From the NCBI GenBank assembly GCA_003859965.1, contig RQYR01000011.1, positions 62,001 through 126,000 on the forward strand: a stretch of 64,000 bases of DNA, in the 5' to 3' direction. Of this stretch, positions 1 to 64,000 are shown in pieces; within the stretch, counting starts at the first letter, position 1, and each line of letters starts with the position of its first letter. The DNA is from Comamonadaceae bacterium OH2545_COT-014 (GTDB taxonomy: Bacteria > Pseudomonadota > Gammaproteobacteria > Burkholderiales > Burkholderiaceae_C). The translations under genes were made by a program, and so were the position numbers. The notes beneath the pieces are model-generated. The model saw only the letters and a program-made list of their open reading frames with translations. It searched no databases and was not told where the DNA came from.

Positions 1-840
1 TGCTACACGCGCGAATCGGGCCTGTTCGCGCTGGCCGACGGCATGGGCGGTCACCCTGACGGCGAGGTTGCCGCGCAGATTGCACTGCAAACCCTCTCGG
101 CCCTGTTCCAGCGCGAGGCGCAGCCCAGCGTGAGCGACGTACCAGCCTTTCTGGGCCGCGGCCTGATGGCCGCCCACCACCAAATCATCCGCTATGCCAG
201 CGAACGCGGCATGCTCGACACGCCCCGCACCACGCTGGTGGCCGCCGTGGCCCAGCACGGTCAGTTGGCCTGGGTGCATTGCGGCGATTCGCGCCTGTAC
301 GTGGTGCGCGACGGCAAGCTGCTCACGCGCACACGCGACCACTCCTACCTGGAAGCGCAAGCCAATGCGGGCGCAGCCGTGGAGGGCATCAACCGCAACG
401 TGCTCTTTACCTGCCTGGGCTCCACCGTGCGCCCCATGTTCGACACGACCGACCCCATCGTGCTGCAAAACAACGACAAGGTGCTGCTTTGCTCCGACGG
501 CCTGTGGGGCACCGTGGATGACGACACTATCGCCGCCATGCTGAGCGAGCGCCCGGTCTCCGACGCCGTGCCCAGGCTGGTGGAGCTGGCCCTGAAAAAC
601 GGTGGCGAGCACGGCGACAACGTGACCGTGGTGGCCTTCGAGTGGGAAGCGCCCGCCCAGCAGGCCGACTTCCAGGGCAGCGGCTTCACCGAAACCGAGA
701 GCATGAACGAGGGCGTGTTTGCCTCCACCATCCAGACCGATCTGGACCCGGTGCTGGACGACATGGACGACGAAGCCATCGAACGCTCCATCGCCGAAAT
801 CAACGAAGCCATTCAGCGCACCGCCATGAAAAAGCGCTGA
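1..840 (+). CDS. PP2C-family Ser/Thr protein phosphatase (5' truncated)
   Basis: The reading frame is open from the first base, so the N-terminus lies outside the window. The visible part starts within the PP2C motif ADGMGGH, whose Asp and Gly bind the catalytic metal, and continues with CGDSRLY, LLCSDGLW and GDNVTVV, the usual PPM-type metal-binding motifs. About 279 residues are visible. The enzyme should be a cytosolic Mn/Mg-dependent phosphatase acting on phospho-Ser/Thr, and in related genomes it is often paired with a Hanks-type kinase just upstream, which cannot be checked here. The C-terminal 60 residues are acidic and outside the catalytic core. rph follows after 39 bases on the same strand. 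Confidence 0.93.
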   Translation, partial: CYTRESGLFALADGMGGHPDGEVAAQIALQTLSALFQREAQPSVSDVPAFLGRGLMAAHHQIIRYASERGMLDTPRTTLVAAVAQHGQLAWVHCGDSRLYVVRDGKLLTRTRDHSYLEAQANAGAAVEGINRNVLFTCLGSTVRPMFDTTDPIVLQNNDKVLLCSDGLWGTVDDDTIAAMLSERPVSDAVPRLVELALKNGGEHGDNVTVVAFEWEAPAQQADFQGSGFTETESMNEGVFASTIQTDLDPVLDDMDDEAIERSIAEINEAIQRTAMKKR

Positions 841-879
841 AGCGCCCTGCCCCGCCCTCCAATCCATTCCTGCCGCGCC

Positions 880-1617
880 ATGAACACCCCCGCCCCCACC
901 ACCCGCGCCCAGCGCGCCGCCGACGCCCTGCGCCCCCTGCGCCTCACGCGCCGCTACACCCGCTATGCCGAAGGCTCCGTCCTCATCGAAATGGGCGAAA
1001 CCCGGGTGCTGTGCAATGCCTCGGTTGAAGACAAAGTGCCGCCCCACAAGCGCGGCAGCGGCGAGGGCTGGGTGACCGCCGAATACGGCATGCTGCCGCG
1101 CGCCACGCACACGCGCGGCAGCCGCGAAGCCGCGCGCGGCAAGCAAAGCGGGCGCACGCAGGAAATCCAGCGCCTGATTGGCCGCGCACTGCGCGCCGTG
1201 TTCGACCTCAAGGCGCTGGGCGAGCGCACCATTCACCTGGACTGCGACGTGATCCAGGCCGACGGCGGCACACGCTGCGCCAGCATCACCGGCGCCTTCG
1301 TGGCCGCGCAAGATGCCGTGCAAACGCTGCTGGCGCGGCAAGAGCTGGCCGCCTCGCCCATCCTCCAGCCCGTGGCGGCCGTTTCGGTCGGCATCGTGGG
1401 CGGCGTGCCGCTGCTCGACCTGGATTACGACGAAGACTCGGCCTGCGACACCGACATGAACGTGGTCATGACCGGCGCCGGCCAGTTCGTGGAAGTGCAA
1501 GGCACGGCCGAAGGCGCCACTTTCTCGCGCGCGGAAATGGACGCGCTGCTGGCACTGGCCGAAAAAGGCATCACCGAGCTGATCGCCCGCCAGCGCGCCG
1601 CCCTGGCCGCGGACTGA
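880..1617 (+). CDS. rph: Ribonuclease PH
   Basis: This 245-residue protein has the length and sequence of RNase PH, the phosphorolytic 3'-5' exoribonuclease that trims tRNA 3' ends. Family segments are clear: [13 protein letters not shown] near residue 35, [17 protein letters not shown] near 65, and the phosphate-site stretch [16 protein letters not shown] near 90. The C-terminal half has [19 protein letters not shown] and VEVQGTAEG, also typical. The ATG at 880 gives the normal N-terminus. It sits directly after the phosphatase. In many Burkholderiales rdgB and hemW follow rph; here they do not, and smpB on the other strand comes next. Confidence 0.97.
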
Positions 1618-1779
1618 AGCAGCCCGCCCGGAAGCTTTTGCAAGAAAAAGGGCCTCAGGGCAATAAGCACGCCATCTGTAGCTGTAAATAATATAGCAAA
1701 AAGATGTTCAGAGGCCGGGGCGCTTCAAGCCCCTGTTCTGCACTTTGCAGCACTTGGCAGCGCCTGCCCGCCTTGCGTG

Positions 1780-2283
1780 TCAGCGGTGCCGCGTTTTCAT
1801 GGCGCGCTCCACCTCGCGCTTGCCTTCGCGCTCCTTGATGGTGTCACGCTTGTCATGCTCGGCCTTGCCCTTGGCCAGGGCAATCTCGCACTTCACACGG
1901 CCGTTTTTCCAGTGCAGGTTCAGCGGCACCAGGGTGTAGCCCTTTTGCTCCACCTTGCCAATCAGGCGGCGGATCTCGTCGCGGTGCATCAGCAGCTTGC
2001 GCGTGCGCACGGCGTCCGGGCGCACATGCGTGCTGGCCGTGCCCAGCGGATTGATCTGGCAGCCAATCACGAACAGCTCGCCGCCGCGGATGACCACGTA
2101 GCCGTCCGTCAGCTGCACCTTGCCGGCGCGCAGCGCCTTCACCTCCCAGCCTTGCAGCACCATGCCGGCCTCGTGGCGCTCTTCAAAGAAATAGTTGAAC
2201 GCAGCCTTTTTGTTGTCGGCGATCACCGCGCTCTTGGCGGCATTCTTGGCGGCATTCTTGGAAGCGGGGGATTTGGAAGCCAT
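1780..2283 (-). CDS. smpB: SsrA-binding protein SmpB
   Basis: SmpB binds tmRNA and delivers it to stalled ribosomes for trans-translation. The 167-residue product has the OB-fold core ([39 protein letters not shown]) and the basic C-terminal tail ([26 protein letters not shown]) that enters the mRNA channel. The ATG at 2283 is chosen because an extension to 2325 would add 14 residues absent from the family. The N-terminal 20 residues are a Lys/Ala/Ser-rich leader common in Burkholderiales. The gene is divergent from ratA, a classic neighbour, with about 95 bases between them for both promoters. Confidence 0.97.
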
Positions 2284-2378
2284 GCGGATGCAGATCGGGC
2301 GCGGACGGGCCAGCGGGCTGGGCATGCCCCAACGGCCGGGCCGCCTAGAATCTCGAACGGAAAAGCCGAAGATTCTCC

Positions 2379-2837
2379 ATGAAAACCGTCCAAAAATCCG
2401 TTCTCATCTGGTACAGCGCCGAGGAAATGTTTGCCCTGGTCAAGGACGTGGCGCGTTACCCCGAGTTCCTGCCCTGGTGCAGCCTGGGCCGCGTGATCAG
2501 CGAAGACGAGCATGGCATGGAGGCCGAAGTAGGCATCGCCTTCAAGGGCCTGTCGCAAACCTTCGTCACCCGCAACACCCACGTGCCCGGGCGGGAAATA
2601 CGGCTGAAACTGGTCAAAGGGCCGTTTTCCGCGCTTGATGGCGTGTGGACTTTCACCCCCGTCGGCCAGGAAGGCGAACGCGCCTGCCGTGTCTCCTTCA
2701 CGCTGAACTACGGCTTTGCCAGCCACACGCTGGCCCTGCTGGTTGGCCCGGTTTTCGACAAGATCGCCGCCAGCATGGTGGATGCCTTCGTCAAACGCGC
2801 CGACCAGGTGTACAGCAGCACGCCTTCGGCGACCTGA
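2379..2837 (+). CDS. ratA: RatA-type START-fold / coenzyme Q-binding protein
   Basis: This 152-residue protein belongs to the COQ10/RatA (SRPBCC) family. It shows the N-terminal [20 protein letters not shown] and the loop RYPEFLPWC, both hallmarks. Family members bind ubiquinone in a hydrophobic START-like pocket; the E. coli homologue was also described as an inhibitor of 70S assembly. A likely -10 box (TAGAAT, 2346-2351) lies 28 bases upstream. The arrangement smpB / ratA / rnfH is conserved across proteobacteria. The function in this organism, quinone chaperone or translation effector, cannot be decided from sequence. Confidence 0.93.
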
Positions 2838-2886
2838 GCCTGCCCGGCGCCACGCCACCGCACCGCAAAACCGTCCAACCGCGCCC

Positions 2887-3219
2887 ATGCTTCACATCAC
2901 CGTGGCCTACGCCAGCGCCCCGCGCCAGGTGCAACAGGTTCAGCTGCAACTGCCAGACGGCGCCACGCTTGCCCAGGCCGTGCAGGCCAGCGCCCTGCTG
3001 AATGCGCTGGACGCCCCGGCGCGCGCGCAACTGGTCTTTGGCCTGTGGAGCCGCCAAGCGCCGCCCGACACGCCTTTGCACGACCAAGACCGTGTGGAAA
3101 TCTGGCGCCCGCTGCAAGTAGACCCCAAACTGGCCCGGCGCGAACGCTTCAACGCCCAAGGCGCCCGTACCGCCGGCCTGTTCGCCACCCGCCGCCCTGG
3201 CTCCAAACCCGGGTATTGA
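2887..3219 (+). CDS. rnfH: RnfH-family ubiquitin-like protein
   Basis: This 110-residue protein has the UPF0125/RnfH pattern: a short beta-grasp domain starting LHITVAYASAPRQVQ, a middle LVFGLWSRQAPPDTPLHDQDRVEIWRPL, and the basic tail DPKLARRERF. The ATG at 2887 gives the family N-terminus; an in-frame opening upstream overlaps ratA and is not used. RnfH sits beside RatA in many proteobacteria, so co-transcription with ratA (49-base gap) is likely. The biochemical role is unknown. The last 15 residues are variable and poorly conserved. Confidence 0.9.
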   Translation: MLHITVAYASAPRQVQQVQLQLPDGATLAQAVQASALLNALDAPARAQLVFGLWSRQAPPDTPLHDQDRVEIWRPLQVDPKLARRERFNAQGARTAGLFATRRPGSKPGY

Positions 3220-3260
3220 AGCCGCCGGCCCACACCACGCACGGGCAAGTGGCCTCGCCC

Positions 3261-4184
3261 TTACCCAAGCACATGGGCCAGCGTCAGCAGCACCAGCAGC
3301 AGCAGCCACAGCGCCACGGTGCGCCAGACCAGGCCCACCACCTGCGTCAGATGCGATGCCTGCGGCGCACGGCCCGGCAAAGCCGCACCCGGATGGCCCA
3401 GACGCACATCCATGGCGCCAGCGGTGGCCGCCAGAATCACGCCCTCGTTGCCGCCGCCCCCCAGGCGCGGCGCGTAGCGGCGCCAGACATCAATGGCATC
3501 TTCAAAGCTGCCGGCAATGGCAAAGCCCACCGCTGTCAGGCGTGCGGGCAGCCAATCCATCGCATGCCAAGCCGCCTGTGCCGCCGCGCCCAGCGCCGGG
3601 CTGGCCGAGCCATCTGCCGCGCGCGCCTTGCGGCCCCAATAGCGTGCCACGAAATCAGCCACACGGTAAATCAGCGCGCCAGCCGGCCCCAGCCCGAACA
3701 AGGCGCCCAGGCTGAACCAGGCCAGCACGCCAAAGACGTGGCGGTGCGCGGTGAGCACGGCATGCTCCAGCACATGACGCACGATCTCGGCGCGCGGCAG
3801 CGTGGCGACATCCACCTGCTGCCACTGCGCCAGCAACTGGCGCGCGCGCGCTTCGTCATCCGCCTCCAGCGCCTCGCGCAGCCCGGTGAAGTGGTGGCCG
3901 AACTGGCGCAAACCCAGCGTCAGATACAGCACGGCCACGCCCCACAGCAGGGCCAGCGGCCAGCCTCCGAGCCACATCAGCGCCTTGTGCAGCCCCAGCG
4001 CCAGCAGGGCAGGCGTGCCCACTGCCAAGGCCCAGGCCAGCCAGGCGTGCCGCGCCGTCCCTGCGTCCACATTGCGCCCCACCCCGCGCACCCAGCGCCG
4101 CACCAGCGTGCTGAAGACATTGCCCGCCGCCATCGGGCGCACCTGCTCCAGCAGCAAAGCCATGACGATCGCGAAAAAAGCCAT
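3261..4184 (-). CDS. CobD/CbiB-family integral membrane protein
   Basis: The 307-residue product matches the Burkholderiales branch annotated as CobD/CbiB family. It has an N-terminal membrane segment with MAFFAIVMALLLEQVRP, two central hydrophobic segments, the motif FVARYWG, and a C-terminal membrane helix (ALWLLLLVLLTLAHVLG). True CbiB makes adenosylcobinamide phosphate from cobyric acid, but no cobalamin genes are nearby and this branch is divergent, so the activity is uncertain. ATG at 4184 is preferred because it starts just before the first membrane helix; an upstream start at 4250 is possible. It converges on rnfH with a 41-base gap. Confidence 0.82.
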   Translation of the reverse strand: MAFFAIVMALLLEQVRPMAAGNVFSTLVRRWVRGVGRNVDAGTARHAWLAWALAVGTPALLALGLHKALMWLGGWPLALLWGVAVLYLTLGLRQFGHHFTGLREALEADDEARARQLLAQWQQVDVATLPRAEIVRHVLEHAVLTAHRHVFGVLAWFSLGALFGLGPAGALIYRVADFVARYWGRKARAADGSASPALGAAAQAAWHAMDWLPARLTAVGFAIAGSFEDAIDVWRRYAPRLGGGGNEGVILAATAGAMDVRLGHPGAALPGRAPQASHLTQVVGLVWRTVALWLLLLVLLTLAHVLG

Positions 4185-4356
4185 GCGCCCGATGATAAGT
4201 GGCTCCAGCCCAGTCAGCGAGAGTGCCATCCGCGCCACGCCATATGGCAAAAGGAAAAGGCGCTATCTTTTTTGAAAATCCGTCAATAGCTGAGCCATGC
4301 CGGAAGCTATTATTTAAATAGCAAATAATCCTTTACTGTTCTGCCGAAACGGCATA

Positions 4357-4387
4357 TTTCAAAGAGCAAGCCTTGCTCGGTTAGAAT
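4357..4387 (+). promoter_or_regulatory. Candidate promoter for the asd leader, with central palindrome
   Basis: A TAGAAT -10 box lies at 4382-4387 and a weak TTTCAA -35 at 4357-4362 (19-base spacer). Inside the spacer is a perfect inverted repeat GAGCAAG-C-CTTGCTC (4364-4378), well placed for an operator. Transcription should start near 4394, only a few bases before the leader ATG at 4397. The promoter assignment rests on the -10 box and on position; the -35 is weak. Confidence 0.5.
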
Positions 4388-4396
4388 TGCCGCCCG

Positions 4397-4498
4397 ATGG
4401 ATGCCATGAACCCCTTTCATGCTTTGCCCCTAGCCGCCGCGCCGGTCTGGGCGCTGTCCATCGCCCGCACCCCCACCATCACGACCAAGAAAGGCTGA
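4397..4498 (+). CDS. Candidate attenuation leader peptide upstream of asd (33 aa)
   Basis: An open frame of 33 codons begins at ATG 4397 (or 4406) and ends at TGA 4496-4498. Its C-terminus reads ARTPTITTKKG, with codons for four Thr, one Ile and two Lys in the last ten positions. Thr, Ile and Lys are all end products of the aspartate-semialdehyde pathway fed by the next gene, so this looks like a ribosome-sensing leader peptide such as thrL in E. coli. There is no Shine-Dalgarno sequence, but the ATG is at or next to the predicted transcription start, so leaderless translation is possible. It is followed by a hairpin and a pyrimidine-rich run. The function is inferred, not shown. Confidence 0.55.
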   Translation: MDAMNPFHALPLAAAPVWALSIARTPTITTKKG

Positions 4499-4503
4499 AG
4501 CCG

Positions 4504-4580
4504 GCCGGTTTCGTCGTGCGCCCGCCTCCCGGAGCCTGACGAGCCGGAGAGGCCCAGCAAACCCCTCTTTCTTTTTGTTT
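4504..4580 (+). terminator. Candidate asd attenuator (terminator / antiterminator)
   Basis: A stem of GCCTC+CCGG (4524-4532) with CCGG+GAGGC (4544-4553, one bulged A) and an 11-base loop precedes a T-rich tract (about 4561-4580). An alternative pairing of 4505-4514 with 4538-4547 (CCGG/CCGG and CGTC/GACG) would compete with it. This gives the mutually exclusive folds expected for attenuation. The T-rich tract starts about ten bases after the stem, so the terminator is imperfect. Confidence 0.45.
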
Positions 4581-4596
4581 GAAAGGCGCACACGCA

Positions 4597-5718
4597 ATGA
4601 AAACCGGTAACGTCACGGGCCTCGTCGGCTGGCGCGGCATGGTCGGCTCCGTCCTCATGGAACGCATGCAGGCCGAGGACGATTTCGCCCTGATCGAACC
4701 CATCTTCTTCTCCACCAGCAACGCCGGCGGCGCCGCGCCCGCGATGGCGAAGAACGAAAAAACGCTGAAAGACGCGCACGACATCGACGCGCTGAAGCAG
4801 TGCGACATCATCCTCACCTGCCAGGGTGGCGACTACACGAGCGAAGTCTTTCCCAAGCTGCGCGCCGCGGGCTGGCAAGGCCACTGGATCGACGCCGCCA
4901 GCACCCTGCGCATGAATGACGACGCGGTGATCGTGCTCGACCCCGTGAACATGCCCGTGATCGAACGCGCCCTGGCCAAGGGCGGCAACAACTGGGTGGG
5001 CGGCAACTGCACCGTGAGCTGCATGCTGATGGGCGTGGGCGCGCTCTACAAGGCCGGGCTGGTCGAGTGGATGAGCACGCAAACCTACCAGGCCGCCAGC
5101 GGCGGCGGCGCGCAGCACATGCGCGAGCTGCTCACGCAATACGGCACGCTGCATGCCGAGGTCAAGGCCCTGCTTCAAGACCCCAAGAGCGCCATCCTCG
5201 AAATCGACCGCCAGATCATCGCCAAGCAGCGTGCGCTATCCGGTGACGAAGTGGCCAACTTCGGGGTACCGCTGGGCGGCTCGCTCATTCCCTGGATCGA
5301 CAAGGATCTGGGCAATGGCGTGAGCCGCGAAGAATGGAAAGGCATGGCCGAAACCAACAAGATCATGGGCTTCGACCCAGCCGTGCCGGTGGACGGCTTT
5401 TGCGTGCGCGTGGGCGCCATGCGCTGCCACAGCCAGGCGCTGACCTTCAAGCTCAAGAAAGACTTGCCGCTGGCCGACATCGAGGCCATGATCGCCGCTG
5501 ACAATGAATGGGTGAAAGTCGTGCCCAACACGCGCGAAGCCACCCTGCAAGCGCTGACGCCCGTGGCCGTGACCGGCACCATGCACATTCCCGTGGGCCG
5601 CATTCGCAAGCTCGCCATGGGGCCCGAATACCTGGGCGCCTTCACCATTGGCGACCAGCTGCTGTGGGGCGCGGCCGAACCCCTACGGCGCATGCTGCGC
5701 ATTCTTCTTGAGCGCTAA
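4597..5718 (+). CDS. asd: Aspartate-semialdehyde dehydrogenase
   Basis: Asd reduces aspartyl phosphate to aspartate semialdehyde with NADPH, the branch point to Lys/DAP, Thr, Met and Ile. The 373-residue protein has the N-terminal nucleotide motif [17 protein letters not shown], the catalytic Cys138 in GGNCTVSCM, and the C-terminal RCHSQALT with the active-site His. This is the gammaproteobacterial/betaproteobacterial type of normal length. The ATG at 4597 has a GAAAGG ribosome site; an in-frame ATG at 4579 lacks one and extends beyond the family start. The gene stands between the candidate attenuator and fimV, the standard Burkholderiales order (usually leuB-asd-fimV), but leuB is absent here. 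Confidence 0.97.
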
Positions 5719-5733
5719 ACACACGCCCTTGCG

Positions 5734-5760
5734 GCCGGGCACGCCAGAATAGTGCCCGGC
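5734..5760. repeat. GC-rich stem-loop after asd
   Basis: A perfect 9-bp stem GCCGGGCAC / GTGCCCGGC with a 9-base loop begins 15 bases after the asd stop. No T-run follows, so it may be a Rho-dependent end or an mRNA-stabilising hairpin rather than an intrinsic terminator. Confidence 0.6.
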
Positions 5761-5964
5761 GGCCAAGGCAGCACATCGCTTTGGCCACCCCTGCGAAAAG
5801 ATCGCCTCACGTTGCCTGATGACAACAGGAGCACGCGTATTTCACCACCTCGCGAACTTGTGAAGAAGGTTAAGCAGTGTCTCAGCTTGTCAGGCTAATT
5901 CGTTGATGTTAATGTCGATTTTCATATCCGTTCAGACGCGTTCGCAGTTCGCGCATTGAAACCT

Positions 5965-8682
5965 ATGCACAAAAAAGCTCAAAAGGTCCAGGCTGGGCCA
6001 GACCGCACACGAGGCATGGCTGGCACGCCATGGAAAAAGGAGACGCTGGCCACCGCCGCCATGCTGGCCGTTGCCGGCTTCAGTCTGGATGCGCACGCGC
6101 TCGCGCTGGGAGCCATCACCGTCCGCTCATCTCTCGGTGAACCGCTTCGCGCCGAGATTGAAGTGCCGCAAATCTCGTCTGCGGAAGCCGCGTCGCTGAA
6201 AGCTGCCTTGGCTTCGCCTCAGGCCTTCCGCGCCGCCGGGGTCGATTACACCCCCGCTGTGTCAGGCATGCGCGTGACCCTGCACCGCCGCGCCAATGGC
6301 CAGGCCTATCTGCGGCTGGCTGGCAGCCGCCCGGTGAACGAGCCATTCCTGGGCGTCGTCGTTGAAGCCTCATGGGCCAATGGCCGTGTGGTGCGTGACT
6401 ACACCATGCTGATTGACCCGCCCGGCCGCGACACGCCCCCGCCCGTCACGGTCACCGGCTCGGAGGTGCCAGTCGGATCAGGCACGCCTTCTGTGGCCGA
6501 GCAAGTCTCTGCTTCTTCCCCCGAGGGGTCCCGCTCGCCCGAAGATGTTGCCCCGACACGCCGCGCCAACGCGAACACGGCCAGCCGGCAGCAACCACGT
6601 CGGGCCGCCGCCCCCAGCACTGGTGGTGGCCAGCAAATCACCGTGCGACGTGGTGATACGGCTTACGGTCTGATTGCATCGCATGTACCGGAAGGCGTTT
6701 CGCTGGATCAGATGCTCGTGGCACTGTTGCGCGCCAACCCCAATGCCTTTATCCGCGGCAACGTCAACCTGCTGAAATCAGGCGCTGTCGTTCACCTGCC
6801 TACTGCCGAACAGGCCAGCGCCGTATCACGCAGTGCGGCCCGCCGTGCCGTGGTGGCACAAAGCCGCGACTTCCAGGCCTATCGCCGTGGCTTGGCCGGC
6901 AGCGCCCCCCGGACAGCCGTCGCCAGCGCTGACCGCAGCGCCAGCGGCTCCGTGCAAGCCCAAGTGCGGGAAACCCGCCCGGCGCCGCCCACTGGCGACC
7001 GTCTGCGCTTGACGCGTGGCAGCGCCGCCAAGAGCAGCGCTGAAGCCCAGATCGCCCAAAACCGCCAGGCGCAAGAACAATCCGAGCGCATGGCCGAACT
7101 GTCGAAAAACATCGACGAACTCAAGCGCCTGCAAAACGCTTCCGCCGCAGCAGCTGGCAGTGCTGCTGTAAGCAGTTCTGAAAATGCATCTTCGGGCGCT
7201 GGCATCCCTGTGCCTGTGGGCACAACACCTGTGGCTCCCCCGGTCGTACCCGCTTCCGGCATGAATGCCATGGAACCTGCGCCCGCACCGGTTTCGGAAC
7301 AGCCGTCCGTCATGGCCAGTGCCCCAAGCACCCCCTTGGCTGAACCTGCGGCAACTGCCGCCAGCGAGACCGCTTCTGCCGCGCTCGCCGCGACAACCGA
7401 ACCTGCGCCCGCACCTGTGGAGCCGCCGCCACCGCCTCCCCCTCCAGCTCCTCCGCCTGAACCCGTTGCTGAACCTTCTTTTGTTGATTCGCTGATGGAG
7501 AACCCGTTGATTCCAGCGACGGGCTTGGGTCTGCTGGCATTGCTGGCAGGTTACGGTTTCTACCGTTCACGTCAGGTAAAAAAAAACGCCCCACCGCTAG
7601 ATAGTTCGTTCATCGAAAGCCGCCTTCAGCCTGACTCCTTCTTTGGAGCCAGCGGTGGCCAGCGTGTCAACACCAAAGATGCTGGCAACAGCGCCACTGG
7701 CGCCAACTCCTCCATGGCCTACTCGCCCAGCCAGCTGGATGCGGCGGGCGACGTGGATCCTGTTGCGGAAGCCGATGTTTATCTGGCTTATGGCCGCGAC
7801 ATGCAGGCCGAGGAAATCCTGAAAGAAGCACTACGCACACACCCCACCCGTGTATCCGTGCACCGCAAGCTGGCAGAAATCTATGCCAAGCGGCGTGACG
7901 CCAAGGCGCTTGAAGCGATTGCCACCGAAGCTTACCCGCTCACCAACGGCCAGGGCGCCGATTGGGATGCCATCTGCGTTCTTGGCGGCGAGCTCGACCC
8001 GGACAATGGCCTTTACAAGCCAGGCGGCAAGCCACAACCCAAGCTCTCGGAAGGCGCCCAGCACCCGGGTTTTGGCGCAGATACAGAACCGCAAACAGCG
8101 CAAATCCATGAGCGCAAAGGCCAGCCCTCCGTTGCACCCGTCGTGTCCTCGCCAGTGCCTCTGGACTTGGATCTGGATCTGGACAACGCGCCGGTCAAGG
8201 CGCCTGAGCCTGCCCCCATGGCAACGGCAGCTGCAACAACTGCAGCCATGAGCGCGGCGGCAGCGGCTGCCTCTGCTCCGGCTGCCCTCTCGCCCGCAAC
8301 CACGCCTGACGCATCGCTGTCCGAACCCGGACCGCTGGACTTTGACTTGGATCTGGACGCCGCCCATGCCGGCCCTGTCAGTAGCCCCGCACCCGTGGTG
8401 GCAAACCCGCCGGCAGCGGCTGCCAGCACCCGTAATTCTGGCATGATCGAGTTCGATATGGATGCCCTGTCGCTCGACCCCGACTCCCGCGGTGGTGACC
8501 TGCGCACCGAACAGCCGGAAGACGCTGATGACGACCCCCTCTCCACCAAGCTCGCGCTGGCCAAGGAGTTCCATGCCATTGGCGACACCGAGGGCGCCCG
8601 CATGATGGTCAAGGAAGTGGTTGACGAAGCCAGCGGTTCGCTCAAGGCACGCGCCGAGCGCTTCCTCAACGAAATCAGCTAA
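5965..8682 (+). CDS. fimV: FimV/HubP-family polar landmark protein
   Basis: This protein of about 905 residues has the full FimV architecture. A signal-like hydrophobic segment (LATAAMLAVAGFSLDAHA) is followed by the FimV N-terminal domain (ITVRSSLGEPLRAEIEVP). A LysM-type peptidoglycan-binding domain follows near residue 220 (ITVRRGDTAYGLIASHVP), then a coiled coil, a Pro/Ala-rich linker with a polyproline run, one transmembrane helix near 520 (GLGLLALLAGYGFY) and the conserved cytoplasmic C-terminal FimV domain (LALAKEFHAIGDTEGARMMVKEV). FimV/HubP proteins organise cell poles and support type IV pili or flagella. Repeats rich in LDLDLDLD flank the acidic region. The start is uncertain: TTG 5956, ATG 5965 or ATG 6016 all leave a signal segment. 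It precedes truA as in other Burkholderiales. Confidence 0.93.
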   Translation: MHKKAQKVQAGPDRTRGMAGTPWKKETLATAAMLAVAGFSLDAHALALGAITVRSSLGEPLRAEIEVPQISSAEAASLKAALASPQAFRAAGVDYTPAVSGMRVTLHRRANGQAYLRLAGSRPVNEPFLGVVVEASWANGRVVRDYTMLIDPPGRDTPPPVTVTGSEVPVGSGTPSVAEQVSASSPEGSRSPEDVAPTRRANANTASRQQPRRAAAPSTGGGQQITVRRGDTAYGLIASHVPEGVSLDQMLVALLRANPNAFIRGNVNLLKSGAVVHLPTAEQASAVSRSAARRAVVAQSRDFQAYRRGLAGSAPRTAVASADRSASGSVQAQVRETRPAPPTGDRLRLTRGSAAKSSAEAQIAQNRQAQEQSERMAELSKNIDELKRLQNASAAAAGSAAVSSSENASSGAGIPVPVGTTPVAPPVVPASGMNAMEPAPAPVSEQPSVMASAPSTPLAEPAATAASETASAALAATTEPAPAPVEPPPPPPPPAPPPEPVAEPSFVDSLMENPLIPATGLGLLALLAGYGFYRSRQVKKNAPPLDSSFIESRLQPDSFFGASGGQRVNTKDAGNSATGANSSMAYSPSQLDAAGDVDPVAEADVYLAYGRDMQAEEILKEALRTHPTRVSVHRKLAEIYAKRRDAKALEAIATEAYPLTNGQGADWDAICVLGGELDPDNGLYKPGGKPQPKLSEGAQHPGFGADTEPQTAQIHERKGQPSVAPVVSSPVPLDLDLDLDNAPVKAPEPAPMATAAATTAAMSAAAAAASAPAALSPATTPDASLSEPGPLDFDLDLDAAHAGPVSSPAPVVANPPAAAASTRNSGMIEFDMDALSLDPDSRGGDLRTEQPEDADDDPLSTKLALAKEFHAIGDTEGARMMVKEVVDEASGSLKARAERFLNEIS

Positions 8683-8738
8683 AACGGCTTTCTACCGTTT
8701 CTTCTGACTTCGCGGCGCTATCATGCGCCGCCCCCCGC

Positions 8739-8785
8739 CCCTCTTTCAGAGTCGCATGGTGGCTCTGAAAGAGGGTTTGTTTTTG
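8739..8785 (+). terminator. Intrinsic terminator after fimV
   Basis: A 13-bp stem CCCTCTTTCAGAG / CTCTGAAAGAGGG with an 11-base loop is followed by TTTGTTTTT. It separates fimV from truA and means truA-trpF-trpB probably need their own promoter or read-through. Confidence 0.9.
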
Positions 8786-8822
8786 GCGCTTGCGCCACCT
8801 CCCTCACTGAAGTCACGCCTGC

Positions 8823-9608
8823 ATGCGAATTGCCCTCGGCCTCTCGTACCACGGCGCCGCCTACCAGGGCTGGCAAAGCCAGCCCTCCGGCCAGACCGTG
8901 CAAGACCGGCTGGAAGCCGCACTCGCCGCCTTCGCCACCACGCCCGTCCATACCCTGTGCGCGGGCCGCACCGACGCGGGCGTGCATGGGCTGATGCAGG
9001 TCGTGCATTTCGACACCGAGGTGCAGCGCGAGCCCTTTTCCTGGGTGCGCGGCACCAACCGCTTTCTGCCCGCCGACATCGCCGTGCAATGGGCCCGGCC
9101 CGTGCCCGACGCCTTCCACGCCCGCGCCAGCGCCCTCGCCCGCCGCTATGCCTACGTGCTGCTGCAATCGCCCGTGCGCCCCAGCCTGGACGCGCAGTGC
9201 GTGGGCTGGAGCTTTCGCCCGCTGGACGGCCACGCCATGCGCCAGGCCGCCGCACTGCTGCTCGGCGAGCATGACTTCAGCAGCTTCCGCGCCGCTGCCT
9301 GCCAGGCGCTGTCGCCCGTCAAGCAGCTCACGCGCATCGACATCCGCCAGCACGGCGCCTACTGGCGCTTCGACTTCGAGGCCAACGCCTTTTTGCACCA
9401 CATGATCCGCAACATCATGGGCTGCCTGCTCGCCGTGGGCCAGGGCCAGCACCCGCCGCAGTGGATGGCCGAGGTGCTGGCCGCCCGCAGCCGCGACGCC
9501 GCCGCCCCCACCTTCGCCCCCGACGGCCTGTACTTCCTGGGCCCGCGCTACGCGCCCGAATGGGGCTTGCCCGAGCGCACCGCCGCCTTCGACTGGCTGC
9601 CCGCATGA
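8823..9608 (+). CDS. truA: tRNA pseudouridine(38-40) synthase TruA
   Basis: TruA modifies uridines 38-40 in the anticodon arm. The 261-residue sequence has the catalytic Asp51 in [11 protein letters not shown], the motif RRYAYVL near 110, and the C-terminal [13 protein letters not shown] and [17 protein letters not shown], all typical. Start at ATG 8823 gives the normal N-terminus [11 protein letters not shown]. Its stop overlaps the trpF start (ATGA at 9605-9608), so the two are translationally coupled. Confidence 0.97.
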
Positions 9609-10318
9609 GCCGCCCCGCCTACCCCGCCACCCGCATCAAGATCTGCGGCCTCACGCGCGAGCAGGACGTGGACGCCGCCGTGGCCGCCGGGGCCAATGCC
9701 ATCGGCTTCGTGCTCTACCCCCACAGCCCGCGCCACGTCACGCCCGAGCGCGCGGGCGCGCTGGCGCGGCGCCTGCCGCCCATGGTCACGCCGGTGCTGC
9801 TGTTCGTGAACGCAACCGCTCCTGAAACAATAGCTGCTTGCGCTTGTGTACCGGGCGCTACCCTGCAATTTCATGGTGATGAAACCCCGGCCCAGTGCGA
9901 AGCCGCCGCGCGGCAGGCCGGCCGCCCCTTCTGGCGTGCCGCGCGCGTGCCGCTGGACGGGGCGCAGGACTTCGACTTGCTACACTTTGCCGCGCAATAC
10001 CCCAGCGCCCAGGCGCTGCTGCTCGATGCCCACGTGCCGGGCTACGGCGGCGGCGGAAAGACATTCGATTGGTCACGCCTTCCAACAAACGTCGCCTCTC
10101 ACCTCGTTTTAAGTGGTGGGTTAACGCCTGCAAACGTGGGCGATGGCATCCGCTGCCTGCGCGGGCGCGGCTTGTCGCTCGCGGTTGACGTTTCCTCCGG
10201 CGTCGAGAGCACCGGCCCTGACGGCTTGCCGCGCAAGGGCATCAAGGACGCCGCCCTGATTCACCAGTTCGTCGCCGCCGTGCGCGCGGCGGACGCCCCG
10301 TTTGCAGACCCATCATGA
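9605..10318 (+). CDS. trpF: Phosphoribosylanthranilate isomerase
   Basis: TrpF isomerises PRA to CdRP in tryptophan synthesis. The 237-residue (beta/alpha)8 protein has catalytic Cys14 in [11 protein letters not shown] and Asp195 in [10 protein letters not shown], plus LQFHGDE and [10 protein letters not shown]. It overlaps truA by four bases (ATGA) and trpB by four bases, so the three form a coupled operon. Codons for residues 76-89 ([14 protein letters not shown]) are unusually AT-rich compared with the rest and correspond to a dispersed AATAGCTGCTTGCGCTT-type element found elsewhere in the window, yet the frame is kept and the family alignment is not broken. Confidence 0.97.
9829..9873. 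repeat. ATAGCTGCTTGCGCTT-type element inside trpF
   Basis: The segment contains AATAGCTGCTTGCGCTTG followed by GCGCTA and a T-rich end. It resembles 53126-53175 in hrpA (ATAGCTTCTTGCGCTTTA). Composition is lower in GC than the flanking gene. It remains in frame. Confidence 0.55.
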
Positions 10319-11613
10319 ACCACCCCACCCTGCCCAATGCACACGGGCACTTCGCCCCAGGCCCTGACGCACAGGGCCATTTCGGCCCCTACGGCGGCCG
10401 CTTCAGCAGCGAAACGCTGACCTACGCCATCGACGAGCTGACGGCCGCCTACGCCCGCTACCAGCACGACGCGGATTTCCAGGCCGAATTCCAGCGCGAG
10501 CTGGCGCACTACGTGGGCCGCCCCTCGCCCATCTACCACGCCGAGCGCACCAGCCGCGAATTGAAAGGCGCGCAGATTTACCTCAAGCGCGAAGACCTCA
10601 ACCACACCGGCGCGCACAAGATCAACAACGTCATCGGCCAGGCCATGCTGGCCAAGCGCATGGGCAAGCCGCGCATCATTGCCGAAACGGGCGCGGGTCA
10701 GCACGGCGTGGCCACCGCCACCATCTGCGCGCGCTACGGGCTGCAATGCGTGGTCTACATGGGCGCGGAAGACGTCAAGCGCCAATCACCCAACGTCTAT
10801 CGCATGAAGCTGCTGGGCGCCACCGTGGTGCCGGTGGAGTCCGGCAGCAAGACGCTGAAAGACGCGCTGAATGAAGCCATGCGCGACTGGGTGGCGAACG
10901 TGGACGACACCTTCTACATCATCGGCACCGTGGCCGGGCCGCATCCCTACCCCATGATGGTGCGCGACTTCCAAAGCATCATCGGCCGCGAGTGCCTGAG
11001 CCAAATGCCCGAGATGCTGGCCGCGCAGCGCATGGCAGCCACCCAGCCCGATGCGGTGATCGCCTGCGTGGGCGGCGGCAGCAACGCCATGGGCATCTTC
11101 CACCCCTACATCCCTTATGAAAACACGCGCCTGATCGGCGTGGAAGCTGCGGGCCAAGGGCTGGACAGCGGCAAGCATTCGGCCAGCCTGCTGCGCGGCA
11201 GCCCCGGCGTGCTGCACGGCAACCGCACCTACGTGCTGCAAGACGACGACGGCCAAATCCTCGAAACCCACAGCATCAGCGCCGGGCTGGACTACCCCGG
11301 CGTCGGCCCCGAGCACGCCTGGCTGAAAGACACCGGCCGCGCCGAATACGTGGGCATCACCGACGCCGAAGCCCTGGCCGCCTTCCACCACCTGTGCCGC
11401 ACCGAAGGCATCATCCCCGCCCTCGAATCCAGCCACGCTTTCGCCCACGCCATGAAGCTCGCCCCCACCATGCGGCCCGACCAGGCCATCCTGGTGTGCC
11501 TGTCCGGCCGCGGCGACAAGGACATCGGCACCGTGGCCGACCTGGACGGCGTGGACTTCTACGACCAGCCCTCCATGCGCGGGCATGTGGTCAAGGGGGC
11601 TGGCAAGGGCTGA
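10315..11613 (+). CDS. trpB: Tryptophan synthase beta chain
   Basis: TrpB condenses indole and serine to tryptophan, with PLP. The 432-residue protein has the PLP lysine K102 in HTGAHKINN, catalytic Glu124 in AETGAGQHG, the phosphate loop GGGSNAMG and the C-terminal LSGRGDKD. The N-terminal 20 residues are a short extension before GPYGGRF. Start ATG 10315 overlaps the trpF stop. trpA should follow directly, but an ATPase/DUF4276 pair is inserted after a 27-base gap. Confidence 0.98.
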
Positions 11614-11640
11614 AGGCCGACTACGTGAAAGGAATGTGTC

Positions 11641-12786
11641 ATGGCTGAATTCGGCACGCCTGGCCTGGCGCCCAAAGCGCCCGAACCTGCGCGTATCAAA
11701 TCCGTCACCATCGAAGGCTTTCGCAGCCTGCGCGCCATTGAGGGGCTGGAACTGCCTGATTTGACGGTCTTGATCGGCGCAAATGGTTCGGGTAAATCCA
11801 CGCTCATCCGTTTTTTTGAAATGCTGAGCTGGATGCACAGATCTGCCAGCTTGCAGGAATTTGTGCTGCGCCACGGTGGCGGGGACGACCAGTTTTTCAT
11901 GGGCGCACGCCGCACGCCGCGTATCCATGCCGAAATCTGCCTGGAAACCAACAAGGGCGATAACGACTACCGTTTCGACCTGGTGCATTTGGCCGCAGGC
12001 GATACGGTCATGGTGATGAACGAGGCCTATCGCTTCTCGGACCGCAACAAGCCGGGCAAGGCCATGTGGACAGAAATCGATTCGCCCGGCAAGGAATCTG
12101 CCTTGCGCACCCGAGAGGAAAAAACAGCCCAAACCATTGCGTGCCTTTTGAGGCAGTGTGCGACCTACCAGTTTCACGACACCTCCTTGCAGGCCTCCAT
12201 TCACCACCGCTGGGACGTCGCCGACTCGCTGAGCCTGCGCACCGATGGCGGCAACCTGTCGGCCGTTTTGTTGGCGCTGCGCGAGGCGGACCCCCGCCGT
12301 TATGAGCTCATCGTGCGGCAGATCCGCCGTGCGCTGCCCATCTTCAAAGACTTTGTGCTGGAACCCGAAGCCGGCAAGGTACTGCTGCGCTGGCGGGGCG
12401 CGCAGAGCGACAAGGTATTTGGCTCGCACCTCACCTCCGATGGCTCGTTGCGGCTTTTCTGCCTGTTGACCTTGCTGAACCTGCCGCCCGAGCGGCTGCC
12501 GGGCGTGATGTTTTTCGATGAGCCCGAGCTGGGTTTGCACCCCCACGCCATCACGCTGGTGGCCGAGATGTTCAAACGGCTGGCGCAAAAGCGGCAAATC
12601 TTCATTGCCACGCAATCGCCCTATTTGGTGGATTGCTTCGAGCTGGAAAACATCATCATCGCCAGTGCCAGCCAAGGCGAAACCTCGCTGCGCCACTTGC
12701 CGCGTGCGCAATATCAGCAATGGCTGGACGATGAATACCTGCTCTCCGACATCTGGCTCAAACAGGCCATTGGAGGCCTGGAATGA
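11641..12786 (+). CDS. AAA ATPase of the RecF/OLD-like (AAA_21) type
   Basis: The 381-residue protein has an ABC-like ATPase core. Walker A is GANGSGKST (residues 46-54) after IKSVTIEGFRSLRAI. There is a signature-like SDGSLRLFCLL, Walker B VMFFDEPELGLHP (Asp293, Glu294) and a switch ATQSPYLVD. This pattern is shared with OLD-family and other defence-associated ATPases. There is a ribosome site (AAAGGA) before the ATG. The next gene, a DUF4276 protein, overlaps its stop by four bases (ATGA), so the two are made together. Families with this pairing are often linked to phage defence or toxin-antitoxin function, but the role here is an inference. The pair interrupts the trp operon. Confidence 0.85.
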   Translation: MAEFGTPGLAPKAPEPARIKSVTIEGFRSLRAIEGLELPDLTVLIGANGSGKSTLIRFFEMLSWMHRSASLQEFVLRHGGGDDQFFMGARRTPRIHAEICLETNKGDNDYRFDLVHLAAGDTVMVMNEAYRFSDRNKPGKAMWTEIDSPGKESALRTREEKTAQTIACLLRQCATYQFHDTSLQASIHHRWDVADSLSLRTDGGNLSAVLLALREADPRRYELIVRQIRRALPIFKDFVLEPEAGKVLLRWRGAQSDKVFGSHLTSDGSLRLFCLLTLLNLPPERLPGVMFFDEPELGLHPHAITLVAEMFKRLAQKRQIFIATQSPYLVDCFELENIIIASASQGETSLRHLPRAQYQQWLDDEYLLSDIWLKQAIGGLE

Positions 12787-13427
12787 TCCGCGTCTGCGTA
12801 GTATGCGAAGGCCAGACGGAAGTGCAGTTTGTGAAAAACTGTCTGGCGCCGTACTTCCAGCAGCACGCATTGCATGTATTTCCCACGCTGCTGCAGGCGC
12901 CGTCGGGCGCGCACCGGGGAGGGAGGGTGACGGTGGAGCGGCTGGTGCGCTTTATTTCGCATCAGCGCCATCAGTGCGATCGCATCACGACGCTGGTGGA
13001 CTTTTACGGTTTTCAAGACCGCAACGGACGCAGCCGGCAAGAGCTGGAACAAGCCATCCTGGATGGCGTGCGCACCAAAGGCGGCGACCCTCGCTTTGTG
13101 CTGCCCTACATCCAAATGCACGAATTTGAAGGCTTGCTGTTTGCAAATGTGCAGGCGTTTGAGTGGGTGGCCGATGGCTGGAGCGAGCCAGTGCACGCCC
13201 AACTGGCCCAAGTACGAGAGGCCTTTGCAACGCCGGAGGACATCAACGGCGGCGAGGACACTGCCCCCTCCAAGCGGATCCTCTCCATCTTCGGCCCGGG
13301 CATTTATTCCAAAACCGAGCACGGCCCATTGATTGCCGAATCCATCGGGATCGACGTCATGCGGGCGCAGTGCCCCAACTTCCACGCCTGGCTGGATCGG
13401 ATTGCCGCATGGAGCCAGTCTGTGTAA
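12783..13427 (+). CDS. DUF4276 (TOPRIM-like) partner of the ATPase
   Basis: This 214-residue protein begins [13 protein letters not shown] and has Glu9 and Glu13 in the first motif, Asp73 in TLVDFYGF and the motif MHEFEGLLF (Glu113, Glu115). Those acidic positions and the order of motifs match DUF4276, which is considered TOPRIM-like. TOPRIM partners of AAA ATPases typically act as nucleases or nucleic-acid sensors. It overlaps the ATPase gene by four bases and ends 28 bases before trpA. No signal or membrane segment is visible. Nuclease activity has not been shown for this family member and should not be assumed. Confidence 0.8.
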
Positions 13428-13455
13428 GCCCCCGAAATTTTTGCCTTTTCTTCCC

Positions 13456-14283
13456 ATGAGCCGCATCCAAACCACCTTCACCACCCTCAAGCAGCAGGGC
13501 CGCACCGCCCTCATTCCCTACGTCACCGCCGGCTTTCCCTATGCCGACATCACCCCGGCCCTCATGCACGGTATGGTCGCCGCCGGGGCGGACGTGATCG
13601 AGCTGGGCGTGCCCTTTTCCGACCCCAATGCCGACGGCCCCGTCATCCAGCAAGCGGGCGAGCGCGCGCTGGCGCTGGGCGTGGGGCTGGCCAAGGTGCT
13701 GTGCATGGTGCAAACCTTCCGCGAGCAGGATCAGCAAACCCCCGTCGTGCTGATGGGCTACGCCAACCCGGTGGAGCGCTACGACCAGAAGCACGGTGCG
13801 GGCAGCTTCATCCGCGATGCGGCCGCCGCAGGCGTGGACGGGCTGCTCATCGTCGATTACCCGCCCGAGGAATGCGCAGACTTCGCCGCCGCGCTGAAAA
13901 ACGCAGGGCTGGATTTGATCTTCCTGCTCGCCCCCACCAGCACCGAGGCGCGCATGCAGCAGGTGGCCCAAGTGGCCAGCGGCTACGTCTATTACGTCTC
14001 GCTCAAGGGCGTGACCGGCGCGGCCAGCCTGAACACCGCCGAAGTGCAGGCCGCACTGCCGCGCATCCGCCAGCACGTGCACATCCCCGTGGGCGTGGGC
14101 TTTGGCATTCGCGATGCGGAAACCGCCCGCGCCATTGGCGAGGTGGCCGACGCGGTGGTCATCGGCAGCCGCCTGATCCAGGTGATCGAGAACCAGCCGC
14201 CCGAAGGCGTGGTGGCCGCCGCCCAGGACTTTCTGCGCCCCATCCGCGCCGCGCTGGACGGGCCAGCGCCGACAGCCGCGTGA
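13456..14283 (+). CDS. trpA: Tryptophan synthase alpha chain
   Basis: TrpA cleaves indole-3-glycerol phosphate and channels indole to TrpB. The 275-residue protein has Glu49 ([10 protein letters not shown]) and Asp60 (NADGPVIQ), the catalytic pair, then PPEECADF and [11 protein letters not shown]. The ATG at 13456 gives MSRIQTTF, the family start; an in-frame opening from 13333 overlaps DUF4276 and is not used. The gene normally follows trpB directly. It converges on the TauE gene with a gap of four bases. Confidence 0.97.
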
Positions 14284-14287
14284 GCAC

Positions 14288-15028
14288 TCAAAAAAAGTAG
14301 CGTGCCAGCAGGGCCAGGCCCGAGGCCAGCACGATGCCGTGCAGGATGCGCAGGAACTGCTCGCGCGTCAGGCGCAGCGTGATGTGACGGCCCAGCCAAA
14401 GCCCGCCCCACATGGCAGGCAGCAGCACGGCGGCCAGCAGCAGGCCGCTGTCGTGGTAGACGCCTGCCATCAAAAAGATGAGCAGCCGCGTCAGCGTGGA
14501 CAGGCCGATCAGCATGCTTTGCGTCACGCGCAGGCGCTTCTTGTCCTCCAGGCGGCCGGCCAGGTAGATCGCATACAAAAACCCGCCGCTGCCAAACAAG
14601 GCACTGAACACCCCGCCCACCAGGCCAAAGGGCACAGCCAATGTGGCGGGGAAGGTCTTGCGCGCCTGCCGGCGCAGCATGGCCTGCAATGCATAGGCCA
14701 CGGCAAAAATGCCCAGCATCAGCAGCAGCACCTCGGGCCGGGTCTTGAGCAGCACCGCCGCGCCCACGCCGCTGCCCAGCAGCATCCAGGGCAGCTGGCG
14801 CTTGAGCTCGGCCACGTCGGCGCGCCGGCCATCGCGCAGCAGATTGGTTACGGCGGCGCTGAAGTCCAGCAAGGCCAGCAGCGGCACCACGCGCGACAAA
14901 GGCATGAGCTGCGTCAGCACCGGCCCCGCCATCAGCGCCGTGCCAAAGCCGGCCATGCCAAACACCACGTAGGCTGCGGCCACCACGGCCCAGATCGCCA
15001 CCCATTGGGCCATTGAGAAATCCATCAT
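14288..15028 (-). CDS. TauE/SafE-family sulfite/anion exporter
   Basis: The 246-residue protein has about eight hydrophobic segments in two repeats, starting MAQWVAIWAVVAAAYVVFGMAGFGTALMAGPV and again VPFGLVGGVFSALFGSGGFLYAIYLAG. The Gly-rich GMAGFG/GGVFSALFGSGG pattern is characteristic of TauE/SafE. These proteins export small organic or inorganic sulfur anions. The start at 15028 or 15025 (MMDFS) fits the hydrophobic N-terminus; an upstream frame lacks similarity. It is divergent from a LysR regulator, which is likely to control it. Confidence 0.85.
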   Translation of the reverse strand: MMDFSMAQWVAIWAVVAAAYVVFGMAGFGTALMAGPVLTQLMPLSRVVPLLALLDFSAAVTNLLRDGRRADVAELKRQLPWMLLGSGVGAAVLLKTRPEVLLLMLGIFAVAYALQAMLRRQARKTFPATLAVPFGLVGGVFSALFGSGGFLYAIYLAGRLEDKKRLRVTQSMLIGLSTLTRLLIFLMAGVYHDSGLLLAAVLLPAMWGGLWLGRHITLRLTREQFLRILHGIVLASGLALLARYFF

Positions 15029-15159
15029 TACCCGTCTTTCATGCGCATATTGCGATGGCACAAAGCATCTGCGCCGTGCGCCATGGCGGGATTTTTCCCA
15101 TGAATGAGTGCGATGAGAAATATAGAATCGGTCAACTTCCATCTCAAAAAAGCATAGCC

Positions 15160-16083
15160 ATGGTCAGCATGAAGCAGCTGCGCTATTTCACGGAAATCGT
15201 GGAATGCCGCAGCTTCAGCCTGGCGGCGGCGCGCCTGCACATTGCGCAGTCGGCGCTCAGCCGCCAGGTCAAAGAGCTGGAAGCCTCTGTGCAAACCGAG
15301 CTGCTGCAGCGCCTGCCCCGGCATGTGGAGCCCACGCCCGCGGGCAAGGCCTTTTATGCCGGCGCGAAGAAGATGCTGTTCCTGCTGAACGACACCCTGG
15401 CCCACACGCGCGGCGTGGGCAGGCATGACGGGGGCGTGATCCGGCTTGCCCACACCAGCTCGGTGCCGCTGGCAGGCGGCTTGCTGCACAAGGTGAAGGC
15501 GGTGCTGGCCGCCAACGCGGGCCTGTCACTGGACATCACGCAACGGCCCTCCGAGCAGCACGCGGACGAGATCGAGGCGGGCCGCTGCGACCTGGGCCTG
15601 GTGCGCCTGCCGGTGCAGGTGCGGCACCCGCACGTGCGGATGCACACGCTGTACGAAGAAGCGCTGATGCTGGCCGTGAGCCAGCGCCACCCGCTGGCGC
15701 GCCGCCCCAGCGTGCCCGTGGCCGCGCTCAGGCATGAACGCTTCGTGTCCCTGCCGCACAGCGAGCGCAGCGGCCTGAGCTTTCACGTTGCCAGCCTGTG
15801 CATGCGGCATGGCTTTTTCCCCGCCGCGGCGCAAGCCATCTCGCGCAAGACCACGCTGCTGAACCTGGTCGATGCCGGCCTGGGCATTGCCCTGCTGCCC
15901 CAGGGCATGCGCGCCATCGCACCGCCCACGGTCCGCTTCATTGCGCTGCAAGGCAGCGGCCACGGCACCACCGTCGCCATGCTCTGCCGCGCCGACGCCC
16001 CGGCGCTGGTGGAGCACTTCGCCGCCCAGCTGAAAGCGCAGTACCCGCCTGCGCCGCCCTCGCCCGCCACGGCCCCGGCCTGA
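15160..16083 (+). CDS. LysR-family transcriptional regulator
   Basis: The 307-residue protein has an N-terminal winged helix typical of LysR (MKQLRYFTEIVECRSFSLAAARLHIAQSALSRQVKELE) and a substrate-binding domain with LGLVRLP and LDAGLGIALLP-like motifs. The best start is ATG 15160 or 15169; the opening from 15013 overlaps the promoter of the TauE gene. Being divergent from TauE with about 130 bases between, it probably regulates that gene. The inducer is not predictable. It precedes accD without obvious functional connection. Confidence 0.92.
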   Translation: MVSMKQLRYFTEIVECRSFSLAAARLHIAQSALSRQVKELEASVQTELLQRLPRHVEPTPAGKAFYAGAKKMLFLLNDTLAHTRGVGRHDGGVIRLAHTSSVPLAGGLLHKVKAVLAANAGLSLDITQRPSEQHADEIEAGRCDLGLVRLPVQVRHPHVRMHTLYEEALMLAVSQRHPLARRPSVPVAALRHERFVSLPHSERSGLSFHVASLCMRHGFFPAAAQAISRKTTLLNLVDAGLGIALLPQGMRAIAPPTVRFIALQGSGHGTTVAMLCRADAPALVEHFAAQLKAQYPPAPPSPATAPA

Positions 16084-16235
16084 GCGGCGGCGCACGGATG
16101 CGAGACAATCAGACCCACGCACGCGAGCAGGCAAGCCAGTGCAAACGCGCTAGGGCACTTTAAAAAATAGCCCGTCTCTTCCGTTTGTCTGCCCCAACCG
16201 TTCACATCCGACACACCGCTGAAAGACCTCTTGTC

Positions 16236-17111
16236 ATGAGCTGGCTTGAAAAGCTTCTTCCTCCCAAGATCCAGAAATCCGAAAACGGCGAGCGCCGCCA
16301 GCAAATGCCCGAGGGGCTGTGGATCAAGTGCCCGGCTTGCGACACCGTGCTCTACAAGACCGATCTGGAGCAGAACCTGAGCGTGTGCCCCCAATGCGGC
16401 CACCACCACCGCGTGGGCGCGCGCGCGCGGCTGGACATGTTCCTGGACGACGAAGGCCGCTACGACATCGGGCAGGAAGTGCTGCCCGTGGACGCCCTGA
16501 AATTCAAGGACAGCCGCAAGTACCCCGAGCGCCTGAAAGAAGCGCTGGAAAACGCTGGCGAAACCGATGCCCTGGTGGTCATGGGCGGCGCGGTGATGAG
16601 CGTGCCCGTGGTCGCCGCCGCGTTTGAGTTCGACTTCATGGGCGGCAGCATGGGCAGCGTGGTGGGCGAGCGCTTCGTGCGCGGCGTGGAAACCGCCATC
16701 GAGCAGAAAGTGCCCTTCATCTGCTTCACCGCCACCGGCGGCGCGCGCATGCAGGAAGGGCTGCTCAGCCTGATGCAGATGGCCAAGACCAACGCCGCCC
16801 TCACCCGCTTGGCCAAGAAAGGTCTGCCCTACGTCAGCGTGCTGACCGACCCCACCATGGGCGGCGTCTCTGCCGGCTTCGCCTTCGTGGGCGACGTGGT
16901 CATTGCCGAGCCCAAGGCGCTGATCGGCTTTGCCGGCCCGCGCGTCATTGAAAACACCGTGCGCGTGAAGCTGCCCGACGGCTTTCAGCGCGCCGAATTC
17001 CTGCAAGACAAAGGCGCGGTGGACTTCATCTGCGACCGGCGCGAGCTGCGCGAAAAAGTGGCCAGCGTGCTCGCCATGCTGCAGCGCCAGCCAGCCGACG
17101 CGGTGGCCTGA
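16236..17111 (+). CDS. accD: Acetyl-CoA carboxylase carboxyltransferase beta subunit
   Basis: AccD transfers carboxyl from biotin to acetyl-CoA for malonyl-CoA in fatty acid synthesis. The 290-residue protein has the N-terminal zinc ribbon (Cys32, Cys35, Cys51, Cys54) and the crotonase-like core ([52 protein letters not shown]). Start ATG 16236 begins [12 protein letters not shown], the family N-terminus. Burkholderiales carry accD after trpA, with folC next; here a dispersed repeat and yggT follow instead. Confidence 0.98.
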
Positions 17112-17189
17112 CCATCAAAGAGGGCCGCGCCCCGGCCCCCCACCCGGCTCTCGGAGCAACCCTACCCAGTGCGGCCCGCCCTCTCAGAG

Positions 17190-17370
17190 AACAGTTCAAG
17201 ATCTCGGCATGAGCGGGCAACCAGCGGGTTTGGGATGGGATGCAAGGCGCCACCTGGTACACATGACGCCGCCAATGGCCCGTGTCTACTGGCAAGTTCT
17301 GTTTGCGCCGCAGTCCTGCGGCGCCCCCACCCGCTTGATTGACCGCCGTGCAAGGATTTTGAACAAGTTC
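17190..17370. repeat. MITE-like dispersed repeat, copy A
   Basis: It begins GTTCAAGATCTCGGC and ends GGATTTTGAACAAGTTC, an imperfect inverted pair, with inner arms GCGGGTTTGGG and CACCCGCTTG also opposed. It carries a hairpin GCGCCGCAG/CTGCGGCGC (17305-17324). It matches copies at 33457-33656 and 48990-49101. It sits between convergent genes accD and yggT. No ORF of note lies within. Confidence 0.8.
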
Positions 17371-17443
17371 CCATGCCGCATTTTTCTGGCAAGTCGCTGG
17401 CCCGGCCTTGGCCATTTGGCGGCAGGCGGATCACACGCCGCCC

Positions 17444-18001
17444 TTACCAGCCACCCATCAGCAGCCGCGCCTGGGCATTGCCCAGCACCATGCCCAGCAC
17501 CTGCAGGGCCACCACCACCACCAGCGGTGAAAGATCCACCCCGCCTGCCAGCGGCAGCACCCGCCGCACCGGCGCCAGCAGCGGCGCCGTGAGCTGATGC
17601 ACAAAGCGCAGCGCAGGCGCGCCCGGCTGCAGCCAGCTCATCAACGCCGCCACCACCACCAGTGCCGTGGCCACCGACACCGCCAGTTGCAGCAGCCCCA
17701 GCAAGCCCATGACGGGCCATGCCGCCCAAACCGCCCCCGTGCGCAGCATGAGCAAGGGCACGTATTGCAACAGCTTGAGCAGCCACGCCGCGAGCAGGCA
17801 AGGCAAATCCCAACGGCCCGCCGGCGGCAACAGCCGCGCCAGCGGCTTGACCAGCCAGTCTGTCAGCGCCAGCAGCAGCGGCCCCACCGGGTTGCCCACC
17901 CAGGACACGCCTTGCCAGCGCATCCACGCCCGTATCAAACACGCGCCACCCACCAGCGTGACGGCAACTTCAAGCAAAAAAGCAGTGATTTCATACAACA
18001 T
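17444..18001 (-). CDS. YggT-family membrane protein
   Basis: The 185-residue protein has two YGGT-type repeats, each with two hydrophobic helices: residues 1-90 (LLALTDWLVKPLARLLPPAG) and 95-185 (LRFVHQLTAPLLAPVRRVLPL). The motif pair P-x-LRRxLP is typical. YggT proteins are associated with osmotic or potassium handling in some bacteria, but function is unclear. The ATG at 17999-18001 is preferred over an upstream opening at 18091. It is divergent from the LON-domain gene. Confidence 0.85.
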   Translation of the reverse strand: MLYEITAFLLEVAVTLVGGACLIRAWMRWQGVSWVGNPVGPLLLALTDWLVKPLARLLPPAGRWDLPCLLAAWLLKLLQYVPLLMLRTGAVWAAWPVMGLLGLLQLAVSVATALVVVAALMSWLQPGAPALRFVHQLTAPLLAPVRRVLPLAGGVDLSPLVVVVALQVLGMVLGNAQARLLMGGW

Positions 18002-18156
18002 GGGCAACAAAACCGAAAGCGTGCGGCGAAGGGTGGAATTGGCGTGGGATGATAGTGGCGCACTGCGGCTCTGCCAGCGCGCCCCACACACCGGGTACAG
18101 GCGTGTGGCCAGTCAGTTTTTCACTTCAACCTGCCCATGGCGCCCGCCAGCGGGCC

Positions 18157-18867
18157 ATGCAGCAAGTCCCCGCTCGTCCCTCGCCCGTCATTGACGGCAC
18201 TCTCACCCCCTTTTCAGCCCACGCCTTGCCCCTGCCCCGCACACTTTCCCACCTGCCCCTGTTTCCGCTGGGCACCGTGCTTTTTCCTGGCGGCGTGTTG
18301 CCGCTGCGCATTTTTGAAGTGCGTTACTTGCACATGGTGGCCCGCTGCCACCAGCGGAGCGAGCCCTTCGGCGTGGTGGCCTTGCAGCATGGCAGCGAAG
18401 TACGGCGCCCCGGCCAGCCGCCTCCGGTGCTGCATGGCTGTGGCACGCTGGCACGCATCACCGCGCTGCACGCGCCGCAGCCAGGCCTGCTGCTGGCGCA
18501 ATGCGAAGGCGGCCAGCGTTTCCGGCTCCACGCTTGGCGCCAGCAGCCCGACGGGCTATGGACGGGCGACGTTTCCCTGCTGGACCCAGACCGGGCCACC
18601 CCCATTCCGCCCGACCTTGCCAGCCTGGCTGATGCCTTGCGCCACGCGCTGGAGCTACCCGAATCACCCCACCAGCCCGCCCACGGCGCCCCGGCGCCCG
18701 AGCTGTTTCAAGACGCGGGTTGGGTCGCCAACCGCTGGTGCGAACGGCTGCCCCTGCCGCTCACGCAAAAGCAGCAGCTCATGGCGTTGGACAACCCCCT
18801 GGTGCGGCTGGAGCTGATCAGCGACCTCGTCACCCTGGCCCTGGGCGCCGCTGGCCGCCGGCCCTGA
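18157..18867 (+). CDS. LON substrate-binding-domain protein
   Basis: The roughly 236-residue protein has only the N-terminal LON (LAN) domain, with SHLPLFPLGTVLFPGGVLPLRIFEVRYLHM near residue 30 and ARITALHA, but no AAA or peptidase domain. Such stand-alone proteins occur widely in proteobacteria and may bind peptides. The ATG at 18157 is used; the frame opens upstream without family similarity. It is followed by a long intergenic stretch and the thiolase gene. Confidence 0.85.
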   Translation: MQQVPARPSPVIDGTLTPFSAHALPLPRTLSHLPLFPLGTVLFPGGVLPLRIFEVRYLHMVARCHQRSEPFGVVALQHGSEVRRPGQPPPVLHGCGTLARITALHAPQPGLLLAQCEGGQRFRLHAWRQQPDGLWTGDVSLLDPDRATPIPPDLASLADALRHALELPESPHQPAHGAPAPELFQDAGWVANRWCERLPLPLTQKQQLMALDNPLVRLELISDLVTLALGAAGRRP

Positions 18868-19161
18868 GAACCTGAGTTCACGCACCTGGGGCTGCATCAC
18901 CGGCAGATGGGTGGCCGGCCCCCCCATCACGCCTGCCCATGGGGATCTTCTTGCCTGCTCGCATTGCACTTCAAACTACCAAAAGTATAGCAAACAATGG
19001 CGTCCATACTGCCCCGAATGGCATATTGACCGCCCTCACCGCTCTTCACCCCCGACACCGGCCGCGCCACCCGCTGCTGCGGCGTGCATACTGCGGGCTG
19101 TCAGCGTTTTTTTACAAACCCGGCATCAACACCGGCTTTTTCTTGCAAGGAGACTCCAACC

Positions 19162-20346
19162 ATGACCCGTGAAGTCGTCATCGTCAGCGGCGTTCGCACC
19201 CCCATCGGCACTTTCGGCGGCAGCCTGAAAGACATCCCCCCCACCGAGCTGGCCGCGCTGGTTGTCCAGGAGGCGCTGGCGCGCGCGCAAGTGCCCGGCC
19301 AGGACGTGGGTCACGTCGTCTTTGGCCATGTGGTCAACACCGAGCCGCGCGACATGTACCTCTCGCGCATGGCAGCCATCAACGGCGGCTGCCCCAAGGA
19401 AACCCCGGCCATGAACGTCAACCGCTTGTGCGGCTCCGGCCTGCAGGCCGTGGTATCGGCCAGCCAGAGCATTCTGCTGGGCGACTGCGACGTGGCCGTG
19501 GCCGGCGGCGCCGAGAACATGAGCCGCGCGCCCTACGCCAGCCTCAACACCCGCTGGGGCGCGCGCATGGGCGACACGCAAATGGTGGACATGATGGTCG
19601 GCGCGCTGCACGACCCCTTCCACAAGATCCACATGGGCGTGACGGCCGAGAACGTGGCACAGGAGTTCGGCGTGAGCCGCGAAGACCAGGACGCGCTGGC
19701 GCTGGAGAGCCACCAGCGCGCCGAGCGCGCCTGGGCCGAAAACCGCTTTGCCGGTCAGATCGTCCCCGTCACGCTCAAGACCCGCAAGGGCGAGGTGCTG
19801 TTTGAAAAGGACGAGCACTTCCGCGCCGGCGCCAAGCTGGAGGACTTCCAGAAGATGAAGCCCGTGTTCTTGAAGGAAAACGGCACCGTCACCGCCGCCA
19901 ACGCCAGCGGCATCAATGATGCCGCCGCCGCCCTGGTGCTGATGGAAGCCGGCGCCGCCAAGGCGCGCGGCGCCAAGCCGCTGGCGCGCCTGGTGGGCTA
20001 CGCGCACGCCGGGCTGGAGCCCAAGATCATGGGCATGGGCCCGGTGCCCGCCAGCGAGCTGGCGCTGAAAAAGGCGGGCCTGAGCATTGACCAGATGGAC
20101 GTGATCGAGGCCAACGAAGCCTTTGCCGCGCAAGCCTGTGCCGTGACCCGCGGCCTGAAGGCCGACCCGGCCAAGGTCAACCCCAACGGCTCCGGCATCT
20201 CGCTGGGCCACCCCATCGGCGCCACCGGCGCGCTCATCACCGTCAAGGCCCTCCATGAGCTGCAACGCGTGGGCGGCAAGTACGCACTGGTGACCATGTG
20301 CATCGGCGGCGGCCAGGGCATCGCGGCGATCTTCGAGCGCGTGTAA
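19162..20346 (+). CDS. Acetyl-CoA acetyltransferase (thiolase II)
   Basis: The 394-residue protein is a biosynthetic-type thiolase (AtoB/PhaA-like) that joins two acetyl-CoA to acetoacetyl-CoA or reverses it. It shows Cys90 (NRLCGSGLQAV), His350 (GHPIGATG) and Cys380 (TMCIGGGQG). The ATG at 19162 has a strong AAGGAG ribosome site. An upstream opening at 19084 is not needed. No phaB or other PHB genes are next to it, so the use (ketone-body, PHB or mevalonate precursor) cannot be fixed. Confidence 0.95.
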   Translation: MTREVVIVSGVRTPIGTFGGSLKDIPPTELAALVVQEALARAQVPGQDVGHVVFGHVVNTEPRDMYLSRMAAINGGCPKETPAMNVNRLCGSGLQAVVSASQSILLGDCDVAVAGGAENMSRAPYASLNTRWGARMGDTQMVDMMVGALHDPFHKIHMGVTAENVAQEFGVSREDQDALALESHQRAERAWAENRFAGQIVPVTLKTRKGEVLFEKDEHFRAGAKLEDFQKMKPVFLKENGTVTAANASGINDAAAALVLMEAGAAKARGAKPLARLVGYAHAGLEPKIMGMGPVPASELALKKAGLSIDQMDVIEANEAFAAQACAVTRGLKADPAKVNPNGSGISLGHPIGATGALITVKALHELQRVGGKYALVTMCIGGGQGIAAIFERV

Positions 20347-20468
20347 GCCGCGCGCCCACATGGCGCCAGGGAACGTGGAGATTCGGTTTGCGAAGCGGTT
20401 TTTGCCTCGAAAACACCGCCGCAACACTGAGTTTCAACAGCCCCTTCTACAGTTCAGGTAGCTGACAG

Positions 20469-20500
20469 CGCCCGCTGGACTTGTGCCGGCGGGCGTTTTT
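20469..20500 (+). terminator. Intrinsic terminator after the thiolase gene
   Basis: Stem CGCCCGCTGG/CCGGCGGGCG (one mismatch) with a 15- to 20-base span is followed by TTTTT. It lies about 120 bases past the thiolase stop. Confidence 0.8.
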
Positions 20501-20524
20501 CATGAAAGGAGGACGCCCGCACCT

Positions 20525-21259
20525 CTATCGCGCTCGCGGCGCGAAGGTACGCGGAAAGTAGGCGGGCCGGGCGTTCTCGCGCAGCCGGTAGCGCATGGCA
20601 GGCCGGCCTGCGGCGGCCGCGGCTTCCTGGCCCGCCTCCTGCAGAAAGTCGGCCGCCAGCATGCGGGTGCGAAACCCGCTTTTATCCACCGCGCGGCCCA
20701 GCACCACCTCGTACATGCGCTGCAACTGCGGCAGCGTGAATGGCTGCGGCAGCAAGTAGGCCGGCAAGGACGTGTACTCCACCTTGGCGCGCAGCCGGGC
20801 CAGCGCCGTGGCCAGGATATCGGCATGGTCAAAGGCCAGCGGACCAGCGCCGGTCAAAGCGGCGCCGGCCTCGACCCACTGGGCATCGGGCGCCAGCGGC
20901 TGGTCAGGCGGCGGAATGAGAGCAAAGTACACATGCGTGGCCGACCATCCGCGCGGATCCCGTGTGGCGCTGCCCCAGCTGCCCAGCTGCTCCAGATAAG
21001 GCGACTGCACCCCCGTTTTGCCCCGCAGGATGCGCTGCGCGCAAGCCAGCAAATCCGCGTCCTGCCCCACATGCACAAAGCCCCCGGGCAACGCCCAGCG
21101 CCGGGCAAAAGGCGGCTGCGCCCGCCGCGTCAGCAGCACGCACAAGCGCTCTTGCCGCACGGTGAAGATGACCACGTCCACCGTACTGATGGGCCGCTGC
21201 TCTGCCGTGACATGGTTTGGGGTCGCTTCGCCAGGGGCGGATGTGTTGCTCTTGCGCAT
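20525..21259 (-). CDS. NrtR-like Nudix-fold transcriptional regulator
   Basis: The 244-residue protein has a Nudix domain (residues about 25-160) followed by a winged-helix C-terminus (TLPQLQRMYEVVLGRAVDKSGFRTRML), the NrtR layout. The Nudix box near 60-84 reads GGFVHVGQDADLL...QRILRGKTGV, so the catalytic REUxEE glutamates are replaced (I, G, K). That makes hydrolysis unlikely and a ligand-sensing role likely; NrtR senses ADP-ribose or related NAD metabolites in known cases. Start ATG 21259. It is divergent from SPFH and NAD-kinase-like genes and shares with them a promoter with two GTTGT-N5-ACAAC palindromes. Confidence 0.85.
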   Translation of the reverse strand: MRKSNTSAPGEATPNHVTAEQRPISTVDVVIFTVRQERLCVLLTRRAQPPFARRWALPGGFVHVGQDADLLACAQRILRGKTGVQSPYLEQLGSWGSATRDPRGWSATHVYFALIPPPDQPLAPDAQWVEAGAALTGAGPLAFDHADILATALARLRAKVEYTSLPAYLLPQPFTLPQLQRMYEVVLGRAVDKSGFRTRMLAADFLQEAGQEAAAAAGRPAMRYRLRENARPAYFPRTFAPRAR

Positions 21260-21285
21260 GATGGGTTTCCACACGGGCTGTATTA

Positions 21286-21322
21286 GTTGTAATATACAAC
21301 CCATTAAGTTGTTCAACACAAC
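21286..21322. promoter_or_regulatory. Tandem 15-bp palindromic operators GTTGT-N5-ACAAC
   Basis: Two perfect palindromes, GTTGT-AATAT-ACAAC (21286-21300) and GTTGT-TCAAC-ACAAC (21308-21322), have centres 22 bp apart, about two helical turns. They lie between the divergent NrtR-like and SPFH genes and overlap AT-rich promoter sequence. The regulator next door is the natural binder. This is a sequence inference; no binding is shown. Confidence 0.75.
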
Positions 21323-21361
21323 AAAATCAGGTTCAACCCCAGCCATCAAGGATGGCTCGCC

Positions 21362-22393
21362 ATGTTCGGCATTCGCTACTTCAAGTCATCTCCCACGCTG
21401 TACCTGCTGCAATACCGGCGCGGCCAGATCGTGCGCGAAGGCGTAGGCGCCTCGTTTTGGTATTACGCCCCCACCACCACGCTGGTGGGGGTGCCCATTG
21501 GCAGCCAGGAACGCCACTTCATCTTCGAGGCGGTGACGCAGGACTTCCAGCGCGTGACGGTGCAAGGTCAGGTGAGCTGGCGCGTGGCCGAGCCGCGCCG
21601 CCTGGCGCAGTTGCTGGACTTTTCGCTGCGCCCGAACGGACGCGGCTGGGCCAGCGAAGACCCCGAACGCCTGGCCGAGCGCGTGGCCACGCAGGCCGAG
21701 GTGATCGTGCAGCAGCAAATGCAGACCTTGCCGCTCACGGCCGCGCTGGGCGCTGCCGCCAGCGTGGCCGCCGTCATGCACACGCAGCTGGCCGCGCAGC
21801 CCGAGATGAGCGAGCTGGGCCTGCAAGTGCTGGGCGCGTCGGTGGTGGCCATCAAGCCCACGCCCGACATCGCCCGCGCGCTGGAAGCCCAGGCGCGCGA
21901 GGCGCATCTGAAAGCCGCTGACGACGCCGTGTACTTGCGCCGCATGGCCGCCGTGGAAAAAGAGCGCGCCATCCGCGAAAACGAGCTGGAAACCGACGTG
22001 GCCGTCGAACTTAAAAAGCGCCAGATACAAGACGCGCAGATCGAAGCCGAAGCCGCCCGCCTGCGCAGCGACAACGCCTTGCGCGCCGAGCAGATGAGCG
22101 CCGATGTGGCGCTGGAGGCCGAGCGCACCGCGCTGGTACAGGCCGAAGCGGCCAACCGCCGCACCCAGGCCGAGGCCGAGGCCTTCCGCGTGGCCGCCGT
22201 CATGCAGGCCTTTGGCCAGGCCGATCTGCGCGTGGTCCAGGCGCTGGCCGCCGCGGGCATGCAGCCCGGCCAGCTCATCGCCCAGGCCTTTGGCGACCTG
22301 GCGGACAAGGCCGAGCGCATTGGCCAGCTCAACGTCTCGCCCGATTTGCTGCAAACCCTGATGCGCCAGCAGCCCACGGGAGCACCGTCATGA
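21362..22393 (+). CDS. SPFH/Band 7-domain protein
   Basis: The 343-residue protein has an N-terminal SPFH-like domain (VREGVGASFWYYAPTTTLVGVPIGSQE, then VTVQGQVSWRVAEPRRLAQLLDFS) followed by a long charged coiled-coil from about residue 170 to 275 (EAQAREAHLK, ENELETDVAVELKKRQIQDAQIEAEAARL). It has no clear N-terminal membrane helix, unlike stomatin. SPFH proteins form membrane-linked scaffolds. AAGGA precedes the ATG at 21362. Its stop overlaps the next gene start by four bases (ATGA). The role with an NAD-kinase-like enzyme is unknown. Confidence 0.85.
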   Translation: MFGIRYFKSSPTLYLLQYRRGQIVREGVGASFWYYAPTTTLVGVPIGSQERHFIFEAVTQDFQRVTVQGQVSWRVAEPRRLAQLLDFSLRPNGRGWASEDPERLAERVATQAEVIVQQQMQTLPLTAALGAAASVAAVMHTQLAAQPEMSELGLQVLGASVVAIKPTPDIARALEAQAREAHLKAADDAVYLRRMAAVEKERAIRENELETDVAVELKKRQIQDAQIEAEAARLRSDNALRAEQMSADVALEAERTALVQAEAANRRTQAEAEAFRVAAVMQAFGQADLRVVQALAAAGMQPGQLIAQAFGDLADKAERIGQLNVSPDLLQTLMRQQPTGAPS

Positions 22394-23334
22394 GCCAGCC
22401 CAGCCAGCGCCTGCACGACCGCAAGCACATGCTCGTCGTGCGCCGCACCCGCCTGGACGAGCTGGTGCGGCGCCAGGGCAGCCTGGCGCAGGCGCGCTTT
22501 TACATCGAGCGCCTGGACGCTGACTTTGGTGACTACCTGGCCGAGCACCAGCACTACCAGGCCGCGCTGGCCCAAGTACACACCAGCTTGCAGGCCATGG
22601 GGCGCTATCAGGTAATTGAACGCGACTTTCTGCCCAACGTGGTGTTTGGCCCGGACGATCTGGTCATCGCCCTGGGGCCGGACGGTCTGGTGGCCAACAC
22701 CCTCAAATACCTGCAAGGCCAGCCTCTGATCGGCGTGAACCCCGAGCCCGCACGCTGGGACGGCCTGCTGCTGCCCTTTGCCCCGGCCGATCTGCCCGTG
22801 CTGCTGAAAGACGCGGCCCGCCGCCCGCTGCGCACGCAAAGCGTGACCATGGCCGAGGCCAGCCTGTCCGACGGGCAGCGCCTGCTGGCCGTCAACGACC
22901 TGTTCATCGGCGCGCAAAGCCACGTGTCGGCGCAGTACCGCATCCGCCATGGCGAGGCGAGCGAGCGGCAATCGTCCTCGGGCGTCATCGTTTCCACCGG
23001 CTTGGGCGCCAGCGGCTGGATGCGCAGCGTGCTGACGGGCGCGCGCCGCATCGCCGGCTTGCCGGATGCGGGCGAGAGCACGCCCGTCGGTCACGCCCAC
23101 TGGGGCGACACGGCACTGCACTTTGCCGTGCGCGAGCCTTTCCCCAGCCGCCACACCCAGGTTGGCTTGGTGATGGGGCGCATGGATGAGGGCCAGACCC
23201 TGTGCATCGAATCGCTCATGGCCGAAGGCGGCGTGATCTTCTCTGACGGCATGGAAGCCGACCGCCTGCACTTTGGCGCCGGCACGCGCGCCCACATCCA
23301 GGTGGCCGCGCAGCGGGGCCTGCTGGTGGTGTGA
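22390..23334 (+). CDS. NAD-kinase-fold protein (ATP-NAD kinase-like)
   Basis: The 314-residue protein shows the NAD-kinase/diacylglycerol-kinase fold: VIALGPDGLVANTL (canonical GGDGT changed to GPDG), GVNPEPARWDGLLLPF, NDLFIGAQSHVSAQYRI and GVIVSTGLGASGWMRS in place of the usual VSTPTGSTAY motif. The catalytic Asp of GxDG is kept, but the altered loops suggest either a divergent specificity (NAD, NADH or a sugar/nucleoside) or a sensor role. It is coupled to the SPFH gene and opposes an NrtR-like regulator. Annotation pipelines often label such proteins sugar kinase; I prefer NAD-kinase-like and flag it as uncertain. Confidence 0.8.
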   Translation: MSQPSQRLHDRKHMLVVRRTRLDELVRRQGSLAQARFYIERLDADFGDYLAEHQHYQAALAQVHTSLQAMGRYQVIERDFLPNVVFGPDDLVIALGPDGLVANTLKYLQGQPLIGVNPEPARWDGLLLPFAPADLPVLLKDAARRPLRTQSVTMAEASLSDGQRLLAVNDLFIGAQSHVSAQYRIRHGEASERQSSSGVIVSTGLGASGWMRSVLTGARRIAGLPDAGESTPVGHAHWGDTALHFAVREPFPSRHTQVGLVMGRMDEGQTLCIESLMAEGGVIFSDGMEADRLHFGAGTRAHIQVAAQRGLLVV

Positions 23335-23588
23335 CATGCGGGGCGCGGCCGCGCTTCGCACGCCCGGCATACAGACCTGTTGGCGAAGAAACCGCCGTCA
23401 GATTGCAGCCCGATGAAAAGTGGTGACACCCCATTTTTTGCACTGGCAAACTGCGCTGCACGCCGATCGCGCGCCCGGGCGCAAAGTCACAACTGGCGTG
23501 CCAGATCGTCCTGCGCCTGGGGCGCCATCAAGGCCTCGGCGGGCGCGTTACCATGCGCTTTTTGCCCAATTACAGGATTAACGCTCCC

Positions 23589-24554
23589 ATGCTGTTTCGT
23601 CCATTCGTCCGCGCCCTGGCCATCGGCCTGATCGCCACCGCCACCCAGGCCCAAACCTACCCGGCCAAGCCCATCCGCATGGTCATTCCGTTTCCGCCCG
23701 GCGGCGGCACCGACATCCTGAGCCGGCTGGTCGCCCAAAAGCTCACTGATGCCCATCAGTGGAACATCGTGCCGGACAACAAGCCCGGCGCGGGCGGCAC
23801 GCTCGGCATCACGGAAGCAGCCCGGGGCAAACCCGACGGCTACGAGATGGTCATGGGCCAGAAAGACAACCTGGTTGTTGGCCCCTGGCTCTACAAGAAC
23901 CTGCCGTGGAACCCGGTGAAAGATTTCACCCCCGTGGCCCATGTGGCCTGGGCGCCCGTCATCATTGCCACCAGCGCCAACTCCAAATACAAGACGCTGG
24001 CTGACGTGATCGCCGCCGCCAAGGCCGCGCCTGACACCGTTACCTACGGTTCGCCAGGCAATGGCACCACCATTCACCTGGCGGGTGACCAATTCGAAAA
24101 AGCCGCCGGCATCCGCCTGCGCCATGTGCCCTACAAAGGCTCCAACCCCGCGATGATGGACGCGCTGGCCGGCAACGTAGATTTGCTGGTGTCCTCCGTG
24201 CCCTCGGCCATGGGGCAAATCAAGGCCGGCAAGCTGCGCCCGCTGGCTGTCACCTCGGCCCAGCGCAGCAGCTCGCTGCCAGACGTGCCCACGGTGGCCG
24301 AAAGCGGCTTCAAGGGCTTTGACATGAGCACCTGGTACGGCCTGCTCATGCCTGCCGGCGCACCGCAGCCCGTGGTGAAGCAGATAAACGGCGCCGTGAA
24401 CGAACTGCTGGCCCGGCCTGACGTGAAAAAAGCCATTCACGACCAAGGCGCCGAACCCTTGGCCTTGAGCCCCGAAGCCTTTGCCCGCAAGCTGCAAGAC
24501 GACTACCAGACCGCAGAAAAGATCGTGCGCGATGCGGGCGTGAAGATTGAATAA
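23589..24554 (+). CDS. Tripartite tricarboxylate transporter substrate-binding protein (Bug family)
   Basis: This protein of about 321 residues has a signal peptide (MLFRPFVRALAIGLIATATQA, cleaved before QTYPAKPI) and the Bug/TctC fold with PIRMVIPFPPGGGTDILSR and PGAGGTLG near the N-terminus, then YGSPGNGTTIHLAGDQF and VPYKGSNPAMMDALAGNVDLLVSS. Such periplasmic proteins capture carboxylates and aromatic acids. ATG 23589 has AGGA ten bases upstream; ATG 23553 is possible but lacks a ribosome site. No TctA/TctB genes are nearby, so it is an orphan receptor, as is common in Burkholderiales. Confidence 0.93.
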   Translation: MLFRPFVRALAIGLIATATQAQTYPAKPIRMVIPFPPGGGTDILSRLVAQKLTDAHQWNIVPDNKPGAGGTLGITEAARGKPDGYEMVMGQKDNLVVGPWLYKNLPWNPVKDFTPVAHVAWAPVIIATSANSKYKTLADVIAAAKAAPDTVTYGSPGNGTTIHLAGDQFEKAAGIRLRHVPYKGSNPAMMDALAGNVDLLVSSVPSAMGQIKAGKLRPLAVTSAQRSSSLPDVPTVAESGFKGFDMSTWYGLLMPAGAPQPVVKQINGAVNELLARPDVKKAIHDQGAEPLALSPEAFARKLQDDYQTAEKIVRDAGVKIE

Positions 24555-24685
24555 ACACGCGCCTGCCTCCCGGCACCCGTGCCGGGTGCGCCAAGTGCGC
24601 CCCTGCAGCCCGCTTGTCCGCGTGGATCGCACGGCGCTAGCCGGTTCGGTTTTTGCATCCCTCTTGCAAGCCGTTTTGCCCTTGG

Positions 24686-24733
24686 CCCGCCCATAAAAAC
24701 GCCCGCTGGCCAGCGGGCGTTTTTATGGGCGGG
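24686..24733. terminator. Bidirectional terminator: 48-bp perfect palindrome
   Basis: Bases 24686-24709 and 24710-24733 are exact reverse complements (24-bp arms, no loop). The core is AAAAACGCCCGCTGG / CCAGCGGGCGTTTTT, so an intrinsic terminator works on both strands. It lies between the convergent Bug gene and the DUF2892 gene. Confidence 0.93.
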
Positions 24734-24774
24734 GAAGCGGCAGCAAGCCGCCGCCTCACAAGGGCCATATGGAT

Positions 24775-24975
24775 TCAAGCATCCTTGCGCGCAGCCGGGC
24801 AAGTGTTGATGCCCAGCAGCGGGTACGCCGGGCAGAAGCGGAAAAGCCCCGTGGCCAGTGGCAACACGCCCAGCCAGCCCCACCATCCCACGGTGCCCGT
24901 GGCTGCCAGCGCAATCAGCGCCACGCCCACGACGATGCGAAGAATGCGGTCCACGCCACCTACGTTGAGTTTCAT
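24775..24975 (-). CDS. DUF2892 (YgaP-like) small membrane protein
   Basis: The 66-residue protein begins MKLNVGGVDRILRIVVG and has two hydrophobic helices (VVGVALIALAATG, WWGWLGVLPLATGLF) ending in FCPAYPLLGINTC, the DUF2892 signature. It is last of three genes on this strand after a sulfide:quinone-reductase-like flavoprotein and a membrane protein. DUF2892 proteins often sit with rhodanese or sulfur genes. The ATG at 24975 is clear; an upstream in-frame opening is not used. Confidence 0.88.
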   Translation of the reverse strand: MKLNVGGVDRILRIVVGVALIALAATGTVGWWGWLGVLPLATGLFRFCPAYPLLGINTCPAARKDA

Positions 24976-25030
24976 TGCAAGCTCCTTGATCAAGCGAAAC
25001 AGATCCTGACGCGCGACGCGCGCTATTGCA

Positions 25031-25387
25031 TTATCGGACGGCTGCAATGCGCGGCCATTTCTGCAGGTGCGCCATCAGCGGCCAGGCCACCATCAACGCA
25101 GCCAGCCCCCAGGCGGCGGCCATGGCCAGCAAATTGGCCCAGTCCACCCAGTATTTCAGTTCGGCCAGGCTGGAGCGGCTCCACGCCGGAATGCCCAGGC
25201 CCACCACGGCCGCCACCGTGGCGCCAATGGCTAGCGCCCACGGAAAAGCCGCACGCCAGGCCGGCCGGCCGCTGCCCACGGCGCGCCACAGCAGCACAGC
25301 CCACAGCACAACCAGCGCCAGCAGCCACGGCCACTCCGACAGGGCGAGTTCGTACAGGATGTTCAATACCAGCCAGATTTCATACAT
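25031..25387 (-). CDS. Uncharacterised membrane protein of 118 residues
   Basis: The protein has three hydrophobic segments (WPWLLALVVLWAVLLWRAVG, WALAIGATVAAVVGLGIPAW, NLLAMAAAWGLAALMVAWPLM) and ends with a basic tail. It lies directly after the flavoprotein gene and before DUF2892 in the same direction, so all three probably form an operon linked to sulfide or quinone redox chemistry. I do not recognise the family. Confidence 0.75.
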   Translation of the reverse strand: MYEIWLVLNILYELALSEWPWLLALVVLWAVLLWRAVGSGRPAWRAAFPWALAIGATVAAVVGLGIPAWSRSSLAELKYWVDWANLLAMAAAWGLAALMVAWPLMAHLQKWPRIAAVR

Positions 25388-25438
25388 GCGTTGTTCCTCC
25401 TACCTTTTGCGTCAGACATTGCGGCGCATGCCCGGCGC

Positions 25439-26818
25439 CTACACCCTGCCCCGCAGGGCCGACACGTACAGCGGCTTGAGCAGACGGTATTTCATGAACC
25501 AGGCCATGAAGCTTTCCTGCAGCGGCTCCAGCATGGGCAGCGACGGGGTCAGCCGCCCTTCGTAGTCGAATTCGATCAGCATGGCCGAGCCTTCACGCAC
25601 CACCATCGGGCACGAGGTGTAGCCGTCAAAGGTCTGGTCAGGCGCCTGGCCCGCCATCACGCGCGCCAGGTTGTGGGCCACCAGCGGCGCGCTCTTTTTC
25701 ACCGTGGCAGCCGTCTTGCCACGCGGCGTACCGTTGATGTCGCCCACGCCGAACACATTGGCATAACGCTTGTGCTGCAAGGTGTCCTTGCTGACCTCCA
25801 GCCAGCCGCCGGCGGCCATCGGCCCTTGCTGGTGCGGCAGATCGCTGTGGCGCACCGCATCGGGCGCGCGCATGGGAGGCACCACATGCAGAAAGTCGTA
25901 GTCCACGGTGCTGCGCTCACCCTCCGGGCTCACGAACACAGCCTGTCGCGCGCCCAAATCCACCGCAGCCAGGCGGCTGCGGTAATGCGTCTGGATGCCC
26001 AGTGCCTGCCAGCGGGCCAGGATGTCGTCGTTAACCACTTTCACGCCAAACACGGTATTGGGCGCCAGCGCGCTGTGAAAGTGCACGCTCGACTGCGCCA
26101 GCGTACCCGCCTGGCGCAGGCGGTCGGCCATCATGAACGTCATCTTCAGGGGCGCACCCGCACACTTGATGGCCCCGGGCGGCAGCGTCATCACGGCTTG
26201 GCCGCCTTTGGCACGGAAGGCGTCCATCGCATGCCACGTGGCCTGGGCGGCCTCGGGGCTGTGGTACACGCTGCCCATGCCATTCTGGCCAATGGCGGCC
26301 ACGTCCATGCCTTCAATCTGGTCGTAACCCAGCTGCAGGCCTGTGGCCACCACCAGAAAGTCGTAGCCAATGGCGCGGCCGCTGGCCGTGGTGAGACGGT
26401 TGGCGGCCGGGTCAAAGGCGGCCACCATTTCCTGCACCCACTCCACTCCCTCGGGAATGAAGTCAGCATTGCGGTCGCGTACCTTTTCCATGGGCCACAC
26501 GCCGGTGGCCACCAGGGTGTAGCCCGGCTGGTAGTTGTGTTCCTGCTTGGCATCGACGATGGTGATGCGCGCGTTTGGCGCCAGCATGCGCAGGCGGCTA
26601 GCCACGGCCAATCCGCCCATGCCGCAGCCGGCAATGACGACATGCGCCGCATTCAGTGCCACCGGCGCGGGAGCATCCTGCGCCTGCGTGGCCTGGTCGG
26701 CGCGGGCCGCATGCAGCGCCCCCAAGGCCAGCGGCGCACCGCCCAGCGCGCGCAGCAAGGCGCGGCGCGCGGCGTGCTGCTCAGCCGCCAGCGGGTTATC
26801 TGGCTTGTGATGAGTCAC
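25439..26818 (-). CDS. FAD-dependent oxidoreductase, sulfide:quinone reductase-like, Tat-exported
   Basis: The 459-residue protein starts at GTG 26818 with a strong GAGGAGG site eight bases upstream. The N-terminal RRALLRALGGAPLALGALHAARA looks like a Tat signal. After it comes a Rossmann motif VVIAGCGMGGLAVASRL, then VVATGLQLGYDQIEGM and a C-terminal YTSCPMVVREGSAMLIEFDY. Sulfide:quinone reductases and flavocytochrome c proteins share this layout. A periplasmic enzyme oxidising sulfide or a related sulfur compound is the likely role, based on homology and Tat export. A longer opening to 26902 lacks a ribosome site. Two membrane proteins follow downstream. Confidence 0.85.
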   Translation of the reverse strand: MTHHKPDNPLAAEQHAARRALLRALGGAPLALGALHAARADQATQAQDAPAPVALNAAHVVIAGCGMGGLAVASRLRMLAPNARITIVDAKQEHNYQPGYTLVATGVWPMEKVRDRNADFIPEGVEWVQEMVAAFDPAANRLTTASGRAIGYDFLVVATGLQLGYDQIEGMDVAAIGQNGMGSVYHSPEAAQATWHAMDAFRAKGGQAVMTLPPGAIKCAGAPLKMTFMMADRLRQAGTLAQSSVHFHSALAPNTVFGVKVVNDDILARWQALGIQTHYRSRLAAVDLGARQAVFVSPEGERSTVDYDFLHVVPPMRAPDAVRHSDLPHQQGPMAAGGWLEVSKDTLQHKRYANVFGVGDINGTPRGKTAATVKKSAPLVAHNLARVMAGQAPDQTFDGYTSCPMVVREGSAMLIEFDYEGRLTPSLPMLEPLQESFMAWFMKYRLLKPLYVSALRGRV

Positions 26819-27359
26819 TTGTCTCCTCCTCTTTCGTTGTTTTGTCGTTTTTTGAAGGCGGCTCTGGCCTCGCGCTGTGGCCGGCTGCCCCTTACCTTGC
26901 ACACGCGGCCACGGAACCGCTGGGCCTTATGGGCACGCCCCGTACGCTGATCTCAGCGCTGTGGCGTGTGCCATTGAAAGCTCAGTGTAATGCAACAACC
27001 GTATCGAAATGCAGGACGGCCACACACCGCCGATGGGAATAAGAATGCGTACCAGTTTTCATCTACCGCCCCTTTGGGGCATCGCACTGGCGCACTCCGC
27101 GCCCCGTTGGGAAAGCAGGAGCCACACTGGGAACCCATGAGCTGCTCTCGAATACAGGGCAAGGCCGTCAGCCACAAACAGGGGGTAACTTTTTGTGCGC
27201 CATTGCCTGACGCTCTAGCTGCTGTTTATCCACCCTTTTCTGGGCTTCGCCTTGTGTAATTGGTAAGGCTGGGCAGCAAAAGCGCGGGCTGGTCACACAG
27301 GCATGCGCTCCCTGGCATGTCCTTGCAGCCCGTCAACCCGCGTCCCGTCCGCAGCTCGC
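26819..27359. other. 541-bp intergenic region without a supported gene
   Basis: Upstream of the sulfide:quinone-reductase-like gene and downstream of the AhpD-like gene on the same strand. No open frame here has recognisable similarity, and no terminator with a T-run stands out. It should contain the promoter for the flavoprotein operon, which I cannot locate with confidence. Confidence 0.6.
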
Positions 27360-27716
27360 TTACCCGGCGGCTTTCTCGCCGCCAAACTCCTCGTAGGCCG
27401 CCAGCGCGGCGGCGGCGTACATCAGCGACGGGCCGCCGCCCATGTAAACGCACATGCCCAGCATTTCTTCCAGCTCGGCACGGGTGGCGCCCAGTTTCAC
27501 CAGCGCCTTGGCATGAAAGCCCACGCAGGGGTCGCAGCGCGCGGCCACCGAGAGCGCCATCGCAATCAGTTCCTTGGTTTTCTCATCCAGCGCACCTGCC
27601 TTGCCGGCGGCTTGCGCCATGGCGCCAAAGCCCTGCATGACTTCGGGAATGTCCTTGCGCAACTTGGCGGTGTTGGCGGAAATGGAGGCAATCAGATCCT
27701 TGTAGCTTTCAACCAT
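27360..27716 (-). CDS. AhpD-like carboxymuconolactone decarboxylase-family protein
   Basis: The 118-residue protein has the CxxC motif in AARCDPCVGFHAKALVKLGATRAELEEMLGM, with helical folding typical of the CMD/AhpD family. The redox pair supports a peroxidase-partner or disulfide role. It is one of several stress-type genes in a row on this strand (universal stress protein, nitroreductase, NnrS further upstream). Confidence 0.9.
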   Translation of the reverse strand: MVESYKDLIASISANTAKLRKDIPEVMQGFGAMAQAAGKAGALDEKTKELIAMALSVAARCDPCVGFHAKALVKLGATRAELEEMLGMCVYMGGGPSLMYAAAALAAYEEFGGEKAAG

Positions 27717-27854
27717 GTCGTGTCTCCTGTGTCGTCAAATCGGGTTTCAAAGAATGCGAAAGCGCGGCCTCAAGCGGGCACGGCGCACCGCCGCTGGCCG
27801 CGTTGGCCTTGCCCGCCAGCCAAGCCGGCGAGCGCGTGACTTGAGCGGCGTTTC

Positions 27855-28304
27855 TCAGTCTTCCTCTGGCCCGCGCACCACCAGCACTGGCAGTTTGGCA
27901 TTAGCCAGCACGCGCTGGGCCACGCTGCCCAGCACCAGCTTTTCCAGCCCGCGGCGGCCATGCGAGCCCATGACGATGAGATCAGCCCCTGCCGATTCAG
28001 CCGCTTCCAGAATGCCGCGCCAGGCCGAGTGTGACTCCACCACGCGCGTCTGCACCGGCACCCCCGCCGCGCTCATTTGCGAAGCCACGGCGCCAATGGC
28101 TGCATTGGCTTCGGCCGTGGCCGCGCTCAGGTACTGGTCCTGCCCATAAGCAAATTCAGCGCCCACGCCCGTAAACGGATAGGGGTCAATGACGTAGATG
28201 GCCGTTACCTCGCTGCCAAATGCCTTGGCTACGGCAGCCGCCTTTTCCACGGCAGCCAGGGCCGTTGCCGAGCCGTCAACAGGTACGAGGATGTGCTTGA
28301 ACAT
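27855..28304 (-). CDS. Universal stress protein (UspA family)
   Basis: The 149-residue protein begins MFKHILVPVDGS and has the ATP-binding pattern GSHGRRGLEKLVLGSVAQRVL near residue 115, as in UspA/MJ0577. The ATG at 28304 is chosen over an upstream opening at 28358. It follows the AhpD-like gene on the same strand, in the order nitroreductase, Usp, AhpD-like as transcribed. Regulation and substrate are unknown. Confidence 0.92.
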   Translation of the reverse strand: MFKHILVPVDGSATALAAVEKAAAVAKAFGSEVTAIYVIDPYPFTGVGAEFAYGQDQYLSAATAEANAAIGAVASQMSAAGVPVQTRVVESHSAWRGILEAAESAGADLIVMGSHGRRGLEKLVLGSVAQRVLANAKLPVLVVRGPEED

Positions 28305-28481
28305 GGCGAGTCTCCTTGCTTGGTCAGGGTGTCGGAAAGAAAAATGTGACGCATCCATTGTGCCCGGCGCTCAGGGCAAAGGCTTGATGGCGGTCAAGCT
28401 CCGCGCCCACGCCTGGCAGCCCACGCGGGGCTCGCACTTCAAAAGAAATGCCTTTCAGGCAATCCCTCAAAGACTTGAATG

Positions 28482-29156
28482 CTATGGTTTTTGGTGCGAT
28501 CGCACTGCATCCGCATCCGCATCCAGCACCGTCACATAGTGCACCGGGCACGGGCACGGGCACGGGCGCGGCGGCCTGGGCCGGGCCGTGGCGCCCACGC
28601 TGATGAAGCACAGTGCCTGCTCGTGGTCATGCAGGCCAAACAGCGTTCGCAAAGGGGCGCTGTTCAATGATTGGCCGCTGGTCAGGGCCGCGCCAAACCC
28701 TTGCGCATGCGCCATCAGCAGCATGTTCTGAATGGCGCAGCCAGCGGACACGATGCGCTCGGCTGGCGGCACCTTGGGCCCAGCGCCCCCTGTTTCTTCA
28801 TGCAGGCGCGCCACGGCCAGCAGCAGCCAGGGGCTGCGAAAGGCTTTTTCACGCACCTGTGCCAGCTGTTCGGCGCTGGCGGCGGCATCGCGCGCCAGCA
28901 AGGCGGCAGCAAAGGCATCAGCCAAACGGGGGCGCGCGGCTTCGGGCACCACGATAAAGCGCCACGGCAGCAGGCCGCCATGGTCGGGGGCGGCCGCCGC
29001 GGCGCGCAAAATCTCGGCTTGCTGGCTCGCATCCGGCCCCGGCGGCGCCAAGCGCCGCGGCAGTTGGGTGCGGCGCGAGTGAATGAGCTCGGCGGCCCAC
29101 GCCGCGGCGTCAGCCGGGCTGGCCATCTGCACGGGGTCTTCCGTACCAGTTGGCAT
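28482..29156 (-). CDS. Nitroreductase-family protein
   Basis: The 224-residue protein has the nitroreductase fold: LIHSRRTQLPRRLAPPGPDASQQAEIL near residue 25, APDHGGLLPWRF, LLAVARL and AGCAIQNMLLMAHAQGFGAAL. Such FMN enzymes reduce nitroaromatics or quinones. The start at 29156 has GGAG upstream and overlaps the NnrS stop by 47 bases, so the two are coupled; ATG 29126 is an alternative. The C-terminus contains Pro/Cys and Asp/Ala dipeptide runs (RPRPPRPCPCPCP, DADADAV) coded by short DNA repeats. Confidence 0.85.
   Translation of the reverse strand: MPTGTEDPVQMASPADAAAWAAELIHSRRTQLPRRLAPPGPDASQQAEILRAAAAAPDHGGLLPWRFIVVPEAARPRLADAFAAALLARDAAASAEQLAQVREKAFRSPWLLLAVARLHEETGGAGPKVPPAERIVSAGCAIQNMLLMAHAQGFGAALTSGQSLNSAPLRTLFGLHDHEQALCFISVGATARPRPPRPCPCPCPVHYVTVLDADADAVRSHQKP
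28506..28565. repeat. Short tandem repeats in the nitroreductase 3' end
   Basis: CATCCG repeats three times (about 28506-28523) and GGGCAC about three times (28547-28565). They lie within coding sequence and give Asp/Ala and Pro/Cys dipeptides at the protein C-terminus. They are candidates for replication slippage. Confidence 0.7.
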
Positions 29157-30459
29157 ATCGAATACTCCAGACTGTCATCACGCCCGCCCACAACAAGGCG
29201 GCCAGCGGCAGTACCCAGAACGGGGCGCTGCCCACGGCGGCGGCGGCCCGCAGCAGCACGCTGGCTTGCAGCAGCCAGAACAGCGCCCACACCAGGTCGT
29301 CTGCCACCAGCTTGCGCCCGCCGTGGCCGCACGAAACGCGCGTGACCATGGCCAGCATGAGGGAACCCAAAAACCCCATGCCCAGCCCGTGCAGCGCGCC
29401 CAAACCCAGCACCGGTTGCCCCGCGTACAGCCATAGCGCCCGCGACAGCGCGCTGTAAAGCAGCGTCAGCCCCAGCCACGTAAACCCCGCATGCAGCATG
29501 GCCAGCAGGCGGATGCGCAGGCTTTGCGCCAGCCCCCATACCACGGCCAACCACAGCAGTACGGCTCCCGCCACGCTCTCCAGCACCAAGGTCAGCCACA
29601 GCCACCAGGCGCCCGCCCCGCCCGGTGCTGGCGCCCAAAACATTTGCACCCACGCCGCCAGCACTTGCCAGAGCGCCACGCCCACCATGAACCACAACAC
29701 CCAGAATGGGCGCCAGGCTTTCACCAAGGGCAACACATTGGCCGTGAAAAAAGGAATCATGCGGTGCGCCACGGTCACGTAGGTCACGGTGATGAAGCCC
29801 CACAGCCCCGTGTGGGTGAAGGCCAGCGCCGCATCCAGCCGCCCGGCCAGCCAGGCCAGCAACACCCCGGCCAGGCTGAGCGCACCGACCACGCCGGCCC
29901 AGCCCACAGTTTGGGCATGCACACGGTCTGCCGCACGGCTGGCCGCTACCAGCCGCCAGAACAAAACCACCATCCAGGCCAGCCCGGCCAGAGCCAGCAC
30001 CAGCCCGGCCGCTGCCAGCCATTGGCTTGCATAAGCCCCGGCCAGCCATAGCAGCCAACCCAGCGTTTGCAACAGCACCGCTGGCGCCACTTGCGGCGTG
30101 CGCAGCGGGGTCACGCCCAGCCACTTGGGCCCGGCAGTGAAAAGAAAACCCGAGAAAAACAGCGGCATGAAGCCGAACACCATGACCGCCGCATGCGTCA
30201 GCACCGCTGGCACGGCGGCAGCCGTCAACCCCAGGGCGCCGGTGGTGCGATGAAGCAGCTCTGCCAACCACCAGCCGCTGGCCGCCACCAGAACCAGCAT
30301 CGCGCAGAAAAAGCCCAGGCGGTGCGGCGCGGCCAGCAGCCAGCCGGGCCGCCAAGCGCCCGTCATGGCAGATGGCATGGCTGCGGGCTGACCGGAAGCG
30401 GCTTCGGAAGCCACCACGCCATGCGGGCGGCGGGAAACAGGGACATCAGGCGGTGTCAT
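29110..30459 (-). CDS. NnrS-family membrane protein
   Basis: The 449-residue protein has about twelve hydrophobic helices and the NnrS motifs VFGFMPLFFSGFLFTAGPKWLGV, ITVTYVTVAHRMIPFFTANV and HGLGMGFLGSLMLAMVTRV. NnrS is a haem- and copper-containing membrane protein that protects against nitric oxide and dinitrosyl-iron stress. The HGLGMGFLGS and AHRMIPFF segments include conserved His ligands. The N-terminal 30 residues are a variable cytoplasmic tail. The gene overlaps the nitroreductase start by 47 bases. No nor or nir genes are in the window. Confidence 0.92.
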   Translation of the reverse strand: MTPPDVPVSRRPHGVVASEAASGQPAAMPSAMTGAWRPGWLLAAPHRLGFFCAMLVLVAASGWWLAELLHRTTGALGLTAAAVPAVLTHAAVMVFGFMPLFFSGFLFTAGPKWLGVTPLRTPQVAPAVLLQTLGWLLWLAGAYASQWLAAAGLVLALAGLAWMVVLFWRLVAASRAADRVHAQTVGWAGVVGALSLAGVLLAWLAGRLDAALAFTHTGLWGFITVTYVTVAHRMIPFFTANVLPLVKAWRPFWVLWFMVGVALWQVLAAWVQMFWAPAPGGAGAWWLWLTLVLESVAGAVLLWLAVVWGLAQSLRIRLLAMLHAGFTWLGLTLLYSALSRALWLYAGQPVLGLGALHGLGMGFLGSLMLAMVTRVSCGHGGRKLVADDLVWALFWLLQASVLLRAAAAVGSAPFWVLPLAALLWAGVMTVWSIRYANWYGRPRADGQPG

Positions 30460-30502
30460 AGCGCCCTACTTGTACCGGCCTGCCTCCGGCCGGGCCTTGA
30501 AG

Positions 30503-30546
30503 GGGGTCAAAAAACACAACGGGCTGCCTCTTTTCAAGGCAGCCCG
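30503..30546 (-). terminator. Intrinsic terminator after the FKBP gene
   Basis: Read on the minus strand, CGGGCTGCC / GGCAGCCCG with a 9-base loop (30520-30546) is followed by TTGTGTTTTTT. It ends the FKBP transcript before NnrS. Confidence 0.88.
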
Positions 30547-30589
30547 GTTCAAGTCAACGCGCTGGTGGAGGGGCGCTGGGGAAAGATGC

Positions 30590-30949
30590 TCAGCCTGAAA
30601 CGCCCAGCAACTCCACATCGAACTTGAGCGTGGCGTTAGGCGGAATCACGCCGCCCGCGCCACGGGCGCCGTAGCCCAGTTCCGGTGGAATGATGAGCGT
30701 GCGCTGGCCCCCTACTTTCATGCCGGCCACGCCTTCGTCCCAGCCCTTGATGACCATGCCGCCACCCAGCGGAAACGCGAAGGGATCGCCCCGGTCGCGG
30801 CTGGAGTCGAACTTGGCGCCCTGCTGGCCATTGGCATACAGCCAGCCGGTGTAATGCACTTTGACCTGCTGGCCCGGGCGCGCCTCGGCGCCGCTGCCCA
30901 CCTGGGTGTCTTCGTATTGCAGTCCGCTGGCAGTGGTGGTGAAAGGCAT
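30590..30949 (-). CDS. FKBP-type peptidyl-prolyl isomerase
   Basis: The 119-residue protein is a single FKBP domain (VHYTGWLYANGQQGAKFDSS, VIKGWDEGVAGMKVGGQRTLIIPPELGYGARG, IPPNATLKFDVELLGV). Active-site residues typical of FKBP12 are all present. It lacks a signal peptide, so it is cytosolic. It ends with a strong terminator and stands alone between NnrS and an HxlR regulator on the same strand. Confidence 0.95.
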   Translation of the reverse strand: MPFTTTASGLQYEDTQVGSGAEARPGQQVKVHYTGWLYANGQQGAKFDSSRDRGDPFAFPLGGGMVIKGWDEGVAGMKVGGQRTLIIPPELGYGARGAGGVIPPNATLKFDVELLGVSG

Positions 30950-31076
30950 GAAATGAATCCTTGGAGAAATGGGTGGGGTGAGAAAGAAAGCGCCGCGCTC
31001 TGGCGCTGAATGGTCACGGCCTGGCGCCTGTGTTCAAAGCCGCACCTCGCGCGCCTCAGTACGTCAAAGGAATTTT

Positions 31077-31385
31077 TTACTTCTTCTTGGATTGCGCAGC
31101 CACCCACTTGGTGGCGAAAGCCTGCAGGTCAGACAGGCGCTTGATGAGGTCGGCCCCCGTCATGGTCAGGCTGTAGCCTTCGGAGCTGTGAGTCACCAGG
31201 TTCGCGGCGCGCAGTTCTTTCAGGCGGGTATTGAGGGTGTTGGGCGTGATGCCGCCCACGCTGTCTTGCAGCAGGCGAAAGGTCTGGGGATGACCGTCAC
31301 GCAAAGCCCACATGACGCGAATGGCGTAACGGGACTCCAGCAGGGCCAGCAGCTGGTTGGTGGCGGCGTTTTCCTTTGAACTCAT
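31077..31385 (-). CDS. HxlR-like winged-helix regulator
   Basis: The 102-residue protein has an HxlR-type helix-turn-helix: TNQLLALLESRYAIRVMWALRDGHPQTFRLLQDSVGGITPNTLNTRLKELRAANLVTHSSEGYSLT. The Cys of redox-sensing HxlR proteins is absent. The ATG at 31385 is preferred over an upstream opening at 31436. It lies 127 bases upstream of the FKBP gene in the same direction; its target is unknown. Confidence 0.88.
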   Translation of the reverse strand: MSSKENAATNQLLALLESRYAIRVMWALRDGHPQTFRLLQDSVGGITPNTLNTRLKELRAANLVTHSSEGYSLTMTGADLIKRLSDLQAFATKWVAAQSKKK

Positions 31386-31831
31386 GTCGGGCTTCTCCTC
31401 AAATGGCCGCAGAGGGCTGCGGGCAATGGGGTTCATGATAGCCGAAATTTGCCAAACGCTACCAGTTTCATAGCTTCATGCGAAGCATGGCCGTGGGTTG
31501 AGTGCTACAAATTCAAGAACCTGGGCGTGGCTGGCGCAGGCGTGCCGGGGCCACTCCATGCGCCGTCTGCCGCCGCGCCGAGAAGCCAATGCCATGAACT
31601 TTTGCACTGCTTGCGGCGCTCCACCATCCGGCTTGGCCATCACCTGCTCCCACCTGTTGCTGCCCCCGGTACGGTTTGCCAGGCTGGCTCTTTTCCGCCC
31701 GTCTCGCCCGCCGCAGGGACCGGCCATGGCGCGGTTACAGTCAGGCACTTGCCGTGCCCCGCTTTTGTGCCGCTGGCACGGCTTGCCTGCCGGCCCACCC
31801 GGTTTCTCCGCCATTTGAGTTCCGCCGTTTC
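31386..31831. other. 446-bp intergenic region between HxlR and RDD genes
   Basis: It contains the divergent promoters. An open frame at 31594-31818 begins MNFCTACGAPPSG, like the start of a zinc-ribbon protein, but loses all similarity after the second Cys pair and has no good ribosome site. It might be a decayed fragment. ATAGC-type short repeats lie near 31460-31510. Confidence 0.5.
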
Positions 31832-32335
31832 ATGACCACCGCCCTGCCCCTTGCCACCCCCTCGCTGCGCCGCCGCATGGCCTGCTGGCTGTATGAAGGC
31901 GTGCTGATGTTCGGTGTGGTGTTCATGGCGGGCTACTTGTTCGGCACACTGACACAAACGCGCAACGCGCTGGACAACCGCCATTGGCTGCAAGCCTTTC
32001 TTTTCATTGTGTTTGGCATTTACTTCGGCTGGTTTTGGGCCAAAGGCCAGACCCTGGCCATGAAGACCTGGCACATCAGCGTGGTGGACCGCCAGGGCCG
32101 TCCGCTCACGCAGGCGCGCGCGCTGTGGCGCTATGTGTTGTGCTGGGTCTGGTTTCTGCCGCCTTTGGCCGCCGTCGCGCCTTTTGCCCTTTCCGCAGGC
32201 GAAGTCACCGTGCTGGCTACCGGCTGGGTGCTGGTGTGGGCGCTGCTCAGCCGCTTTCAGCGTGAGGGCCAGTTCTGGCACGACATCTGGGCTGGCACGC
32301 GCCTGGTGGACGTGCGCCCGAACCGCCCGGCCTAA
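31832..32335 (+). CDS. RDD-family membrane protein
   Basis: The 167-residue protein begins MTTALPLATPSLRRRMACWLYEGVLMFGVVF with the RDD-type Arg-rich start and three to four hydrophobic helices, and LAMKTWHISVVDRQGRPLTQARALWRYVL typical of the family. Function is unknown; transport roles have been proposed. The ATG at 31832 is chosen since the frame upstream is non-similar. dgkA and a LOG gene follow on the same strand. Confidence 0.9.
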   Translation: MTTALPLATPSLRRRMACWLYEGVLMFGVVFMAGYLFGTLTQTRNALDNRHWLQAFLFIVFGIYFGWFWAKGQTLAMKTWHISVVDRQGRPLTQARALWRYVLCWVWFLPPLAAVAPFALSAGEVTVLATGWVLVWALLSRFQREGQFWHDIWAGTRLVDVRPNRPA

Positions 32336-32358
32336 GAAGCTGTCACCCCGTCCACCCG

Positions 32359-32748
32359 ATGCCTGCTTTCGACAACCCGCAGAAAAAACGTACCGGCCTG
32401 GCCCGGCTGTGGCATGCCACCGGCTATTCCCTGGCCGGGCTGCGCGCGGGCTGGGAGGAAACGGCCTTCCGGCAGGAAGTAGTTCTGGCGCTGGCGCTCA
32501 CCCCCCTGGCCTTTTGGCTGGGTCAGAGCTGGGTTGAAACAGCATTGCTGGCCGGCTCGCTGCTGATCGTGCTCATTACCGAACTGCTCAACAGCGGGAT
32601 CGAGGCGGCCATTGACCGCTTTGGCCCTGAGCGGCACCCTTTGGCCAAACGCGCCAAAGACCTGGGCAGCGCCGCCGTGCTGCTGGCGCTGCTGCTGGCG
32701 GGCGGCATCTGGGCCGCCGCGCTTTATCACCGATGGATCGCCTTATGA
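32359..32748 (+). CDS. dgkA: Diacylglycerol kinase (DgkA)
   Basis: DgkA phosphorylates diacylglycerol in the inner membrane, recycling lipid by-products. The 129-residue protein has three hydrophobic helices and the signature TELLNSGIEAAIDRFGPERHPLAKRAKDLGSAAVLLAL, including the catalytic Glu and Asn. The N-terminal segment has RAGWEETAFRQE. It overlaps the LOG gene by four bases (ATGA at 32745-32748). Confidence 0.96.
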   Translation: MPAFDNPQKKRTGLARLWHATGYSLAGLRAGWEETAFRQEVVLALALTPLAFWLGQSWVETALLAGSLLIVLITELLNSGIEAAIDRFGPERHPLAKRAKDLGSAAVLLALLLAGGIWAAALYHRWIAL

Positions 32749-33338
32749 AGCACGCCGGCCCCGCCTTTTCCATTTGCGTTTACTGCGGCTCGCGCCCCGG
32801 CGCTGATGGCAGCCACATCACGCTGGCCCGGCAGGTGGGGCGCTGGATCGGCGCCCATGGCGGCCAGCTCGTTTACGGCGGCGGCCGCAGCGGGCTGATG
32901 GGCGCGGTGGCCGATGCAGCGCTGGAAGCCGGCGCCCCGGTGATCGGCATCATTCCCCGCGCGCTGGTGGAACGCGAACACGCCCACCATGGCTGCACCA
33001 CGCTGCATGTGGTGGACACCATGCACGAGCGCAAGCGCCTCATGGCCGAGCACGCCAACGCCTTCCTCGCCCTGCCCGGCGGCATTGGCACCTTTGAAGA
33101 GTTCTATGAAACCTGGACCTGGCGTCAGCTGGGCTACCACGACAAGCCGCTGGGCCTGCTCAACCACGCCGGTTTTTATGACCAGATGCTGTCTTTCTTG
33201 CAGCACACCGTCCGGCAAGGTTTCATGGATGAGGAACAGATGCGCCTGATAGACGTGGACACGCAGGCCACGGCCCTGCTGCCACGCCTGGTGCAAGCCG
33301 CCGGCCTGCCGGGGCCGGTGGACATGCGGCAGATTTGA
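32745..33338 (+). CDS. LOG-family phosphoribohydrolase (TIGR00730)
   Basis: The 197-residue protein has ICVYCGSRPGADGSH and the motif LPGGIGTFEEFYE, which together define LOG proteins that cleave nucleoside 5'-monophosphates to the base and ribose 5-phosphate. In plants and some bacteria they release cytokinins; many bacterial ones are general nucleotide hydrolases. ATG 32745 overlaps the DgkA stop; an in-frame ATG at 32733 is less likely. It ends near repeat copy B. Confidence 0.93.
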   Translation: MKHAGPAFSICVYCGSRPGADGSHITLARQVGRWIGAHGGQLVYGGGRSGLMGAVADAALEAGAPVIGIIPRALVEREHAHHGCTTLHVVDTMHERKRLMAEHANAFLALPGGIGTFEEFYETWTWRQLGYHDKPLGLLNHAGFYDQMLSFLQHTVRQGFMDEEQMRLIDVDTQATALLPRLVQAAGLPGPVDMRQI

Positions 33339-33456
33339 CCCCCGTTGAAAAGCTGCGCACCGCGCTGGCTCATGGCGCCGCCGCAGCCAGCGGGCGCGGC
33401 AACGCCTTGGTGCTATTGCCCCCCACTCGATCATCCGGCTGGGCCAAGCGCCATTG

Positions 33457-33656
33457 GAGCCTGTTCAAGATCTCGGCGCGAGCAGGCAAGAAGCGGTTTG
33501 GGATGGGATGGCAAGGCGTCACCGGGTACACATGACGCGGCCAATAGCCCGTGGATAGCCCGTGATATCCCGTGCTATTGGCCAGCTTTGCTCGCACCTC
33601 CGGCCCGCCCCAACCCGCTTGACGGCCCCGCCGCGCCGGGATTTTGAACAGGTTCT
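33457..33656. repeat. MITE-like dispersed repeat, copy B
   Basis: It starts GCCTGTTCAAGATCTCGGCG and ends GGGATTTTGAACAGGTTC, forming terminal inverted repeats near 20 bp, extended inward by AAGCGGTTTGGG opposed to CCCCAACCCGCTT. It holds an internal hairpin CCAATAGC/GCTATTGG (33541-33581). It lies between the convergent LOG and FAD-oxidase genes, overlapping the stop codon of the latter. Confidence 0.85.
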
Positions 33657-34804
33657 TATGGATGCAAACGGCGCAAGCGCCGGGGCGACAAAGCCGCCGC
33701 ATCCACCCCCTGCGCCGCCAGTGCATCCGGCAAGCGCTGGCGCAGCACCAGGCTGGCGGCCAGCTGGCTCACGCCTGGGGCGCTCTGAATACCGTAGCCG
33801 CCTTGCCCGGCCAGCCAGAAAAAGCCGGGGCATGCCTCGTCAAAGCCCACCACCATCTCGCCATCGGCCACAAAGCTGCGCAGCCCCGCCCAAGTGGCGC
33901 TGGGCCGGCGGATACGCAGGGTGGTCGCCGCTTCAATGCGGTGAATGCCGGTGGCGATGTCCAACGCCTCCGGCAGCACATCGTGCGGCGGCACGGGATC
34001 GGCATTGGCGGGAGAGCCCAGCATTTGCCCCGCATCGGGTTTGATATACCAGCCCTCTGCCTCGTCCACGCCCGAAATGGCGGGCCAGCGTGACGCATCC
34101 ACACCGGCGGGCAAGGCAAAAGTGAAGGCGCTGCGGCGGCAGGGCTGGATGCCAATGGCCCGCGCGCCAAAAAGCGCTGCCGTTTCATCCACCCATGCCC
34201 CGGTGGCGTTGACCACCGTGGCGGCGCGCAGCCTTTCACCGCCGGGCAAGCTCAGCGTCCACGCCTGACCGTCATGCGCTGCGGCCGTGGGTGCGCAAGC
34301 CGCGCGCCAAGTGCCGCCGCTCGCCACCAGGCCGCGCAAGAAGCCTTGCAAGATGGCATGCACATCCAGATCCGCCGTGTCGGGGTCATACAGGCTGGCA
34401 TGCACCGTATCCGCCCGCAAACAGGGCGCGCGGGCCACGGTGGCCGCCGCGTCCAGCACTTGCAGGCCGGGCGTGGTCTCGGCCAGTTCTGCGTGCAGCG
34501 CCGCCAACGCATCGGCCTGTCCATGCCAGGCCACGTACAACGCGCCGCGCGGCTGCATCAGCGGCGCCGGGGCAAATCCCGCCGGCGGCGCCCCATAGAA
34601 CGCCCGGCTGGCCCGGGTCAATGCCCGCACTTGCGGCGGGCCATAGCTTTCCATGAACAGCGCCGCAGAGCGGCCTGTGGCGTGGTAACCGGACTGGGCC
34701 TCACGCTCCAGCAACACCACACGATGGCCGGCCACCGCCAAACGCCACGCCAGCGAAGCGCCCGCGATGCCGGCGCCGAGAATGGCGGTCTCATAACGCG
34801 TCAT
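33656..34804 (-). CDS. DadA/SolA-type FAD-dependent amine or amino-acid oxidase
   Basis: The protein of about 382 residues opens with a Rossmann motif AILGAGIAGASLAWRLA and shows the D-amino-acid/glycine oxidase pattern: HATGRSAALFMESYGPP, VVNATGAWVDETAALFGA, GWYIKPDAGQMLGSPA and FFWLAGQGGYGIQSAPG. It is closest in style to D-arginine dehydrogenase and glycine oxidase; the substrate is not predictable. The start may be ATG 34804, 34810 or 34834. Its stop codon lies within repeat copy B. Confidence 0.88.
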   Translation of the reverse strand: MTRYETAILGAGIAGASLAWRLAVAGHRVVLLEREAQSGYHATGRSAALFMESYGPPQVRALTRASRAFYGAPPAGFAPAPLMQPRGALYVAWHGQADALAALHAELAETTPGLQVLDAAATVARAPCLRADTVHASLYDPDTADLDVHAILQGFLRGLVASGGTWRAACAPTAAAHDGQAWTLSLPGGERLRAATVVNATGAWVDETAALFGARAIGIQPCRRSAFTFALPAGVDASRWPAISGVDEAEGWYIKPDAGQMLGSPANADPVPPHDVLPEALDIATGIHRIEAATTLRIRRPSATWAGLRSFVADGEMVVGFDEACPGFFWLAGQGGYGIQSAPGVSQLAASLVLRQRLPDALAAQGVDAAALSPRRLRRLHP

Positions 34805-34909
34805 ACCCATGCGTTCGTTGTGTCCGCCCACCATGAAAAAACCTGCATATCAGCCGAACATGCAGGCAGTTGTCAGTTGATTTGACGCAGTTGGCAAACC
34901 GGCACGCCT

Positions 34910-36127
34910 TCAACCGGGCACACGCGCCGAGCGCAGCTGGCGCGAAAACTCTTGCAGCGCAGTAATGCCGCTTTCTTCGGCGCGCTGGCACCAAGCTTGC
35001 AGGTCGGCGATGAGCTGCTCCCGCGTGCGGCCAGTGTGCAGCCACAGCTGGTGCAGCTCTTCGCGCATGGTGAGCATTTTGTCGAGCACGGGATAGGCGG
35101 CGCGTGCTTCAGCCAAGTAGGGCACCGCAGCAGCGGGAACTTTGTCGGTATCACGATGGAGCCAGCGGCGCGCCGCCTTCAACGCGGCCGCGCTGGCAGC
35201 ACTGGCCTGCGTGGACTGCTGGCGGAACACGGCGCGCATCTGGCGCGCGTAGCCCGCCATCATTTCGTAGCGGCAGGCAATCAGCGCCTCCAGCGTTTTT
35301 TCATCCGCTAGCGGACGCACTCCGCCATAGGCCAGACGGGGCGGTGTTTTCTTGACAGTGGCCAAGCGCAGCGCCTGCAGCACACGGATGTAGAGCCAGC
35401 CAATGTCGAATTCGTAAGGTTTGACCGAGAGTTTGGCTGAAGTCGGATAGGTGTGGTGATTGTTGTGCAGCTCTTCTCCGCCGATCAGGATGCCCCAGGG
35501 ACTGATGTTGGTCGAAGCGTCCTGAGCCTCGAAATTACGGTAGCCCCAGTAGTGCCCCAGGCCATTGATGACGCCGGCCGCCGTGACTGGGATCCAGGCC
35601 ATTTGCAGCGCCCAAACGGCCAGCCCGGCTGCGCCGAACAGGGCCAAGTCAACCAGCAGCATGATGGAGACGCCCAGCACGGGAAAGCGCGAGTACACAC
35701 GGCGCTCCACCCAGTCATCAGGCGTGCCATGGCCGTAACGCGCCAGCGTTTGCGCATTCTTCGCCTCGGCACGGTACAGCTCCGTTCCCTGCCAAAGCAC
35801 CTTGCCAATGCCATGGATCTGCGGGCTGTGCGGGTCTTCAGACTGCTCGCACTTGGCGTGGTGTTTGCGGTGAATGGCCGTCCACTGCCGGGTAATCATG
35901 CCGGTGGTCAACCACAGCCAGAAACGGAAAAAATGCGCCGCCAGCGGGTGCAAGTCCAACGAGCGGTGCGCTGAATGGCGGTGCAGATAAATCGTCACGC
36001 TGGCAATGGTGATATGGGTCAGCAACAGCGCCACCAGCAGCATCTGCCACCAGGTCATGCGCAGTGTGCCATGCGCCAGCCAGTCGAAGAGGTGATGCCA
36101 AAAAGAAGATTCAAACAAGGATGGCAT
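34910..36127 (-). CDS. Acyl-lipid/acyl-CoA desaturase
   Basis: The 405-residue membrane protein has the three His boxes of the desaturase superfamily: HRHSAH (residues 49-54), HRKHH (86-90) and HNNHH near residue 222. Four hydrophobic helices flank them. It introduces a double bond into a fatty acyl chain, using oxygen and two iron atoms. The C-terminal 110 residues form a helical extension rich in Ala, Arg and Leu. The ATG at 36127 is preferred over an upstream TTG. It is monocistronic. Confidence 0.93.
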   Translation of the reverse strand: MPSLFESSFWHHLFDWLAHGTLRMTWWQMLLVALLLTHITIASVTIYLHRHSAHRSLDLHPLAAHFFRFWLWLTTGMITRQWTAIHRKHHAKCEQSEDPHSPQIHGIGKVLWQGTELYRAEAKNAQTLARYGHGTPDDWVERRVYSRFPVLGVSIMLLVDLALFGAAGLAVWALQMAWIPVTAAGVINGLGHYWGYRNFEAQDASTNISPWGILIGGEELHNNHHTYPTSAKLSVKPYEFDIGWLYIRVLQALRLATVKKTPPRLAYGGVRPLADEKTLEALIACRYEMMAGYARQMRAVFRQQSTQASAASAAALKAARRWLHRDTDKVPAAAVPYLAEARAAYPVLDKMLTMREELHQLWLHTGRTREQLIADLQAWCQRAEESGITALQEFSRQLRSARVPG

Positions 36128-36425
36128 CAAAAGCAATCTCCGGAAACAGTCAAATCAAGAAATGCAGGTGTGCCTATGCACAAGGCACTTTCCGCATGAA
36201 CCGCGCCGTTAAAGTGAGCGCCCGAAAAGCAGAACGGCACGACAAGGCAAGTCATTCTAGGAGCTGCGCGCCGCCTTTCTCGGCCCCTCATCCACCTTCT
36301 ACACAAGCAGCTCACTCAATACATCAAGACAAAAAACGTGGCCGCCGAACAAGCCAGAAAACTCCCTTGCCGTTCTTAGCGGCTGATGCGCCGTCTATCA
36401 TGAATGTGAATGGCATCAGGCCAAC
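36128..36425. other. Intergenic region upstream of the desaturase gene
   Basis: It probably holds the desaturase promoter and 5' leader. I see a GGAG site just before the desaturase ATG on the minus strand, but no clear promoter boxes, ORF or RNA structure. Confidence 0.5.
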
Positions 36426-36456
36426 GAAAAAGCACTTAGCGTTGCCGCTAAGTGCT
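36426..36456 (-). terminator. Intrinsic terminator after tRNA-Val
   Basis: On the minus strand AGCACTTAGC / GCTAAGTGCT (10 bp, 6-base loop) is followed by TTTT. It lies nine bases past the tRNA 3' end. Confidence 0.92.
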
Positions 36457-36465
36457 TGATTTATA

Positions 36466-36540
36466 TGGTGGGTGATACATGGATCGAACATGTGACCCCT
36501 GCCGTGTGAAGGCAGTGCTCTACCGCTGAGCTAATCACCC
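36466..36540 (-). tRNA. tRNA-Val (CAC), CCA encoded
   Basis: The minus strand gives a 75-base cloverleaf: acceptor stem GGGTGAT/ATCACCC, D arm AGCTCAGCGGTAGAGC, anticodon stem CTGCC/GGCAG around loop TTCACAC (anticodon CAC, reading GTG valine), T arm ACATG-TTCGATC-CATGT, and a genomically encoded CCA end. The T stem is AU-rich, unlike the usual GC-rich stem. It sits between dnaQ and the desaturase gene. Confidence 0.95.
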
Positions 36541-36599
36541 TTTTTGCTTTTTTGCATCGGCCCGGAAATTTTTTCTGTGCCGTGCTGGAAAGCCTGTGA

Positions 36600-37325
36600 T
36601 TATGCCACAGGTTTTTCCTTTTCTGCAAGCTGCCGCCATAAAGTTTTTCCGCCGCTGGCTTTGTCCAGGTCGTCAAGCATGGCTCGGTGGGCGGCCTGTT
36701 CCTGTTCGTTGGCCGTTAGCACGGGAAGCTGGTAGCCAGACAGGTCAACGTGTTCAACCACGGTTCCTTCTTCACCAACCTGGCCCAGGTCGATCAGCAA
36801 GGCTTCCTGGCCGCGGGTGAGGTTGATGTAGACGTCGGCCAGCAGTTCGGCGTCGAGCAAGGCGCCGTGCAGGGTGCGGCCGGAGTTGTCCACGCCCAGG
36901 CGGTCGCACAGCGCGTCCAGGCTGTTGCGCTTGCCGGGGTAGAGCGCCTTGGCCATCACCAGGGTGTCGATGATGCCGGCGGTGAAGGTTTCGAACGCGG
37001 GCAGGCCCAGGCGTTCCAGTTCCTTATTCAGAAAGCCCAGATCGAACTGGGCGTTGTGGATGATGACCTCGGTATCGCGCACGTAGGTCAGGATGTCGTC
37101 GGCCACCTCGGCGAACTTGGGCTTGTCGCTCAGGAATTCCGTGGTCAGTCCGTGCACGCGCAGCGCGTCCTCGTGGCTGTCGCGCTCGGGGTTGATGTAG
37201 AAGTGCAGGTTGTGGCCGGTGAGCTTGCGGCCAATCAGCTCGACGCAGCCGATCTCGATGATGCGGTCGCCGTTTTCGGCGGACAGGCCGGTGGTTTCGG
37301 TGTCGAGGACGATCTGGCGTGACAT
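36600..37325 (-). CDS. dnaQ: DNA polymerase III epsilon subunit
   Basis: DnaQ is the 3'-5' proofreading exonuclease of the replicase. The 241-residue protein has Exo I Asp8 and Glu10 (VLDTETTG), Exo II in HNAQFDLGFL, and Exo III with HGALLDAELLADVY. The C-terminal region binds the alpha subunit. It follows the ISC operon on the same strand (22-base gap to fdx) and precedes the tRNA. Confidence 0.97.
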   Translation of the reverse strand: MSRQIVLDTETTGLSAENGDRIIEIGCVELIGRKLTGHNLHFYINPERDSHEDALRVHGLTTEFLSDKPKFAEVADDILTYVRDTEVIIHNAQFDLGFLNKELERLGLPAFETFTAGIIDTLVMAKALYPGKRNSLDALCDRLGVDNSGRTLHGALLDAELLADVYINLTRGQEALLIDLGQVGEEGTVVEHVDLSGYQLPVLTANEQEQAAHRAMLDDLDKASGGKTLWRQLAEKEKPVA

Positions 37326-37347
37326 GGGCGTGGGGCCTTCGGTGCTA

Positions 37348-37686
37348 TCAGTGGTGTTCGCGCGCGTGGTTGATGGAGTAGCGCGGGATTTCCACCGTCA
37401 GATCCTGCTGGCCGATGATGGCCTGGCACGACAGGCGTGACTGCGGCTCCAGCCCCCAAGCGCGGTCGAGCAGGTCTTCCTCGGTTTCGTCGGCTTCGTT
37501 CAGGCTGTCGAAGCCCTTTCGCACGATGCAGTGGCAGGTGGTGCAGGCGGCGCTCATTTCGCAGGCGTGCTCGATTTCGATGTCGTGTTCAAGCAAGGCC
37601 TCGCAGATGGAGTGGCCGGCAGGCGCCTCGAATTCGGCGCCTTCGGGGGCGTATTCGGGGTGCGGCAAAACGGTGATCTTGGGCAT
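37348..37686 (-). CDS. fdx: ISC-type [2Fe-2S] ferredoxin
   Basis: The 112-residue ferredoxin has Cys42, Cys48, Cys51 and Cys87 (C-x5-C-x2-C ... C), the adrenodoxin-type cluster motif. It donates electrons in iron-sulfur cluster assembly. It is the last ISC gene, after hscA, in the usual order; 26 bases separate the two. Confidence 0.97.
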   Translation of the reverse strand: MPKITVLPHPEYAPEGAEFEAPAGHSICEALLEHDIEIEHACEMSAACTTCHCIVRKGFDSLNEADETEEDLLDRAWGLEPQSRLSCQAIIGQQDLTVEIPRYSINHAREHH

Positions 37687-37712
37687 CGGGGATGGTTTTT
37701 TTCTGAAAGGGA

Positions 37713-39584
37713 TTACAGCGTGTCCACCGCCTTGCCAGCCAGCGCTTTCTGGATGCCGGCGTTCATGCGCGCGGCGGCGAAGGCCTCGGTGCCCTTGGCC
37801 AGGGCTTCGGTGGCGGCGTCGATGGCGGCGGCGTCGGGGCTGCTGGCCGCTGTGTCGCGCAGCGCGTGCATGAGGGCATCGATGGACACGCGTTCGCCGG
37901 CGGACAGCAGGGCGCCGTCGGCGGCCAGCGCGCTCTGGGTGGCCAGCAGCATGCGATCGGCCTCGACACGGGCTTCAACCAGCGCGCGCGCGGCCATGTC
38001 GGCCTGGGCGGTGCTGAAGCTGTCTTGCAGCATGCGGGCGATTTGCTCGTCGCTCAGGCCGTAGCTGGGCTTGACGTCGATCTGCGCCTCGGCGCCGCTG
38101 GTCTGCTCGCGCGCGCTGACGGTGAGCAGGCCGTCGGCATCCACGCTGAAGGTGACGCGGATGCGCGCCGCGCCTGCGGCCATGGGCGGGATGCCGCGCA
38201 GCTCGAAGCGGGCCAGGCTGCGGCAGTCCTGCACCAAATCGCGCTCGCCTTGCACCACGTGCAGGGCCAGGGCGGTCTGGCCGTCCTTGTAGGTGGTGAA
38301 GTCCTGCGCCATGGCGGTGGGAATGGTCTGGTTGCGCGGCACGATGCGCTCGACCAGACCGCCCATGGTTTCGATGCCGAGCGAGAGGGGGATCACGTCC
38401 AGCAGCAGCAAGTCCTCGGCGCCGCCTGCGGCCGGGTTGCCGGCGAGCTGGTTGGCCTGCACGGCGGCGCCCAGGGCCACGACTTCGTCGGGGTTGAGGT
38501 TGGTCAGCGGTTCGCGGCCAAACAGCCCAGCCACGGCGCGGCGCACTTGCGGCATGCGCGTGCTGCCGCCGACCATGACCACGCCTTGCACGTCTTGCGG
38601 GGCCAGGCGCGCGTCGGCCAGCGCGCGGCGCACGGCGGCCAGGCTGCGTTCGGTGAGCGCGGCGGTGGCGGCTTCAAAGTCGGCGCGCGTCAGGTCAAAA
38701 CCGGCCTTTGCGCCCACCTGTTCTGCCTGAATAGCTACTTTTTCTGTAGCACTCAGGGCTTCCTTGGCGGTGCGCGCGGCTTGCAACAGCGTGGCCCGGG
38801 CTTCGGCGCTGTCGGGGTGGGCGCCGGTGCGCGCCTGTATCCAGGCGGCCAGGGCGTGGTCGTAGTCGTCGCCGCCCAGGGCCGAGTCGCCGCCGGTGGC
38901 GATGACTTCGAACACGCCTTGCGTCAGGCGCAGGATGGAGATGTCGAAGGTGCCGCCGCCCAGGTCATAGACGGCGTACACGCCTTCGGCCGCGCGGTCC
39001 AGCCCGTAGGCAATGGCGGCGGCGGTGGGTTCGTTGATGAGGCGCAGCACGTTCAGGCCGGCCAGTTGCGCCGCGTCCTTGGTGGCTTGGCGCTGGGCGT
39101 CGTCGAAGTAGGCGGGCACGGTGATGACGGCGCCGTACAGCTCGTCGCCCAGCGTGTCCTCGGCGCGCTGGCGCAGCGTGGCCAGGATTTCGGCGCTGAC
39201 TTCCACCGGCGACTTTTCGCCTTGCGCGGTGACGATGGCGACCATGCCGGGGCGGTCGGCCAGGGCGTAGGGCAGCTGGTCGCGGTGGGTGATGTCGGCC
39301 ATGGCGCGGCCCATGAGGCGTTTGGCCGAGGCCACGGTGTTGGCCGCGTCGTTCCCGTCCGCGCCTTGCAGCGCGGCCCAGCCGATGCGCCGCCCGCCAC
39401 CGGCCGGGTAGGCCACCACCGAGGGCAGCAGCACGCGGCCCTGCGCGTCGGGCAGGCATTCGGCCACGCCGTGGCGCACAGTGGCCACCAGCGAATGGGT
39501 GGTGCCCAGATCAATGCCCACGGCCAGGCGGCGCTGGTGCGGGTTGGGCGACTGGCCGGGTTCGGAGATTTGCAGCAGAGCCAT
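37713..39584 (-). CDS. hscA: Fe-S assembly chaperone HscA (Hsp70)
   Basis: HscA is the specialised Hsp70 that releases Fe-S clusters from IscU with HscB. The 623-residue protein shows [39 protein letters not shown], and [33 protein letters not shown]. The ATG at 39584 gives the normal start; the opening to 39968 overlaps hscB. Residues near 280 ([14 protein letters not shown]) are coded by a GCTAC...GTAGC hairpin-forming stretch of low GC, seen in other genes here. Confidence 0.97.
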
Positions 39585-39610
39585 GAAAACGACGGGAAAG
39601 GGAAAAAGGT

Positions 39611-40132
39611 TCAGGCCAGCGCTTCGCGCTTGCGCGCGAGGTCGGCGGCGAATTTGTCCAGGAACATGAGCGCGCGCACCGATTGGGCGGCGCCGGGCCA
39701 GTCGGCCTGCGTGTCGATCTGGCGGGCGATTTGTTGCAGCCACTGCTCGCGCAGGTGCGCTGCTTCCTGAGCGATGGCGTCCACGTCTGCCAGGCCGGCG
39801 GCATCGTCCAGCTGTTCGCGCAGCGCCATCTGCTGCATCAGAAAGGCGGGCGGCATGGCGGTGTTGCTTTCGGCCTCGATGGGGGCGCCGTTCAGCTCGC
39901 ACAGGTAGGCGGCGCGGCGCTGCGGGTCTTGCAGGCGGCGGTAGGCCTCGTTGATGCGGGCCGACCACTGCGCTGCCACGCGCTGCGCGGCAGCGCCTTG
40001 CGCGGCAAAGCGGTCGGGGTGCACCTGGCGTTGCAGGGCTTTCCAGCGCGCGTCCAGCTGCGCCAGGTCTTGCGCAAAGCGGGGCGACACGTCGAACAGC
40101 TCGAAATCGGTGGATTGCAGGTTCAGGTTCAT
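39611..40132 (-). CDS. hscB: Fe-S assembly co-chaperone HscB
   Basis: The 173-residue J-protein has the HPD motif (residues 38-40) and the C-terminal domain binding IscU. HscB recruits IscU to HscA. The ATG at 40132 is right; an upstream opening to 40228 is not used. It lies between a small Cys-rich protein and hscA. Confidence 0.96.
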
Positions 40133-40142
40133 GGCGGCGATT

Positions 40143-40403
40143 TCATGGCAGCGATGGCGCAGGCGCCGGGACGGCCGGTGACAGCATGGCGGCGGGCAGT
40201 TCGGCAAAGGCTTCGGCGGGCGCCTCAATGTGCCAGCGGTCCACGCAGCAGCCGCAGCCCTGGTTGTCGGAGCAGCGCAGGCGCGGCCCCCAGCGCCGGA
40301 ACCAGGCGTTGACGGCCATGATCTCGCGCTCGTTGTCGATGGTGACGCTGACGGTGGCGCGGGCCATGGCGCCGCCCGCCGCCGCTGGGGCCGCCGCCGT
40401 CAT
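40143..40403 (-). CDS. Small Cys-rich protein in the ISC operon
   Basis: The 86-residue protein contains CSDNQGCGCCVDRW (Cys44, 50, 52, 53) after a basic segment NAWFRRWGPRLR. The start overlaps the iscA stop by four bases (ATGA), so it is translationally coupled. It is found in related Burkholderiales but I do not know its function. The four cysteines could bind iron, zinc or a cluster. Confidence 0.7.
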   Translation of the reverse strand: MTAAAPAAAGGAMARATVSVTIDNEREIMAVNAWFRRWGPRLRCSDNQGCGCCVDRWHIEAPAEAFAELPAAMLSPAVPAPAPSLP

Positions 40404-40726
40404 CAGACGCGGAAGCTCTCGCCGCAGCCGCAGCGGTCGCGCTCGTTGGGGTTGTTGAACCTGAAGCCTTCTTGCAGGCCTTCGCGCACGTAGTCGAGCT
40501 CGGTGCCGTCGATGTAGGCCAGGCTCTTGGGGTCGATCATGAGTTTGACGCCGTGCTGCTCGAACAACTGGTCCTCGGGCGCGATTTCGTCCACGTATTC
40601 GAGCTTGTAGGCCAGGCCGGAGCAGCCGGTGGTCTTGACGCCCAGGCGCACGCCCAAGCCCTTGCCGCGCTTGGCGAGGTATTTGCTGACATGCCGCGCG
40701 GCGGCTTCGGTGAGGGTGACGGCCAT
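40403..40726 (-). CDS. iscA: Iron-sulfur assembly protein IscA
   Basis: The 107-residue A-type carrier has Cys35, Cys99 and Cys101 (GCSGLAY, CGCGESF). It binds or transfers Fe-S clusters or iron. The ATG at 40726 gives [12 protein letters not shown], the family start. It lies after the cupin and before the small Cys-rich protein. Confidence 0.97.
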
Positions 40727-40773
40727 GAGATAGATGCGTGCGGGATGGAAAGTCTGCGGGTGAAAAGACACTT

Positions 40774-41100
40774 TCAAAGCGCCAGGGTGACGAGCACCGA
40801 GCAGGCTTGCACAGCCGTCAGCGCGTGCGGCACGCCGCCCGGCACGTACATCAGGTGCCCAGCGGCCAGCAGCACGGCGGGCGCGTTGCCCACCTGCACG
40901 TTCACGCTGCCTTCCAGGCAGTGGATGGTGATCTCGCCCGCCACCTGGTGCGCGGGCATGTGGTGCCCGGCGGGAAAGACCAGGCGCATCACCTCCAGCC
41001 CGCTGGACTTGAACAGGGCAATGGACTGGGCCGCGCCGATGCCGGCGCCGTAGGGGCGCACGTCAACGGGTTGGCCGGGCTGGGCGTGGGTTAGGGCCAT
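40774..41100 (-). CDS. Small cupin-domain protein within the ISC operon
   Basis: The 108-residue protein is a single cupin: residues 40-100 hold [26 protein letters not shown] and [15 protein letters not shown]. The His/Glu positions of a metal site are partly kept. It lies between iscU and iscA (33- and 47-base gaps), which is not the standard ISC order. A sensor or enzyme role is possible; none is established for this position. Confidence 0.85.
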
Positions 41101-41133
41101 GGGAAGTCAAGCGCCGGTGTAGTCCAAAGCCGC

Positions 41134-41520
41134 TCAGGCGGCGTGCTTCTTGCGGTAGTCATCCACCGCGGCCTTGATGGCGTCTTCCGCCAGGATGGAG
41201 CAGTGGATCTTGACGGGCGGCAGGGCCAGCTCTTCGGCGATCTGGCTGTTTTTCAGCTCGGCGGCTTCGTCCAGCGTCTTGCCCTTGACCCATTCGGTCA
41301 CAAGCGAGCTGGAAGCGATGGCCGAGCCGCAGCCATAGGTTTTGAAGCGCGCGTCCTCGATCACGCCCGTTTGCGGGTTGACCTTGATTTGCAGCTTCAT
41401 CACGTCGCCGCAGGCGGGCGCGCCCACCATGCCGGTGCCCACGCTGTCGTCACCCTTGTCGAAGCTGCCGACGTTGCGGGGGTTTTCGTAGTGGTCGATG
41501 ACTTTTTCCGAATAGGCCAT
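41134..41520 (-). CDS. iscU: Fe-S cluster scaffold IscU
   Basis: IscU builds the [2Fe-2S] cluster. The 128-residue protein has Cys37, Asp39, Cys64 and Cys107, the cluster-ligand set, and PPVKIHCS, close to the LPPVK HscA-binding motif. The N-terminus MAYSEKVIDHYENPRNVGSF is the family start. It follows iscS after a hairpin-forming spacer. Confidence 0.98.
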   Translation of the reverse strand: MAYSEKVIDHYENPRNVGSFDKGDDSVGTGMVGAPACGDVMKLQIKVNPQTGVIEDARFKTYGCGSAIASSSLVTEWVKGKTLDEAAELKNSQIAEELALPPVKIHCSILAEDAIKAAVDDYRKKHAA

Positions 41521-41555
41521 GTTCTTTGACTCCTCTGTTGGGGGGTTGAGCGTTA

Positions 41556-41604
41556 GGCGTTCAGCGTTGGGCGTGGAAGGCGTTCTCGCTCAACGCTGAA
41601 CGCC
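41556..41604. repeat. Hairpin in the iscS-iscU spacer
   Basis: A perfect 14-bp stem GGCGTTCAGCGTTG / CAACGCTGAACGCC with a 21-base loop is in the 103-base spacer, and GCGTT also repeats directly. No T-run follows. It could control mRNA processing or stability of the ISC transcript. Confidence 0.75.
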
Positions 41605-41623
41605 CAGCCGCCGAACCCCAATA

Positions 41624-42844
41624 TCAGTGGGCCGCCCACTGGATGGTGGAAAGGTCCACGCCGTCCTGGTACATCTCCCACAGCGGCGAGAGCTCGCGCA
41701 GCTTGGCCACGTTGTCGCGGATGGCCTGCACGGCGTAGTCGATCTCTTCCTCGGTGGTGAAGCGGCCGATGGTCATGCGCAGGCTGCTGTGCGCCAGTTC
41801 GTCGCTGCGGCCCAGGGCGCGCAGCACGTAGCTGGGCTCCAGGCTGGCGCTGGTGCAGGCCGAGCCGCTGGAAACCGCCAGCCCCTTGATGCCCATGATG
41901 AGCGATTCGCCCTCGACGAAGTTGAAGCTGATGTTCAGGTTCTGCGGCACGCGGCGCGCCAGGCTGCCGTTGACGAAGGTCTGCTCGATGTCCTTCAACC
42001 CGTCCAGCAGGCGCTTTTGCAGGCGCGCGGCGTGGGCGTTGTCCTTGTCCATCTCCTCGCGGGCGATGCGGTAGGCCTCGCCCATGCCCACGATCTGATG
42101 CGTGGGCAGGGTGCCCGAGCGCATGCCGCGCTCGTGGCCGCCGCCGTGCATCTGCGCCTCCAGCCGCACGCGGGGCTTGCGGCGCACGTAGAGCGCGCCA
42201 ATGCCCTTGGGGCCGTAGGTCTTGTGCGCGGTCAGGCTCATCAGGTCGACCGGCAGGGTTTTCAGGTCGATCGCCACGCGGCCCGTGGCCTGCGCCGCGT
42301 CCACGTGCAGCAGCACGCCTTTTTCACGGCAGATGGCGCCAATGGCGGCGATGTCCTGGATCACGCCGATCTCGTTGTTGACGAACAGCACGCTGGCCAG
42401 CACCGTGTCGGGGCGAATGGCGGCCTTGAACGCCTCCAGGTCCAGCAGGCCGTCTTCCTGCACGTCAAGGTAAGTCACCTCAAAGCCCTGGCGCTCCAGC
42501 TCGCGCATGGTGTCCAGCGTGGCCTTGTGCTCGGTCTTGAGGGTAATGAGGTGCCTGCCCTTGCCCTTGTAGAAATGGGCCGCGCCCTTGAGCGCGAGGT
42601 TGGTTGACTCGGTGGCACCCGAAGTCCAGACGATTTCGCGCGGGTCGGCGCCAATCAACTCGGCCACCTGAACGCGCGCCTTTTCCACCGCCGCCTCGGC
42701 CTCCCAGCCCCAGGCGTGGCTGCGGCTGGCGGCGTTGCCGAAGTGCTCGCGCAACCAGGGGATCATGGCGTCCACCACGCGCGGGTCGCACGGGGTGGTG
42801 GCGCCGTAGTCCATGTAGATGGGAAAGTGAGGGGTCTGGCTCAT
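41624..42844 (-). CDS. iscS: Cysteine desulfurase IscS
   Basis: IscS supplies sulfur for Fe-S clusters and tRNA thiolation. The 406-residue PLP protein has His106, PLP-lysine Lys208 (TAHKTYGP) and catalytic Cys330 ([14 protein letters not shown]). The start and length are normal. It follows iscR by about 105 bases. Confidence 0.98.
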
Positions 42845-42949
42845 GGTTCGTGGGTTCTATGGATAACTTGCGCCAAAGCGCGTGAAAACAATGCAGTCCC
42901 TGAAGCGACAACCGGCCACTGGCCAAGTATCAGGATGGCGCCAGGGCAG

Positions 42950-43483
42950 TCACTTCGAAGCCACGCCACCCAGCGCGAACACCGAATTGGGCGCGGTTAC
43001 GCGAATCGGCTTGACCACCGGCGCACTGGAGATGGCACGCTTGGCGGCCGGCTTGCCTTCCACTTCCACGCCGTTGGCATGCTGGTCGTCCACCAGCTTT
43101 TGCAAGGTGACGGACTCCAGAAACTCCAGCATGCGGGCGTTGAGCGTGGTCCACAATTCGTGCGTCATGCAGCGGCCGCCATCGCCGCCGCAGTTTTCCC
43201 GGCCGCCGCAGTGCGTCGCGTCGATCGGCTCATCCACCGAAGTGATAATGTCAGCTACCGTGATGTCTTCCGCCTTGCGGCCCAGCGAATAGCCGCCGCC
43301 AGGGCCGCGCGTGGACTCCACCAGGTCGGCACGGCGCAGCTTGCCGAAAAGCTGCTCTAGATAAGAAAGCGAAATACCTTGCCGCTGGCTGATGGCGGCC
43401 AGCGTCACGGGGCCGCTGTCCTGGCGCAAAGCCAGATCAATCATGGCGGTCACCGCGAAGCGTCCTTTGGTCGTCAGGCGCAT
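42950..43483 (-). CDS. iscR: Fe-S cluster regulator IscR
   Basis: IscR, an Rrf2-type repressor, senses Fe-S status. The 177-residue protein begins [19 protein letters not shown] and carries cluster ligands Cys92, Cys98 and Cys104 plus nearby His. It heads the ISC operon and has an IscR-type site in its own promoter (43533-43557). The C-terminal 40 residues are variable. Confidence 0.97.
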
Positions 43484-43532
43484 GGCTGTTTTTTTCCTTG
43501 CGTGTGGGGTGTACAGAAACCAAATGGCCCTG

Positions 43533-43557
43533 ATTTCCGAGTAATTTTCTCAAGTAT
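43533..43557 (-). promoter_or_regulatory. IscR-type (type 1) operator upstream of iscR
   Basis: On the minus strand the 25-base site reads ATACTTGAGAAAATTACTCG then GAAAT, close to the type 1 IscR motif seen in E. coli before iscR. It lies about 50 bases upstream of the start codon. It would give feedback control of the ISC operon. Confidence 0.8.
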
Positions 43558-43760
43558 AACCGATTCCCGACCAGCGTGCAGGGACAAGCTGCGTTTCAAG
43601 CACCGTTGTTTCTTTTCGCAACGTCATGCCCGACTATTCCTACACGCCTTTCATCCTGAACTGACAAGCAGCGCCCACCGCCCTGCCTAAAGTGGCACCG
43701 CATGCCAGCCGGGGTTTACCCGGTTGATTTCATTCACGATTTCTCATGGAGAAAACAAAC

Positions 43761-44324
43761 ATGTCTCTCTCGACCTCTTCCACCCTGCCCCGCTGGACCG
43801 CCCTGGCCGCCGCAGCCGCGCTGGCCGCTTCGCTGGCCGCCTGCCAGAAAAAGGACGAACACGCCACCGTGGGCCAGCAAGTGGACTCCGCCATCGCCAA
43901 GGCGGAAGACGCCGCCCGCGACGCGCAGGCCAAGGCTGAATCGCTGGCCGCCGATGCCAAGCAAGCCGGCCAGGACATGAAAGAAGCCGCCCAAGAGGCC
44001 GTGGCAGACGCCAAGGCCGCCGCCGCCCAGGCAGGCGCCGAAATCCGCCAAGGCGCTGAAAATGTGAAGGCCGAAGTGAACGAAGCCGCCAACCAGGTCA
44101 GCCAGGCAGCCGACGACACTGCCATCACCGCTTCCGTCAAGGCCGACTTCGTGAAAGACCCCGACCTGAGCGCCCTGCAGATTGATGTGGACACCAAGGA
44201 TGGCGTGGTGACCCTGCACGGCAGCGCCCCGTCCATGACCGCCAAAGAGCGCGCCGAAACCATTGCGCGCGCTGTCAGCGGTGTCAAATCGGTTGACAAC
44301 AAGCTCACCGTGACCGGCAGCTAA
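43761..44324 (+). CDS. BON-domain lipoprotein (OsmY-like)
   Basis: The 187-residue protein has a lipobox (LAASLAAC) after a signal peptide, a long Ala/Lys/Glu-rich helical linker, and one BON domain near residues 115-187 (ITASVKADFVKDPDLSALQIDVDTKDGVVTLHG). BON proteins bind phospholipid and are common stress proteins. The ATG at 43761 has GGAG eight bases before it; an in-frame ATG at 43746 is also present. It opposes iscR. Confidence 0.9.
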   Translation: MSLSTSSTLPRWTALAAAAALAASLAACQKKDEHATVGQQVDSAIAKAEDAARDAQAKAESLAADAKQAGQDMKEAAQEAVADAKAAAAQAGAEIRQGAENVKAEVNEAANQVSQAADDTAITASVKADFVKDPDLSALQIDVDTKDGVVTLHGSAPSMTAKERAETIARAVSGVKSVDNKLTVTGS

Positions 44325-44346
44325 TCGCCCTTTTCCACCTGCCACG

Positions 44347-44383
44347 AAAAAAGCGCCAAGCCACCCCGGCTTGGCGCTTTTTT
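44347..44383 (+). terminator. Intrinsic terminator after the BON gene
   Basis: AAAAAAGCGCCAAGCC / GGCTTGGCGCTTTTTT, a bidirectional stem with a 5-base loop, lies 23 bases past the stop. It may also end the convergent substrate-binding-protein transcript. Confidence 0.93.
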
Positions 44384-44444
44384 CATTGCGGGCAGGCAGC
44401 GGCTTCGGTTGGTTCCCCCCGAAGCCGTCTCCCTCCAGCCCGCT

Positions 44445-45752
44445 TCACTCCTGAATCGCGGGCATCTTGCAGGTCGTGGGCATGGCCGCGTCCGAGGGTG
44501 CAATGTCTCGAACCACCTTGAAGCCGTAGCCCGAGCCCTCCACGTCAAACGCCACGCCTGGCGTACCGTGGCGTTCCATCACTCCCACCACCAGCGGCTG
44601 CTGGAACTGGTGATCCTCGGCCCGCATGGCGCCGCTGCGACCCGCCAGCGAGACCTTGGCTTGCGCCAGCTTGGGAGCCACCGCGGCCGCCTCGGTACTG
44701 CGCGCGGCATCGATGGCCTGGGCCAGCGCCTCGATCATCAATTGCATGCGCATGTGCACGTAGTCCTCCTCCGGCTTGGGGAAACGCTCGCGGAAGGCGC
44801 GGTAGAACGCGGCGCTGTCTTCGCCCGGCACGTTGGGCAGCCAATCGGCCACCGCAAACACCTTGCCCACGCCGGCATCGCCAATGGCGGCAGGCGCCCC
44901 CAGCGCGTTGCCGTAGAAGGTGTAGAAACGCCCCTCGAACCCCGATTCACGCACGGCCTTGACCAGCAGCGTCAGGTCATTGCCCCAGTTGCCGGTCAGC
45001 ACCGCTTGCGCGCCGCTGGCGCGGATCTTGGCCGCATACGGCAAAAAGTCTTTCACCCGGCCCACGGGGTGCAGCTCGTCTCCGACGATCTTCACGTCGG
45101 GCCGCTGCGCGCCCAGCTGGCGGCGCGCTTCGCGCAACACGGTCTGGCCAAAGCTGTAGTCCTGGCCAATCAGGTAGATGCTGCCCAGCGCCTTGTCGGC
45201 CTTGATGACTTCCATCAGCGCGGCCATGCGCATGTCGGCATGCGCATCAAAGCGGAAGTGCCACGGGCTGCACAGCGCATTGGTCAGCGCCGGTTCAATG
45301 GCCGAATAGTTCAGAAACAGCACGCGGCGCTGCGGCTCGCGCGCGTTGTGCTTGTTCACCGCGTCAATCAGCGCCGCGGCCACGGCCGATGAGTTGCCTT
45401 GCATCACCACGCGCGCGCCGCTGTCGATGGCGGCACGCAGCGCGGCCAGCGATTCGGCCACCTGGCCCTTGTTGTCATGGCGGCGCAGCGCCAGCGGGCG
45501 CTGGCCTTCGGCCGTGCGCACGCCGCCGCGCGCATTCACGCGCTCCACCGCCCACAGCAGGTTGCGGTAAACCGCCTCGCCCGTGTTGGCAAACGGGCCG
45601 GAAAGCGATTCGATCAGCGCCAGCTGCACGGGCTCGCCAGCGGCCCGCGCGGCGCCGGCGGCCCCCAGCCCCAGCGCCGAACCACCGGCCAGGGCCAGCG
45701 CCGATTGCAGCCACGCCCGGCGGCGCCACGAGAAATGTTGCTCAAGCTTCAT
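44445..45752 (-). CDS. ABC transporter substrate-binding protein, branched-chain amino acid type
   Basis: The 435-residue protein begins with a Tat-like signal (RRRAWLQSALALAGGSALGLG) and a periplasmic-binding fold: PVQLALIESLSGPFANTGE, VLFLNYSAIEP and YLIGQDYSFGQTVLREA. It belongs to the LivJ/HAAT family that also contains receptors for other solutes. No permease or ATPase genes are nearby, so it is an orphan. Substrate unknown. Confidence 0.9.
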   Translation of the reverse strand: MKLEQHFSWRRRAWLQSALALAGGSALGLGAAGAARAAGEPVQLALIESLSGPFANTGEAVYRNLLWAVERVNARGGVRTAEGQRPLALRRHDNKGQVAESLAALRAAIDSGARVVMQGNSSAVAAALIDAVNKHNAREPQRRVLFLNYSAIEPALTNALCSPWHFRFDAHADMRMAALMEVIKADKALGSIYLIGQDYSFGQTVLREARRQLGAQRPDVKIVGDELHPVGRVKDFLPYAAKIRASGAQAVLTGNWGNDLTLLVKAVRESGFEGRFYTFYGNALGAPAAIGDAGVGKVFAVADWLPNVPGEDSAAFYRAFRERFPKPEEDYVHMRMQLMIEALAQAIDAARSTEAAAVAPKLAQAKVSLAGRSGAMRAEDHQFQQPLVVGVMERHGTPGVAFDVEGSGYGFKVVRDIAPSDAAMPTTCKMPAIQE

Positions 45753-45968
45753 ATGGGTTCAATGCTCCTCAAAGAATAGCGCCTCAGGCCGCCACGGCGG
45801 CGCATGGGCTGAAAAAGGGTTAAAGCGAGCGCTTGTTCAGCGGCCCGGTTTCACAACATCAAAAGCAGGGGCGAAATGCCAAGGCGATACACCAGCCGCC
45901 CAGTCACAGGTAGTTCTTGCGACCTGCGCAGGAGGTTTCCGCACCAGGCGCCACGAACGGCCCGCCCG

Positions 45969-46631
45969 CTAAGGCTGCGCAGTTTGCGGCGGACGCGAAA
46001 AAGTCAGCGGCGCCGAGGCGGCAGACGCTGGCCAGGCGGGCACCGCGCCGGGCGCGGCAGTCACCACGGCCGTGGGCAGAAAACGCGCCATCAGGTCGAA
46101 AAAGCGCTGGTACAACTGGGCATCGGTCATGGTTTCGCTCGATACCTTCACCATCGAATCGCGCCCGCCTTCCAGCGGCAGCGACAGCGAGGCCACGCCG
46201 CCCACGCCCACCGACGCCGAGTCCTTGACCCGCCGCAGGCCATACTGCTCCTGCAAGCCGCTGGCAAAAGCCACCGTCTGTTCCTGGCCGTTCTCGCGCA
46301 GCGCCGCGCATACCACGCGAAACTCAAGCTGCACATGATGATCCGCGCTGGGCTGGAAAAACTTGCGGGCCACAACCTGCCCCGCCTCACGCGCTGCCAG
46401 TGCGTAGCCCTGGCTGAGCAGGGCGCGGCGCGCGGCCTCGCAGGTGTGCGCCGTATCCGCGGCGAAGGTGCGCGAGTGCACGGCGCTGGCGCCAAAAGCC
46501 TCAGGCTGGTAATCCGTCAGCGGCGGTGGCGACCCCGATACGCCCGCGCAGCCCGCCAGCCAGAGCGATGCAAACAGCGAGGCAGCGGCAGCCAGCGACG
46601 TGGAAGCCGGCCAGGGGAAGAGCACAGACAT
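45969..46631 (-). CDS. DUF2242 lipoprotein
   Basis: The 220-residue protein has a lipobox (LWLAGC) after a hydrophobic start and a DUF2242 segment (KFFQPSADHHVQLEFRVVCA, EQYGLRRVKDSASVGVGGVASLSLPLEG). The family is found in betaproteobacteria and has no known function. ATG 46631 is chosen because it begins the signal; an upstream opening to 46808 has none. It lies between the SBP and tsaD genes, all on one strand. Confidence 0.8.
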   Translation of the reverse strand: MSVLFPWPASTSLAAAASLFASLWLAGCAGVSGSPPPLTDYQPEAFGASAVHSRTFAADTAHTCEAARRALLSQGYALAAREAGQVVARKFFQPSADHHVQLEFRVVCAALRENGQEQTVAFASGLQEQYGLRRVKDSASVGVGGVASLSLPLEGGRDSMVKVSSETMTDAQLYQRFFDLMARFLPTAVVTAAPGAVPAWPASAASAPLTFSRPPQTAQP

Positions 46632-46855
46632 GGAAAAAATCACGAACAAACAAAGCCCGTGATGGTAATCGCCGCCAGCCAGCAACATGCATTGCAAGGG
46701 CGACGCCCCCGCGCCTAGCGCGATCAGGCCCCAGCCCCAGAGGCTGCATCGCATGGCCGCCCTGGCCTTGCGCCACACGCTGGACGGGCGCCGTGTGCCG
46801 CCCGCCACACGCGGCGTGCCCGCGCTTCATTCAAAGAAGCGCCACCACGGGCCAT

Positions 46856-46918
46856 GTAGCCCATGCAACCCATGCGGCCCGTGCGGCCCGTGCGGCCCGT
46901 GCGGCCCGTGCGGCAGAT
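46856..46918. repeat. 9-bp tandem repeat (GCGGCCCGT)
   Basis: Four exact copies of GCGGCCCGT (46874-46909) are flanked by degenerate units GCAACCCAT and GCGGCAGAT. The tract begins 17 bases downstream of the tsaD stop. No coding function is evident. Confidence 0.85.
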
Positions 46919-46934
46919 ACTGGCCCGGGCTGGT

Positions 46935-47984
46935 TCAGTGGCTGCGCTCCAGTTGATCCAGCGGCCAACGCGGGCGCACGTCAAAAGCGTAATCACGCTG
47001 CGGCACGGCCAAGCCGGCTTGCAGGCGCATGGCGGCCGCCAAGGCAATCATGGCGCCGTTGTCTGTGCACAGACGCATCTCGGGGTAATGCACACGCCAG
47101 CCACGCGCCCGGGCCGCCGCATCCAGGCTGGCGCGCAAGTGCCGGTTAGCGCCCACGCCACCCGCTACCACCAATCGCTTCAGTCCGGTGGCTTGCAAGG
47201 CGGCCAGCGCTTTTTTCACCAGCACTTCCACAATGGCGGCCTGGGTGCTGGCCGCCAGGTCGGCGCGGGCCTGCTCGCCCGTGGATGGGCCCAGTTTCTG
47301 CACTTGCGTGAGCACGGCCGTTTTCAGGCCCGCGAAAGAAAAATCCAGATTGCCGCTATGCAGCAGCGGCCTCGGCAGCTTGAAAGCCGACGCATCACCG
47401 CTTTCAGCCAGCCGCGCCAGCGCAGGGCCGCCGGGGTAACCCAGGCCCAGCAGCTTGGCGGATTTGTCGAAGGCCTCGCCCGCCGCGTCATCAATGGTTT
47501 CACCCAGCAGGCGGTACTGCCCCACCGCGTCCACCCGCATCAGCTGCGTGTGGCCTCCGCTGACCAGCAAGGCCACGAACGGAAAGGCCGGTGGATCGGC
47601 GCTGAGGAAGGGGGAAAGCAAATGCCCTTCCAGATGGTGCATGCCCAGCACCGGCTTGCCCAGCGCCGCCGCCAGAGCGCACGCCACGCCCGCCCCCACC
47701 AGCAAAGCACCCGCCAAGCCGGGGCCACGGGTATATGCAACCAAATCGATCGCACTCAAATCTTGCCCCGCCTGCGCAAGCACCTGGTTGGCCAGGGGAA
47801 TCACGCGGCGGATGTGGTCGCGGCTGGCCAGCTCGGGCACCACGCCACCGTAGTCGGCATGCATGGCCACTTGCGAGTGCAACGCATCGGCCAGCAACTG
47901 CGGCACGCCCTGCCCTGCGCGCACCAGCGCCACGCCGGTTTCGTCGCAAGAGGATTCCATGCCAAGCACCAGAAAATCAGTCAT
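46935..47984 (-). CDS. tsaD: tRNA N6-adenosine threonylcarbamoyltransferase TsaD
   Basis: TsaD completes t6A37 in ANN-decoding tRNAs with TsaB and TsaE. The 349-residue protein has the metal-binding HxxxH (His117, His121 in HHLEGH), and the Kae1/TsaD motifs [13 protein letters not shown] and [11 protein letters not shown]. Length and start are typical. A 9-bp tandem repeat follows its stop. Confidence 0.97.
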
Positions 47985-48184
47985 GGGCGCGAGTGTAGAG
48001 AGTCAGGCGCATGGGCGCGCGAACACGTCAACTGGCGGGGCTCTGCTACCTGAAACGCTGACCTGCCGCCAAAAACTGATGTGGCAACAACCATCCAGAG
48101 AATGGACCCGCGCATTTCAATAATGCTTTCAATCAGTCACACACACTCAGTGCGCGCCCAATCAAGCAGAAAATCACGAAATCA

Positions 48185-48223
48185 AATAAAAAAAGCGCGA
48201 AGCCATTCAAGCCCGCGCTTTTT
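48185..48223 (-). terminator. Intrinsic terminator after the MliC-type gene
   Basis: AAAAAGCGCG / CGCGCTTTTT with a 14-base loop is followed on the minus strand by a T-rich run (TTTTTTTATTT). It lies 51 bases past the stop of the lipoprotein gene. Confidence 0.8.
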
Positions 48224-48273
48224 CAGGCCGATGCAAATCAATGCATGACAGCCCAATTCAGTGATTTGACGAA

Positions 48274-48696
48274 TTACTTGGCCACAGCCTGGCAAGGTGT
48301 TTCCACCTTGTTGCCATACGGGTCCACAAAAGTCAGGAAACCCTGCTTGCCCTTCTGGTGCCATTCGGCGCCACGGCCAAACAGGCCGCTGTTGCCCACA
48401 TAACGCTCGCCTGAGCCGGATACAGCGGAAGTGAGTGTGGCGCGCTTGTCGTCCAGCGCCAGCTCTACCTTGTCATTGCCGAGATGACGGATATTGACGG
48501 ACAGGCCATTCTGGCAGCTGAAACGGGCGTCCGCCGCCATGGCGGGCGCTGCAGGCATATGGTGGTGGCCGCTGCCCTGAACGGCAGGCGCCATGGGCGC
48601 CGCAGCGCGCGGCGCCGGCTGGTTGCTCGGTGCATGACCACATGCGGCCAGCGCCAAGGCGAAAGAAACAGGCAGAATCAGCTTGATTGTGTTCAT
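48274..48696 (-). CDS. MliC-type lipoprotein (C-type lysozyme inhibitor)
   Basis: The 140-residue protein has a lipobox (ALALAAC) and a C-terminal MliC domain with FSCQNGLSVNIRHLGNDKVEL and GERYVGNSGLFGRGAEWHQKGKQGFLTF. MliC proteins inhibit lysozyme at the outer membrane. Between them is a His/Pro/Ala-rich linker (SGHHHMPAAPAM). ATG 48696 with GAGG upstream is used; an upstream opening to 48798 is not. Confidence 0.88.
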   Translation of the reverse strand: MNTIKLILPVSFALALAACGHAPSNQPAPRAAAPMAPAVQGSGHHHMPAAPAMAADARFSCQNGLSVNIRHLGNDKVELALDDKRATLTSAVSGSGERYVGNSGLFGRGAEWHQKGKQGFLTFVDPYGNKVETPCQAVAK

Positions 48697-48989
48697 TTGT
48701 AATCCTCGGTCAAAAAAGAAAATGCCGCCCTGGCGGCGGCAACGGCATTTTATACACAGTTCTTCCTGTTTATGCGCTTTGCGGCGCGGCATAAACAATC
48801 AATTACCGTTGACAGTTTGCTTCACCTGAAAACCAGCAGGTGATGCACTAGATACGCGCCATGAAATGCCGAGCCGTGAAAAGCAGGGCCGCAGGGCGCA
48901 TGTGGCTTCAGCCTCTTGGCCATGCGGTTGGGCGAAACAAGCAGGGGCACGCGGGAGGCCACCCCGTACCCCGTTGCCTCATCCTCAGA

Positions 48990-49101
48990 TCCAATTCACG
49001 ATCCCGGCGCAAGTGTGCAGCAGCGGTTTGGGATGGGATGCAAGGCGCAGCAGACCGCCCCAATCCGCTTCATGGCCGCCGCGCAGGGACTTTGAACAGG
49101 T
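48990..49101. repeat. MITE-like dispersed repeat, copy C (short)
   Basis: It matches the ends of copies A and B, AGCGGTTTGGGATGGGATGC and GGACTTTGAACAGGTT, but the middle (about 75 bases) is missing. It lies between the MliC-type and TonB-receptor genes. Confidence 0.75.
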
Positions 49102-49191
49102 TGGCAGAGCCAACCCATGTGCTAGCCGGGATGCAAACCGGCCAGTGGGGCGCAATCGCTCTTTGGCGCCCGGCTTGGGAAACGCGGCGCT

Positions 49192-51441
49192 TCAGAACTG
49201 GTAGCGCACGCTGACGCGGACATGGCGTCCGGCCTCGGTGTAGCGGCCATAGTTGTTTTGGCCCCGGGCGCGGTGCCAGCGAGCGTACTGCTTGTCGCCC
49301 AGGTTGTAGATGCCGGCGCTCAACGTCAGGTTTTTCATGGGCCGGTAGTGCCCTGTCAGATCCACCGCGCCATAGCCGGCCAGAGGCTTGACGTTGGGAG
49401 GCAGGTCGGCCGCGCGCTTGGCCGCCGCGAACGAGACCCGGGCGCTCACGCCCCAGCGGTCTTGCGGATGGCCGTAGCGCAAGCCAATGAAGCCATTGAA
49501 TGGGTTGACGCGGCCCGATGGCTGCCGGCTGCCCTGCTGGCGCGTATCACCCTTGGCGTAGATGGCGCCACCTTCCAGCAGCATCCGGGCCGGCATGCCC
49601 AGCTGGCCCAGGTGGAGCTTGCCCTCGAACTCAATGCCGTAGCGCCGGGTCTTGCCTGCCGTGTTGAAGACTTCGCAGTGCGAGGCCGAGAAGTTGGGGC
49701 CGCAATCCACATCCACCATGTTGGTGTAGACGTCATGGAACAGCGTGGTTTTCTGCGAGCCCAGCAGCCCCTGGCTGGCCCAGGACAGCTCCAGCCCGTT
49801 GGACGTTTCTGGCTTGAGATTCGGGTTGGGGCGACCCAACCAGTGGCCGTAGTTTTGTGCGTTGGTTTCGCCGTAGGCCGGCATGCGGGTGGCGCGCTGG
49901 TAGCTGGCAGAAAGCAGGTGCTGATCGCTGGCCTGCCACTCCAGGCGCAGGCCGCCACCCACGGCGCTCTTGCTGAATTTCTGCGTGCCAGGCGCCGGGT
50001 TCTGGCCGCCGGGCAGATGGGGAGTGGTGCTAATGCGCGTCAGGTTCAGCGAGGGCGTAACGCTCACGCCGCTGGCGTACAGCTGCATGCGGTCGGCCAC
50101 GTGCAGCTGGGTTTGCCACTGCTTGTTGCGCGGGAAGAAGCTGATCTCGCGCGTGCGGCCCGCGCTGCCGCGCACGGCGCCTTGGCTGGCATCGCTGTAC
50201 TGGAGCTTCAGTCCGTAATGCAGGGTGTGGCCGATCTGGCTGGCGCTGGCCTGGCCCAGCACTTTGTCGAAGTCCGCGCGCAGGCCATAGCTGTTGATCT
50301 TGAAGTGGTTGTTGTCCACGCTGAGCGTGCGCTGGCCTCGCGCGCTGGTGCGGTCAATGGTGTTGAAGCCTTCGCTGTGGGTGCGCTGCACGGAAAGCTG
50401 CCAGGTCATGCCGTCGAACAGCGGGGTGACCACGCCCATGTCATGACGCAGCGCCAGCGCCTGGCGCTCGTTCTTCTGCACCCGGCGGTAGGCGTGCGTG
50501 CGCACGCCGCTGCGGCTGACGCCGACCGCGTCAAGCTCGTCGGCCCGGTTGTCGTTATCGAAATGCTGCAGGCTGACGGTGAGCTTGTGATCGCTGTTGG
50601 GCTGCAACACCCATTTGCCGTTGAGCGAGTTGCTGTGCCCGTCCAGCGGGTTGTTGCGCGTGCGGGCAGCGCCGGTCACGTCCACGCCGCCTTCATTGTT
50701 CAGCTCGTGATAGTGGTGGCGGTTGTAGCTGACCGAAGCGCTCTGGCCTTCGCCAATCAGCGTGGCCAGACTGAAGCCCGCGCCCGCGTCACGGCTGTCG
50801 CCGCTGTAGCTGCCGCGCACTTCACCGCCCCACCGGCGGCCGGGCTGCAGGTAATCGACCGGGTCCTTGGTCCGAAACCGCACGCTGCCTGCCAGGCCAT
50901 GCGCGCCTGGCCCCTTGTCAATGCTCACGCTTTTCAGGTCGGCCGCATCGAAATACTGGCGGCCGTGGCTCATGTTGTGCCCGAAGTTGAAGCTTTGGCC
51001 GATTTCCATGCCGTCCAGCTCAACGGTCACGCGGTCACTGCCCACGCCCATGAAGCTGCCCATGCCGCCCATGCCACGGATTTCGATGTCGCCCAGCTGA
51101 CCGGCATTGGCATTGGAAAAGTCCACGCCGATCACGTTGTCGAACAGCGCGCCAATGTTCTTGGGCGGCTCCTGCTCCAGAGCCTGCTGCGTGATGACGG
51201 TGGCGCCCGGCGTTCGCGCCTTGGCGCGCACTTCCGTGGCAGGCAGCGTCACTTGCGCCTGGGGCGCGGCGCTGGCCGCCGTCACGGGCGGCTTGGCCGC
51301 CGGGGCACGGCCTGCCGCCGCCGCGCTGCCGCCATCGGCCAGCGCAGGCAGGCAGCACAGCGGCGCCGCCAGCGCGGCGGCCAGACGTGCCAACGGGGTA
51401 CGCGCCAGCTGCCCGGGCACTTGGTTTGCAAGACATTGCAT
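49192..51441 (-). CDS. TonB-dependent receptor (haem/haemoprotein type)
   Basis: The 749-residue outer membrane receptor has a signal segment (LARLAAALAAPLCCLPALA), a plug (ITQQALEQEPPKNIGALFDNVIGVD, DIEIRGMGGM, DRVTVELDGMEI), a beta barrel and the terminal aromatic YQF. The motif RPNPNLKPETSN is typical of haemin/haemoglobin receptors, although siderophore uptake is possible. Start ATG 51441 has GAGGAG ten bases upstream; the frame opens as TTG at 51459. A Fur-like site lies 280-320 bases upstream. Confidence 0.93.
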   Translation of the reverse strand: MQCLANQVPGQLARTPLARLAAALAAPLCCLPALADGGSAAAAGRAPAAKPPVTAASAAPQAQVTLPATEVRAKARTPGATVITQQALEQEPPKNIGALFDNVIGVDFSNANAGQLGDIEIRGMGGMGSFMGVGSDRVTVELDGMEIGQSFNFGHNMSHGRQYFDAADLKSVSIDKGPGAHGLAGSVRFRTKDPVDYLQPGRRWGGEVRGSYSGDSRDAGAGFSLATLIGEGQSASVSYNRHHYHELNNEGGVDVTGAARTRNNPLDGHSNSLNGKWVLQPNSDHKLTVSLQHFDNDNRADELDAVGVSRSGVRTHAYRRVQKNERQALALRHDMGVVTPLFDGMTWQLSVQRTHSEGFNTIDRTSARGQRTLSVDNNHFKINSYGLRADFDKVLGQASASQIGHTLHYGLKLQYSDASQGAVRGSAGRTREISFFPRNKQWQTQLHVADRMQLYASGVSVTPSLNLTRISTTPHLPGGQNPAPGTQKFSKSAVGGGLRLEWQASDQHLLSASYQRATRMPAYGETNAQNYGHWLGRPNPNLKPETSNGLELSWASQGLLGSQKTTLFHDVYTNMVDVDCGPNFSASHCEVFNTAGKTRRYGIEFEGKLHLGQLGMPARMLLEGGAIYAKGDTRQQGSRQPSGRVNPFNGFIGLRYGHPQDRWGVSARVSFAAAKRAADLPPNVKPLAGYGAVDLTGHYRPMKNLTLSAGIYNLGDKQYARWHRARGQNNYGRYTEAGRHVRVSVRYQF

Positions 51442-51724
51442 GGTGTTTTCTCTCCTCAATAAAAAACAAGCAGGCGTGTGTGGCTGCCCCGGCCGCTACG
51501 GGCCTCTGGCAAAACGCAGCGCCGGGCCAAGCCATGACTGGCAGCGCCCCAGGCAAGCGCCCTGCCGGCCTGCGCGTCATTCGGCAAGCGCCGGGCACCC
51601 GACCCTGCAGGTTTTCCGGTAGCCCCTTTTCACAAGCCAGCGCGCCCGGCGCACACCGCACCAGGCACATGCCAGACGTTGCAGAGACATGCCAAGCACG
51701 CCACCGTCAGTCACACATCGCCAT

Positions 51725-51757
51725 GCATTTGATTGAAATCAAATGCAAATCATTCGT
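51725..51757 (-). promoter_or_regulatory. Fur-like site with overlapping 22-bp palindrome
   Basis: A palindrome GCATTTGATT-GA-AATCAAATGC (51725-51746) overlaps a Fur-box-like sequence (51739-51757, core AATG and AATCATT). AT-rich promoter-like sequence lies beside it. Iron repression of the TonB receptor is inferred. Confidence 0.65.
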
Positions 51758-51759
51758 AT

Positions 51760-52229
51760 TTATTATTGTAAGCAGATTTTGCCTGTGCGGCGTGCCAGAA
51801 CGGCATGCTGGCAGCCGCCCCTGGGAACCGGTTTCCGGCTACGCCGCCGCTACCGTCCGCGCCTGCATTTTTCTCGGATAGCCGCTGACGGCTTGGTTGC
51901 GCCCATCAAGCGCGGCTAACCGAACGAGAGGCCATGCGCCCACCGTCGCCGTCATGAAATACAGCTCATGGAACAGGCACGGATGGGCTTGCCCGTTCAG
52001 GTTTTCTGAGTCCGCGCTTGCATTCGCGCGGCGGTCATGACGGGCGGTTGAACAGAAGCCCTACCCACCGGCACGGCGGGTAGGCAAAGGGGCTAACCAC
52101 GCACTTCGCCAAAAGCCCTCTCCTGCGCGCCTTGTCAGGCCATCAGCCCTCCTCCTCAGCACCAGGGCATGCGCTGCGGCGACCAGGGTGAAGAAACAAC
52201 ATGAAAACCGCGCGGCGCAAGGCGCGGCC
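51760..52229. other. Intergenic region between the TonB-receptor promoter and hrpA
   Basis: About 470 bases without a supported gene. A weak hairpin CCTACCC/GGGTAGG lies near 52065-52092. I checked for a cobalamin riboswitch and see no conserved B12-box core. Confidence 0.5.
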
Positions 52230-55200
52230 TCAACGCTCGATCTGCGCCCACACTTTCTCCAGCCGCTTGACGCTCACGGGCTGGGGCGTGCGCAGTTCTT
52301 GCGCGAAAAAGCTCACGCGCAGTTCTTCCAGCAGCCAGCGCAGCTCTTGCAGGCGCGCGTCTTGCTGGCCCTTGCGTTCGGCCACCAGGCGCCAGAAGCG
52401 TTGCTCTTGCGCGCGGGCCTCGGCCATGCGCTGGGCATCGCGCGCGGGGTCGGCGCGCAGCTTGTCAAAACGCAGGGTGATGGCCTTGAGGTAGCGCGGC
52501 AGGTGTTGCAACGCAGCCCAGGGCGTATTGGCGAGGAAGTGTTTGGGCAGCAGGCGCTGCAATTGCTCGGCGGCGTCTTTGGCGGCTTCGGGGGCGGATT
52601 TGCCCGCGTCTTTGATTTTGCGCGCGGCCTGCGCATATTCGGCCAGCACGGTGGCGGCCAGGCGGGCTACTTCGTTGGCGATGAGCGTTAAGCGCGTTCG
52701 GCCTTCTTCTACGCGCTGCTTGAAGCTGGCCTCATCCACTGGTAGCGGGTCGATCAAAAAAGCGCGGTCCAGCGCCACGTCAATGATTTGCTGGCGCAGC
52801 TCTTCGAGCGTACCCAGGTTCATGTAGGCCACGGCCATCTTTTGCAGGTCAGGGATGTTTTTTTCGAGGTACTTGAGCGCGTCTTTCACCTGCAGCGCAA
52901 ACAGGCGGCGCAGGCCGCTGCGGTGTTTGGCGGCGGCCAGATCGGGCTCGTCAAACACTTCGAGCGTGACGGCATCGCCTGCATCCACCAGCGCCGGAAA
53001 GCCGATCAGCACCTGCCCCTTGCGGCGGATTTCCATCAGCTCGGGCAGCTCGCCAAAGCTCCAGGCGGTGTAGCGGGCGTCGCCGGCCACGGCGGGTGCT
53101 TGTCCGGCCGGAGCGTTTGCTTCTTTTTTGATAGCTTCTTGCGCTTTATGGGTGGTCGCTGAAGCCTGTTTTGAATCTGAACCCTCATCGGCCTGCCGCC
53201 CGGTCTTGAGCGCCGCCAGCGCCTGAAATGCCCCGCGCGCCTGCCCGCCCAGTTCGGCCTTGAGCGCAGCCAGATTGCGCCCGGCGCCCAGCTGGCGGCC
53301 GTGCTCGTCGGTGACGCGAAAGTTCATGAACAGGTGGGCAGGCAGCATGTCGAGCTTGAAGTCGGTACGCTTCACGTCCAGGCTGGTTTCAGCACGCACT
53401 TGCTTCAGCAGCGCATCGATCAGGCTGCCCTGGCCAAAGGTTTCGGGCGTACTGAACAGCGCGGCCAGGCGTGCGGCGCTTTCGGGCAGGGGCACGAAAC
53501 GGCTGCGCGGCTTTTGCGGCAGGCTTTTGAGCAGGGCCTGAATTTTTTCCTTGAGCATGCCGGGCACCAGCCATTCGGTGCGGGCCTCGCTGACCTGGTT
53601 GAGCACAAATAGCGGCACGGTGACGGTGAGGCCATCTTTGGCGTCGCCTGGTGCATGCAGGTAGCGGGCGGCGCAATCCACGCCACCCAGGCGGATGATT
53701 TTGGGAAAGGCATCGGTGGTGATGCCTGCGGCCTCGTGCCGCATCAGCTCTTCTTTGCTGAGCATGAGCAGGCGCGGCTGCGCCTTGGCGGCCTGCTTGT
53801 ACCAGGCTTGCAGCTCGTGCCCGCTGGTGATGTGTTCGGGCAGGTGCTGGTCGTAAAAGGCGTGGATCAGCGCATCGTCCACCAGCACGTCTTGCCGGCG
53901 GCTTTTGTGCTCAATGGCTTCGACCTGCGCGATGAGCTTGCGGTTGGCGGGCAGAAAGGGCAGGGTGCGGGCCCAATCGTCGGGCCACTCGCCACCGGCC
54001 AGCGCCTCGCGGATGAGCAATTCACGCGCGCCTGCTGGGTCGGCCAGTGCGTAGCGCATGCGCCGCCCGCTGTACACCACCAGGCCGTAGAGCGTGGCGC
54101 GCTCCAGCGCCACGGCCTCGCCGGATTTTTTCTCCCAATGCGGGTCGAGCAATTGTTTTTTGAGCAGGTGGCTGCCCACCTCTTCCAGCCACTGCGGTTC
54201 GATGGTGGCCATGCTGCGGCCGTACAGGCGCGTGGTTTCCACGAGTTCAGCGCAAACGATCCATTTGCCCGGCTTTTTGCTCAGGTGCGCGCCGGGGTGG
54301 CGGTGGAACTTGATACCGCGCGCGCCCAGGTATTCGTTGCTGCTTGGGGATTTGCCGCCGTGGGCAGGGGTGTGGGTACCGCTGCCATCTTCGATCTTGC
54401 AGCCCACGTTGCCCAGCAGGCCCGCCAGCAGGCTTTTGTGCACGGCCTCGTAGCCAGCGGGCTGGGTGTTTTCTTTCCACTTGTGCTCGGCCACCACGGT
54501 GTGAAGCTGGGTGTGGATGTCGCGCCATTCGCGCACGCGGCGCACATTGATGTAGTTTTGGCGCAGCAGGTTTTCGTACTGGCGGTTGCTGAGTTTGTGC
54601 GTGGGCGCGGATGAAGTTGCCGCTGCAGCAGTGCTGGCTGCGTTTTCGCCCAAAGCCGCGCGGGCGGCCGCCAGGGCTTGTGCGGCGCGTTGGGCCACAG
54701 GCAGTGTGGCCTGGTTGGGCCTGCGGCCAGCCGCGCCTTGGGCCCGGCCGTTTTCTTGCGCGGCCATGTCGGCACGGGTTTTGGCGGCCTGGCCGCCGCG
54801 CGCATCGTGCAGCCATTGCCACAGGCGCAAATAGCCGTTGAATTCGCTTTTTTCGTCGTCGAACTTGGCGTGTTGCTGGTCGGCCTGGGCCTCTTGCCCG
54901 AGTGGCCGGTCGCGCACGTCTTGCACGCTCAAGGCACTGGCGATGATGAGCACTTCGCGCAGTGCGCCACGCTCGCGGCCTTCCAGAATCATGCGGCCCA
55001 CGCGCGGGTCCAGCGGCAGGCGGGCCAGCTCCTGGCCCAGTGACGTCAGTTCGCCCGCCTCGTCCACCGCGCCCAGTTCGGTCAGCAGCTGGTAGCCGTC
55101 GGCAATGGCGCGGCCCGAGGGCGCTTGCAGAAAGGGAAAGTCTTCCACCCGCCCGCCCGCGCCCAGCAGGTGCAGGCTTTTCATGCGCAAGATCACGCCC

Positions 55201-56375
55201 GCGAGCGATGAGCGCAGGATTTCTGGATCGGTGAAACGCGGGCGGCCGGCAAAGTCCTTCTCGTCGTACAGGCGGATGCAGATGCCATCGGCCACGCGCC
55301 CGCAGCGGCCCGCGCGCTGATTGGCTGCGGCCTGGCTGATGGGCTCCACCAGCAGTTGCTCCACCTTGCTGCGGTAGCTGTAGCGCTTGACGCGCGCCGT
55401 GCCCGCATCAATCACGTAGCGAATGCCGGGCACGGTGAGCGAGGTTTCGGCCACATTGGTGGCCAGCACGATGCGGCGGTGGCCGTGCGAATCGAACACG
55501 CGGTCTTGCTCGGCTTGGCTCAAGCGCGCAAACAGCGGCAGCACTTCGGCCGTGCGCGTGAGCGGGCTGTGCGAGAGGTGCGCGCGCAGGTGGTCGGCGG
55601 CCTCGCGAATCTCGCGCTCGCCAGGCAGAAAGACAAGGATGTCGCCGCTGGCGTTGCCCGCCCACAGCTCATCCACCGCGTCGGCAATGGCCTCGTTCAA
55701 TCCATAGTCGCGGCTTTCTTCAAATGGCCGCCAGCGTTGCTCCACCGGGTAGGTGCGGCCCGATACGTGCAGCACGGGCGCGGGGCCCTTATTGTTTTTG
55801 TCTGCGCTTTCAAAATGCTTGGCAAAACGCTCGGCATCGATGGTCGCCGAGGTGACGATGACTTTGAGGTCGGGCCGCCTTGGCAGGATCTGCTTGATGT
55901 AACCCAGCAGAAAGTCGATGTTCAAGCTGCGCTCGTGTGCCTCGTCGATGATGAGGGTGTCGTAGGCTTTGAGCAGCGGATCGGTCTGCGTTTCGGCCAG
56001 CAAGATGCCGTCCGTCATCAGCTTGATCGATGCGCCGGGCGAGAGCCGGTCGTTGAAGCGCACCTTGTAGCCCGCCACTTCGCCCAAGGGCGTGTTCAGC
56101 TCTTCGGCAATGCGTTTGGCCACGCTGCTGGCGGCGATGCGACGCGGCTGCGTGTGGCCGATGAGCTTGCCGCGCTCGCCGGGCTTGGCGTTCAACTTGC
56201 CACGGCCCATGGCCAGTGCGATCTTGGGCAGCTGCGTGGTTTTGCCCGAGCCGGTTTCACCGCAAACGATGATGACCTGGTGCGCGCGCAGCGCCGCCTC
56301 GATCTCGGCGCGGCGGGCCGAGACGGGCAGTGATTCGGGAAAGCTGATCTTCAGCGGCGGCGTAGGGGCATTCAT
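52230..56375 (-). CDS. hrpA: ATP-dependent RNA helicase HrpA
   Basis: The 1381-residue DEAH-box helicase has motif I GETGSGKT (39-46), motif II DEAH (144-147), SAT and the DUF3418/OB C-terminal regions typical of HrpA. In E. coli HrpA resolves stalled ribosomes and processes mRNA. There are two low-complexity stretches: an Ala/Gln-rich insert near residues 560-600 and a Lys/Ala-rich one near 1070-1100, the latter containing an ATAGCTTCTTGCGCTT element. Length is close to normal for the family. Confidence 0.95.
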   Translation of the reverse strand: MNAPTPPLKISFPESLPVSARRAEIEAALRAHQVIIVCGETGSGKTTQLPKIALAMGRGKLNAKPGERGKLIGHTQPRRIAASSVAKRIAEELNTPLGEVAGYKVRFNDRLSPGASIKLMTDGILLAETQTDPLLKAYDTLIIDEAHERSLNIDFLLGYIKQILPRRPDLKVIVTSATIDAERFAKHFESADKNNKGPAPVLHVSGRTYPVEQRWRPFEESRDYGLNEAIADAVDELWAGNASGDILVFLPGEREIREAADHLRAHLSHSPLTRTAEVLPLFARLSQAEQDRVFDSHGHRRIVLATNVAETSLTVPGIRYVIDAGTARVKRYSYRSKVEQLLVEPISQAAANQRAGRCGRVADGICIRLYDEKDFAGRPRFTDPEILRSSLAGVILRMKSLHLLGAGGRVEDFPFLQAPSGRAIADGYQLLTELGAVDEAGELTSLGQELARLPLDPRVGRMILEGRERGALREVLIIASALSVQDVRDRPLGQEAQADQQHAKFDDEKSEFNGYLRLWQWLHDARGGQAAKTRADMAAQENGRAQGAAGRRPNQATLPVAQRAAQALAAARAALGENAASTAAAATSSAPTHKLSNRQYENLLRQNYINVRRVREWRDIHTQLHTVVAEHKWKENTQPAGYEAVHKSLLAGLLGNVGCKIEDGSGTHTPAHGGKSPSSNEYLGARGIKFHRHPGAHLSKKPGKWIVCAELVETTRLYGRSMATIEPQWLEEVGSHLLKKQLLDPHWEKKSGEAVALERATLYGLVVYSGRRMRYALADPAGARELLIREALAGGEWPDDWARTLPFLPANRKLIAQVEAIEHKSRRQDVLVDDALIHAFYDQHLPEHITSGHELQAWYKQAAKAQPRLLMLSKEELMRHEAAGITTDAFPKIIRLGGVDCAARYLHAPGDAKDGLTVTVPLFVLNQVSEARTEWLVPGMLKEKIQALLKSLPQKPRSRFVPLPESAARLAALFSTPETFGQGSLIDALLKQVRAETSLDVKRTDFKLDMLPAHLFMNFRVTDEHGRQLGAGRNLAALKAELGGQARGAFQALAALKTGRQADEGSDSKQASATTHKAQEAIKKEANAPAGQAPAVAGDARYTAWSFGELPELMEIRRKGQVLIGFPALVDAGDAVTLEVFDEPDLAAAKHRSGLRRLFALQVKDALKYLEKNIPDLQKMAVAYMNLGTLEELRQQIIDVALDRAFLIDPLPVDEASFKQRVEEGRTRLTLIANEVARLAATVLAEYAQAARKIKDAGKSAPEAAKDAAEQLQRLLPKHFLANTPWAALQHLPRYLKAITLRFDKLRADPARDAQRMAEARAQEQRFWRLVAERKGQQDARLQELRWLLEELRVSFFAQELRTPQPVSVKRLEKVWAQIER
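53126..53175. repeat. ATAGCTTCTTGCGCTT-type element inside hrpA
   Basis: The segment contains TTTGATAGCTTCTTGCGCTT followed by a CGCT half and GCCTGTTTTGAAT. It resembles the trpF element (9829-9873), is lower in GC than the surrounding gene, and remains in frame. Confidence 0.5.
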
Positions 56376-56443
56376 GGGGCGGGAATTATCGGCGTCCCAT
56401 GCCCTGCCAACAGGCCGGGGCGCCCCTCATGCCCCCGGCCCGC

Positions 56444-57343
56444 CTATCCCGCCTTGCCGCGCCCGGGCCACAGCGCCAGGGCCATGCCCGCCGTCGTCAG
56501 GGCCAGCCCGGCCCAGGCCAGGGCGCGGGGCTGCTCGCCCAGCTGCCAGGCCGCCAGCAGCGTGGCCGCCAGCGGCACCAGCGCCGCGAACAGGGCGCCC
56601 ACCGCCGGCCCCAGCACGCGCACGGCCTGGCTGAAGAAAAACAGCGCCAGCACCGACACCATCACCCCCTGGTACAGCGCCTGCACCAGCACGTCGGCCA
56701 GCGGCAGCTGCCACAGCCTCGCCCCGCGCCAGGCCAGGTAGGGTGGCAGGCACAGCGCCATCGACCCCACCGACACCAGCGCCGTCGCATGCAGCGCCGA
56801 TGCCGCGTGGCGGCGCGACACCACCGTGTACACAGCCCACAGCGCCCCGCCCGTCAGAAACAAGGCCCACGCGCCCAGCTCCGCCCGGCTGGCGGCGCCC
56901 AGCGCGCGCCAGCCCGCCAAGGCCACGCCGGCCAGTATCAGCGCCATGCCCACGCCCTGGCGGCGCGTCAGCCACAGGCCCAGCCACAGCGCGCTGAGGG
57001 CGGCGGCAAACACGATCATGCTGCTGGGCGTGACCACCGCGAACTGCTCCACCGGCGCGCGCGCCAGCCCCAGCGCCACCACCAGCATGTAGGGCGCCCC
57101 AATGCCGCACACCATCAGCGCCGCCGCGCCCCAGCCCACGCCCTGGCGCCCCTGCCGCCACAGCAGCGGGAGCAGAATCAGGCCCGAGACGGTGTAGCGG
57201 ATCACGGTCACGTCCCAGGCGTCGAGCGCCGTGCGCGACAGCCCCAGCCGCGTGACCACCGGAAACGCGCCCCAGATCAAGGCCGACGCCAGGCCGCATG
57301 CAATGCCCGCCGCCCGGCTGTCCCATGAAAAACCCGTACGCAT
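56444..57343 (-). CDS. EamA/DMT-family transporter
   Basis: The 299-residue protein has ten hydrophobic helices in two EamA repeats (IACGLASALIWGAFPVVTRLGL, then ALFLTGGALWAVYTVVSRRH). Such drug/metabolite transporters export small metabolites. ATG 57343 is used; an upstream ATG at 57379 would overlap the operators. It is divergent from the TetR gene, so TetR probably represses it. Confidence 0.9.
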   Translation of the reverse strand: MRTGFSWDSRAAGIACGLASALIWGAFPVVTRLGLSRTALDAWDVTVIRYTVSGLILLPLLWRQGRQGVGWGAAALMVCGIGAPYMLVVALGLARAPVEQFAVVTPSSMIVFAAALSALWLGLWLTRRQGVGMALILAGVALAGWRALGAASRAELGAWALFLTGGALWAVYTVVSRRHAASALHATALVSVGSMALCLPPYLAWRGARLWQLPLADVLVQALYQGVMVSVLALFFFSQAVRVLGPAVGALFAALVPLAATLLAAWQLGEQPRALAWAGLALTTAGMALALWPGRGKAG

Positions 57344-57371
57344 GACACCACCCGTTTTCCGCTTTTCAATG

Positions 57372-57407
57372 TTTGACATGATCGTCAAATTTGACATCAA
57401 TGTCAAA
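57372..57407. promoter_or_regulatory. Tandem 18-bp operators for the TetR regulator
   Basis: Two adjacent palindromic blocks, TTTGACATGATCGTCAAA (57372-57389) and TTTGACATCAATGTCAAA (57390-57407), with centres 18 bp apart, lie between the divergent EamA and TetR genes. The second has perfect 8-bp arms. A further TGACG half-site follows. Confidence 0.8.
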
Positions 57408-57430
57408 AATGACGATTCACCGGAGGCCCG

Positions 57431-58030
57431 ATGAGCGGCGCCCGCCAATTCGACGAAGACGCCCTGCTGGACGCCGTGCTGGCCGTGTTCTGGCGCCAGG
57501 GCTGGCAGGCCACCACCATGGCCGACCTGGCCGCCGCCGCCGGCGTGCAGCGCGGCTCGCTCTACCACGCCTACGGCGGCAAGGAGGCCTTGTTCCTGCT
57601 CGCCTTCGACCGCTATGCCGAGCGCTTCATCGCCGAGGCCCGGCGCGCGCTGGACGCCGCCGATGCCGGGCAGGCGCTGCAACGCTTTTTCCAGGCCGCC
57701 ATCCGCCACATGCGCGCTGGCGAGCCCGCGCGCGGCTGCCTCACCACCAAGACTGCCGCCGAACTGGACGCCGCCGGCCCGGCCATCCAGGCCCGGCTCG
57801 CCGCCCTGCTGGAGACGCTGCGCGCCACCTTGACGCAGGCGCTGGCCGCACCGCACCTGGCCGCTGGCCTGGCCCTGCCGCCCGGGCCCGCCGCCGAACT
57901 GCTCGTCACCTTCACGCGCGGCCTGGCCGTGATGGAACGCATCGAAGCCAAGCCCGCCCGCCTGCGCGCCAGCGCCAGGGCCATGACCTGGCTGCTGCTG
58001 AAAGACCCCGGCGCCGCGCCAGCGGCCTGA
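57431..58030 (+). CDS. TetR-family regulator
   Basis: The 199-residue protein has a TetR helix-turn-helix near residues 12-55 (LLDAVLAVFWRQGWQATTMADLAAAAGVQRGSLYHAYGGKEALF) and a helical ligand domain. GGAGG precedes the ATG. It is divergent from an EamA transporter and shares two operators with it. Confidence 0.93.
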   Translation: MSGARQFDEDALLDAVLAVFWRQGWQATTMADLAAAAGVQRGSLYHAYGGKEALFLLAFDRYAERFIAEARRALDAADAGQALQRFFQAAIRHMRAGEPARGCLTTKTAAELDAAGPAIQARLAALLETLRATLTQALAAPHLAAGLALPPGPAAELLVTFTRGLAVMERIEAKPARLRASARAMTWLLLKDPGAAPAA

Positions 58031-58108
58031 GCAGCGCCCGCCAGCCCGCGCCGGGCAACCAAGCGTCTGCACCACGCCACACCACAGGCGCGCGCTGCCC
58101 GGCGCCGC

Positions 58109-58137
58109 TTGGCAGACGGCCCGCGCGGCGGCACAAT
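58109..58137 (+). promoter_or_regulatory. Sigma-70-type promoter before the AAA+/M41 operon
   Basis: TTGGCA (58109-58114), a 17-base spacer and CACAAT (58132-58137) form a good promoter 79 bases after the tetR stop. It points to the minicistron and the protease operon. Confidence 0.65.
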
Positions 58138-58251
58138 GCGCGCCTTTCTCGCTCCTGCATCGCTGGCATGCCCGCCGCTGACCTCCACGCACCAGTGGAC
58201 GCGCGTGCCAGACGGCCGCCAAACCGCTTTTGGCCCCGGGAGGTTTCATTC

Positions 58252-58281
58252 ATGCGCCTGATGTCCTGCACTTTCTTCTGA
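58252..58281 (+). CDS. Candidate 9-residue leader minicistron
   Basis: GGGAGG (58238-58243) lies eight bases before ATG 58252. The open frame codes MRLMSCTFF and stops at 58279-58281. It is followed by a CGCTCCA/TGGAGCG hairpin (58286-58310) and an intrinsic terminator (58350-58385). The strong ribosome site for so short a frame suggests a regulatory uORF or attenuator. I do not recognise the peptide. A stand-alone small RNA between promoter and terminator is the alternative. Confidence 0.45.
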   Translation: MRLMSCTFF

Positions 58282-58349
58282 CGCCCGCTCCATCCGCCCC
58301 GGCTGGAGCGAAAGCGGCGTCGCCACTTTTTTCCAGCCCGCGGGCCCGC

Positions 58350-58385
58350 AAAGCCCCGGCTGCCCTTTCCTGCCGGGGCTTTTTG
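58350..58385 (+). terminator. Intrinsic terminator (attenuator) before the AAA+/M41 operon
   Basis: AAGCCCCGGC / GCCGGGGCTT (10 bp, 11-base loop) is followed by TTTTT. It lies about 75 bases upstream of the next gene start, so read-through is needed from the promoter at 58109. Confidence 0.85.
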
Positions 58386-58460
58386 CTTGGCCGGGCCGCT
58401 TGCCGGGCGCATTCGCCCCGCCTGCCCTGCGGCCCGCCCAGGCATTCGCATGGAGCGCAC

Positions 58461-58712
58461 ATGAGTGCCAAAACCTTCTCGCGCGAGTGGCTGCAAAGCC
58501 CCGCGCAAGGCAACCTGAAAAAACTGCAACGCATGCGCCAGCCGCTGGCGCTGGGCGCGGCCGCGCCGCCGCCGCGCAACCACGTGGCGTTGGCGCTGGC
58601 CGCGCGCAGCGCCTCCAACGCGGCAGGCAAGCACATCCGCCAAACGGGCGCGCAGCGCCGCGCCGACAAGATGGCCCTGCAAAAGCTGCTGCGCCAGACG
58701 GGAGATGAATGA
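58461..58712 (+). CDS. Small basic protein upstream of the AAA+/M41 protease
   Basis: The 83-residue protein (MSAKTFSREWLQSPAQGNLK...) is rich in Arg, Lys, Ala and Gln and has no recognisable domain or membrane segment. Its stop overlaps the start of the next gene by eight bases, so the two are translationally coupled. It may be an adaptor or partner of the protease; I do not know the family. Confidence 0.7.
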   Translation: MSAKTFSREWLQSPAQGNLKKLQRMRQPLALGAAAPPPRNHVALALAARSASNAAGKHIRQTGAQRRADKMALQKLLRQTGDE

Positions 58713-60675
58713 CATGAACGAAACCGAGACCGCAACCGCCCGCCCTTCCACCCCCGCTGCGGCCGATCCGGCCCTAGCCCAGCGCATGGCCGCGCGCCAG
58801 CAGGCGCTGGGCCGCATCGCGGCGGAGTTGAAAGAGGAGCTGTTCGGCATTGACGACGTGATCGACCGCGTGATTGACGCCGTGCGCGCCTGGTGGGTGT
58901 TGCCTGAAATCATCACCCGCCCGGTGATCGTCTGCCTCTGGGGCCTGACGGGCACCGGCAAAACCCAGCTCACGCGCCGTCTGGCACAGAAGATGGGCTT
59001 TTACGACCGCTTCGTGGAAGTGCAGATGGACGGCTTCAGCCACGGCTGGGACGGCGCGCGCGCCAGCATTGCGGCCATGCTGGACGACTCGGGCATCGCC
59101 GAAGGCGAGCCGGGCATCTTGCTGCTGGACGAATTCCAGCGCTACCGCACCATCGACGACAAGCGGCGTGACCTGAAGGTGGAACGTTTTCAGGACGTGT
59201 GGACACTGCTGTCCGACGGTCGTCTGCCGCCGGCGTTGTCGGCGCTGGAAAACATTGGCTTCCGTCTGGCGCAGGCACAGTACGACGCCGCACGCGAACG
59301 CGAAGACCGCGAGGACGACGATGACGCCAAGCCGCCCCGTGCCCGCCAGTTCCGTCTGGATGCCTGGGACGCGCGCGAACTCAAGCGCGCGCTCAAACTC
59401 GCCGAGCCGCTAACCACCATCATGGCCTGGCCGCCTGAGCAGGTGCAGGCCCGCCTGCACGCCTTCCGCCGCCAGAGCGAACGCTGGGAAACCGACTACA
59501 GCCGCCTGCTCATCTTCGTCACCGGCAACCTGGACGAGATGTACGAGCACATGGCCCAGCGCGTGCAAGACTGCGACACCGACGCCGACATCTTTCACGC
59601 CATGAGCCGCAAGCTCACCGTGATCGACGTGAAAGCCGCCCTGGCCGAGCGCTTCCGCCCCGAGCAGGTGGCGCGTCTGGGCAACCAGCACATCATCTAC
59701 CCTTCGCTCAGCCGCGCCGCCTACCAGCGGCTGATCGCGCACAGCGCCGCGCAGTACGTACGCGAAGTCCAGGCCCGCTCAGGCCTGCGCTTTGCCATTG
59801 GCGCGCCCGTGCTGGCGGCCATCTATGACAACGCCGTGTACCCCGCGCAAGGCACGCGCCCCGTGTTCTCCACCGTGCATGCCGTGCTGGGCAGCCCGCT
59901 GGTCGATGCCGCGCTGTGGGCGCTGGAACGCAGCGTGCCCGCCCACGCCACGCTCGACGTGACCCTGGCCCCTGGCGGTCAGGCGCTGGCCATGCACTGG
60001 CAGGGTCAGACCCTCACACTGCCCGTGCCGTTCGACCTGCACGGCCTGCGCCAGCGCGCTTCGCTAGACCTGCGCACCCTGCTCGCCGTACATGAGGCCG
60101 GGCACGGCCTGGCCTACGCGCTGCTGCTGGGCGAAGCGCCACAGGAAGTGCGCATCAACGTGGCCTCGTTCGAAGGCGGCTACAACAGCTTCGTGCCGCG
60201 CAAGGCGTGGTCGCGCCGCATGTGGCGCGCCATGATCTGTGTCACCCTGGCGGGCCGTGCTGCCGAAACCCTGGTGTTCGGCCCCGAGGCCGTCACCACC
60301 GGCGCCGAGCACGACTACCAGCAAGCCACCCGCGATGCCGCCCGCGCCGTGCGTCACCACGGCTTCGGCCAGCGCGTCAGCCGCACCGACGTGGCCCAAG
60401 GCGCGGATGAGAACCTCAACACCGACGTGGCGCCCACCAACGCCGAGATCGAAACCCTGCTGGCCGCCGAGCTGGCCCGCGCCCAGGCCCTGCTGGCTAA
60501 ACACCGCACCGCCTTGCGCGCTTTGGTCGAGCACCTGCTCGCCCACGGCAGCGTGGCGGCTGCCGACTTCGCCCGTATCAGCGGCATCCCCGCGCCCGTG
60601 CCTGGAGCTCAGGGCGGCGCACTGGAGCCTTGGCACGAGAAATGGCAAGCCTTCGCCGCCACCCTGCAGCCGTAA
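58705..60675 (+). CDS. Fusion of a Clp-like AAA+ ATPase and an FtsH-type M41 peptidase domain
   Basis: The 656-residue protein has an AAA+ module resembling Clp/HslU: LFGIDDVIDRVI, Walker A GLTGTGKT (80-87), Walker B ILLLDEF (Asp142, Glu143), a sensor-1-like IFVTGNLDEMY and FRPEQVARL with the arginine-finger pattern. The C-terminal 200 residues form an M41 peptidase: zinc motif HEAGH (463-467), SFEGGYNSFVPRKAW, AGRAAETLVFG, TTGAEHDYQQAT (third ligand Asp537) and RAVRHHGFGQ. FtsH has this peptidase with its own AAA and membrane helices; here no membrane segment exists and the ATPase resembles the Clp lineage. It should act as a soluble ATP-dependent metalloprotease. Substrates are unknown. Confidence 0.85.
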   Translation: MNDMNETETATARPSTPAAADPALAQRMAARQQALGRIAAELKEELFGIDDVIDRVIDAVRAWWVLPEIITRPVIVCLWGLTGTGKTQLTRRLAQKMGFYDRFVEVQMDGFSHGWDGARASIAAMLDDSGIAEGEPGILLLDEFQRYRTIDDKRRDLKVERFQDVWTLLSDGRLPPALSALENIGFRLAQAQYDAAREREDREDDDDAKPPRARQFRLDAWDARELKRALKLAEPLTTIMAWPPEQVQARLHAFRRQSERWETDYSRLLIFVTGNLDEMYEHMAQRVQDCDTDADIFHAMSRKLTVIDVKAALAERFRPEQVARLGNQHIIYPSLSRAAYQRLIAHSAAQYVREVQARSGLRFAIGAPVLAAIYDNAVYPAQGTRPVFSTVHAVLGSPLVDAALWALERSVPAHATLDVTLAPGGQALAMHWQGQTLTLPVPFDLHGLRQRASLDLRTLLAVHEAGHGLAYALLLGEAPQEVRINVASFEGGYNSFVPRKAWSRRMWRAMICVTLAGRAAETLVFGPEAVTTGAEHDYQQATRDAARAVRHHGFGQRVSRTDVAQGADENLNTDVAPTNAEIETLLAAELARAQALLAKHRTALRALVEHLLAHGSVAAADFARISGIPAPVPGAQGGALEPWHEKWQAFAATLQP

Positions 60676-60829
60676 GCGCCCTATTTCAAGGCACCGGCAT
60701 CCGGCATGCACTGGGCGGCCAAAGCATGGCCCCGGCGCGGCTGCGGCAGGAGGCAGTCGCCTCGTGCTCAGGAACTGCCACGCCAATGGCTACACTGGCT
60801 GCGTCTTTCACCCTGATGGAGATATGCGC

Positions 60830-61267
60830 ATGAAACTCGTCCACACCTTGTCCATTCTGGCCACGGCCGCCGCACTGGCCGCCTGCGGCAGCACCAGCGC
60901 GCCCAAGGAGAAAGCAGGCGCGGCCTCTTCCGCAGCCACCGCGGCCGCCGCCCCGTCCACCCCCACCCAGGCCGCCGACGGCACGCTGATCGGCCCCAAG
61001 GGCATGACGCTCTACACCTTTGCCAAGGATGTGGCTGGCAGCGGCGCATCGGCCTGCAACGGCACCTGCGCCGCCAACTGGCCCCCGCTGCCCGTGGCCC
61101 CGGCCGCCCAGCCGCTGGGTGACTACACCATCATCACCCGCGCCGACGGCACGCGCCAGTGGGCTTACAAGGGCATGCCGCTGTACTACTTCGCCAAGGA
61201 CGCCCAGCCCGGCGACAAACTGGGCGACGGCTTGCTGGGCGGCGCCTGGAAAGTGGCCAAGCCCTGA
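60830..61267 (+). CDS. Small lipoprotein with the Lipoprotein_15 repeat (COG4315)
   Basis: The 145-residue protein has a lipobox (LAACG), a low-complexity linker and two copies of the repeat TLYTFAKD...CNGTCAANWPPL and PLYYFAKDAQPGDKLGDGL. The family is widespread in actinobacteria and proteobacteria and its function is unknown. ATG 60830 has GGAG nine bases upstream. Confidence 0.88.
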   Translation: MKLVHTLSILATAAALAACGSTSAPKEKAGAASSAATAAAAPSTPTQAADGTLIGPKGMTLYTFAKDVAGSGASACNGTCAANWPPLPVAPAAQPLGDYTIITRADGTRQWAYKGMPLYYFAKDAQPGDKLGDGLLGGAWKVAKP

Positions 61268-61287
61268 GAACCTAGTTCATCCCCCCC

Positions 61288-61319
61288 AAAAGCCGTGGCC
61301 CGCACCACGGCTTTTTTTA
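61288..61319 (+). terminator. Intrinsic terminator after the lipoprotein gene
   Basis: AAAGCCGTGG / CCACGGCTTTTTTT with a 6-base loop lies 21 bases past the lipoprotein stop. Confidence 0.93.
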
Positions 61320-61410
61320 TATGCCCGCCAGGCACACGCCAGATAATGCCGCCCAGCTTTTGCTTAGCTTGCGGCTTGAAGCCGCGCCACCCGCCGCCAT
61401 CTGCCCGCGC

Positions 61411-63462
61411 ATGACCACCAACGCCAACCCCCTGCTCGACTTCTCCGACCTGCCCCGGTTCGACCAGATCCGCCCCGAACACGTGGCCCCCGCCATCGAC
61501 GCCCTGCTGCACGACGCCTGCGCTGCGCTGGAAACCGTGGTGGCCCCCGGCTTTGCCGCCGACTGGCGTGCGCTGTCGGCCACGCTGGACGTAGCCACCG
61601 AACGCCTGGGCCGCGCCTGGGGCGCCGTCAGCCACCTCAACGCCGTGATGGACACGCCCGCGCTGCGCGCCGCCTACAACGCCGCCCTGCCCCGGATCAC
61701 CGAGTTCTTCACCCGCCTGGGCAGCGACGAACGCCTGTACGCCAAGTACAAGGCCATCGACCCCGCCACGCTCGATGCCGAGCAGCGCCAGGCGCTGAAA
61801 AACGCGCTGCGCGGCTTCGTGCTTGGCGGCGCCGAGCTGCAGGGCGAGGCCAAGACGCGCTTCGCGCAAATCCAGGAACGCAGCGCCGAGCTGGCGCAGA
61901 AGTTCAGCGAAAACGCGCTCGACGCCACCGACGCCTTTGCCTACTACGCCCGCGCCGACGAGCTGGACGGCGTGCCGCCCGACGTGCAGGCCGCCGCGCG
62001 CGCCGCCGCCCAGGCCGAGGGCAAGGAGGGCTACAAGCTCACCCTCAAGCTGCCCTGCTACCTGCCCGTGATGCAGTTCGCCACCCACGCCCCGCTGCGC
62101 GAGCGCCTGTACCGCGCCTACGCCACCCGCGCGTCCGACCAGGCCGAGGGCGAGGCCGCCCGCTACGACAACACCGCCATCATGCGCGAGCTGCTGGCCC
62201 TGCGCCATGAAGAGGCCCGCCTGCTCGGCTACCCCGACTTCGGCACCGTCTCGCTCGTGCCCAAGATGGCCGACTCGCCCGCCCAGGTCATGGCCTTTCT
62301 GCGCGAGCTGGCCGCCAAGGCCCGCCCCCACGCCGAGCGCGACGTGGCCGACCTGCGCGCCTTCGCCGCCGAACACCTGGGCATTGCCGACCCGCAGGCC
62401 TGGGACTGGCCCTTCATCGGCGAAAAGCTCAAGGAAGCGCGCTACGCCTTCAGCGAGCAGGAGGTCAAGCAGTACTTCACCGCGCCCAAGGTGCTGGCCG
62501 GACTGTTCAAGATCGTGGAAACGCTGTTCGAAGTCAGCATCCGCCGCGACAGCGCTCCCGTCTGGCACCCCTCGGTCGAGTTCTACCGCATCGAGCGCCC
62601 CGGCCCGCAGGGCGCCCAGCTGCTCGGCCAGTTCTACCTGGACCCCGGCGCGCGCCAGGGCAAACGCGGCGGCGCCTGGATGGACGACGTGCGCGCCCGC
62701 TGGCTGCGCCCCGACACCGGCGCCCTGCAAACCCCCGTGGCGCAACTGGTGTGCAACTTCGCCGAAGGCGTGGACGGCAAGCCCCCGCTGCTCACGCACG
62801 ACGACGTCATTACCCTGTTCCACGAATTCGGCCACGGCCTGCACCACCTGCTCACCCAGGTGGGCGAGCGCGACGTCTCCGGCATCAGCGGCGTGGAATG
62901 GGACGCCGTGGAGCTGCCCAGCCAGTTCATGGAAAACTTCTGCTGGGAATGGAGCGTGCTGCGCCACATGACCGCCCACGTGGACACCGGCGAGCCCCTG
63001 CCGCGCGCACTGTTCGACAAGATGCTGGCCGCCAAGAACTACCAGGCCGGCATGCAGACGCTGCGCCAGGTCGAATTCGCGCTGTTCGACATGTGCCTGC
63101 ACACCGCCGCCGCGCCGGTGCAGGACATCCAGGGCCTGCTCGAACAGGTGCGCGCCGAGGTCGCCGTGATCCACCCGCCCGCCTGGGGCCGCATGGCCCA
63201 CACTTTCAGCCACATCTTCGCCGGCGGCTACGCGGCCGGCTACTACAGTTACAAGTGGGCCGAAGTGCTCTCGGCCGACGCCTACGCCGCCTTCGAGGAA
63301 AGCGCCGCGCCCGACGGCTCGCCCAGCGTCGAAACCGGACGAAAATACCGCCAGGCCATTCTGGAGGCTGGCGGCAGCCGCCCCGCGATGGAATCGTTCA
63401 AGGCCTTCCGCGGCCGCGAACCCACGCTGGACGCACTGCTGCGCCACCAGGGCATGGCCTAG
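61411..63462 (+). CDS. prlC: Oligopeptidase A (M3 metallopeptidase)
   Basis: The 683-residue peptidase has the M3 zinc motif HEFGH (471-475) and GVEWDAVELPSQFMENF. It degrades cytosolic oligopeptides, including cleaved signal peptides. The ATG at 61411 gives MTTNANPLLD; an in-frame opening to 61321 has no ribosome site. It is monocistronic, with a terminator just upstream. Confidence 0.96.
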   Translation: MTTNANPLLDFSDLPRFDQIRPEHVAPAIDALLHDACAALETVVAPGFAADWRALSATLDVATERLGRAWGAVSHLNAVMDTPALRAAYNAALPRITEFFTRLGSDERLYAKYKAIDPATLDAEQRQALKNALRGFVLGGAELQGEAKTRFAQIQERSAELAQKFSENALDATDAFAYYARADELDGVPPDVQAAARAAAQAEGKEGYKLTLKLPCYLPVMQFATHAPLRERLYRAYATRASDQAEGEAARYDNTAIMRELLALRHEEARLLGYPDFGTVSLVPKMADSPAQVMAFLRELAAKARPHAERDVADLRAFAAEHLGIADPQAWDWPFIGEKLKEARYAFSEQEVKQYFTAPKVLAGLFKIVETLFEVSIRRDSAPVWHPSVEFYRIERPGPQGAQLLGQFYLDPGARQGKRGGAWMDDVRARWLRPDTGALQTPVAQLVCNFAEGVDGKPPLLTHDDVITLFHEFGHGLHHLLTQVGERDVSGISGVEWDAVELPSQFMENFCWEWSVLRHMTAHVDTGEPLPRALFDKMLAAKNYQAGMQTLRQVEFALFDMCLHTAAAPVQDIQGLLEQVRAEVAVIHPPAWGRMAHTFSHIFAGGYAAGYYSYKWAEVLSADAYAAFEESAAPDGSPSVETGRKYRQAILEAGGSRPAMESFKAFRGREPTLDALLRHQGMA

Positions 63463-63528
63463 GTGCCTAAGTCCAGGGCGGCCGCTGCCGTCCCATCATC
63501 CACCACGCTACGCCGGAGAACGCAACGC

Positions 63529-64000
63529 ATGAAATCACCGCTCGCCCTTTCCCTGCTGGCCCTGCTGACGGCCGGCGCTGCGCACGCGCAGCAGGTCTAC
63601 CGCGTGGTCGGCCCCGATGGCCGCGTCACCTTCTCCGACAAGCCGCCCGCCGCCAGCACGCAGCCTGCCGCGCGCGTCACGCCCGGCGTACCCGCACGCT
63701 CCAGCGGCCTGCTCCCCTACGAGCTGAACCGCACCGCGCAGCGCTTTCCCGTCACGCTCTACAGCAGCGACAACTGCCCGCCCTGTGACCAGGGACGCAA
63801 CCTGCTCATCAACCGGGGCATTCCGTTCACCGAAAAAACCGTCAATGCCAACGCTGACATCAGCGCGCTGCAAAAGATGACGGGCGGCGACGGCAGCCTG
63901 CCCCTGCTCACCATCGGCGGCCAGCAGCTCAAGGGCTTTGGCGACGCCGAGTGGAGCAAATACCTTGATGCCGCAGGCTATCCCCAAAAGTCGCAACTGC
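63529..64000 (+). CDS. DUF4124 / glutaredoxin-like exported protein (3' truncated)
   Basis: The visible 157 residues have a signal peptide (MKSPLALSLLALLTAGAAHA), a DUF4124 segment (QVYRVVGPDGRVTFSDKPP) and a glutaredoxin-like domain with the CxxC pair CPPC (83-86) and TGGDGSLPLLTIGGQQLKGF. It is probably a periplasmic thiol-disulfide protein. The 3' end lies outside the window. Confidence 0.88.
   Translation, partial: MKSPLALSLLALLTAGAAHAQQVYRVVGPDGRVTFSDKPPAASTQPAARVTPGVPARSSGLLPYELNRTAQRFPVTLYSSDNCPPCDQGRNLLINRGIPFTEKTVNANADISALQKMTGGDGSLPLLTIGGQQLKGFGDAEWSKYLDAAGYPQKSQL

Follow-up and report, generated by a model that had tools for sequence, protein, structure and literature searches.

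The gene at positions 58705 to 60675 (plus strand, as are all window features below) of the window, the 64,000-nucleotide stretch of Comamonadaceae bacterium OH2545_COT-014 DNA analyzed here, encodes a protein of 656 residues in which a Clp-type AAA+ motor is fused to an M41 peptidase, as seen from its open reading frame, domain searches and predicted structure. A sequence-only reading of this DNA had proposed a Clp-type motor and an FtsH-type M41 peptidase in one soluble chain, and profile, tree and motif analyses supported this proposal. By the same three lines of evidence the motor, which is ClpA/ClpB D2-like, is other than that of FtsH, although the AU test stops short of rejecting the FtsH grouping (p 0.089). 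The protein belongs to a conserved family; it co-occurs with a small basic gene, and this gene is preceded by a conserved leader with alternative complementarities. Taken as a whole, we consider it probable that the fusion is a cytosolic ATP-dependent zinc protease of bacteria and huge phages, accompanied in the window's family by a leader-controlled partner, possibly an adaptor.

Architecture of the fusion protein

The AAA+ module covers approximately residues 30 to 433 (58792–60003) and carries a large insert in its pre-sensor-1 hairpin (approximately residues 176 to 260). Pfam detected AAA at residues 76–151 (E 1.3e-6) and, after the AAA+ module as had been claimed, M41 at residues 457–624 (60073–60576; E 9.4e-22, 78.2 bits for a cut-off of 29.9). 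Alignment A4 comprised the window protein and 41 of the 46 distinct viral members described below; omitted were L138, L140 and L160, which possess M41 and HExxH, as well as L137 and L161. Assignment to M41 rests on the Pfam score together with HExxH and the distal Asp, found in 42/42 rows; M41 was detected in all of these members at E 0.001, and ClpB_D2-small in 27 of them at the same threshold. Residues G83, G85, K86, T87, D142, E143, N275, R324, R385, H463, E464, H467 and D537 are identical in the 42 rows. The positions proposed for Walker A (80–87), HEAGH (463–467) and Asp537 were confirmed. As regards the arginine finger, the sequence-only reading had placed it in an FRPE motif. R318 of this motif is R or K in the relatives and was discarded as the finger, while an arginine does occupy the finger position: the invariant R324, which we take to be the equivalent of the ClpB arginine finger. 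The pore-loop aromatic F111 is variable in the alignment, which is a point against the mechanism proposed below.

The predicted structure of the protein (pLDDT 87.7) was subjected to a structure search, a check suggested with the sequence-only reading, which returned the ClpB NBD2 fold for the motor and the FtsH fold for the peptidase. The highest mean Kyte-Doolittle hydropathy over 19 residues was 1.35, versus 2.32 for E. coli FtsH, and did not exceed 1.88 in the relatives. Because of this low maximum no membrane helix is apparent in the protein, which bears out the earlier claim, and the N-terminal transmembrane helices of FtsH were not found by this measure. The same genome encodes a separate and complete FtsH (900.9 bits) as well as homologues of ClpA, ClpB and ClpX, and the fusion is therefore an extra protease. 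Searches against the anti-phage defence proteins of PADLOC gave only weak matches limited to the motor (best 5.7e-5) and no match spanning the protein; a defence-system identity was rejected on this basis.

The partner gene and its leader

The gene at 58461–58712 encodes a basic protein of 83 residues (pI 11.9) and, as the sequence-only reading had noted, overlaps the protease gene by 8 nucleotides. Pfam, NCBIfam and PDB searches of 28 members of this partner family gave nothing convincing (best E 0.029, 0.048 and 0.73, respectively), and a ribosome-rescue factor of the ArfA kind was rejected, no such family being among these results. The single-sequence fold consists mainly of a C-terminal helix (pLDDT 68 overall). 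The gene shows a coding signal: synonymous changes make up 64% of the single-change codon differences versus 26% expected, in sequence pairs that are not independent of each other.

Conservation of the gene pair was examined. Of 37 loci, that of the window among them, 28 have the partner upstream of the protease, so that the pairing is more than chance; three of the nine loci where it is absent lie at or near contig ends or are fragments. It is situated at most 22 nucleotides from the protease in 19 of the 28 loci, and the same 8-nucleotide overlap occurs in 8 of them (window included), the start codons in these counts being chosen by script. The examined flanks of the loci of a second order (see below) and of the viral contigs contained no partner, except for two short viral contigs (L105, L106), where the partner core stands just before the protease. 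At E 0.001, a partner match was obtained in 45 of the 299 genomes sampled from the window's family; 28 were strong (E no higher than 1.9e-26, followed by 1.6e-12) and 17 weaker. The strong partner is present in 25 of the 31 protease-positive genomes versus 3 of the 268 protease-negative ones (Fisher p 1.3e-27). These three genomes (G011, G197, G314) carry it without the protease, three others (G164, G183, G257) have weaker partner-like matches and lack a protease in the vicinity, and three protease-positive genomes of one genus (G173, G265, G334) have a weaker partner elsewhere in the genome, unlinked. Since there are loci without the partner and partners without or away from the protease, the partner is tightly associated with the enzyme and is not an obligate subunit.

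Upstream of the partner, the region 58252–58460 forms a conserved leader, which contains a short ORF and can adopt alternative pairings. The leader ORF (58252–58281) has nine codons, MRLMSCTFF followed by TGA, and a GGGAGG ribosome site; in 27 of the 28 partner-bearing loci the ORF has 7 to 11 codons, a conserved GCCCCGGCTG-like element comes after its stop, and the ribosome site is mostly good. The post-stop strand (58282–58296) can pair either with a local strand (58304–58310) or with the Shine-Dalgarno region of the partner (58450–58460). Furthermore, the element GCCCCGGC (58296–58303) can form eight pairs, two of them compensatory among 24 aligned loci, with GCCGGGGC at 58372–58379, an arm situated near the partner. 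A terminator-like hairpin with a T run was read in the sequence at 58350–58384, between the leader ORF and the partner; a hairpin scan found a shorter stem (58362–58379), one of four such sites in the region versus 2.6 expected. The T run after the GCCGGGGC arm recurs in many loci, including the window, and is absent in L080 and L081.

Complementarity between the post-stop strand and the Shine-Dalgarno region was evaluated by exchanging strands between 27 loci. The mean energy was −11.9 kcal/mol within the own locus versus −8.5 kcal/mol after the exchange, and none of 10,000 permutations was as good, nor was any with the 21 distinct strands, a signal to which kinship of the loci could contribute. 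The local pairing ranged from −8.9 to −17.4 kcal/mol, as calculated without permutation. Segment 58274–58327 of the window folded with a z of −3.84, and ten segments folded alone span −1.02 to −5.26; in a 127-nucleotide window segment, the first hairpin gives way to other pairs. On the short leader alignment RNAalifold predicted no pairing, and the leader model R1 was consequently sequence-only. L026 has no leader, and the leader alignment A5 does not include L025, L069 and L079. The model matched 68 of the 299 genomes at E 0.01, 28 of them strongly (at least 31.6 bits, the next at 22.3). These genomes coincide exactly with the 28 that have a strong partner, with one match each at 50 to 259 nucleotides upstream of it. 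As 25 of these matches are rows of the model, a fair test is provided by the three genomes that have the partner alone and by the absence of strong matches in other genomes. The partners that are weaker and unlinked are likewise preceded closely by weak leader matches (15.9 to 20.0 bits). A scan for heat-shock promoters before the partner, made with what we took to be the sigma-32 consensus, showed no excess, with a mean best score of 8.3 of 12 in the 28 loci versus 8.2 in shuffles, and such a promoter was rejected.

Attenuators of the erm type control translation by a short leader ORF and an alternative pairing able to mask a downstream ribosome site. The leader of the partner appears alike in its short ORF and alternative pairing, as judged from complementarity and conservation; it differs in what stands downstream, namely a small basic protein gene and a protease gene, and Rfam returned no family at gathering score in the window. 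In the mechanism that we favour, translation of the leader ORF would decide whether the post-stop strand folds locally or masks the ribosome site of the partner.

The small gene and its leader might instead form an independent unit that is a mere neighbour of the protease. Such a unit would fit the three genomes where the leader and a strong partner occur without the protease, the three more where weak versions lie apart from it, and the spacing, since only 19 of the 28 pairs are as close as 22 nucleotides by the script-chosen starts. However, the skew of the strong partner towards protease-positive genomes and the recurrent 8-nucleotide overlap argue against it, and we regard this explanation as rather doubtful compared with that of a partner of the protease.

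Occurrence in bacteria and on viral contigs

Profile searches (cut-offs of 1e-35 to 1e-30) covered the phylum of the window. The fusion gene was found in 31 of 299 genomes of the window's family, its own genome included, and in 21 of 141 genera; one copy is a fragment and one is split. The order sample (1/300) and the phylum sample (1/299) yielded the window's genome only. The class sample (2/274) added one further genome, in the order of which 13 of 63 genomes were positive. A genome scan of all phyla with one single sequence found two loci, both FtsH, and no match to the window protein was detected at 1e-5 among 72,556 plasmid records. Two gene clusters, which we take to be hrpA and argA, recur in 13 loci each around the chromosomal copies, pointing to an old chromosomal site. 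As for individual copies, the main gene is split over two frames in G020:C22 (L008, L029), a TGA is reported within its matched frame in G007:C71 (L005), and one genome holds two copies (G192:C64 and G192:C59), which are 60% and 53% identical to that of the window, a partner match being absent beside the second.

In IMG/VR, profile A3 detected 60 loci on 60 contigs, many of which exceed 100 kb; 46 are distinct at 90% identity, and HExxH is present in 58 of the 60. The largest contig has 547,943 bases and the next 478,840; the frame used on the former (L137, 548 kb) has M41 and HExxH, with Walker A absent. L161 and L162 encode a motor-only relative of 479 residues, with no M41 in the reading frame. 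Hallmark genes were sought in 34 records hand-picked among the longer contigs, two of which (L154 and L163) are near-copies. A terminase match was found in 14 and a tail-sheath match in 8 (4 over the cut-off), so that 17 records have at least one of both types; the remaining 17 could represent fragments, viruses of another kind or DNA of cellular origin. In both the motor and the M41 trees the cellular members are interspersed among the viral ones, and two host-type changes suffice for the M41 tree (L105 left out). Among 50,697 records of named phages the window protein had no match at 1e-5. Two viral relatives gave partial matches to 6 and 25 of these records, none covering 80%; the records are mostly unannotated, and the annotated ones are FtsH or metalloprotease. 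The matches of a BFVD search were mostly FtsH-, Clp- and Lon-like proteins or viral proteins without a name, and none could be clearly recognised as the fusion.

Several viral loci have characteristic neighbours. In L147, L152, L155 and L159 the protease is followed, at a distance of up to about 5 kb, by genes for DnaK and DnaJ, which makes a phage chaperone-protease cluster (DnaK was Pfam-checked in L147 and L159 and DnaJ in L147, the remainder being assigned by clustering). A clamp-loader-like AAA gene stands directly upstream of the protease in L108 (7057–8001) and L111 (7051–7995); in L108, a 379-kb contig, it was Pfam-checked and overlaps the protease by 4 nucleotides. In L126 (5391–8002; Pfam-checked in this locus only) and L128 the gene after the protease has a NUDIX domain and the next is NAMPT-like, and in L110 a NAMPT-like gene precedes the protease; this association looks like NAD salvage.

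The frequent occurrence of the fusion on long viral contigs, and the DnaK and DnaJ genes of 4 of the 46 distinct viral loci, would also suit an unfoldase or chaperone whose peptidase serves mainly for limited processing, for example of phage virion proteins, and not for processive degradation. This appears unlikely: the checked motor and peptidase residues are conserved throughout, and the neighbours common to the chromosomal copies are ordinary chromosomal genes.

Relation to known proteases and proposed mechanism

Trees of each domain were built from the window protein, 15 of the 46 distinct viral members and 10 other cellular members; L147 and L152 lack the Walker pattern used, L181 and L103 had truncated D2 pieces that were removed, and L114 is absent from the M41 tree. 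The 26 fusion-family members form one clade in the AAA+ tree (100/100) and FtsH another 100% clade; the M41 tree, with 12 FtsH for comparison, likewise unites the 25 family rows in a single clade (100/100). The two trees recover the same main groups, which agrees with a fusion that arose once and was passed on whole. The family was joined to ClpA/ClpB D2 at 99/98 if Lon and D1 were omitted from the AAA+ tree; with both included, support was just 41/23. AU tests on the AAA+ alignment rejected neither the grouping with FtsH (p 0.089) nor that with ClpX/HslU (p 0.132), and the label Clp D2-like therefore draws jointly on tree, profile, fold and motif. The claim that the AAA+ part is distinct from FtsH thus holds in the trees, but with this limit from the AU test.

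Profile A4 matched the E. coli proteins ClpB, in its D2, with 18.2 and 23.6 bits and FtsH, in its M41 domain, with 88.8 bits; as a point against the main reading, one-block matches of its motor were also obtained with ClpX (18.1), Lon (18.5), HslU (10.1) and the FtsH of phage phi30-3 (10.3 bits). Among the best 60 of 80 matches in a PDB profile search, FtsH-type chains had their best stretch from position 416 on, ClpE, ClpC and ClpB matched the motor, and, again less favourably, classic AAA chains (an AFG2 homologue, MSP1) matched at about 1e-6. NCBIfam FtsH_fam (TIGR01241) gave 57.6 bits for an equivalog cut-off of 600, solely over profile positions 418–595, the M41 part; the ClpA and ClpB equivalogs gave 33.3 and 32.1 bits on the motor for cut-offs of 993 and 1232. 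That the protein is a diverged FtsH, deprived of its membrane anchor and with a motor of only outward Clp likeness, is very improbable, for although the M41 domain is clearly FtsH-related, whole-chain FtsH structures have the highest Z in the structure search (22.1, rmsd 7.2) and the AU test tolerates the grouping, the two families are separate clades for both domains, the motor has the Clp-type pre-sensor-1 hairpin, sensor-2 arginine and D2-small domain, the AAA domain of E. coli FtsH scores just 0.5 bits against profile A4, and the genome has its own full FtsH.

The fusion protease shares with FtsH, m-AAA and i-AAA an M41 domain placed C-terminally to an AAA+ motor in one chain, with the same zinc-site motif and fold, and differs from them in its Clp D2-like motor, an insert of about 85 residues in this motor and no apparent transmembrane helix. 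With the D2 of ClpA, ClpB, ClpC and ClpE it shares the AAA+ core, the pre-sensor-1 hairpin, the D2-small domain and the sensor-2 arginine, whereas it has one AAA+ module and neither N domain nor D1. Unlike ClpP, its peptidase is covalently attached to the motor and is of another class. The FtsH of PA5oct-like jumbo phages (MIJ3, phi30-3) is comparable as an M41 protease in a large phage, as reported for MIJ3 (PMC6892783). That of phi30-3 was ruled out as a member of the fusion family since it is of the FtsH type from end to end (42.7% identity to E. coli FtsH 5–594; FtsH_fam 550 bits, cut-off 600, at 15–570); the MIJ3 protein is known here by description only. An FtsH is predicted in an Erythrobacter phage (PMC9127768), and a survey of 224 jumbo phages names, by term search, ClpP, ClpS, ClpA, ClpX and a MoxR/vWA-metallopeptidase pair and no "FtsH" (PMC7824862). 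This pair likewise brings an AAA+ ATPase and a metallopeptidase domain together in large phages, but by the description in that paper these are two separate proteins of another AAA+ group (PMC7824862). FtsH, Clp, AAA+ and M41 were all absent by term search from PMC13282480, and none of six searched terms was present in PMC7162821. No fusion of a Clp motor and M41 is described in the titles and abstract openings of the open-licence papers searched.

We infer the following mechanism as the best explanation. The Clp-type AAA+ ring, presumably a hexamer, would unfold substrates and thread them into a chamber made of its own fused M41 domains; the job of FtsH would thus be done without a membrane anchor and with a different motor. 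The partner would probably bring the protease to a target or regulate it. A further reading is improbable in all its parts together: the enzymes would form a separate protease class, derived from one joining of a Clp motor to M41 and circulating between huge phages and bacteria, and in the window's family blocked translation of the leader ORF would expose the ribosome site of the partner; this basic protein would then guide the protease to nascent chains or to ribosomes that have stalled.

The ATP-dependent proteases of bacteria are few in textbooks: Lon, ClpXP/ClpAP/ClpCP, HslUV, FtsH and the proteasome. If true, a one-chain Clp-motor/M41 enzyme would show that new combinations of motor and peptidase classes can yield a soluble machine of the FtsH kind. 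The translational control proposed for the leader is directly testable by a simple reporter. To judge from the long phage contigs that bear the fusion, some huge phages may have degradation machinery of their own.
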